IMG/VR virus record: IMGVR_UViG_3300045999_009824
Location: 1 to 33,786 of that record
Reading direction: 5' to 3' (one strand)
Length of the DNA stretch: 33,786 bases
DNA from: a virus
This document shows, piece by piece, positions 1 to 33,786 of this stretch. A model generated the notes under the pieces. It saw nothing but the letters and a program-made list of their open reading frames with translations. It was not told the origin of the DNA and made no database searches. The translations under genes and the position numbers were made by a program. The stretch's first letter is position 1. Each line of letters begins with the position of its first letter.

Positions 1-1066
1 AAGGTAAGAAAGTATGCCAACCTAAAACACCAACTCCAATTGCTCTACCTTTAGTAGCGGAACGAACTGTGTTTTCCATAAATTTGATGTTTTTAGCTCT
101 GTCAATAAATTCTTGAAGTACACCTTCTAAGAACCAACAAGCTAATTCAGGCAATGTCATTCCATTTTCAAACTTATACTCATTCCATTCTTCCCAACGA
201 GCTAAATTAAGTGATGATAAACAACAAATGAATGAATGTAATTCATCTGTATAGAGAGCAATCTCAGTACAAATGTTAGTCATTGATACTTTTAAATTGT
301 TCTTTTTATATGCTTCAGGATTAGCATTATTAATGTTATCCTCAAACATGATATAAGGTTCACCTGTCTCAAGACGTGTTTTAAGAATCTCACCCCAAAT
401 CTTTAATGATTTAGGATCTTTATTCTCAAGTTTATTCATAAACTCATCATCAACAACAACACATTGATGAAGATTTAAGCATTGTCTGTTAACATCACCT
501 TTTGGTCTACGAATTTGTAAAAATTCTTCAATGTCTGGGTGATTAATGTTTAAGTTAACAGATGCTGCTCCTCTACGAACACTACCTTGGTTAGTAGCTA
601 AGATTGTAGAGTCATAAATTTTACACCATGGAACAACACCTTCTGATACTCCATTGTCTTTAATGGTTTTACCTCGTCCTCTAATACGAGACACACCAAT
701 ACCAACACCTCCGCCTTGAGATGATAATCTCATTAATTCTGAGTTAGCATCAGCAATACCTTCAATGCTATCACCTACATCAATACCAAAACATGAAATA
801 GGCATTCCACGTTCAGTGCCCATGTTTGATAATACAGGTGATGCTAGACATAACCAATTTTTAACCATCGCCTCATAAAAGAATGGTTGTAAATCTTTAC
901 GGCGTAAGCGACGAGCAGCAGCTTTGCTTACTCTTTTATATGCGTCAAATACATCTTCATCAGATAATAAATAACCTTTTGAAATCATACTTACTGCAAT
1001 TTCATCCATCCATTCAGGATAGTGTTTTCCTTTAATCCAATTTGTTGAATCCACTTGTATACTCAT
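1..1066 (-). CDS. nrdA: Class I ribonucleotide reductase large subunit, 3' end cut by window edge
   Basis: Catalytic alpha subunit that reduces ribonucleoside diphosphates to deoxynucleotides with NrdB. I translated it from the ATG at 1066; the frame is open to base 1, giving 355 residues with the C-terminal part missing. The first redox cysteine lies in SNMGTERGMPISCFG (Cys92), the active-site Asn-x-Cys-x-Glu is NICTEI (Asn264, Cys266, Glu268), and the partner redox cysteine is Cys281 in CCLSSLNLA. The glycine-rich substrate loop SSQGGGVGIG is intact. Cys92 corresponds to a position near 225 in the E. coli enzyme, so the N-terminal ATP-cone is absent and dATP inhibition through that domain is not expected. 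It follows nrdB after 8 bases, so the two are probably cotranscribed. The radical-transfer tyrosines and C-terminal cysteines lie outside the window. Confidence 0.97.
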   Translation of the reverse strand, partial: MSIQVDSTNWIKGKHYPEWMDEIAVSMISKGYLLSDEDVFDAYKRVSKAAARRLRRKDLQPFFYEAMVKNWLCLASPVLSNMGTERGMPISCFGIDVGDSIEGIADANSELMRLSSQGGGVGIGVSRIRGRGKTIKDNGVSEGVVPWCKIYDSTILATNQGSVRRGAASVNLNINHPDIEEFLQIRRPKGDVNRQCLNLHQCVVVDDEFMNKLENKDPKSLKIWGEILKTRLETGEPYIMFEDNINNANPEAYKKNNLKVSMTNICTEIALYTDELHSFICCLSSLNLARWEEWNEYKFENGMTLPELACWFLEGVLQEFIDRAKNIKFMENTVRSATKGRAIGVGVLGWHTFLP

Positions 1067-1074
1067 TTTTAATA

Positions 1075-2025
1075 TTATAAATCATCCCAATCTGCTGTTG
1101 ATTTTGAGTAATTTGTTACTCTACCAGCAAAGAAATCTTGTTGTGTTTTACCTGATGTTAAATGTCCAAACCATTCAATTTGTTTTAGAAGGTTAGGATC
1201 AATATCATTATAAATTGCTTTATAACCTAATTCAATCATTTTTTCATTAGCACGGGCTTTAATAAAGTTTTTTAATTGTTCTTTATTTAAACCATCAATG
1301 CTTCCCATCTCAAATGCTTTATCAATAAAATCAAATTCTAATTGTACTGATAAGTGGCATGCTTCAATTATTTTTTCTCTTAACTCGTCAGTGTTTAATT
1401 CTGGTTGTTCTTCAAGTAGGGTTCTAAATAGCCAGCAACCTGCTTTTGAATGCAATGATTCATCTCTAACACTCCATTCAACAATCTGGCCTGTGCCTTT
1501 CATTAGATTTCTTAATTGGAAACTCATTAACACAGCAAATGAAGAGAATAAATTAACACCTTCAGTGAATGCTGAGAATATAGCTAATGAAACTGCTCTG
1601 TCTTCTATTGTTTCACCTGGTGTCTCAATTAGGCGTTCAATTTTAGCCTTAGATGTTTCGTCTTCTAAAAATGCTTTAAAGTCATCTAAACCTAATTCTT
1701 CATTTAATCGAGCATAAGCTTCAGCGTGGATGCTTTCAAAATCAGCAAATACACGAGCCATAGCTTGTATTTCGGGTTTCGGAAACCAAACTGATACTTT
1801 TGTTGACCAATAATCATTAACATGTACTTCTGTTTGAGCGAATGACTTTAATATGTTTCCAATTAAATTCTTTTCGGGTTCTGTTAATTTTAATTTCCAA
1901 TCGTTCAAATCTGATGCGAGTGGGACTTCATCTGCTAACCAATGTGCTCTATGTTGGTCTTTATAGAAATCAAATGCAGTTTGGTATTCAAACGGCTTGT
2001 AGTAGTTCCTTGCGTCGGTAATCAT
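1075..2025 (-). CDS. nrdB: Class I ribonucleotide reductase small subunit
   Basis: Radical-generating beta subunit, 316 residues. The six expected metal ligands can be placed: Glu66 (in AQTEVHV), Glu97 and His100 (in FESIHAEAY), Glu155 (in FTEGVNLF), Glu189 and His192 (in RDESLHSK). The first ligand is Glu where E. coli NrdB has Asp84. Tyr104 sits four residues after His100, exactly where the radical tyrosine Tyr122 lies in E. coli, so this looks like a tyrosyl-radical enzyme and not a tyrosine-free variant. It is one of the few genes here with a Shine-Dalgarno-like AGGAG, three bases before the ATG. It is followed by nrdA after 8 bases and preceded by the helicase after 19 bases. Length and motifs are complete. 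Confidence 0.97.
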   Translation of the reverse strand: MITDARNYYKPFEYQTAFDFYKDQHRAHWLADEVPLASDLNDWKLKLTEPEKNLIGNILKSFAQTEVHVNDYWSTKVSVWFPKPEIQAMARVFADFESIHAEAYARLNEELGLDDFKAFLEDETSKAKIERLIETPGETIEDRAVSLAIFSAFTEGVNLFSSFAVLMSFQLRNLMKGTGQIVEWSVRDESLHSKAGCWLFRTLLEEQPELNTDELREKIIEACHLSVQLEFDFIDKAFEMGSIDGLNKEQLKNFIKARANEKMIELGYKAIYNDIDPNLLKQIEWFGHLTSGKTQQDFFAGRVTNYSKSTADWDDL

Positions 2026-2044
2026 ATACTCCTAATATAATAAA

Positions 2045-3409
2045 TTATTTACTTAATTCAAAGAATTTTTGTTGAAGGACATCTCTATCTAAAGATGTGA
2101 CGTCACTAAAACTATTGACTGGTTTTGATGGAGTATATTGATCTGGATCATCATCATAATTGTCAAAGATTTCCATACGGCCTGTAGCTGTGTCAATTTT
2201 AGCACCGAATGTTAAACCATCCATGCCGTATCTATTTTTCATTATATGAAATCTACCTGTACCTTTCACTTTATCTTCTTTTTTACGTGAGAGAGAAATA
2301 GCCACATCCGTAATCATGATTTTGTCATAGCTACCTGCGGCTTTATCACCCTCGATGATATCATCTTTGGCTCCAGCACGGTTAACTTGTGATACACTCC
2401 AAATTGGAACTTTTAACTCACGAGCTAAACCTTTTGTGCTTACATAAATATCATCTATCTCATCTTTCCTCTCACGATTGTTTTTCTTTGAGCGAAGAAG
2501 ATCTACATAGTCAATAATAATCAAATCTGGTTTAAAACCTTGGTCAATACATTTTTGAACATGTGCTTCTAATGTTGAGATAGATGCTTTACCTGGTGAA
2601 TATTCTTTAACAACTAACTTACCTGGTAATTCAGTGATGATAGATTCAACTTTTTCTTTATATTTAGTAATTTCATTTACAGGAATACCTGTGAAGAAAG
2701 CATCGTATCGTCTACCTACATAATCTTCACCTAATTCAAGTGTGTAATGTACTACATTATAACCTAACTCAACAGCCATACCACCTAAAGCAATCAATGT
2801 CCATGATTTACCACCACCTGGATTACCAAATATCAATCCAAAATCACCATTACCTAACCCACCTTGCATTAAGTTGTTAAACATATCCCAAGGTGTAGGA
2901 ATAGCAATACGATGTTCTTCTCTATATCGTGTTTCAATATCTTTACTATATTCTAATCCTAAATTCTTATCACCACCTGCTTTTAAAGCATTATCAACTA
3001 ATCCTCTAATTGAGTCATAGTCACCTGCTTTTAATAAATCTACAGATGTTAATAGTGCTTTTTTAAGCTGTTGGTTTTTACAGAAGTTAGAAAATTCTTC
3101 TTCTACATAAGCTAAATCCTCATCTGATGCTTTATAGGCTTCTTTAAGTTGCTCTTTAACTGATACTTGTAATACTTCGTTTTCTAGTTTTTTAACTTCA
3201 ACTTTTAATATTTCCATACTAGGAACAGTATGGTATTTTTCATAGTATTTTAAGATTTCACTGATAATCCATTTGTGGCCACTACTTTCAAAGTATTCTT
3301 CACTTATGATATCATGTATATTAACTAGAAATTCTTTGTGTGTGAGTAAAGAAGATAAAACCTTAGTCTGGAAGTGTGTTCCATACTGTGATAAAGTTGA
3401 AAGTGTCAT
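2045..3409 (-). CDS. 41: Replicative DNA helicase, DnaB / T4 gp41 type
   Basis: Hexameric 5'-3' helicase that unwinds the fork, 454 residues. The N-terminal 150 residues are a mainly helical collar/primase-interaction region. The RecA-like motor follows: Walker A GNPGGGKS at 195-202, Walker B LIIIDYVDLL with Asp300, and the H3-type motif VSQVNR around Gln341. The C-terminal tail (430-454) is polar and ends in Lys. These are the DnaB-family motifs, and the length matches T4 gp41. No primase is encoded in this window, so a partner must lie elsewhere or come from the host. It lies in the middle of the replication block, 25 bases after the unknown gene at 3435-3956. No Shine-Dalgarno sequence precedes the ATG. 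Confidence 0.93.
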   Translation of the reverse strand: MTLSTLSQYGTHFQTKVLSSLLTHKEFLVNIHDIISEEYFESSGHKWIISEILKYYEKYHTVPSMEILKVEVKKLENEVLQVSVKEQLKEAYKASDEDLAYVEEEFSNFCKNQQLKKALLTSVDLLKAGDYDSIRGLVDNALKAGGDKNLGLEYSKDIETRYREEHRIAIPTPWDMFNNLMQGGLGNGDFGLIFGNPGGGKSWTLIALGGMAVELGYNVVHYTLELGEDYVGRRYDAFFTGIPVNEITKYKEKVESIITELPGKLVVKEYSPGKASISTLEAHVQKCIDQGFKPDLIIIDYVDLLRSKKNNRERKDEIDDIYVSTKGLARELKVPIWSVSQVNRAGAKDDIIEGDKAAGSYDKIMITDVAISLSRKKEDKVKGTGRFHIMKNRYGMDGLTFGAKIDTATGRMEIFDNYDDDPDQYTPSKPVNSFSDVTSLDRDVLQQKFFELSK

Positions 3410-3434
3410 TTATATAACTTATTTTATTTAAAAC

Positions 3435-3956
3435 TTATTTTTTTATTAATATAAAACCATCTTTGTAAGTGTCAAAATCAAAATCAGGAATTGATTGAAG
3501 TTGTTTTGATATAAAGGCTTTATATAAATTTGATTTTTGAGAGATATCTTTACTATCTAGTTCTTTTGGTGATGCCATAATAAACAATCCATCAATTCTA
3601 TTGATATAATTTATAAAATCTTTTACAATGTCTACCACTGTTGATAAAATAGAAAGTAATGTTTTTAAATCTGTTTTAGCAAATTGTATTTCAGTTCCAG
3701 CTACATCAAAACCAACATTATATATGTCATCTAACTGTCTATACTTAGGTGGGAAGTAAAGTTGTTTTTCAATACTACTTTTAAGTTGTTCAAATTCTAC
3801 AGTCACCACTTGAGTAAATTCTCCTATATCAACTAAAAACTTATATTGAGTTGAAGATACTTGAGTCCATTTTAAAGGAGGAATATTTGCTTCTCCAATT
3901 TCTTTTACAAGAATTTCCTGAATTAAAGGTATAAGTAGTGTTTTGTAAGATGCCAT
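3435..3956 (-). CDS. Unknown protein in the replication operon
   Basis: A 173-residue protein that I do not recognise. It has no signal peptide or clear membrane segment. A hydrophobic helical stretch (LLSILSTVVDIVKDFINYI, about 104-122) lies in the middle, and the C-terminus is mixed charged/aromatic. It lies 11 bases after the exonuclease stop and 25 bases before the helicase start, so it is cotranscribed with the replisome genes. The position suggests a replication accessory such as a helicase loader or clamp-related factor, but I see no motif (no Walker A, no zinc cysteines) to support any specific role. Confidence 0.8.
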   Translation of the reverse strand: MASYKTLLIPLIQEILVKEIGEANIPPLKWTQVSSTQYKFLVDIGEFTQVVTVEFEQLKSSIEKQLYFPPKYRQLDDIYNVGFDVAGTEIQFAKTDLKTLLSILSTVVDIVKDFINYINRIDGLFIMASPKELDSKDISQKSNLYKAFISKQLQSIPDFDFDTYKDGFILIKK

Positions 3957-3967
3957 GTTTATAAATA

Positions 3968-5011
3968 TTATTTAAAACTACTTAGTGTTGTAAATGTGCT
4001 TCTAATCCAATAATCTACATTTTTCAATGTATGTCCTAATCCATCTTCATTATACATCTTTAAAAACTCAGCTACCTTTATTTTCTCTGATGGTAATGTT
4101 GTAATGTTTTCTATATATCCTTTCTCTGTCTTATCTACTAACGGGTTACTTAGATCCATTAATTTATAGTGTTTCTGTAACGTCTCGTAATCATATATAA
4201 CTCTTGAGTATATAACATGCTCCTTATACTTCCCTTCACAAATATTATGTAAGTCATCTAAGGACATCTCTTCTTCTTGCAACTCTGGAAAGAATTTAAA
4301 TAGCTTTTTAGGTCCTAATCCTTTCAATCCAGGTACTTTATCTGAGTTGTCACCCATTAATGTCTTATATAAGATAAAGTTTTTAGCTGGTAAGCCAAAT
4401 TTTTCTTTTACTAATTGAGGTGTGTAATATTCTTTAGCAATTGGACTGTAAACTGTAATGTTTTCATCTACTAATTGTAAAAAATCTTTATCTGCTGATA
4501 CTATAGTACATTTAGAGTTGTGTTTAGTGGCTAAATAATGGGATAAATAAGCTATAATGTCGTCTGCCTCAACTTTATCGAGTGAAAGAAGTTTGACGGG
4601 TAAACACTTTAGATAATGAATGAGTCTAGATATTTGATTTATTTTGGACTCGTTTTCTTCATCCATGTCTTCAAATGTTGAGCTCCTATTAACTCGGGTT
4701 AAGTTTCTACCTGATTTGTATTCGGGGAGAAGGTTCTTCCTGTTTATGGTTGAACCAACTCCGTCAAATACAATGTAAACTGATGTTGGGGTATTTTGGT
4801 TGATAAGAAAACTTAATGAACGTAAAAATCCTCCTAGTCCTCCAATATGGACACCATCTTGATTAACATAATTGATGACTGCAAAGTTACGTAAGAATAA
4901 ATTCAAACCATCAATGATAAGAACTCTATCATGTTTATTAAATGTTGCTTTTCCAGGTTCAGTACCAGGTTGAATGTTATCTAGTAACTTAAACAGATCT
5001 TTTTTATCCAT
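3968..5011 (-). CDS. 5'-3' exonuclease / flap endonuclease (T4 RNase H-like)
   Basis: Metal-dependent nuclease that removes RNA primers and 5' flaps during lagging-strand synthesis. The FEN/PIN fold signatures occur in order: LIIDGLNLFLRNF (first Asp), YIVFDGVGST then the helical-gateway segment RKNLLPEYKSGR, VEADDIIAYL (paired Asp), TIVSADKDFLQLV (further Asp pair), and the helix-three-turn-helix MGDNSDKVPGLKGLGPKK that binds duplex DNA. I chose the ATG at 5011 (347 residues). An upstream in-frame TTG at 5026 would lie inside the uvsX coding region and add only five residues. With the ATG start, one base separates it from the uvsX stop, so translational coupling is likely. Family assignment is firm; whether it is closer to T4 rnh or to a Pol I 5' nuclease domain is not resolved by eye. 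Confidence 0.92.
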   Translation of the reverse strand: MDKKDLFKLLDNIQPGTEPGKATFNKHDRVLIIDGLNLFLRNFAVINYVNQDGVHIGGLGGFLRSLSFLINQNTPTSVYIVFDGVGSTINRKNLLPEYKSGRNLTRVNRSSTFEDMDEENESKINQISRLIHYLKCLPVKLLSLDKVEADDIIAYLSHYLATKHNSKCTIVSADKDFLQLVDENITVYSPIAKEYYTPQLVKEKFGLPAKNFILYKTLMGDNSDKVPGLKGLGPKKLFKFFPELQEEEMSLDDLHNICEGKYKEHVIYSRVIYDYETLQKHYKLMDLSNPLVDKTEKGYIENITTLPSEKIKVAEFLKMYNEDGLGHTLKNVDYWIRSTFTTLSSFK

Positions 5012-5012
5012 A

Positions 5013-6098
5013 TTATTCTTCGTCAATCAATGTTATGTTTTCTTTACTTTCTTCCCATTCTGATTTATCCTCAGTAAGACCAATACCATCAAGACTTCCT
5101 AAGATATGTACCCATTCATGAGCATGTTGTTTTTTATACTCATTAATATCTTTATTATCATCACTGATGAAACCATGAACTGTAGCTACTACTGTATTTT
5201 TAGTTTGTAATCCAGTAACATGGTTTTTATCTACTGATACTTTAGTGCGAACTGCGAATTCTACTTCTTTACCATCCTTAGTTGCTTTCAATTTACTAGT
5301 GCCACTATTAGTAATGTTACCAAATGTAAGCACAATTGAAGCATCTAAAAACATTGTTTCACCATTTTTCATCTTCATTTTAGGTTGAGCAAAAATATTT
5401 TCAGCTGGTGCGATCCAGATTTTATTAATTGCTACCATTGAATTTGTAAATTGTGAATTTTCTTTACGTGATAATGGAAAGCGTTGATTAATAAAATTTC
5501 CAAATTGTTGTGACATTGCACCCGCATTCCACATTGGATTGTTTTTATTTGCTTCAACACTCATTTTACAAGGTATAGATCCTATTGAATCCCAAAAGAA
5601 GCATAAATCATAAGGTAAATTACCTTTCTTTTGTTCATCTAATAAGTCAGCTATAAACTCTGCTACATCTTCAATAGTACCTAACGCACTTCTATCATTA
5701 TATAGGAAAAAACCTTTATAATCTACAATTTCACCTGTTGTTGTATCAACAACATCTTCAACTTGAAAACCCATTTGTTTAGCGTGCTCCCAAGACCATT
5801 TCATCTCTGTAATAATGAACACAGGCAAAATGCCCATTTTCTGGGCATTAATTGCCAACTCAAGTAAAGCTGTTGTTTTACCTGTATTACTGTGTCCTCT
5901 TAAAAGATTAATATGACCTATGGCTGCACCTGGAAGTGAAGTTGAATCTTGTAATGCTTCTGAAAATGGAATCCATCTCTGTTCTTTAAACTTAACTGTA
6001 CTGTTAAGTAATTTTTTTTCTTTGAATTTATCAAGGTTAAAATTAGCCTTAATTTCTTCAGAGACTGCTGTCATTAAAGATTCTTTCTTTTTAGCCAT
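5013..6098 (-). CDS. uvsX: UvsX-like RecA family recombinase
   Basis: Strand-exchange ATPase that forms filaments on single-stranded DNA and supports recombination-dependent replication and repair, 361 residues. Walker A is GHSNTGKTT (68-76), the catalytic-glutamate strand is FIITEMKWSW (Glu98), and Walker B is LCFFWDSIGSIP with Asp170. A short basic/polar N-terminal arm is expected for filament contacts, and the C-terminus is acidic (WEESKENITLIDEE), as is usual for RecA/UvsX. The NKIWIAPAENIF region corresponds to the strand after loop L1. It starts 20 bases after the gp32-like gene. T4 UvsX works with gp32 and UvsY; no UvsY candidate stands out in the window. Confidence 0.93.
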   Translation of the reverse strand: MAKKKESLMTAVSEEIKANFNLDKFKEKKLLNSTVKFKEQRWIPFSEALQDSTSLPGAAIGHINLLRGHSNTGKTTALLELAINAQKMGILPVFIITEMKWSWEHAKQMGFQVEDVVDTTTGEIVDYKGFFLYNDRSALGTIEDVAEFIADLLDEQKKGNLPYDLCFFWDSIGSIPCKMSVEANKNNPMWNAGAMSQQFGNFINQRFPLSRKENSQFTNSMVAINKIWIAPAENIFAQPKMKMKNGETMFLDASIVLTFGNITNSGTSKLKATKDGKEVEFAVRTKVSVDKNHVTGLQTKNTVVATVHGFISDDNKDINEYKKQHAHEWVHILGSLDGIGLTEDKSEWEESKENITLIDEE

Positions 6099-6118
6099 AA
6101 TTTGTTATTAATTAATTT

Positions 6119-6976
6119 TTATTCTTCGTCTTCAAACAAAGCATCAAACTTGGCTGCTTTAGATGTTTTAGTAGATGATGTCTTTAAAGCATAATTAGCT
6201 TTAGGAGCAGGAGCTTCTTCTTCACCATCATCTTCCCAAGGTAAGTCTTTAGGAGCAGCTTTAGTTGCTTTTGCAGGTGCTACTTCCTCTTCTTCCTCAG
6301 TTTCAGCTTCAGGATTCAAAAATTTCTCTAATACACTTTTAAGATCCTCAAATGTCATCTTCTTTTGAAGTTCAAGAACATTTGGTTGTTCAGATAACCA
6401 AGACTTAATTTCATTTTTATCAGTACCAAGTGGTGATGTTTTTGGTTTAACACGAATTGAGCACTTGATACCTTGGCGACCACCAATATCACCAGTCACT
6501 GCTTCAACTGTAAAGTCACGACCGTCATTGATGTCTGTAAAATCTCCATAATCCTCATCCTCAGCGATGCCAAGCAATTGCATATAGATTTCTTTACCAA
6601 ATTCCCAAAGGCGAACACCTTTATCTTCTTCACCACGTACAACTACAGGAGCAAAAACTCGCATTTTAGGATCTAATTTTTTAGCCAATTGCCAATTTTC
6701 TTTCTCACTTGTGTTACGAAGTTGCTTAGCAAATTCAACAATAGGATCTTTTTCACCCCAGTTGGTTAAAGCATAAATAGGGAATTTAGAGAATCCGTAG
6801 TGTACAAACACTTCTTGAAATGGATTTTCTTTGTTGATTGCTGAGGGTACAATTCGGATTTGATATTTACCTTCTTGTTTTGGTTTCCAATAGTACTTGG
6901 AATAATCGACCTTTTCTTTTTTCTGTCCGGACGACTGTAGAGAATTCAATCTCTGTTTAATAGCATTAATGTCCAT
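6119..6976 (-). CDS. 32: Single-stranded DNA-binding protein, T4 gp32-like
   Basis: Coats single-stranded DNA at forks and recombination intermediates and recruits partners through its acidic tail, 285 residues. It has a basic N-terminal cooperativity segment (MDINAIKQRLNSLQSSGQKK), an OB-type core with the aromatic/basic stretch YYWKPKQEGKYQIRIVPS, the KFPIYALTNWGEKDPIV region, and a strongly acidic Ala/Pro/Glu-rich linker (about 225-260) ending in ALFEDEE. The order basic N-terminus, core, acidic tail is that of gp32. Only one cysteine is present, so the zinc site of T4 gp32 is missing. It is preceded by a 125-base leader, the longest gene-free stretch of the replication block, which may hold a regulatory RNA structure. 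Confidence 0.88.
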   Translation of the reverse strand: MDINAIKQRLNSLQSSGQKKEKVDYSKYYWKPKQEGKYQIRIVPSAINKENPFQEVFVHYGFSKFPIYALTNWGEKDPIVEFAKQLRNTSEKENWQLAKKLDPKMRVFAPVVVRGEEDKGVRLWEFGKEIYMQLLGIAEDEDYGDFTDINDGRDFTVEAVTGDIGGRQGIKCSIRVKPKTSPLGTDKNEIKSWLSEQPNVLELQKKMTFEDLKSVLEKFLNPEAETEEEEEVAPAKATKAAPKDLPWEDDGEEEAPAPKANYALKTSSTKTSKAAKFDALFEDEE

Positions 6977-7090
6977 AAAAATTTGGTTTTTAAATTGTTA
7001 ATATAATATACTACTTATTTTTAATAAGGCCAAGCTAGCTTCTAAGAGCTTATAAACGGCCATTCCTTAAGTATTCAGCGTTAACGTTAG
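6977..7090 (-). promoter_or_regulatory. Leader of the gp32-like gene with possible RNA structure
   Basis: This is the untranslated region between the gene ending at 7102 and the gp32-like start at 6976. Read on the minus strand it holds a more GC-rich part (about 7028-7090) with several complementary pairs: ACTTA with TAAGT, GGCC with GGCC, AAGCT with AGCTT. It also has a perfect 6-base stem with a 3-base loop at 7014-7028 (CTTATT/AATAAG). From 7013 to the ATG it is almost pure A/T and unstructured. T4 gp32 is known to repress its own translation through a structured element followed by an A/U-rich single-stranded stretch. The resemblance in layout is my inference. The region probably also holds a promoter, but I cannot place one. 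Confidence 0.4.
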
Positions 7091-7101
7091 TTACCAATAA
7101 A

Positions 7102-7578
7102 TTACAACTCAACAATCTTATACACCTTTGTGTTTAATTGTTTTAATTCATTATGTTGAGTCAACAAGATACAGTTTCTATAATGCATCCAATTGATTCT
7201 GTAAGACACATCTACTACACCACCATTTAGCTTCTTAATTAATTCATTAAGTGCGTTAATAGTATATAGCGTGTTGGTTTCCTTTTTACGGTGAACCAGT
7301 ATAGTGTTTTCAGGAATTTCGTTTAAATTGGAGTAGTCTATATTATATGTACAAACATATTCATTGCTACTTTTAATCTGCAAAACAAATATTTTATTAT
7401 ACAGTACGTCGTACTGGCTTTGTATACTGTCTATAAGATTATCAATCTCATCTAATTCTGAAAATGTGCAAAATAGTTTGTTACTCACATCATCAAAGTT
7501 TAAGTCTGTCTTGTCAAACCCATAAGGTTTATTATACATATGTTGTGAGTAAGCTAAGGTCATAGTAGTTGTATCCAT
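7102..7578 (-). CDS. Unknown protein overlapping the polymerase gene
   Basis: A protein of up to 158 residues that I do not recognise. The N-terminal half is acidic and helical (FSELDEIDNLIDSIQSQYDV). The second half alternates beta-like segments: KIFVLQIKSSNEYVCTYNI, ENTILVHRKKETNTLYTINA, GGVVDVSYRINWMHYRNCI. The start is uncertain. The ATG at 7578 overlaps the polymerase by 47 bases, while in-frame ATGs at 7563 and 7539 would reduce this; 7539 gives an 8-base overlap typical of coupled translation. The overlap and its place between polymerase and SSB suggest a replication-linked or regulatory role, without direct evidence. No enzyme motif, signal peptide or membrane segment is visible. Confidence 0.75.
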   Translation of the reverse strand: MDTTTMTLAYSQHMYNKPYGFDKTDLNFDDVSNKLFCTFSELDEIDNLIDSIQSQYDVLYNKIFVLQIKSSNEYVCTYNIDYSNLNEIPENTILVHRKKETNTLYTINALNELIKKLNGGVVDVSYRINWMHYRNCILLTQHNELKQLNTKVYKIVEL

Positions 7579-8806
7579 ACTTCATCTTGTATTTTAAGCC
7601 ATAGTTAGTAAAAACAGAACATATATCTTCTAGCAATTCTAATTCGTCTTTACTAATGTCGAACAGGAAAGCATCATAAGTATACAATACTAATTTTGTT
7701 TTATGACCTTTTATTATTGGTAATATATCTTGTAATATTAAAATGTTTTGTGATGTCTCTAAATTTTGAACCCAATAGTTAAATAACTTTTGAGGACCCA
7801 TATTAGGTAGTTGTTCCTTATAGAATTTATGATTTGATATAGGACATTCAATATAACCCTCAGTATTGAACTGTTCCCATAAAGTATCTATTAATGTTTG
7901 GGTTTTAGAGAAAAATTCTAAATCTTTATATTGATCAAAAATACCTCCATATAGTTGCTTAAAGGTAAGTTCTTTACTTGTTTTATAATCTACTCCATAC
8001 ATTTGAGCCATATGATCATGTATTGACTCATCTCCAAAATCATATCCTATTTGTTTAGCAATTAGAGTTGGATGATAAGAATCAATATCTATATCAACAA
8101 ATTTACCATTTTTAGAAACAAATGCTTGTCTACTTTTATCTTTAGGTAAAGCAGCAAAATTGATACCATTAAAACTATTTGATGGTCTTTTAGTTGTAGT
8201 ATCTACATTGTACTGCGAGTATACTATATTGTTCTTTATTGAGTGGAGAGTATTGTTTGGTGTAAAATAATCGTCTATAATCGTTGTATTCACACTAATA
8301 CCACTTGATTCTATTGTCTGGAATAGTTCTATTGCTTTATTATAAAATTCAGATTGTGATGTGAAGTTTATATGTTTAAAATATTCTTCACAACGCTCAT
8401 AGTGTTTAGCAATAGGAATAAATTTATTTATATCATTTCGGTTTGGATACTGTCTATGATAATAATCATAGATAGGAAATGATAAATTTTCTGTATTGAT
8501 AGGAGCATGTATTAAATTCTTTTTATTTAAAAAATACATACTTGTTTTTTTATCTCTAACAAATACTTCTTTATAACTTGCTATAAACTTTTTTATTTGT
8601 TGGAATGGAATAGAGAACGCTTCATTGTGTGAGATAGGAATAACATATCCTTTTTTATCACCTTTAGGTCTAATATAAACTAATGAAACATCATTTAAGA
8701 TAGGATGTACTAGATCATGATTTAGAATAAGTTCAACAAAACATCTGTTAGTTTGCTGTTGAGCAAACTCCTCAAATTGATGTTGACTTTCTATTAGATA
8801 ATACAT
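7532..8806 (-). CDS. Short, divergent family A DNA polymerase with degenerate exonuclease part
   Basis: Probable replicative polymerase, 424 residues, far shorter than the roughly 600-residue Klenow module. Landmarks occur in polymerase I order. The thumb-entry phrase IESSGISVN (165-173) precedes TTTKRPSNSFNGINFAALPK (203-222), which corresponds to TGRLSS..PNLQNIP. Motif A is KFVDIDIDSYHPTLIAKQIG, with a catalytic Asp at 240 (238 or 242 possible). Motif B is SKELTFKQLYGG (Lys278, Tyr286). The segment FNYWVQNLETSQNI matches the conserved N...QG helix, and motif C is LYTYDAFLFD with Asp378. The Glu of motif A is replaced by His, and HDE of motif C reads YDA. The N-terminus resembles the 3'-5' exonuclease fold (KGYVIPISHNEAF) but has lost the Asp-x-Glu catalytic pair, so proofreading is not expected from this chain. 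Confidence 0.8.
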   Translation of the reverse strand: MYYLIESQHQFEEFAQQQTNRCFVELILNHDLVHPILNDVSLVYIRPKGDKKGYVIPISHNEAFSIPFQQIKKFIASYKEVFVRDKKTSMYFLNKKNLIHAPINTENLSFPIYDYYHRQYPNRNDINKFIPIAKHYERCEEYFKHINFTSQSEFYNKAIELFQTIESSGISVNTTIIDDYFTPNNTLHSIKNNIVYSQYNVDTTTKRPSNSFNGINFAALPKDKSRQAFVSKNGKFVDIDIDSYHPTLIAKQIGYDFGDESIHDHMAQMYGVDYKTSKELTFKQLYGGIFDQYKDLEFFSKTQTLIDTLWEQFNTEGYIECPISNHKFYKEQLPNMGPQKLFNYWVQNLETSQNILILQDILPIIKGHKTKLVLYTYDAFLFDISKDELELLEDICSVFTNYGLKYKMKYGYNYYDLSLLTTYV

Positions 8807-8830
8807 AACCTTTATTTACCATAATATAAC

Positions 8831-8856
8831 AAAAAATTATCTTAAGCCAAGTTAAG
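8831..8856 (-). terminator. Weak intrinsic terminator closing the tail module
   Basis: On the minus strand a 5-base stem CTTAA/TTAAG with a 6-base loop (8841-8856) overlaps the stop codon of the gene ending at 8852. It is followed after four bases by six T (8836-8831). It lies exactly at the border between the tail genes and the polymerase. The stem is short and AT-only, so termination would be partial at best. Confidence 0.35.
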
Positions 8857-9391
8857 GATTAGATTTGTAGTATTGAGTCCAGTTTTCTTTTAGATATAAC
8901 CCTAACCCTTGGGCTTTTTCTCTTTGTTCTATTATTTGAACAATGTTTTTATTAGTTTGAGCTACTTTATTTATATCACCTGTTAGTTCCCAAGTTAAAG
9001 AAAAAACTCTATATAACTGCCATGGAACTCCTTCTTCTCTATTTTCAATTTGCTTATAAGTATCTTTGTCTATTTCAGTAAATATAGGTTGATTTCTTCT
9101 TATACTAAAACATCGAACAAATATTCCATTTTTATAATCTTGTTCTGTTGGAAGCAATGGAGAATATGGAATTTTAGTATTAGTTACATTTTGAAGTAAA
9201 TTTTCACTCGCTGGGAATATTTCTTTAGTTGTAGGGTCATTTTGGTTTTTTCCTGAATAGAATTTTCCATTATATAAAGCATAATAAAAGCCAATATATA
9301 GGTTACTATTTTGGTCTTTAAATCTTGGGAAAAGAGGATTCCCGTCTGTGTATAGACCAGTTTTAATTTTATTTTTAGGTATATAGGCCAT
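8852..9391 (-). CDS. Unknown protein at the end of the baseplate block
   Basis: A 179-residue protein with no recognised enzyme motif. The N-terminal half is rich in Tyr, Gly and Asn (NLYIGFYYALYNGKFYSGK), suggesting a small beta-structured domain. The C-terminal third is helical and polar. The start ATG shares one base with the upstream stop (TAATG), so it is translationally coupled to the large hub-like gene. The position as last gene of the tail block suggests a baseplate or tail-associated virion protein; this is context only. Confidence 0.7.
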   Translation of the reverse strand: MAYIPKNKIKTGLYTDGNPLFPRFKDQNSNLYIGFYYALYNGKFYSGKNQNDPTTKEIFPASENLLQNVTNTKIPYSPLLPTEQDYKNGIFVRCFSIRRNQPIFTEIDKDTYKQIENREEGVPWQLYRVFSLTWELTGDINKVAQTNKNIVQIIEQREKAQGLGLYLKENWTQYYKSNP

Positions 9392-12099
9392 TATTTTTTC
9401 TTTTTAGGCATTCCTAAAGTATTAATAGTAGTTTCCCATCCTTTAGTATCAATCTTATGTTCAATATTTGTAGTGACAAATTTTATTTTTTCATAATACT
9501 CAGGAGGAAGAACATTAGGTGTAATTTCAAAAGTTTGATACTGTAATAAACCACTTAATCCATCTATATTTAATTGAAGATTAACAGGTATAAAACCAGT
9601 TCCCGGTATTCCTTCTTCATCTAAAGGTTTATTGGGGCTAGGATCGTTTCCTTGAGCTGTAGCTACTCCTAAATCATGTTGTAAAAGACCTACTACATAT
9701 GAGGTATAATAATCTATATCTTCTTGAGTTAAACTAGGGCCTGTTTTTTGATCATTTTTTAACTTACCTTCAAATGTTGAATATTGTTGTCTAATGAATT
9801 CTTCTTTTTCTGTAGGGGTTTTAAGTTTTAATGTAATAAGATTATTATTAAGAGTTTCACACCATCTATCTTTAATTCCTTCATACATTTTACCTATACC
9901 AGTTGTTGTTGCTCCATCTCCTCTAGAACCTAAAGCAATAGCATTACCTATAGAAGAAAATATTTCACTTTTTAATGAAAAACTATTTACAAAACTACCT
10001 CCTTTGTTAGCTGAAGGATTTAAACTATTTATATTAAATATGGCTTTTTTTGAAAGTTCAGGATATTTTAATGGTATAACAGCACTATCTATTATAGAAA
10101 AGGTATTAGTAGAATCATTATAATCTAAACCAAAATTATTAATAGAACCTAAAGCTACACTTATATCATTTAATAATGAAGTTAAAAAAGTCTGTAATGG
10201 GACTGAACCATTTTTATCTATGTTACTATCTAAAACATTAACTATATGTTGAGTATTAACATATATATGCATGGTTTTACCTATGTATTTATCTGTAGTT
10301 CTAAATCTATTATCTATTCCTTTTAATGTTCCTGAGTTTCCTTTTTCTATTTTAGCAATTGTTTGAACATATCTGATTTCTTCAAATTGAATATATTCAA
10401 CTGTATTTTTAGCAGCATCATAAGGAGTAGATTTAGCATTCGCTATACTTTGATATTTACTTGAAGCTATAATAGTCCGTGGTTGTGATCTAAGACCAGT
10501 TAAATCTTCATCAAAAGACTTCCCACCAGCCCAAGATGAAGGAACAGATAATATGTTCACATAATTTACATTTTGTGATACACCTAATGTGTTAAGTTCA
10601 TCATTCCCTCCAACAATTTGTCTTGTTTCTTGCCAAGTACCTGGTTTAGTAGTTTTAGACGCGTCAGGTACGCCTGTTCCATAAATGATATTTTGTCGTT
10701 TTTGTTCAAATATACCAGTCACAGAAATTGGAGGTTGATCTGTAGAGCCTGAGGTGAATAATGGAATTAAAGCTACTAATGGGTTAACAGAAAGTTGATT
10801 AGGAAGTGTTAAGCAGTCATGGGCTTCAAAATTATGGTCTATATGGAATATAGGAGGGTGACCTAAGTTTTCATTACTTCCTGTAGCTGTTATATTTTTT
10901 GTAGTATCATAAAATAATGTAAATGCTTCTATTATTCTTAAAAAAGTACCTAATTTAATATAATACTGAGCAGTTTGAACATTTTGTCCGTTTGCATTTT
11001 GTGATACTTCAAGTTTAGGAAAAATAACTGTAAAACCTTCTTTTTCAGTTAAAATATTATTAGACTCAGCGGCGGTTAAAATTTGTTTATTATTATCATT
11101 AGGATCTCTATAGTTATATTTACTACCAGTAGAGTTAACAGGAATTATAGCTGCTAAATTTTCTGTGTTTAGAGCAAATTTTCCATCTCCAGTATTGTAT
11201 CCATTTATAAATTTTTCAGATCTTAATTTAGAGCGAATCGTGCCTATAATTTTATGTAAAGTAGATTTATTAAATTGAGCAGAATCTGAACCTGCTCTAG
11301 TAGGATCAAAATCTGTATTAATTTTTAAAGAATCTATAATATCTCCTTGAGATAAAGCAACAATAGTTATAGTATAACTTCCATTTTCTTCAATTTGCCA
11401 TTCAAAGTTTTTAACTAAACCAAAAAAAGCATCATAATTTCCACATGATACTTGTCTTTTTTCTTCTATGACTTTTAGTAATTCAGCGGATGAATTATAT
11501 TTTTTTGTTAAAAAATCATTTGACAAATTAGGAATATCATATCCTGATAGTAATGTTCCTTCATTATTATAGTATACAGTATGTCCCCATTCTAATAATA
11601 ATGAATACTTTAATTTTAAAAATAAAATATTGATTATATTAAATTGATAAACATTATGACATTGGATTTGAATTGTTGCTTCACGAACTGTGCCTCGATT
11701 TAAAGATTTAACAGAAGCCATTATAATACCTGGAGGAGGAACAAAACCATAATTAGAATCTGAAGAAAAACCATATGAAGTTGTAACATCACTGTATCCT
11801 ACCCCAGCTGTAGGTTTATATGGGAAATCATTAATTGGGTCATTTTTACTTTTAAATCTAGCTGCTTCTAAAACAAATTGTTTAGCTAAATTTTCTTGGT
11901 TTCCATATTCAAATGGAAGATTATAGTAACTAAGTAGGGCAGGGGTTGTGTCTACTCCAGATGTTAGTCTAATAAAAGATGTCTTTGAAGATAAAAATTT
12001 TAATAAATCATTATCTTTATTAGAAGTAGATAATTTTTCTTGACGTACGTTTATTTGATCTATAACGTATGGTTTAAAACTTTCCCCTAAAATAGCCAT
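9391..12099 (-). CDS. Large baseplate structural protein, possibly hub-like
   Basis: A 902-residue virion protein with no transmembrane segments, mixed beta composition and many Asn/Ser/Thr. Two places recall tail hub proteins (gp27/gpD type): NFEWQIEENGSYTITIVALS near 230-250, and the C-terminal run FVTTNIEHKIDTKGWETTIN just before a KKKK tail, where an aromatic W-x-T end is common. The segment LNIDGLSGLLQYQTFEITPN also fits that pattern. These are by-eye resemblances, not a domain call. It lies 2 bases downstream of the LysM-like gene and is coupled to the next gene by TAATG. In contractile tails the hub usually follows the tape measure and the LysM protein, as here. An alternative is a baseplate wedge or arm protein. 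Confidence 0.65.
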   Translation of the reverse strand: MAILGESFKPYVIDQINVRQEKLSTSNKDNDLLKFLSSKTSFIRLTSGVDTTPALLSYYNLPFEYGNQENLAKQFVLEAARFKSKNDPINDFPYKPTAGVGYSDVTTSYGFSSDSNYGFVPPPGIIMASVKSLNRGTVREATIQIQCHNVYQFNIINILFLKLKYSLLLEWGHTVYYNNEGTLLSGYDIPNLSNDFLTKKYNSSAELLKVIEEKRQVSCGNYDAFFGLVKNFEWQIEENGSYTITIVALSQGDIIDSLKINTDFDPTRAGSDSAQFNKSTLHKIIGTIRSKLRSEKFINGYNTGDGKFALNTENLAAIIPVNSTGSKYNYRDPNDNNKQILTAAESNNILTEKEGFTVIFPKLEVSQNANGQNVQTAQYYIKLGTFLRIIEAFTLFYDTTKNITATGSNENLGHPPIFHIDHNFEAHDCLTLPNQLSVNPLVALIPLFTSGSTDQPPISVTGIFEQKRQNIIYGTGVPDASKTTKPGTWQETRQIVGGNDELNTLGVSQNVNYVNILSVPSSWAGGKSFDEDLTGLRSQPRTIIASSKYQSIANAKSTPYDAAKNTVEYIQFEEIRYVQTIAKIEKGNSGTLKGIDNRFRTTDKYIGKTMHIYVNTQHIVNVLDSNIDKNGSVPLQTFLTSLLNDISVALGSINNFGLDYNDSTNTFSIIDSAVIPLKYPELSKKAIFNINSLNPSANKGGSFVNSFSLKSEIFSSIGNAIALGSRGDGATTTGIGKMYEGIKDRWCETLNNNLITLKLKTPTEKEEFIRQQYSTFEGKLKNDQKTGPSLTQEDIDYYTSYVVGLLQHDLGVATAQGNDPSPNKPLDEEGIPGTGFIPVNLQLNIDGLSGLLQYQTFEITPNVLPPEYYEKIKFVTTNIEHKIDTKGWETTINTLGMPKKKK

Positions 12100-12101
12100 A
12101 A

Positions 12102-12401
12102 CTATGAGTTTAATTGATTATAACTTGATATTACTTCAGCGGGGTTAAATGGAATTCGTATTTGGGTTTCAAGAGGTAAATATAATGAATTTTGAGGTAA
12201 CTGTTCATTAGCTATAGCTATTATCCACCATAACGAAGGGTCTCCATAATATTGATTTGCTAACAAATCAAATCTATCCCCTATTGTCGCTATAACATAA
12301 ATATCATTAACAGATAAAGGAATTTGAGGGTATTTACAATCTCTTCTATACTTTATTCCTGTATCAGTTTGTATTATTCTAATGTTAAGATATCTATTCA
12401 T
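12102..12401 (-). CDS. LysM-type baseplate protein (T4 gp53 / P2 gpX-like)
   Basis: A 99-residue protein with the signature of small LysM-like baseplate proteins: GDRFDLLANQYYGDPSLWWI followed by IAIANEQLP and a Pro-rich end LPLETQIRIP. Proteins of this type join wedges to the hub (gp53 in T4) or cap the tube (gpX in P2). There is no signal peptide, so it is not a secreted lysin. It lies between two large structural genes, 15 bases after one and 2 bases before the other, in the usual place downstream of the tape measure. The domain call is good; which T4 protein it corresponds to is inference. Confidence 0.82.
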   Translation of the reverse strand: MNRYLNIRIIQTDTGIKYRRDCKYPQIPLSVNDIYVIATIGDRFDLLANQYYGDPSLWWIIAIANEQLPQNSLYLPLETQIRIPFNPAEVISSYNQLNS

Positions 12402-12416
12402 ACTATAATAAAATTA

Positions 12417-14201
12417 TTAAAGTGTTGGAGCAGGTAAAGAAGCTATAGGGGTAACATTTGCTTGAGGATCTCTGTATGCACTATTAACAAAATCTTCACC
12501 ATATTGTGGAACAAAATTATGAATTGGTTGGAATGATAAATCAACACTTATTAATCGAGGTAATTGCCCTACATTAAGAGGATTAGTTGAATCTAAAATA
12601 TTACCAATTTCATCTCTATTTAAATCCCATCCCGCTTCTAAAGAAGGCTTTAAATTAACAGATGTTATTATCCCAGGCATAGATTTAAAATAATTACCAA
12701 TAGTTATTTTAGCAATGTTTCCCATCATATACCCAGCGTCAGAATATGTAGGAGCTACTACACCTGCTAATCGATTTAATTTATTATATAATGGTTTCAT
12801 TTCGTCTCGAGAATGAGCATAAGCTGTAAAAGACATTTGTACATCTCTACCAAATCCTCCATATTTATAAAAATTTTCAGCTCTACCTACATATTTGTAT
12901 GGTTGCCATTCTCCTTTAAATGAATCTGATAGACTATCAATATATGCTCTAAAAAATAAATAATCTGTATTATTTGATTTTGGGTTAATTATTTCAAAGT
13001 AAAAAGATACTAAATCTGTATCTTTGTAAGTATCAGCTTCAGCTGAACTAGATATAACATTTAAAGCATTAAGTCTATCTGTATTAACAGACTTATTAAT
13101 GTCTATTTTTCCATTATCGTTTCTTGGGTAAACTATTTTATAAGTAGTTATATTTGTACCATATGTTGTTTCTCTATTAAATTCAACATAGTCAGTAGAT
13201 ACTAATGGAGGTTTAGATAAATTTAATTTATTATTTACAGTTTCTCTAAAATCTGTGAACCCATTAGAGTACATTAGACTATATAGTCTATTTTGTGGGA
13301 GAGATAATACTCTTCCAGACTTAGCATCATTAGGATTCCCTTGATTTATAAGGGTAGATGCATCATAAGTATATACACTATTAAGATTACCTTCAACTTT
13401 ATTATTATAGGTATTAGTTCTATCTCTAGGGGAATTATTACCATTTCCCGCTAGTTTTATACGAGTTATTCCTATTCCTCCAACTGAGTCTGGGCCTCCT
13501 ACATATGATATTGAAGAATTTGGGTCTTGGCTTATATCAAATTTATTAGTTAAACTACCAAGGATGCTTAGTTGTTTACCACTAATTTTATATTCATATA
13601 AAGATACTAATCTATTATAAGAATCAGTATCTAAAGAAAGAAATCCTGTTTGACCTCTTTCTAATTCATTATCTAATGTAAATTTAAAATAACCATCAAC
13701 TCCACCTCCTATAGCATAACTAGGATTAAATCCTACAAGACCTTGTTTATTTAAATGTAAACCTAAAGGTAAACCAATAACTTGAGCTAAAGTATTCGCA
13801 GGATTATAGGCTCTAGTAAGCCCACCAGGTACTTTTACACTTTGTAATTCTAGTACATTTTGTTTAAGGATAAAATTTTGCCCTGCAAAAGAAGAATTAT
13901 CATTAAAAAACTTAGTAATTCTAACAAGATCAGTTGAAGCTGCTGAGAGTTCTCCTTGTCTTAATATAAAATCAGTAGTTGCGGGGGTTAAATTATCAGG
14001 TATTGGAGTGACAATATATGGTTGATTACTAGATCCTCCATTAAATCTATCTTTACCATAAGATAAATTTTTTGAATCTAATTTTCCTTTGTAAATAATA
14101 GAAGGAGGAGTCGCATATTGTGACCCTCCTCTATATTTTAATGAACTAGGATTTACCCCGTAAAATTCTCTTAAATCAGTTAATAGTTTTACTAAACCCA
14201 T
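12417..14201 (-). CDS. Tail/baseplate structural protein, function not recognised
   Basis: A 594-residue protein rich in Asn, Ser, Gly and Tyr with no membrane segment. The C-terminal 130 residues look like a compact beta domain: YNKLNRLAGVVAPTYSDAGY, then KITIGNYFKSMPGIITSVNL, then LPRLISVDLSFQPIHNF. That pattern of Gly-Ile-Ile and F-x-P-I-H is seen in proteins joining the tube to the baseplate, so a tube-initiator or baseplate-tube adaptor role (like T4 gp48/gp54) is possible, but I cannot assign it. It lies 28 bases after the 52-residue gene and 15 bases before the LysM-like gene, within the baseplate operon. Confidence 0.7.
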   Translation of the reverse strand: MGLVKLLTDLREFYGVNPSSLKYRGGSQYATPPSIIYKGKLDSKNLSYGKDRFNGGSSNQPYIVTPIPDNLTPATTDFILRQGELSAASTDLVRITKFFNDNSSFAGQNFILKQNVLELQSVKVPGGLTRAYNPANTLAQVIGLPLGLHLNKQGLVGFNPSYAIGGGVDGYFKFTLDNELERGQTGFLSLDTDSYNRLVSLYEYKISGKQLSILGSLTNKFDISQDPNSSISYVGGPDSVGGIGITRIKLAGNGNNSPRDRTNTYNNKVEGNLNSVYTYDASTLINQGNPNDAKSGRVLSLPQNRLYSLMYSNGFTDFRETVNNKLNLSKPPLVSTDYVEFNRETTYGTNITTYKIVYPRNDNGKIDINKSVNTDRLNALNVISSSAEADTYKDTDLVSFYFEIINPKSNNTDYLFFRAYIDSLSDSFKGEWQPYKYVGRAENFYKYGGFGRDVQMSFTAYAHSRDEMKPLYNKLNRLAGVVAPTYSDAGYMMGNIAKITIGNYFKSMPGIITSVNLKPSLEAGWDLNRDEIGNILDSTNPLNVGQLPRLISVDLSFQPIHNFVPQYGEDFVNSAYRDPQANVTPIASLPAPTL

Positions 14202-14229
14202 TCATTTATTACCCAAAAAGTTGTTTATA

Positions 14230-14388
14230 TTATTTAGGGAAATTACCTATATAAGTTGTAGGATTACCCTTTAAAGACAATTGTGAATCTTCTACAGATA
14301 CTACAATGTCTATTGGAGGTAAAGGTTTTGGTTCTGATTTAAGTTGTGAGCCACCTTTTTCAAGTCTAGTTAAGATTCCGTCTGCCAT
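14230..14388 (-). CDS. Small 52-residue protein after the tape measure
   Basis: A short reading frame from ATG at 14388 to TAA at 14230. The product begins MADGILTRLEKGGSQLKSEP, continues with a Pro-rich KPLPPIDIVVSVEDSQ stretch and ends YIGNFPK. It fills most of the 236 bases between the tape measure and the next structural gene, and the candidate late motif lies 23 bases upstream of its start, the same distance as for the tape measure and tube genes. The N-terminus is amphipathic and the rest looks extended. It may be a small baseplate or tape-measure-associated protein. Function unknown. Confidence 0.65.
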   Translation of the reverse strand: MADGILTRLEKGGSQLKSEPKPLPPIDIVVSVEDSQLSLKGNPTTYIGNFPK

Positions 14389-14410
14389 ATTGTTATAGTT
14401 TTAAGGTTTA

Positions 14411-14420
14411 TTATAAATAT
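14411..14420 (-). promoter_or_regulatory. Candidate late motif ATATTTATAA
   Basis: An exact copy of the recurrent intergenic motif on the coding strand. Its 8-base core ends 23 bases before the start of the 52-residue gene at 14388 and lies in the 49-base gap after the tape measure. Whether it is a promoter element is inference from recurrence. Confidence 0.4.
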
Positions 14421-14437
14421 ATAATGGTGTAACAATT

Positions 14438-17400
14438 TTATGAAATATTAACAGAAGTCTTTTTAGCGGTATCTAATATAGTAGGCGTCACAGCGTACCC
14501 TACTTTTTTACCATCTATATTTAATTCTACTATTTTACTACTATTAGCCATCATATTTGTTAATCTATCTAGAGCTGCTACCACAGCCGCATTATTATTT
14601 TGAGTTATTGCTCCTTGACCACCACTATCACCAGAAGATAATTTATTAGTAGTGAAATAAACATTGTCTTCTTTGATACCTTGGGCTACAGGTTGTAATT
14701 GTCCTTTTTGGTATTTAGAAACAACTAAACCTCCATTAGGATTAAGACTACTATCTTGAACTTGAATAACACCATCTTTTACTTGAACAGCTCCATCTTG
14801 AAATATAGATTTAACAAAATCAGTAGCTTGATTATAAAGACTACTTACACCTGATTTCACAGTGTTGACCATTTGATCTATAGGACCTTCTGAAAATTTA
14901 TCATGGAGTTCTATGACTTTGTCTGTAACTTTAATAATAGGTTCAACATCACCCATACTTGTTATAGTACCATTAAGACCAGTGAATGACTCACTTAATT
15001 TAGTTAGAGCTTCAGCTAAAGTAATTATTTTACTTGAATCAATAGTAGTTAATTCTTTGAGTTGACTAATAATACTAGAATTAGATAATTTTTTTAAACT
15101 GTCAAAGACCTCATCCAAACGTTCAATACTATCAGCATTAGGAGCAATTTTAACTAGTTCATCAAGTCCTAATTTAAGATTTTGAGCAGCTTTTGCTATA
15201 TCTATATTAGATATGGTAGAGAATTGATTTAAATTATTTATATCTAATTCACTAATAACATCTTCTAATGCATCAAAGATATCTTCTACATTTTCTAATT
15301 GTTCAAAACCTGTTAATTTAACAAGTTCATCAAGTCCTAATTTAATGTTTTGGACAGCTTTTGTTAGATCTGTGTTGGCTAAAGTGGAAAATTGGGTTAA
15401 TGCATCTAAATCTAATTCACTAATAATGTCTTCTAAACTATCAAAAATGTCTTCTAAATTATTTAACTGTTCAAAACCTTTTTTATCTAGTGTTATTTTA
15501 GCTAATTCATCAAGTCCTAACTTAATATTTTGAGCAGATTTTGTTAAATCCGTATTTGCTAGAGCAGAAAATTGAGTTAATTCGTCTAAATCTAACTCAC
15601 TAATGATGTCTTCTATATAATCAAACGCTTCTTTTACTTTATCTAAATTAAGAAGAGTAGCTCCAGTTATATTAACATTCAAAGCGTTGAGCCCTTCAAT
15701 TACTTTTGTACCAGCACCTGCTAAATCTGCGTTAGCTAAATTAGCAAATTGAGTTAATTCGTCTAAATCTAACTCACCGATAATATCTTCTATATAGTCA
15801 AATGCTTCTTTTACTTTGTCTAGGTTAAGAAGAGTAGCTTCAGTTATATTAACATTTAAAGCATTAAGTCCTTCAACTATTTTTTGTCCAGCTCCAGCTA
15901 AATCCGCACTAGCTAATGATGAAAATTCAACTAAATTATCTAAATCTAACTCATCTAAAGCATCTTCTAATTTTTTAAAGACATCTTCTAAAGGACCAAG
16001 ATCTACATTACCTACTTTAGCCATTTCAAGTATACCATCTTTAAGAGATATAGCAGCTGGTTTAAAATCAACTTTTGATAATTCAACTAATGAATTTATT
16101 AATGAAAATAATCCACCTCCTCCTAAAAATGATGATGCTGCATCAGCTATTCCTGCTCCAGCAGCGGCTAAACCTAAAGCTCCAACTCCAACAGCTAAAG
16201 CTGATAAAGAAGCACCTAATGCTATTAATTCTAAAGGGTTTGCTTCTGTAGCTAACCTTACTAAACCATCAGCTATAGCAGTAATTATAGGAGGAACATT
16301 TTTTAATATTTTATCAAATACATTTCCTAAAGCTTCAAGGCCTGGTGTAGCTAAGTTTAAAGCAGCAGCTAATGGTAATAATGAGAATCCTAATGCACCT
16401 ATAGCTAAAGCACCTATTCCAATTTCAGGAGCTGCTTTACCAAGAATATAAGCTGCTGCTCCTAATCCAAGTAAGGCTACTCCAGCTTTACCCATATCAT
16501 CCCAATCAACATCCTCAAATTCTTGAAATGCCTTAGCTGCTACATATAACGCACCTGATAGGATTAATAACGCGCCTGCTCCTTTAATCATATTTCCGGC
16601 TGCTCCTCCAAGTAAATTACCAGAGGTTGCTGCTCCTTGTGATGCTTTAGTACCAATAGTACTCGCGCCAGTACTAGCTAATCCTTTTCCAGCAGCTTGA
16701 CGAGCGGCTACCATTTCTCGCTTATCAGCAAAACTAGTCGCTCCACCCATTCCAAAAAGTCCTTTAACTTTAGATAATAGCCCACCTCCTCCCATTCCTC
16801 CATCAGCTGATCTAACATAAAGAGGATTTCTTGCAGAGCCAGGAGAGCCCATTACTACATTTTTAACATTTTTAGCAAAATCAAAAACCCCAGCAGATTT
16901 CATTAAATTGAAACCTTTAAGGACTAAAATACCAGCTGTAATGGAACCAATATTATCTTTAGCAAATCCTAATACTCCTTTTAATGTATCACTAAACCAA
17001 ATAAGCCAAGACTTTATCTCATCTTTGTTTTCCATTATTGTGTCTATTGTACCACCAATAATATCTACGATTCCTCCACCTACTGATTCAATTACTTTAC
17101 CAATCTCAGGAGCAAATTCTACAAATAGAGCTGAAATTTTTTCGACTAATGGTAATAGTTTTTCTTTAATAAGAGGAACAATTTTCCCATCTAAAAGACT
17201 AAATAAAACACCTCCAAACACCCCAGCTATTTTAGTAACAGCTTTAGCTAAATCTAATATAGTGGGCATAATATTGTTTTTAAGGACATCACTCATTTCT
17301 CCTGCGCTATCAGGTGAAAAGAAAGCAGTAATTGCTTTACCTAACTCAACAAAAACAGGTCTCATGCCGTTTATCACAGTCATGAACATTTTTATGTTAT

Positions 17401-19474
17401 CTGGGCTGAATACTGCTTTAAATAATGGCCATAATCTTGTAGCCATATAGTCTCTAAAATCTTCTAGAGCACGAGACATAGCTTCTGCTCGTTTAGATTG
17501 GGCTAACTGAGTGGCTAAGCCTTCCTTAGCTAATTTATTAGCTGCTTCTTCTCGAGTTAAACCTTTTGACATATAAAATTGTAAACCTTTTTCAATGTCA
17601 ACTCTATCTTCACCCATTTTAGCAGCTAGCTCTTGAGTAGCTAATGCTTCAAGTAACTTATCTTTACCTATACCTATACTTTTAGCGAACTGATCTTGTA
17701 AAAGAACATTACCTTTAAGTTCATCTCCATGTTCAGCTATTAAATTATTTAATTCTTTAGCTGCTGTTGCTGAATCTCCTCGAAGAGCAGCTTGTTGATA
17801 AGCATCTAGATTCAATTCTTTACCAGACATTGCTTGGTAAGCAAGTTGGTCTTGAATTGATTGTTCAAAATTCAATGTTGCTTCAGATGCGGATGCTATT
17901 TCATCTAAAGTCATATTTAACTTAGTAGCATAAAATGCCGCGTCTGCTAATGCTTTAGGATTTTGAGATAAATTGTATTTAACAGCTGCACTTGCTTTAA
18001 GGGCAGTTTGTTCTACTTTTCTAAGATCTAAAGATATTTTATGTTCTTTATTTAATAATGTTCCTCTAGCTTTAATTTGAGTTACAGTGTCTGTAGCTGT
18101 TTGATTATTTAGTTGCCCTAACTTATAAAGTTGACCTGTTTCTTCAGCTGAGTATCCTAGCCAGTAAGAAAGATCATGGGCTTCTTTCACAGATTTAGTC
18201 ATCTGTGTTTGCATTATACCAGTACCGTCTACTATCGCTTTAAACGCAGGACCAGCCTCAGCCACTCGCATGAATGGATCTGCGGCAGCTGCTGCGTTTA
18301 AGCCAGCTGTTATTTTACCTACTTGTGCTCCAATAGCACTAAAGTTTTGAGCAGCGAATTGCCCTGCTTTAGCATATTTTTCAAATACAGCAGCAAATGA
18401 ATCTGCCATACCCCATAGGTTTTTAACAAAACCTACTACTGATCCAAATCCTTTACTTAATAATCCTACACCTTTTTTAATTAAACCTATACCTGCTGAT
18501 ACTGCTTTAGCCGCTAGTCCAGCTAAAACTAAAGGATCAGTTAGGTTTTTCATTATACTGCTACCTAAAGAACCAATACCTGCTTTTAAAATTTTAAATT
18601 GACCTACTAATCCTGCTGATTTTGTACCTCCTTTAGTAATCTGGTGGGCTACTTCTTTCATTTTTTCTTTAGCCTCATCTAAACCCATTTGGTTAACTAA
18701 TGATCCTAAACCTGCTTTTTTAAAAGCTTTACCTATACCATCTACAGCTGCTCCACTTAAACCAAGAGCTTTCTCAAGATTTTTAACTTTTTGAGTTTCT
18801 TCATCTATAGTTTTAAGTAAACCTTTATAAAGTTCATTTTGATTTTCTATAATTGAAGCGTTTTCTTCTAAAAGACCTTGAGTTTTACGTAAAAGTTTAC
18901 CTTGTTCTTTTTCTTTTTCACTTAAATCATCTAATATCTTTTGTTGTTCCTTAATTACATCTTGACTAGCATGTTGACGTTTTAATAAATCAATATCATA
19001 TTCTTTTTTCTTTTTTAAATTTTCAAGATTTTCTAATTCTAATTTTTGTTCTTTTTCTTTATCTTTTAATAATTCTTGAGCGTTTTCAAGTCTTTGTTTT
19101 TCAATTTCAGCTTTTTGTTTTTCTTTTTTAAGTTGTTCAGAAGAAAGCTCACTTATACCAAATTGATGAGACTGAATTCGGCTAGCTATAGATGCTAAAT
19201 TATTATAAACTTTATTAGATTCTTTTAAACCAACATTAGCATTACTAATTTCTTGAACAATTCTTTTAAATCCTACAGCAGCGTAAGATATTTCATCATT
19301 TTGTTCTTTAAATTCTTTATTAAGTTTTTCAAAAATAAACCTAATATTATCAGCACTTTTTTCTAGGTCTTGTAAATTAGTTGTGTCTACATTTTCTTTA
19401 AGAGCTTTAGAGAGTCTTTCTATCTCTAAAAGCATTTTCCTTAAATTATCTGCTTCCTGTGGGGTTAGTGCCAT
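14438..19474 (-). CDS. Tail tape measure protein
   Basis: Sets tail length and is threaded inside the tube, 1678 residues. The N-terminal 240 residues are a long charged coiled coil (KEKEQKLELENLENLKKKKE and similar). Glycine/alanine-rich hydrophobic segments follow at about 300-360 and 940-1120, as is usual for tape measures. A set of tandem repeats of 57-61 residues occupies about 1150-1500, and the C-terminus (KIVELNIDGKKVGYAVTPTI) is a typical tape-measure end. It directly follows the two-frame chaperone. At roughly 0.15 nm per residue, a value known for siphophage tape measures, the maximum length would be near 250 nm, much longer than the T4 tail. No lytic transglycosylase or peptidase motif was seen. 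Confidence 0.92.
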   Translation of the reverse strand: MALTPQEADNLRKMLLEIERLSKALKENVDTTNLQDLEKSADNIRFIFEKLNKEFKEQNDEISYAAVGFKRIVQEISNANVGLKESNKVYNNLASIASRIQSHQFGISELSSEQLKKEKQKAEIEKQRLENAQELLKDKEKEQKLELENLENLKKKKEYDIDLLKRQHASQDVIKEQQKILDDLSEKEKEQGKLLRKTQGLLEENASIIENQNELYKGLLKTIDEETQKVKNLEKALGLSGAAVDGIGKAFKKAGLGSLVNQMGLDEAKEKMKEVAHQITKGGTKSAGLVGQFKILKAGIGSLGSSIMKNLTDPLVLAGLAAKAVSAGIGLIKKGVGLLSKGFGSVVGFVKNLWGMADSFAAVFEKYAKAGQFAAQNFSAIGAQVGKITAGLNAAAAADPFMRVAEAGPAFKAIVDGTGIMQTQMTKSVKEAHDLSYWLGYSAEETGQLYKLGQLNNQTATDTVTQIKARGTLLNKEHKISLDLRKVEQTALKASAAVKYNLSQNPKALADAAFYATKLNMTLDEIASASEATLNFEQSIQDQLAYQAMSGKELNLDAYQQAALRGDSATAAKELNNLIAEHGDELKGNVLLQDQFAKSIGIGKDKLLEALATQELAAKMGEDRVDIEKGLQFYMSKGLTREEAANKLAKEGLATQLAQSKRAEAMSRALEDFRDYMATRLWPLFKAVFSPDNIKMFMTVINGMRPVFVELGKAITAFFSPDSAGEMSDVLKNNIMPTILDLAKAVTKIAGVFGGVLFSLLDGKIVPLIKEKLLPLVEKISALFVEFAPEIGKVIESVGGGIVDIIGGTIDTIMENKDEIKSWLIWFSDTLKGVLGFAKDNIGSITAGILVLKGFNLMKSAGVFDFAKNVKNVVMGSPGSARNPLYVRSADGGMGGGGLLSKVKGLFGMGGATSFADKREMVAARQAAGKGLASTGASTIGTKASQGAATSGNLLGGAAGNMIKGAGALLILSGALYVAAKAFQEFEDVDWDDMGKAGVALLGLGAAAYILGKAAPEIGIGALAIGALGFSLLPLAAALNLATPGLEALGNVFDKILKNVPPIITAIADGLVRLATEANPLELIALGASLSALAVGVGALGLAAAGAGIADAASSFLGGGGLFSLINSLVELSKVDFKPAAISLKDGILEMAKVGNVDLGPLEDVFKKLEDALDELDLDNLVEFSSLASADLAGAGQKIVEGLNALNVNITEATLLNLDKVKEAFDYIEDIIGELDLDELTQFANLANADLAGAGTKVIEGLNALNVNITGATLLNLDKVKEAFDYIEDIISELDLDELTQFSALANTDLTKSAQNIKLGLDELAKITLDKKGFEQLNNLEDIFDSLEDIISELDLDALTQFSTLANTDLTKAVQNIKLGLDELVKLTGFEQLENVEDIFDALEDVISELDINNLNQFSTISNIDIAKAAQNLKLGLDELVKIAPNADSIERLDEVFDSLKKLSNSSIISQLKELTTIDSSKIITLAEALTKLSESFTGLNGTITSMGDVEPIIKVTDKVIELHDKFSEGPIDQMVNTVKSGVSSLYNQATDFVKSIFQDGAVQVKDGVIQVQDSSLNPNGGLVVSKYQKGQLQPVAQGIKEDNVYFTTNKLSSGDSGGQGAITQNNNAAVVAALDRLTNMMANSSKIVELNIDGKKVGYAVTPTILDTAKKTSVNIS
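14990..16020 (-). repeat. Tandem 57-61-residue repeats inside the tape measure
   Basis: Five clear copies and one weaker copy of a unit with the core LDLDELTQFSALANTDL followed by a helix ending in GLDELVKL or GLNALNV. The closest pair starts near 15838 and 15663, 177 bases apart, and both carry the phrase ATLLNLDKVKEAFDYIED. The copies diverge toward the C-terminus, so this is an old duplication series with one recent step. Boundaries are approximate. Confidence 0.8.
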
Positions 19475-19496
19475 AGTGTTTTATAATAATAATATA

Positions 19497-19506
19497 TTAT
19501 AAATAT
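19497..19506 (-). promoter_or_regulatory. Candidate late motif ATATTTATAA upstream of the tape measure
   Basis: An exact copy of the recurrent motif. Its core ends 23 bases before the tape measure ATG at 19474, and it abuts the stop codon of the chaperone's second frame. Confidence 0.4.
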
Positions 19507-19808
19507 TAATACTTTGGAGTTTTATTGGTTAACTTACCTTTAAAATGTTCAGGTAATTCAATTTTACCCTCTTTAATTTGACTAGTTTGAGATGCTAGAT
19601 CGCCTCCAGAATTATCTTTATTTTTTTCATCGTAATATTCTTTCATTTGATTGAAGGTAAATTTACGAAGCCAAATAGGCATATTGTAGACTGTCTCCCA
19701 ATCATAACCACCTTGACTATGAAAAACAATTTGATGTATATTAGTAAATAGACTAAATCTATACTGTTTGGCTAGTTCAGACGTCAGGCCAAAAAAACCT
19801 AAGTCCAA
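19506..19808 (-). CDS. Second frame of the tail assembly chaperone, probably made by frameshift
   Basis: Open frame ending at 19506 that overlaps the end of the gp26-type gene and lies just upstream of the tape measure. The only early start is a TTG at 19808 without a convincing ribosome binding site, and there is no early ATG. From base 19790 on, the frame encodes GLTSELAKQYRFSLFTNIHQ and then GYDWETVYNMPIWLRKFTF, the aromatic pattern typical of the second (T) part of tail chaperones. A shift on the seven T would join 240 residues of the first frame to 94 of this one, giving about 334 residues. I read it as the extension domain that binds the tape measure, not as an independent gene. Confidence 0.7.
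   Translation of the reverse strand: MDLGFFGLTSELAKQYRFSLFTNIHQIVFHSQGGYDWETVYNMPIWLRKFTFNQMKEYYDEKNKDNSGGDLASQTSQIKEGKIELPEHFKGKLTNKTPKY
19767..19797 (-). promoter_or_regulatory. Probable programmed frameshift site
   Basis: On the coding strand the first frame reads AGG TTT TTT TGG, with seven T at 19797-19791. The second frame is +1 relative to the first, so slippage of tRNA-Phe by +1 (or -2) on the T run gives GGC CTG ACG. A 6-base inverted repeat, TTTGGC (19793-19788) and GCCAAA (19772-19767), could form a hairpin with a 15-base loop that contains the first-frame stop TGA at 19779-19777. Confidence 0.6.
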
Positions 19809-20511
19809 TTGGAATGTCGACTTTCTCGTTACTCCCGTCGGGAAAAAAGGTTAAATCTACATCCGGTTGAACCTCCTTTATGTATTCCCTAAATGCTCTA
19901 GAATCACGAGCTAAGAAATGATTGTCAACAAATTCTCTAATAGTTTTACTATCTGTACTTCCATTAACAGATGTAATCATATATTTTAAACGAGTTGAAA
20001 GTTCACGAGAAGCAAACTTATCTATTTTTTTAATACCTTCTAACTCAGCATTAATTTTTCTTTCATCACTACCTGTGAGTAATTTGAATGTGATAGTTAC
20101 GCCTGTTGAAGGAAGAGTGTACTCAAATTCATTTTTACCTTTAATAAATAAATCTTCATTTAAAGGTTTGTTTTCAATAAGAGATAAATCAACTGTTTGC
20201 TCTTCACCATCATAAGTGAATGAATAATCTTTACCATAGCCTAAAATGCGAGCCGCTACTAGTAAAGCATTTTTATCACCTACAATTAAATCTTCATATT
20301 TAGCACCTGGTGTCATGATAAGAGATTTAATCAATTCATCTAATACTGTTCCTTTTTGAATGTAGGATTGGTTAGTAAGAATGTCTTCTTCTTTAGCAGT
20401 CATATACTTCATTTCAATTTTTCCATTTGAAAGAGGACTGTCTTCAGGATAAATTATACCTTTTGAGGGTAAATCAATAACTTCTGTTGGGATATTTAAC
20501 TTGTTTTCCAT
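19777..20511 (-). CDS. T4 gp26-type baseplate/tape-measure chaperone, first frame
   Basis: A 244-residue protein of the T4 baseplate-chaperone type. The N-terminus has the recognisable phrase VIDLPSKGIIYPEDSPLSNG followed by KIEMKYMTAKEEDILTN, which mark this family. The middle (LIKSLIMTPG, LLVAARILGYGKDYSFTYDG) and the helical ELEGIKKIDKFASRELSTRL segment complete the domain. T4 gp26 acts in hub assembly; in other phages the equivalent protein precedes the tape measure and chaperones it. Here it is in exactly that place, begins a transcription unit after a strong terminator, and ends in the slippery T run. The last residues (RFFWPDV) are made only if no shift occurs. Confidence 0.88.
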   Translation of the reverse strand: MENKLNIPTEVIDLPSKGIIYPEDSPLSNGKIEMKYMTAKEEDILTNQSYIQKGTVLDELIKSLIMTPGAKYEDLIVGDKNALLVAARILGYGKDYSFTYDGEEQTVDLSLIENKPLNEDLFIKGKNEFEYTLPSTGVTITFKLLTGSDERKINAELEGIKKIDKFASRELSTRLKYMITSVNGSTDSKTIREFVDNHFLARDSRAFREYIKEVQPDVDLTFFPDGSNEKVDIPIGLRFFWPDV

Positions 20512-20544
20512 AAATAATTTTAATATAACATTTTTATTTGTTGA

Positions 20545-20554
20545 TTATAAATAT
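20545..20554 (-). promoter_or_regulatory. Candidate late motif ATATTTATAA just after the terminator
   Basis: An exact motif copy that begins three bases past the T run of the terminator at 20558-20597, with its core ending 34 bases before the chaperone ATG. Because the terminator should stop upstream transcripts, a promoter is expected here, which supports the reading of this motif as a promoter element. Confidence 0.5.
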
Positions 20555-20557
20555 ATG

Positions 20558-20597
20558 AAAAAAAAAGAAGCATGCGTTTTTTCGCACACTTCTTTTT
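20558..20597 (-). terminator. Strong intrinsic terminator after the tail tube gene
   Basis: Minus-strand arms at 20597-20583 and 20576-20562 form a 15-base stem with two G-U pairs around a loop of six A. The stem includes the GC-containing part GTGCG/CGCAT and is followed by a run of T (nine T counting those in the stem foot, 20566-20558). It lies 24 bases past the tube stop codon. The A/T flanks make it potentially bidirectional. Confidence 0.88.
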
Positions 20598-20620
20598 AAT
20601 CTTATGTATTTCTTTTGTTT

Positions 20621-21109
20621 TTAGAAATTTAAAACAGCGTAATCAATAGCTAATGTCATAGTAATGTTTACAGCTGTATTTTCAGTATCCCAGTTATATT
20701 CACCAAAGTTAGCATCTTTTACAAATGCGCCTTTAAGTACCCACTCGGCTACTACATCACCAACAGGGCCTAACACATTGATAGTTAAATCTTTCTTATA
20801 GAAATCAGAGTAACCATCTCTACCTGTAACAGATTCGTGTGATAAACGAACCCATTCCATAATTGTTTGAGCTCCAGAAGGTGTAATTGGATCAAATAGA
20901 GTCATTGTAACATCACCCCAAACACTCTTACCTTTTACTTTACGTAAAACGTTAATGTGGTTCAAAATTACTTCACCCTGTGTTAAACTTACCGCACTAA
21001 CACCTTTAATAATGTAGCTTGGGATTCCATCAGCGTACAGGATAAATCTATTTGCCTGTTTTGGTTCAAACGCTGTATAAAACATATCATTTACGTCTAG
21101 TATTGCCAT
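20621..21109 (-). CDS. 19: Tail tube protein, T4 gp19-like
   Basis: Major tube subunit, 162 residues, close to the 163 of T4 gp19. The family pattern is present: an N-terminal FEPKQANRFILYADGIPSYI (a strand with the conserved NRF), GDVTMTLFDPITPSGAQTIM in the middle, the RDGYSDFYKKDLTINVLGPV strand and a final NITMTLAIDYAVLNF strand. The protein forms hexameric rings stacked inside the sheath. It is 47 bases downstream of the sheath gene with a copy of the candidate late motif between them, and it is followed by the strong terminator, so sheath and tube form one unit made in high amount. Confidence 0.93.
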   Translation of the reverse strand: MAILDVNDMFYTAFEPKQANRFILYADGIPSYIIKGVSAVSLTQGEVILNHINVLRKVKGKSVWGDVTMTLFDPITPSGAQTIMEWVRLSHESVTGRDGYSDFYKKDLTINVLGPVGDVVAEWVLKGAFVKDANFGEYNWDTENTAVNITMTLAIDYAVLNF

Positions 21110-21130
21110 TGTATTTCTGTTTTTATTTTG

Positions 21131-21141
21131 TTAATAAATAT
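21131..21141 (-). promoter_or_regulatory. Candidate late motif ATATTTATTAA upstream of the tube gene
   Basis: The variant with an extra T. Its core ends 23 bases before the tube ATG at 21109, the same distance as for the tape measure and the 52-residue gene. Confidence 0.4.
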
Positions 21142-21156
21142 TGTATTATTTGATTT

Positions 21157-22890
21157 TTACGCTGGGAAAGTAGCTCCAGTTGGTGTGAGTGTAAAGTTCA
21201 AATAAATAAATTCAGCTGTCTTAGTTGGTTGTAAATAGATTTGACCTACTAATTCATTTCTATCAATTACAGCTGGGTTATTAATAGCTTCATCCATTAC
21301 TACTTTGAAAGCAAATAAACCTTGTCTTTGTTGAACTGATTCAAGATATGGGTTTACTTGAGCTAAGAAGCTATTTCTAGTAGCAGCAGTGTTTTGTTGG
21401 AATACTATGCTATTAGCTACTTGACCAATAAATCCTTTAAGAGCAATCATTAATCTTCTAACATTCACACGGTCTAAAGCTGAGGCAGCTGTTTGAAGTG
21501 TTTTCTGACCATATACTACAACACCTTGTCCTGGGAATGTAGCGATTGGGTTAACTTTACCTTGATATAATGAATCTCTAACAGCTTGTGGTAATTTAAT
21601 TTCCGCTCTAGTTACTGTTGATAATCCACCTCTGTTAATACCAGCAGGTGCAAACCATGGTTCTGATACACTGTCATTATAAGCATATACTCCACCAATC
21701 ATTGTTGAGGCAGGAACCCAAACATACTTCTCAGTAGCAGGATCAAGAGTTTGAACCCAAGGCCAATAAGCAGCTGCGTATGAAGAATCAATACTATTAG
21801 CTTGAGTAGTTACAGCTGAAGAAGCTGTTTGACCATACTTAATCAAATCTACTACATAGATATTATCTCCTCTATCTTGAGTATTTGTGATTATACTATT
21901 TATTTGAGCACTATGAGCGTTATAAGTTAAACCAGGAGTTAATAAAGTATTAAATTGGAAATCTGTTGGGCTAGCTAGCAAATCAATAGCGTTTTGATAA
22001 TCACTACCACTTAATCCTTGAGTATTATTAGCGTCAGCTCCTGCTGCCTCATAAAATAAAGCACCACCCATTACTGAACCTGTAGCACCGCCAAAACCTA
22101 TAGCTATTCCGCCTGATGAGGCTAATGGAATAGAACCAGTATAAGCTAGTTTAGCTACTCCACCTACAAGATATTGAGGTGTTGGTGAGTCTACACTTGC
22201 TACTCTAATATAACGAGATTTATTTGGATAAGTACCACTAACTTGTAAAGTTTTAGTACCATCTATATTAGAGATATTAAATGAATAATCACCAATTACT
22301 TTAGAAATATAATTATTAGCTAATGGATCTAAAGATAAATTAGACCATGTTTCTAAAACAATATTATTTTTAGTTGTATCATCACCTCTTCTAACAAATA
22401 AACTAAATGTTCCTGAAGATGTGTCTGGGTTACTAATCTGAACACGAATGTTGTTAATAGATCCAGAAGGTAAAGCTCCTCTAGAGTCAGCTGAGCTAGA
22501 ATTGTTCATCAGTGCTCCTTGAGAAATGGTAGCTAAAGTAAAAGCAAATGGGCTAGCTCCAGTTGTTCCACTTCCAGTAGGAATACTAGCTGTAGCTGAG
22601 GTGTAGGTGCCGTTAGCAACTCTTGTTACTAATAAGTTTTGACCGCCATTGTTAAAGTAGTTATAAGCTGCTATAGAAGTAAAATATGAATAAATTCCAC
22701 TTCCGCTTTCTAAAACATCACCAAATCTGTCTACGAAATCAGAGTATGATGTAACTGATACAGGTACATTTACAGGGCCCCTAACTGTTGGGCCTATAAT
22801 CGCAGCACCAATTACTGGTGGTTGTTCTGCTATAAATGAAGCGTCTATTTCTCTTTGTAGTACGCCGGGTGATAATAAAATGTTTGCCAT
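21157..22890 (-). CDS. 18: Contractile tail sheath protein, T4 gp18-like
   Basis: Sheath subunit that contracts to drive the tube through the envelope, 577 residues. The N-terminus MANILLSPGVLQREIDASFI and IIGPTVRGPVNVPVSVTSYS is the classic sheath start. The central part is a variable Ser/Gly-rich surface domain. The C-terminal half carries the conserved core: KVNPIATFPGQGVVVYGQKT, LDRVNVRRLMIALKGFI, and the final strands KTAEFIYLNFTLTPTGATF that make the inter-subunit mesh. Its presence shows the phage is a myovirus type. It has no Shine-Dalgarno sequence, and a candidate late motif lies 28 bases before the ATG. Confidence 0.96.
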   Translation of the reverse strand: MANILLSPGVLQREIDASFIAEQPPVIGAAIIGPTVRGPVNVPVSVTSYSDFVDRFGDVLESGSGIYSYFTSIAAYNYFNNGGQNLLVTRVANGTYTSATASIPTGSGTTGASPFAFTLATISQGALMNNSSSADSRGALPSGSINNIRVQISNPDTSSGTFSLFVRRGDDTTKNNIVLETWSNLSLDPLANNYISKVIGDYSFNISNIDGTKTLQVSGTYPNKSRYIRVASVDSPTPQYLVGGVAKLAYTGSIPLASSGGIAIGFGGATGSVMGGALFYEAAGADANNTQGLSGSDYQNAIDLLASPTDFQFNTLLTPGLTYNAHSAQINSIITNTQDRGDNIYVVDLIKYGQTASSAVTTQANSIDSSYAAAYWPWVQTLDPATEKYVWVPASTMIGGVYAYNDSVSEPWFAPAGINRGGLSTVTRAEIKLPQAVRDSLYQGKVNPIATFPGQGVVVYGQKTLQTAASALDRVNVRRLMIALKGFIGQVANSIVFQQNTAATRNSFLAQVNPYLESVQQRQGLFAFKVVMDEAINNPAVIDRNELVGQIYLQPTKTAEFIYLNFTLTPTGATFPA

Positions 22891-22916
22891 GTTTTTTTAA
22901 ATTATTATTTGGTTTA

Positions 22917-22927
22917 TTAATAAATAT
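22917..22927 (-). promoter_or_regulatory. Candidate late motif ATATTTATTAA upstream of the sheath gene
   Basis: The same variant as before the tube gene, in the 55-base gap before the sheath start; its core ends 28 bases before the ATG at 22890. Confidence 0.4.
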
Positions 22928-22945
22928 CTTAAGAAAATTCAAAAA

Positions 22946-23194
22946 TTAATTGCTTATGAATTCTCCTTTTTCCAAATTTATAGTACCATCTCCATATTTT
23001 TCTTGAAGCTGTTTTCCTAATTGTTCTTCGTATTGTTTTAATTCTTGGTAGGCATTAGAAAGCTGTTGCTCTTGATTTTTAATTTCTTGTTTTTGGATTT
23101 CTAATACTCCAAATCGTTCAATAAGATTTAATCTGTCTTGTTGTACTGATTTTAATTGTGTAATTTCTTCTTGGGTTAAAACTTTTGTTTCCAT
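22946..23194 (-). CDS. Small coiled-coil protein between fibres and sheath
   Basis: An 82-residue, highly polar protein. Residues 8-70 are a continuous coiled coil (LKSVQQDRLNLIERFGVLEI, then KQEIKNQEQQLSNAYQELKQ), with a short C-terminal end KYGDGTINLEKGEFISN. There is no signal peptide or membrane segment. Its position, with its own candidate late motif directly before it, suggests a virion or assembly factor such as a fibre chaperone or tail-associated scaffold. The function is not recognised. Confidence 0.75.
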   Translation of the reverse strand: METKVLTQEEITQLKSVQQDRLNLIERFGVLEIQKQEIKNQEQQLSNAYQELKQYEEQLGKQLQEKYGDGTINLEKGEFISN

Positions 23195-23206
23195 TTTTTT
23201 AATTTA

Positions 23207-23216
23207 TTATAAATAT
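23207..23216 (-). promoter_or_regulatory. Candidate late motif ATATTTATAA
   Basis: An exact copy whose core ends 13 bases before the ATG at 23194, closer than for most other genes. If it is a -10 element, the transcript would have almost no leader. Confidence 0.35.
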
Positions 23217-23229
23217 ATTCTCTATTTTA

Positions 23230-26061
23230 CTAAGATAATGAAGCTGATCTCCATCTTCCTCCTATAGCAACATATATAAAGTAATTAGCTCCATTCTGAG
23301 CGATTGCAAAACCTCCTTCATCTACATAAGATGAGGGGGCTGTACTGCTGGTTGATAGATAAAGTGTGTTAGATTTAATATCCACAATACTGGAAGTTAT
23401 TAGTAAATCAAAGCCACCATTAATAGTAAGTCCACCTCCTTGATCTGCTGTTAGTGATGAAAATTTATCAAGAGTTAACTTAGGAACGGTAGCTGTCCAG
23501 TTAGGAGCAGACCAATCAATTACAACATTTCCCTCAGGTTCTATTAATGTTCTATTGCTTGTGTTTAAACTATTTGATACTATTAATGAACCAGTTACTT
23601 GAACAGTCTGTATTAAAGGATTAACAAATGATGCTGTTAACGCATTTGAAGCACTTAAAGCAAGATTTGTACTAGTAAAAATTGAACCAGTAACATATGA
23701 AGCAGTTAAAGCATTTGAAGCACTAAGAGCAAGATTTGTACTTGTAAATACAGAACCAATCACATATGATGCAGTTTGAGCTGTTCTAACAAAACTAGCT
23801 GTTAAAGCATGTGACGCTGTTAAAGCTTGATTAGTACTTGTAAACACAGAACCTGTTACATATGAAGCAGTTTGAGCTGTTCTAGCAAAACTAGCTGTTA
23901 GAGCGAATGAAGCACTTAATGCTTGATTTGCACTAGTAAATATAGATCCTGTTACATATGAAGCAGTTGTTGCTTGGCTAGCGGTAATACTATAGGTAGC
24001 TACTGGGAGGCTAACAGTACCATTAAAAGATATACTACTAATATTTATATCTATGCTATTACCACCACCTTGGATAAGAGTTGACTGTGAGCCTGAAATA
24101 TCTAGACGACGACCTTGTAAAAGTGGATTGTCTTCACTATTTAGTTTTAAAAATTGAGATACACCAGCATTTACACCTAAATCAACATATGAAGATGTAA
24201 CAGCATTTGTAGCCCAACTTGATGTACCTTGTAAACTGCCTGTAATACCACTAAACCCACCACTACTACCAGATACTAATAATGAACCTGTTATAACAGC
24301 ATTGCCATTAAATGGGAATGCAGGTCCACCTCCTCCTCCTCCAATTGCACTTGAGGCAGTATAATATAATCTACCGCCACCATCTATACCCAAAACATAG
24401 GTTATTGGACTTTCAATTGTGCCGTTCAGTCTTATAAACGATGGATCATTCCAATCTAAGTGAGCAGTTGTACCGTCACTCGCGTATAAAACTCTATTTT
24501 CCCAATCAATAGATAACTCATCAGCATTTGAAGATTGTAAAAATCTATTACCCCAGTGTAATGGAATTGTAGTTCCCTCATTTAAAGTTTTATTAGTCCA
24601 ATCTATGCTAACATTTCCATTATTATCTTTTAAAATCCATTGAGTTGTATCTAATATATCATAAGTTCCATCATTTACAATTAAAGAACTAGTAACTATT
24701 AGATTATTTAATATACGAGCGCTACCACTAACATCTAAAGTATATTCAGGATTGTCAGTTAAAATACCTGCTCTATATCCTCCACTTCCAGAAGATAAAT
24801 GCAGTATTGTTTGATCTGGTTGGCTACCACTACCTGGTGTTGAGCGGATTTGAAAACTATCTGTTGATAGATTTCTTAATGTCCAAGCTGTGTATCCATC
24901 TGATCCATATACAATTCTAGATGTTGTGTTAGTACCAGGAGGATAAAGATATAATATAGTAGATCTAATTCCTACAGCATTACTTTCACTTGAGCCAGCG
25001 TATAGTTGGATTGTAGTAAAATCACCTCCAAACTGTGAAGCAGTAGTACCTATTCGAATCACGCCACTAGAACTAATAAACATTCTTCCTGATCCGCTAG
25101 TTTCAAAAACTAAGCTTTGTGTGTCATTAGTACCTAAAAGAGCAGTTGTTCCAAAACTATTACCACCTTGTATGAAGGTATTAGGAACAAAACTAGCAGT
25201 TAATGCTTGAGAAGCACTTTGAGCCCAACTAGAGGTTATAGTATATGTACCTATAGGTAAAAAAGAAGCAGTTTGAGCATTTATAGCATTTGAAGCACTT
25301 TGAGCCCAAGAAGATGTTATTTGATAAGTACCTACTGGTAGGAATGAGGCTGTTTGAGAATTAATAGTGTTTGAAGCACTACTAGCCCAACTTGCAGTAC
25401 CAAACAAGCTTCCTGTCAAACTACCTGTTAAACTTCCAGTAATAGAAGTAGCGGTTATATTACCTATTACAGTTAATGTTGAACCATTAAATTGTAAGTT
25501 AGATTCCCCATTTAAAGTATTAGTGTTTCCTGTTGCTGTGATAAGATAATTATCAACATTATTATTAATAGTGACTCCTGATCCTCCTCCATTTAAAGCA
25601 TGCGATGCTGTTAAAGCATAGGAAGCACTTAAAGCAGGATTTATACTTGTAAATATAGAACCACTTACATATGAAGATGTTCCAGAAAATTGTGAAGTAC
25701 TGGAACCTGTCCAAGTGTTAAATGAAGAGGTTGCCAATAAACTTCCTGTTAATTTAGATACTCCTCCTATAAAATGAGCTGATCCTGTGCTTAAGTTCAC
25801 GGTTACATCTCCAGATGATCCACCTCCACTTAAACCATCTCCAGCAGTAACAGCTGTTATATCACCGCTTCCTCCACCACCTCCAATAGCACTTGAAGCT
25901 GTGTAAAATACTTGACCTGATGCTAAATCATAAGTTATAACATACGCTTGAGAAGCTGTAGTTAAATTTTTAAAATAAATAGAGCTAGATATTGTAGTTA
26001 AGTCACTACCTGTGACTTGTAAAGATTTAAAACTACCAGATGAAGCGCGAAATATAGGCAT
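23230..26061 (-). CDS. Large tail fibre protein with TASYV/TASFA repeats
   Basis: A 943-residue fibre. The N-terminus (MPIFRASSGSFKSLQVTGSD) is a probable attachment module. The shaft is built from short Thr/Ala/Ser repeats such as QTASFLPVGTYQITSSWAQS and TASYVTGSIFTSTNQALSAS, which favour an extended trimeric beta structure. Two internal non-repetitive islands occur: about 310-460 (GSGRMFISSSGVIRIGTTAS) and 470-560, with Trp-rich LDWNDPS / IDWENRV motifs. The C-terminal end (ANYFIYVAIGGRWRSASLS) is a compact tip motif. It is 5 bases after the next fibre gene, so the two are coupled. No S74 autoprocessing domain is visible. It is probably a receptor-binding or long-fibre subunit; the receptor is unknown. 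Confidence 0.85.
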   Translation of the reverse strand: MPIFRASSGSFKSLQVTGSDLTTISSSIYFKNLTTASQAYVITYDLASGQVFYTASSAIGGGGGSGDITAVTAGDGLSGGGSSGDVTVNLSTGSAHFIGGVSKLTGSLLATSSFNTWTGSSTSQFSGTSSYVSGSIFTSINPALSASYALTASHALNGGGSGVTINNNVDNYLITATGNTNTLNGESNLQFNGSTLTVIGNITATSITGSLTGSLTGSLFGTASWASSASNTINSQTASFLPVGTYQITSSWAQSASNAINAQTASFLPIGTYTITSSWAQSASQALTASFVPNTFIQGGNSFGTTALLGTNDTQSLVFETSGSGRMFISSSGVIRIGTTASQFGGDFTTIQLYAGSSESNAVGIRSTILYLYPPGTNTTSRIVYGSDGYTAWTLRNLSTDSFQIRSTPGSGSQPDQTILHLSSGSGGYRAGILTDNPEYTLDVSGSARILNNLIVTSSLIVNDGTYDILDTTQWILKDNNGNVSIDWTNKTLNEGTTIPLHWGNRFLQSSNADELSIDWENRVLYASDGTTAHLDWNDPSFIRLNGTIESPITYVLGIDGGGRLYYTASSAIGGGGGGPAFPFNGNAVITGSLLVSGSSGGFSGITGSLQGTSSWATNAVTSSYVDLGVNAGVSQFLKLNSEDNPLLQGRRLDISGSQSTLIQGGGNSIDINISSISFNGTVSLPVATYSITASQATTASYVTGSIFTSANQALSASFALTASFARTAQTASYVTGSVFTSTNQALTASHALTASFVRTAQTASYVIGSVFTSTNLALSASNALTASYVTGSIFTSTNLALSASNALTASFVNPLIQTVQVTGSLIVSNSLNTSNRTLIEPEGNVVIDWSAPNWTATVPKLTLDKFSSLTADQGGGLTINGGFDLLITSSIVDIKSNTLYLSTSSTAPSSYVDEGGFAIAQNGANYFIYVAIGGRWRSASLS

Positions 26062-26066
26062 ATATT

Positions 26067-28715
26067 TTAACTATTAAATTGCATTGCTATCCAATAAACA
26101 GGACCTGATAGTACTGTGGTGCTATTTGTGTTTATGACAAAAGAAGAATTTGTTTTAGTTTGGATAGTCCAACTTCTAGCGTCTTCTCCTGTTACTGTTA
26201 TAGCATAATTATTATTAGGAAAAGCAGGTGATAAAGATATTTGATTAGATATATAATCTCCTCCCCCAGCGGAAACAAAGTTAGCTACTGAGGATGAACC
26301 TGCTCTTAGGTTTGAAGTAAATGAGGATGTTAAAGCAAATGAAGCTGTTAAAGCAGGATTTGTACTAGTAAATGCAGAACCATTTACATATGAAGCTGTT
26401 TGAGCTGTTCTAACAAAACTAGCGGTTAATGCTTGTGATGCACTTTCAGCCCAACTAGCTGTTCCAAGTAAACTACCTGTTAAACTACCAGTAAATGAAC
26501 CTGTAACTGTTAAGATAGTACCATCATATGTTAATACAGGAACACCATCAAAAGTATTATTATTATTATATTGTATTTCACCTATATTACCTTGAGGTGT
26601 AGTAGATGATCCTCCATTTAGGGCAAATAAAGCATAGGAGGCAGTTGTAGATCTAGAAGCACTTATAGCGAATGAAGCACTTAAAGCTAAATTAGAGCCT
26701 GAAAATATTGAGCCTGTTACATATGAAGCTGTTTGGGCTGTTATTACAGAACTAGCTGTTAGAGCATATGAAGCTGTTAAGGCTTGATTTGTATTAGTAA
26801 ATACAGAGCCATTTACATATGAAGCTGTTAAAACAAATGAGGCACTTATTGCTTGTGAAGCACTTGTAGCCCAACTTGAAGTACCAGTGAAATTACCAGT
26901 AAATGAACCTGTAAATGAACCTGTAGCTATTAATGTATCTCCATCATATATTAGTGTAGGTATTCCATTAAATAATCCATTATCATTATATTGAATTTCT
27001 CCTGGGTTTCCTTGAGGGGTTGTTGATGACCCGCCATTTAAAGCAAATAAAGCATAGGAGGCAGTTGTAGATCTAGAAGCACTTAAAGCATAAGATGATG
27101 ATAAAGCATATGAACTTGATAAAGCATATGAACTTGATAAAGCATATGAACTTGATAAAGCATAACTACTGCTTAAAGCAGGATTTGTACTATCAAAAAT
27201 TGATCCTGTCACATATGAAGCACTTAAAGCATAAGATGATGATAAAGCATATGAACTTGATAAAGCATATGAACTTGATAAAGCATAACTACTGCTTAAA
27301 GCAGGATTTGTACTATCAAAAATTGAACCAGTTATATATGAAGCTGTTCCAAATAAACTACCTGTGAATCCATTAGTGACAGAAAATGAACCTGTTAATA
27401 TAACAGCATCATTATCATAGTCATAAATAAAATCATTGCTTCCACTAAAACCACTACCACTATTAAATTGTATAGCTTTATTATTACCACCAGGAGGTGT
27501 TAAACTTCCTACTCCTGAGGCTAAAGTGTATGATAATTGTCCTGTGGAGGTATCAATTGCTACAACATATGTTTGGGATGAATTAGATAATCCTGTAAAA
27601 TACATATTTGGAGCATTTACTTCAAAATATGATTGTGAGACAAATAATACATTATGGCGACTTATACTTGTTCCATCACCTATAATAAAAGCACTTTGTG
27701 AGGTTGAAGCAACATTGTATTGACCTACTACTAATTGATAATCCCCAGAAGCTATTGTTCTAAATCCTTCAGTATGAGAATACTTACCTAAAGTTAAAGT
27801 TGTATCACCTTCAGCATGAGAAGCAAAACCAGCTGCTATATTACGATATCCTTCAGCATGAGCATAAGTACTTACAGTGTTAGTAAGATTACCTTCAGTA
27901 TGAGAATAATCACTATCTACATTCACATCAGCGTTTGTAGGATTAGGTTTTAATGCATTTCCATCTAAATCAGATAAAGCTATAATATCACCAGTAGTGA
28001 AAATACTTGTAAGATCAACACCAATTACATTAACTATAGTATTACCACTACCAACATTCCAACCAGCTGTAAAATTGTCATATTTATAAATTCTATTAGC
28101 GCTAATATCTTTTATTAATATATAAGCACTATTAAATTCTGAAGTAATATTACCGTAACTAGAGTTTAAAGTAATGTCTGTGTTTGATCCATTAAAAGCT
28201 ATTGAACTTATAGTATATCCATATACCCCAGTTCTAGTTTCAGAACCTTCAGCGTGTGAATAATTACCTAAAGTTGTATTAATATTACCTTCAGCATGTG
28301 AAAATAAACCAATTGTATTATGGTTAACGCCCTGTTCTAAACTTTGAGAATCATAATTATAAATTAAATGATCACTTCCACTAAGAGCACTATTTTTATT
28401 AAATTGAATTTGAGTATTATTTCCATTAACAGGAATAGTTATACTTGGAGAAATATATGAAGCAGTAACATTTAATAATTGACTACCATCAATACCTGGG
28501 AGGTATGAGGCAGTAACATTTGTTAATGCTCTTCCATCTCCTGTAAAAAATGAGCTAGTAATAGGAGTATTACTAGCATTTAAAGAAGATCCTGTTACTT
28601 GTATTACTCCTGTACCGTCTGATCCTGATAATGTTTGTGATAACCATAAAAGGTTATCATCCATTTCTGCGGAACTAAGTTTAGATCCTTTTTGTGCTCT
28701 TGTTACTAATGACAT
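26067..28715 (-). CDS. Large tail fibre protein with YadA-head-like HAEG repeats
   Basis: An 882-residue fibre. The N-terminus MSLVTRAQKGSKLSSAEMDD is a probable attachment module. Residues about 130-350 carry repeats of the form FSHAEGNINTTLGNYSHAEG, YAHAEGYRNIAAG and YSHTEGFRTIASGDYQLVVG, closing with SAFIIGDGTS. This matches the beta-roll of trimeric autotransporter adhesin heads (Hep_Hag type). The shaft then consists of SSYALS and TASYV repeats. The C-terminus (FPNNNYAITVTGEDARSWTI, ending VYWIAMQFNS) looks like a small tip domain. It contains near-identical DNA repeats. A candidate late motif lies 15 bases before the start, within an inverted repeat. Confidence 0.85.
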   Translation of the reverse strand: MSLVTRAQKGSKLSSAEMDDNLLWLSQTLSGSDGTGVIQVTGSSLNASNTPITSSFFTGDGRALTNVTASYLPGIDGSQLLNVTASYISPSITIPVNGNNTQIQFNKNSALSGSDHLIYNYDSQSLEQGVNHNTIGLFSHAEGNINTTLGNYSHAEGSETRTGVYGYTISSIAFNGSNTDITLNSSYGNITSEFNSAYILIKDISANRIYKYDNFTAGWNVGSGNTIVNVIGVDLTSIFTTGDIIALSDLDGNALKPNPTNADVNVDSDYSHTEGNLTNTVSTYAHAEGYRNIAAGFASHAEGDTTLTLGKYSHTEGFRTIASGDYQLVVGQYNVASTSQSAFIIGDGTSISRHNVLFVSQSYFEVNAPNMYFTGLSNSSQTYVVAIDTSTGQLSYTLASGVGSLTPPGGNNKAIQFNSGSGFSGSNDFIYDYDNDAVILTGSFSVTNGFTGSLFGTASYITGSIFDSTNPALSSSYALSSSYALSSSYALSSSYALSASYVTGSIFDSTNPALSSSYALSSSYALSSSYALSSSYALSSSYALSASRSTTASYALFALNGGSSTTPQGNPGEIQYNDNGLFNGIPTLIYDGDTLIATGSFTGSFTGNFTGTSSWATSASQAISASFVLTASYVNGSVFTNTNQALTASYALTASSVITAQTASYVTGSIFSGSNLALSASFAISASRSTTASYALFALNGGSSTTPQGNIGEIQYNNNNTFDGVPVLTYDGTILTVTGSFTGSLTGSLLGTASWAESASQALTASFVRTAQTASYVNGSAFTSTNPALTASFALTSSFTSNLRAGSSSVANFVSAGGGDYISNQISLSPAFPNNNYAITVTGEDARSWTIQTKTNSSFVINTNSTTVLSGPVYWIAMQFNS
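26570..27085 (-). repeat. Duplicated 140-codon fibre module
   Basis: The phrase FALNGGSSTTPQGN followed by GEIQYN occurs twice in the fibre. The DNA copies near 26570-26665 and 26990-27085 are 420 bases apart and end in about 40 identical bases (around 26625-26664 and 27045-27084), which indicates a recent duplication or gene conversion. Confidence 0.75.
27076..27326 (-). repeat. Two near-identical copies with 18-base subunits
   Basis: Copies at 27076-27203 (128 bases) and 27217-27326 (110 bases) are the same except that the first has one more 18-base unit encoding six residues of the SSSYAL series (three consecutive exact units versus two). The reading frame is kept, so unit gain or loss would lengthen or shorten the fibre shaft. 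Confidence 0.9.
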
Positions 28716-28723
28716 TGATAGCG

Positions 28724-28750
28724 TTTAGGTATAAATATGCTAAACCTAAA
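28724..28750 (-). promoter_or_regulatory. Candidate late motif within a 7-base inverted repeat
   Basis: The motif ATATTTATA (core 28730-28737, ending 14 bases before the fibre ATG at 28715) overlaps a perfect inverted repeat TTTAGGT/ACCTAAA (28750-28744 with 28730-28724 on the coding strand). It has no T run, so it is not a normal intrinsic terminator. Confidence 0.35.
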
Positions 28751-28761
28751 GACAGTTTTAT

Positions 28762-28965
28762 TTAAGCAGGAGGAAAATCTGGAGGTGTGGAGAGTGGTCT
28801 ATAAAAAGTATTTTCTGATTCTTCATACCAATCACCATATCCTACATTTTCTGTATTTTCTTCTATCATGTAATCATAATCCCCAGGGTATTGCCATGGG
28901 GTTACCCCATCCCATATCACAATGTTAATTACATAATTTGATTTTATTACTGCCCATCTTTTCAT
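28762..28965 (-). CDS. Small fibre-associated protein
   Basis: A 67-residue protein with the pattern MKRWAVIKSNYVINIVIWDG, TPWQYPGDYDYMIEEN, VGYGDWYEESENTFYRP and a Pro-rich end. Short proteins with this order (A-V-I, V-N-I-V-x-W-D, a GD-x-Y, then F-x-x-P) are common beside phage tail fibre genes and resemble the tail fibre assembly type. The role, whether a chaperone or a small virion cap, is inferred from neighbours. It lies 12 bases after the glycine-rich adhesin gene and 46 bases before the HAEG-repeat fibre. Confidence 0.75.
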   Translation of the reverse strand: MKRWAVIKSNYVINIVIWDGVTPWQYPGDYDYMIEENTENVGYGDWYEESENTFYRPLSTPPDFPPA

Positions 28966-28977
28966 ATGTTTATATTT

Positions 28978-30066
28978 TTAATAATATTCAAAAATTATTA
29001 CAAAGCCATCACCTCCAGGACCTCCACGACCACTAGAAATACTAGCACTAACTGATGCTGCTCCACCTCCTCCACCACCTGCTCCTAAACTACCACTACC
29101 TCCAGATCCAGCATTAGTACCTGGGGAACTATTTCCTGCTCCTCCACCATGGCCTCCTGTTCCTACTCGTATGCTTGAGCTTATATTGCTTCCACTATAA
29201 AATAATAATTGTATAGCATCAAATACAGGAGCTCCATTACTGCCATTTCCTCCATTTGTAACAGAAGTACCTGCTGCTCCTGGGGAGCCAGACTGAATTA
29301 AAAGAGCATATGAATATATAGCTGATCCTGAAAAGCCAAAACTGTTATTGTTAGCTGCAGCTATTGATCCTCCCCCACCACCTCCTGATAACCATCGAGT
29401 TCCAGAAAAAGCATTTGCTGCTGCACCACCTGTACCTCCTGTTGCACCGTTAACACCAGAATAATAAAAAGGAGGATATGGATTTGGTACTGTAGCTGTT
29501 GTTGGAGCTACATTTGCTCCTCCAGCTCCATTTCCGGGATTTGCTCCTACTCCTCCGGGCCCTCCAGAAGCAGATAGCAGTATAACTAAATTAACTCCCG
29601 AACCTGTTGAAAAAACAGATGAAAATCCACTTCCTCCATTTCCTCCATTAGTAGCTACTAATCCAGTTGCATTTGTTCCTCCATTTCCTCCACCAACCAC
29701 TGTGATATCATATGTTCCTGCTAAAGATGAAGAAGAAAAATAAGCCATATTTATATTGCCTCCTGCTCCTCCACCTCCTGCTCCTCTAGCTGTATTTACA
29801 GCTCCTAAACGACCTCCACCTCCTCCACCACCACTTCCAGCACATATAATTTTTACATATTTTACATCTGGGGGTTTAGTCCATGTGCCTGATCCAGTAT
29901 AAACTTGTATACTACTAGAACCTACTATACTTAAATCATAATCAATTCCAGAGCTATTTTTGTAGTACAAACTACTACCACTAGCGTATAATGTTCCATA
30001 TCCTGAACTAGGGGTAGCAGGAAAAGATTGTGTTACAAATGAAGCTGTTGTTAATAATTTTGCCAT
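28978..30066 (-). CDS. Glycine-rich adhesin, copy 2
   Basis: A 362-residue protein. Residues 1-50 are a short module (MAKLLTTASFVTQSFPATPS, then GTLYASGSSLYYKN). A bridging strand GSGTWTKPPDVKYVKIICAG leads into a body with many Gly runs (GSGGGGGGGR, GAGGGGAGGN, GAGGGGGGAA). The end is GRGGPGGDGFVIIFEYY. This layout (W-T-K-P strand, Gly-rich body, F/Y-rich last strand) is that of glycine-rich phage adhesins; T4-type gp38 adhesins use polyglycine helices to carry receptor loops. The loops between Gly runs are the likely receptor contacts. It is the paralogue of the gene at 30071-31156 and lies 4 bases after it. Confidence 0.82.
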   Translation of the reverse strand: MAKLLTTASFVTQSFPATPSSGYGTLYASGSSLYYKNSSGIDYDLSIVGSSSIQVYTGSGTWTKPPDVKYVKIICAGSGGGGGGGRLGAVNTARGAGGGGAGGNINMAYFSSSSLAGTYDITVVGGGNGGTNATGLVATNGGNGGSGFSSVFSTGSGVNLVILLSASGGPGGVGANPGNGAGGANVAPTTATVPNPYPPFYYSGVNGATGGTGGAAANAFSGTRWLSGGGGGGSIAAANNNSFGFSGSAIYSYALLIQSGSPGAAGTSVTNGGNGSNGAPVFDAIQLLFYSGSNISSSIRVGTGGHGGGAGNSSPGTNAGSGGSGSLGAGGGGGGAASVSASISSGRGGPGGDGFVIIFEYY

Positions 30067-30070
30067 AACT

Positions 30071-31156
30071 TTAATAATATTCTACTACTATACATAAACC
30101 TGAAGAGCCGCTTCCTCCAGGTTGGGTTGTTATTTGAGCACTACCTCTAGCATATCCTGCTCCACCACCTCCTGCTCCATAGAGTCCACCATGGCCTCCA
30201 GCTACTGTAAAATCATTAGGAGTTCTTACTCCATTTCCTCCTCCTCCTAAACCATAAGTAGTAGCTAAAAATGCACTACTTGTGGATTGCAATAAAACAG
30301 TAGCTGCTACTATATCTGCTGAACCTGATCCACCATTAATAGTATTATTAGCTACAAGAGTGTTCCATTGGTAACCACCTGCTCCTAATGAGCCAGAACC
30401 CAATACTCCTGCAAGACTTATATTATAACTACCACCACCACCAGCGGTTGATGTAGGAGTTAAAGGTGTTGAAAAAAAATCAACAGCATTGGATGCATTC
30501 CCTCCATTTCCCAGTGTTGATGCTCCTGTTCCTCCAGGGATAGCAAAACCAGGTCCAGGTAGGCATAATGTTGCTAGCCCCCCAGCTCCTCCAGCTACTG
30601 TAACACCTGAAACAGCACCTCCTGTTCCTCCGCTTCCTCCACTTGCACTAACCATGTTGTCACCAAAAGTTGTATATTGTCCGGCTGAGCCGTTGAATCC
30701 AGTACGATTACCGTTTTCCCAAAGTCGAGCTCCACCTCCTGCTCCTCCTGCTCCTATAGAAATAGAGTAACTAGCTTGAGTTAAATCTTTTCTATCAAAA
30801 AATCCCCAAGCAATTGCTCCACCACCTCCTCCAGCACCCCCTTGTAATCTAGTAGTGGATACAGTTTGTCCAAAAGCACCACTTCCCCCTCCACCTCCTG
30901 CTCCAACACAAATTACCTGAATATATTTTATATTTGTTGGTTTTGTCCAAGTGTAAGTTAAAGTACCTCCTCCAGGATTAGACCCAGTATATTCTAATAT
31001 TCTAATATATCCTGGTCCTCCTAAAGGAAATATAGAACCAGTGGCGTTTTCAAAATAAATTTTACTACCACTAGCAAATAACACTCCAGTTCCTGTATCA
31101 GGTGTTCCTGTAAATGATTGGGTTACAACTTGTAAACTTTTTAATATTTTACTCAT
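30071..31156 (-). CDS. Glycine-rich adhesin, copy 1
   Basis: A 361-residue paralogue of the next gene with the same plan: N-terminal module MSKILKSLQVVTQSFTGTPD / GVLFASGSKIYFEN, the strand TYTWTKPTNIKYIQVICVGA, a Gly-rich body (GGGGGSGAFG, GAGGGGGAIA, GAGGGGAGYA) and the end GSSGLCIVVEYY. Its length differs by one residue, but the loops between Gly runs differ strongly, as expected if they bind different receptors. The start ATG overlaps the stop of the 50-residue gene by four bases (ATGA), so translation is coupled. Confidence 0.82.
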   Translation of the reverse strand: MSKILKSLQVVTQSFTGTPDTGTGVLFASGSKIYFENATGSIFPLGGPGYIRILEYTGSNPGGGTLTYTWTKPTNIKYIQVICVGAGGGGGSGAFGQTVSTTRLQGGAGGGGGAIAWGFFDRKDLTQASYSISIGAGGAGGGARLWENGNRTGFNGSAGQYTTFGDNMVSASGGSGGTGGAVSGVTVAGGAGGLATLCLPGPGFAIPGGTGASTLGNGGNASNAVDFFSTPLTPTSTAGGGGSYNISLAGVLGSGSLGAGGYQWNTLVANNTINGGSGSADIVAATVLLQSTSSAFLATTYGLGGGGNGVRTPNDFTVAGGHGGLYGAGGGGAGYARGSAQITTQPGGSGSSGLCIVVEYY

Positions 31157-31305
31157 GCAGTGTTAATGCTTAATTTTACTTGAGTTCCATCTGAGGTTTC
31201 AGCATAAAGATTACCATCTGTGTTAGCATATATAGTAATAAAACCACTAGGAGGAGTTTCCATAGAACTACTAGTTACTAATTGTATTTCAGTTAAGAAT
31301 TTCAT
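31153..31305 (-). CDS. 50-residue protein equal to the adhesin N-terminal module
   Basis: A short frame from ATG at 31305 to TGA at 31153 that is easily missed. The product starts MKFLTEIQLVTSSSMETPPS, continues GFITIYANTDGNLYAETSDG and ends KLSINTA. It aligns along its full length with the first 50 residues of both glycine-rich adhesins (VT-x-S, P-x-x-G, YA, LY, G, L-S). It overlaps the upstream fibre stop by one base (TAATG) and the downstream adhesin start by four (ATGA), so it sits in a tightly coupled set. It could be a free attachment module or the remnant of a shortened adhesin. Confidence 0.8.
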   Translation of the reverse strand: MKFLTEIQLVTSSSMETPPSGFITIYANTDGNLYAETSDGTQVKLSINTA

Positions 31306-33786
31306 TATTGTGATATATAAACTATATATTCATCTAAAGCTGGAGGGTTAGCAAATATAATACTTGCTGTATTAGCATTAATTCTTCTTATGTCTGGGTA
31401 AACTGTTTCGCCATTTGATCCACTTTCATAGACTGTTATATGAAGATTTCTTGTATTAAAACCATGGTTTATATCAAAACTAGATGACAATCCATTTCCT
31501 ATAATTGATGAAGTTGAGTTAAAAGTTCCTCCTCCACCTGAAAGTAAATTTGTACCTACACCAGCAGCGCATGCTGTTAAATCAATATATGCTCCTCTTG
31601 CTGTTCCTCCTTGTTCAAAAAATCGAATTCTATTTTGATAAGCATCAATTGTAATACCACTACCTGTAAGTGATGAGTTTGTTACTGGTTTTCCTAGTAG
31701 AATTTCTCCACCTTCATCACCACCAACTGCACCAGCTATTATCTTATCACCATATAATTCAAGAGTAGCCCCAGAGCCACTTACAACTAATGAACCAGTT
31801 ATTGTAACATTTTGTATAAGTGAACTTACAGATGAAGCTGTTAAAGCATATGATGCACTTAAAGCGGGATTTATACTTGTAAATGTAGATCCTGTGATGT
31901 ATGATGCGGTTAATGCTTGGGAAGCACTATTAGCCCAACTACTTGTTATTTGATAAGTTCCTAATGGTAGGAAAGATGCTGTTTGAGCATTTGTAGCCCA
32001 AGAAGATGTGCCATTAAGACTACCAGTAAAACTACCAGTGAATGATCCTGTATTATAAGAAGCAGTAAAACTGTTTATACTAGAAGTAAAGGTATTAAAA
32101 CTTGAAGTAGTTACTAAACTACTAGTATCAACATTTCCTCCATTAACAACATATTCTGCCCAACTGCTTGTTATCTGATATGTACCAACAGGTAGAAAAG
32201 ATGCTGTTTGAGCATTTATAGCATTTGAAGCACTTTGAGCCCAAGATGCTGTTATAGAGTAAGTCCCTATTGGTAGGAAAGAAGCAGTTAAAGCATTTGT
32301 AGCCCAACTAGCTGTTCCGAGTAATGAGCCTGTAAATACACCAGTAAAGGATCCACTAAATGATCCTGTATTGCTTAAAAATTGATCTACTCTATTAGCT
32401 GTCACAATTACAGATGGAACTGTGGGGCCAATAGCTGGTGTTGTAGCTGTCAATTGAATACCAGTAGTATCAGAAGACCACATAATTTGATAGTAGTCAT
32501 TTGCCGCCGCATTTACAAACCAATTCCAAGCTGCTACACCTTGACCATTTTGAGATAAGTCAAACTCTGTGTTTGTTTCTGCTAAATCAATACCATTTTT
32601 TCTTAACCAAATGTAAGTTGAATCTGTACCACCTGGATTTGTTTTTGTTATCTGTACTGAAAATTGTATATTATAAACACCAGCATTAGTTATTTTAATG
32701 TAGGTATTATATGGATTTAATGAGCCTGATATAGATACTCCATTACTAATGTCTGTTGTATTAAGAGACATTGAATTGATAGCATTTATTGCAGGATTTG
32801 TTTGTGTAGTAGTATCATAAAAACTACCATAAGAACCTGTTGCTGTGTTGCCATATATGCCGCCACCACCAGTTGAAGTAACAGTCACTTGACCTAAACC
32901 ATTTGCAGGTGATAAAGTAATGTTTGGTCCTGCTAGTAATTGAGTCACTCCACCATTTAAAGCGTATGAAGCTGTTCCTAATAAAGAACCTGTGAATGAG
33001 CCTGTAAAAGATCCAGTAGCAGATAAGGTAGTTCCATTGTATGTTAATACAGGTACACCTCCAAAAGCATTATTATTATTATATTGTATTTGAGTATTTG
33101 AACCTCCAGGAGATGTTGTACCTCCACCACCTCCACCTCCACCACCTACTCCTCTAAATAAACCTCCAGGTAGTATAGTAAAATCAGCATCTACTGTGAA
33201 TGTACCATCTCCTTTAATTACTATAGCTCCTACATAAATAGCATTTGCTGCTGTATTAGGTGCTTCAGTAAATGGTTCTATGTTTATATTAGCAATAGCC
33301 TCTGATTCAGTTGAATATACTGCGTTACCATAATAAACTACTATGGCTTTAGAAACTGAATTTGGGAACCAATATACTCTTTGGATTGACCAACTATTAT
33401 TAGCTACACTTGTTAAAGTACCATTAAGTGAGTATTGGGTTGGGTCTATTGTAGTATATCCTGCACCCGCGTTAGTATCATATACCCAATTAGAGCCAGA
33501 TTGTCTGTATCTAAATATTTTTGATATATTTGTTCCAGGGTCTGTTACATAAGATGGGTTATTTGGGTCTGTTGGGTAATTGGCTCCATCTGCAAAAGAA
33601 GTACCACTTCCAACTGTTAATCCACGAGATGAACTTGTAGCTAAAGCATGTCCTGAAAGTTTTAAGGGTCCAAAAGCAGATATAAATACATTTGATCTTT
33701 GTTTCCATCCATATGCTAGAGAAGGTTGTGTTTTTACAGCATTTATTGATGAGCGATTTTGATGTAAAACAATACCTACTGGTATC
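31305..33786 (-). CDS. Large tail fibre protein, 5' end beyond the window
   Basis: The frame is open from the stop at 31305 to the right edge (about 827 codons visible), so the true start lies outside. A GTG at 32948 is internal and not the start: upstream codons encode continuous fibre-like sequence. The visible part begins with a non-repetitive domain (SSINAVKTQPSLAYGWKQRS, FRYRQSGSNWVYDTNAG), then nine consecutive glycines, then a SNTQIQYNNNNAFGGVPVLT module also found in the HAEG fibre, a jelly-roll-like domain (NTYIKITNAGVYNIQFSVQI) and TASWAQSASNAINAQ repeats. It ends with SSFDINHGFNTRNLHITVYE, a small C-terminal domain common in phage fibres. It shares shaft modules with the gene at 23230-26061. 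Confidence 0.87.
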   Translation of the reverse strand, partial: IPVGIVLHQNRSSINAVKTQPSLAYGWKQRSNVFISAFGPLKLSGHALATSSSRGLTVGSGTSFADGANYPTDPNNPSYVTDPGTNISKIFRYRQSGSNWVYDTNAGAGYTTIDPTQYSLNGTLTSVANNSWSIQRVYWFPNSVSKAIVVYYGNAVYSTESEAIANINIEPFTEAPNTAANAIYVGAIVIKGDGTFTVDADFTILPGGLFRGVGGGGGGGGGTTSPGGSNTQIQYNNNNAFGGVPVLTYNGTTLSATGSFTGSFTGSLLGTASYALNGGVTQLLAGPNITLSPANGLGQVTVTSTGGGGIYGNTATGSYGSFYDTTTQTNPAINAINSMSLNTTDISNGVSISGSLNPYNTYIKITNAGVYNIQFSVQITKTNPGGTDSTYIWLRKNGIDLAETNTEFDLSQNGQGVAAWNWFVNAAANDYYQIMWSSDTTGIQLTATTPAIGPTVPSVIVTANRVDQFLSNTGSFSGSFTGVFTGSLLGTASWATNALTASFLPIGTYSITASWAQSASNAINAQTASFLPVGTYQITSSWAEYVVNGGNVDTSSLVTTSSFNTFTSSINSFTASYNTGSFTGSFTGSLNGTSSWATNAQTASFLPLGTYQITSSWANSASQALTASYITGSTFTSINPALSASYALTASSVSSLIQNVTITGSLVVSGSGATLELYGDKIIAGAVGGDEGGEILLGKPVTNSSLTGSGITIDAYQNRIRFFEQGGTARGAYIDLTACAAGVGTNLLSGGGGTFNSTSSIIGNGLSSSFDINHGFNTRNLHITVYESGSNGETVYPDIRRINANTASIIFANPPALDEYIVYISQ

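Follow-up and report, generated by a model that had tools for sequence, protein, structure and literature searches.

The question raised by this locus was whether a phage tail chaperone gene, which ends in a run of T and overlaps a second open frame, encodes one protein or two, and, if two, how ribosomes would reach the second frame. The window (the whole stretch of viral DNA that was analyzed, 33,786 nucleotides of IMG/VR record IMGVR_UViG_3300045999_009824) carries this gene on the minus strand at 20511..19777, where an open reading frame belonging to PF12322 encodes a 244-aa chaperone of the T4 gp26 (tail/tape-measure) type, the predicted short product. All of the window features described below are on the minus strand. 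Frame 0 ends CTT AGG (19800-19798) TTT TTT (19797-19792) TGG (19791-19789) CCT GAC GTC TGA, with its stop codon at 19777..19779. The slippery run of seven T, identified from the sequence and the survey of junctions described below, consists of TTT TTT and the T of TGG and occupies 19791..19797. Immediately after it, a dual-coded stretch GGCCTGACGTC (19780..19790) encodes (W)PDV in frame 0 and GLT(S) in the +1 frame, and the +1-frame extension runs for 94 aa, from GGC at 19790-19788 to TAA at 19508-19506 (19506..19790). The +1 frame is already open upstream of the site. The trans-frame product would be about 334 aa in length.

The gene directly downstream encodes a 1678-aa protein (14438..19474), presumed from its position and size to be the tail tape measure, and its ATG at 19474 is separated from the TAA of the second frame by 31 bases. 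The corresponding downstream slot is annotated as tape measure in the Immutovirus and SP-15 records. Upstream are a gp19-like tail tube gene (20621..21109; phrog_4542, E 2.7e-19) and a tail sheath gene (21157..22890; phrog_23, E 9e-79), which puts the chaperone gene in the usual position for tail assembly chaperones. A terminator-like hairpin with a T run is present between the tail tube and chaperone genes (20553-20600), and downstream of the tail genes are a DnaB-like replicative helicase and a UvsX-like recombinase (2045-3409 and 5013-6098). The nearest isolated phages were Immutovirus of Flavobacterium, and contigs co-binned in genome assemblies were mostly in Flavobacteriales bins, making a Bacteroidota host likely. 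The virus is a phage of the T4-type contractile group, probably one that infects Bacteroidota.

A preliminary description of this DNA had read the gene as a tail chaperone whose translation probably involves a programmed shift, either +1 or -2, on the seven T. Its account of the gene coordinates, the AGG TTT TTT TGG end, the +1 second frame reaching 19506 and the 31-base gap agreed with the sequence in every detail. It had also argued that a -1 shift does not reach the second frame, and this was borne out: the -1 frame is closed by a stop within about 4 nt in the window, and is closed in nearly all close relatives as well. A canonical -1 site of the X_XXY_YYZ type, from which the second ORF could be entered in the -1 frame, was therefore absent from the window and was found only in distant homologs.

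To examine the frame relation in relatives, 80 close relatives were collected in an IMG/VR scan, and further scans yielded several hundred loci; a scan of viral sequences with a jumbo-phage homolog (L003) as query gave no matches. In all of the first-round loci with a complete junction, the chaperone ended with Phe-Phe-Trp-Pro or a near variant and the second frame was +1, and in most of them the tape measure gene was next. Among the first relatives collected, the +1 relation together with a UUU_Y or CUU_U site was present in 195 of 195 distinct junctions. The sequence at the site was TTT TTT TGG in 151 of these, TTT CTT TGG in 29, CTT TTT TGG in four, TTT CTA TGG and TTT TTT TAC in three each, TTT TTT TTC in two, and TTT CTT TAC, TTT CTA TTC and TTC TTT CGT in one each. 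In other words, while the frame relation and the type of site were kept in relatives, the T run itself was interrupted by C (TTT CTT, TTT CTA or TTC TTT) in 35 of the 195.

The same arrangement was recovered when the second-frame peptide was the sole query. This search yielded 80 loci; the chaperone was upstream in every one of them, and the relation was +1 in 78. One of the other two (L343) had a 1-base indel upstream and was rejected as an exception to the relation, and the other (L311) had lost the slippery site. The site was present in 49 of 51 further junctions obtained from this search, and the remaining two were explained. One locus (L046, around 3729-3810) had a stop that cut the second frame after 26 aa, with the junction upstream intact; the relatives L041-L043 read through at this point, so the stop is probably a sequence error. 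In total the arrangement was found in hundreds of contigs and in the isolated phages Immutovirus, Mel-JY01 and RM378. In the records of Immutovirus, Mel-JY01 and SP-15 the second frame was annotated in parts only, as separate hypothetical proteins.

The junctions interrupted by C distinguish between several mechanisms that would otherwise predict the same product. A -2 ribosomal frameshift, as in phage Mu or arteriviruses, would also reach the second frame with one extra Phe, and seven T do permit -2 re-pairing of the second UUU (PMC5009743). At the 35 interrupted junctions, however, -2 re-pairing fails or needs mismatches, whereas +1 re-pairing works, either by movement of tRNA-Phe from UUU to UUC, which is cognate, or by movement of tRNA-Leu from CUU to UUU. 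RNA polymerase slippage, with one T lost from part of the mRNA, could in principle occur on a run of this length and would also give the second frame, but the frame relation is kept in the 35 distinct junctions in which the run is broken. Homopolymers are error-prone in sequencing, and a miscounted run, with the two frames in reality continuous, had been raised in the preliminary description; this arrangement in hundreds of contigs, in isolated phages and at sites lacking a 7-base run argues against such an error. The interrupted variants (TTTCTTT, TTTCTA) exclude all three as a shared mechanism. For the window, we regard a -2 shift as very improbable, RNA polymerase slippage as more improbable still, and sequencing error as having a negligible probability, since on the comparison of relatives it is already refuted.

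The evidence therefore favors the +1 half of the earlier proposal, and we consider it very probable that the chaperone gene contains a programmed +1 frameshift. The favored event is that the P-site tRNA slips from UUU onto UUU or UUC, and a slip from CUU to UUU is possible. At the interrupted sites the slipping codon could be either UUU or CUU; for the TTT CTA sites, no slip other than one on the first UUU would account for the shift. At prfB, +1 shifting has been documented on CUU_U as well as on UUU_U (PMC5009743).

The purity of the T run was not in itself accepted as proof. Of the Phe codons in these genes 88% were TTT, and Phe-Phe pairs were TTTTTT in 70 of 73 cases, so a pure run of seven T is weak evidence when taken alone; the site at -69 was likewise all TTT. 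A second TTT TTT (ACC TTT TTT CCC), in frame 0 and 51 bases upstream (19843-19848), was near-invariant, probably because of the same codon bias.

Substitution patterns indicated that the second frame is coding. Beyond the frame-0 stop, pN/pS was 0.34-0.44 in the +1 frame, compared to 1.0-1.35 for the same DNA in the other two frames and 0.30-0.32 for frame 0 of the chaperone, a pattern of purifying selection. The frame-0 codons that follow the site were near-invariant, with CCT in 48 of 49 and GAC in 47 of 49, while CCT accounted for 34% of Pro codons, and GAC for 28% of those for Asp, elsewhere in these genes. Upstream of the site, third positions varied freely. Together these observations indicate that double coding starts at the slippery site.

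A coding second frame might also be a gene of its own, with translation beginning at TTG 19808 or a non-standard codon. As the preliminary description had noted, the +1 frame of the window has no early ATG, and none was found before the conserved NMPIW block. The sole possible early start in the window was the TTG at 19808 (-29), which is present in many close relatives, yet is not conserved, and which arises incidentally from (I/V)-G codons of frame 0. In 36 of the 195 distinct junctions the +1 frame contained no ATG, GTG or TTG ahead of the conserved block, and at least 12 junctions had a +1-frame stop immediately before the slippery codon, in which case the frame-0 stop may come only 15 nt past the first base of that codon. 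An independent start cannot explain the junctions of either kind. At 19857-19878, inside the chaperone gene, there is an AAGGAGG with ATGTAG 9 bases on; in the +1 frame this is a start followed immediately by a stop, and it needs a GTA codon that is variable among relatives. Two further points in favor of an independent gene are that cyanophage annotations list a separate gp51, and that a separate second part started at ATG does occur in two lineages. Wherever such a start exists, the slippery site has been lost, and we judge an independent gene in the window to be very unlikely.

Relatives in which the second part has its own start had been envisaged in the preliminary description as evidence against frameshifting. 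The two lineages that have it (L353-L355 with L311 and L352, and L370) were not sisters in a FastTree tree, and in both the site had become TTC TTC TGG CCA/CCC GAT, so that neither the slippery codons nor CCT GAC, which are fixed elsewhere, had been retained. That these lineages lost the slippery site supports the frameshift reading rather than opposing it. In L370, whose site is TTC TTC TGG CCC GAT and whose second part starts at an ATG of its own, a GIY-YIG homing endonuclease (L370:2323-2907; PF01541, E 1.4e-8) is encoded exactly between the two chaperone parts, and the TTC TTC recoding could protect the site from the endonuclease. The same split was found without an endonuclease in L311 (1465-1791) and its relatives. 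The separated second parts have a common N-terminal 'RNQLA' stretch, and a single cassette may have spread between the split lineages, so the split counts as one or two events. Either way, site loss and the gain of an independent start are coupled.

None of the usual stimulators of frameshifting was detected at the site. The 6-base inverted repeat to which the preliminary description drew attention is present in the window but not conserved; just 11 of 173 distinct junctions retained it, and it was rejected as a stimulator. No conserved downstream RNA structure was found (all-family consensus -1.8 kcal/mol, shuffled -0.5). There was no Shine-Dalgarno-like element upstream of the site, where the codons vary (AGC, AAC, AAG, AGG), and no A-site stop, the codons after the site being sense codons. 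A +1 site that is deeply conserved with no detectable stimulator is unusual.

The family to which the two parts belong was identified mainly by comparison of profiles. The frame-0 protein of the window scored 24.5 bits against PF12322 (T4_baseplate), which is exactly the gathering cut-off, and the relatives GXN1 and RM378 were clearly above it; the frame-0 protein also matched phrog_150, baseplate hub (E 8.5e-10). In T4, gp26 and gp51 are both members of PF12322, and a C-terminal extension is present in gp51 and absent from gp26. The trans-frame profile aligned with gp51 along its whole length including the C-terminus (E 7.5e-8) and with cyanophage proteins (E 5e-18), while the alignment with gp26 ended at Phe-Phe; each of these E-values, and those of the other profile-profile matches, is from a single profile comparison. 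The second-frame domain alone aligned with the C-terminus of gp51 in the correct place with a score of 24.2, compared to at most 15.9 in 40 permuted controls. The cyanophage domain annotated as gp51 provided a bridge, matching the T4 gp51 C-terminus (E 2e-11) on one side and the second part of the window family (E 3.1e-9, score 47.9; best of 40 permuted controls 16.0) on the other. By these profile comparisons, the second part and the C-terminal domain of T4 gp51 are homologs.

This result depended on both profile-profile comparison and the bridge through cyanophages, because a HMMER comparison of gp51 with the second-frame ORFs was not significant. The second-frame peptide of the window had no match in Pfam or PHROGs at the usual cut-off, and weak matches of the second part were to phrog_634 'baseplate hub assembly catalyst' and phrog_32580 'tail assembly chaperone'. 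A confident AlphaFold model of the frame-0 protein (pLDDT 91.7) had as its top PDB match the HK97 tail assembly chaperone 2ob9, with a non-significant E of 0.74 and a TM of 0.44 of the target. A fold search with the second domain gave no matches.

The arrangement can be compared with that of lambda, in which the gpG/gpGT tail assembly chaperone frameshift was reportedly described by Xu, Hendrix and Duda in 2004 and is reviewed in PMC5009743. In both cases two overlapping ORFs are located just upstream of the tape measure gene, a slippery site is found at the 3' end of the first, and a short product is accompanied by a rarer, C-terminally extended one. Of the features of a G/GT-type system, overlapping ORFs beside the tape measure gene, a second ORF without its own start and a conserved slippery site in the overlap were found here. 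Chaperones of this type are further characterized by their absence from the virion. Unlike lambda, in which the shift is -1 on a GGGAAAG-type heptamer, the predicted shift here is +1 on UUU_Y, and the phage is of the T4 contractile type, a group that the review sets apart as the exception ('except T4'; PMC5009743). No sequence relation of the chaperone to lambda gpG or gpT was detected. The sites resemble prfB (RF2) CUU_UGA in the forward slip on CUU_U or UUU_U, with both codon types among the phage sites, but lack the A-site stop and the Shine-Dalgarno-like stimulator of prfB. Frameshifts of +1 in tail genes are also known from Listeria phage PSA, in which the site is CCC_U in the tail shaft gene, and from halovirus HSTV-2, for which a shift was inferred in the tail chaperone; both are from different phage groups.

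In the mechanism proposed for the window, most ribosomes would stop at the TGA at 19779 and produce the 244-aa chaperone of the T4 gp26 type. At a rate that we infer to be low, the peptidyl-tRNA on UUU would slip one base forward to UUU or UUC, and the shifted ribosome would continue in the +1 frame to give the chaperone of about 334 aa with the 94-aa C-terminal domain. If the analogy with lambda gpG/gpGT holds, the N-terminal part common to both products would coat or bind the tape measure protein, and the C-terminal domain, present only in the rarer product, would recruit tail tube subunits.

According to PMC5009743, long-tailed phages other than T4 share tail-chaperone frameshifting as a conserved trait, and PMC3004832 describes gp51 as an essential protein of T4 whose function is unknown. 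In the cyanophages S-PM2 (L433:472-1364), S-RIM44, S-SKS1, ACG-2014f, P-HM2, P-RSM4 and S-H34, gp26 ended with T_TTT_TTC and the gp51 domain was in the -1 frame, and the same was true of ACP17, Yut2, OLIVR5 and Aeromonas phage 65, which is a member of T4's own family, the Straboviridae (the -1 loci other than S-PM2 are L434-L442 and L444). Vibrio phage K355 was the only one of twelve examined without T_TTT_TTC. The homologs L248 and L251 also had T_TTT_TTC and the -1 frame, while SP-15, LIS04, GXN1 and RM378 had +1 arrangements. As in the window, the slippery site in the cyanophages, Aeromonas phage 65, ACP17, Yut2 and OLIVR5 is at the same Phe-Phe and the gp51 domain is directly downstream in another frame; unlike the window, the site is a canonical -1 site, and the two parts are annotated as separate genes or the second is unannotated. 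This suggests unannotated -1 frameshifting in the gp26 genes of these phages. Shifts in either direction at one Phe-Phe pair are as expected if the pair of short and long products is selected, rather than the direction.

T4 itself has two separate, paralogous genes of this family where the window has one frameshifted gene, with gp26 corresponding to the short product up to Phe-Phe and gp51 to the trans-frame product with its C-terminal domain. From these sequence relationships it is likely that an ancestral T4-type phage had a frameshifted short/long chaperone, with the shift being +1 or -1 at one Phe-Phe, and that in T4 this was replaced by two genes, 26 for the short form and 51 for the long. 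The shift would then be +1 (UUU_Y) in the Bacteroidota-type phages, SP-15 and RM378, and -1 (U_UUU_UUC) in the cyanophages, Aeromonas phage 65 and others. Replacement by two genes would explain why T4 is listed in the review as the exception to frameshifting. No description of frameshifting in the PF12322 gp26/gp51 family was found in the open-access literature. The assignment of roles is not wholly new, since gp26 and gp51 are annotated in Konradin as 'tape measure protein assembly chaperone'.

If this reading is true, T4 is no real exception to the lambda G/GT rule, and for gp26 and gp51 it yields a testable hypothesis, in which they are the short and the long form of one chaperone. The separate 'gp51' genes in cyanophage annotations would, as the -1 sites suggest, be the ends of frameshifted proteins, and the T4 gp26/gp51 family would be one in which frameshifts occur in both directions at a single homologous site.
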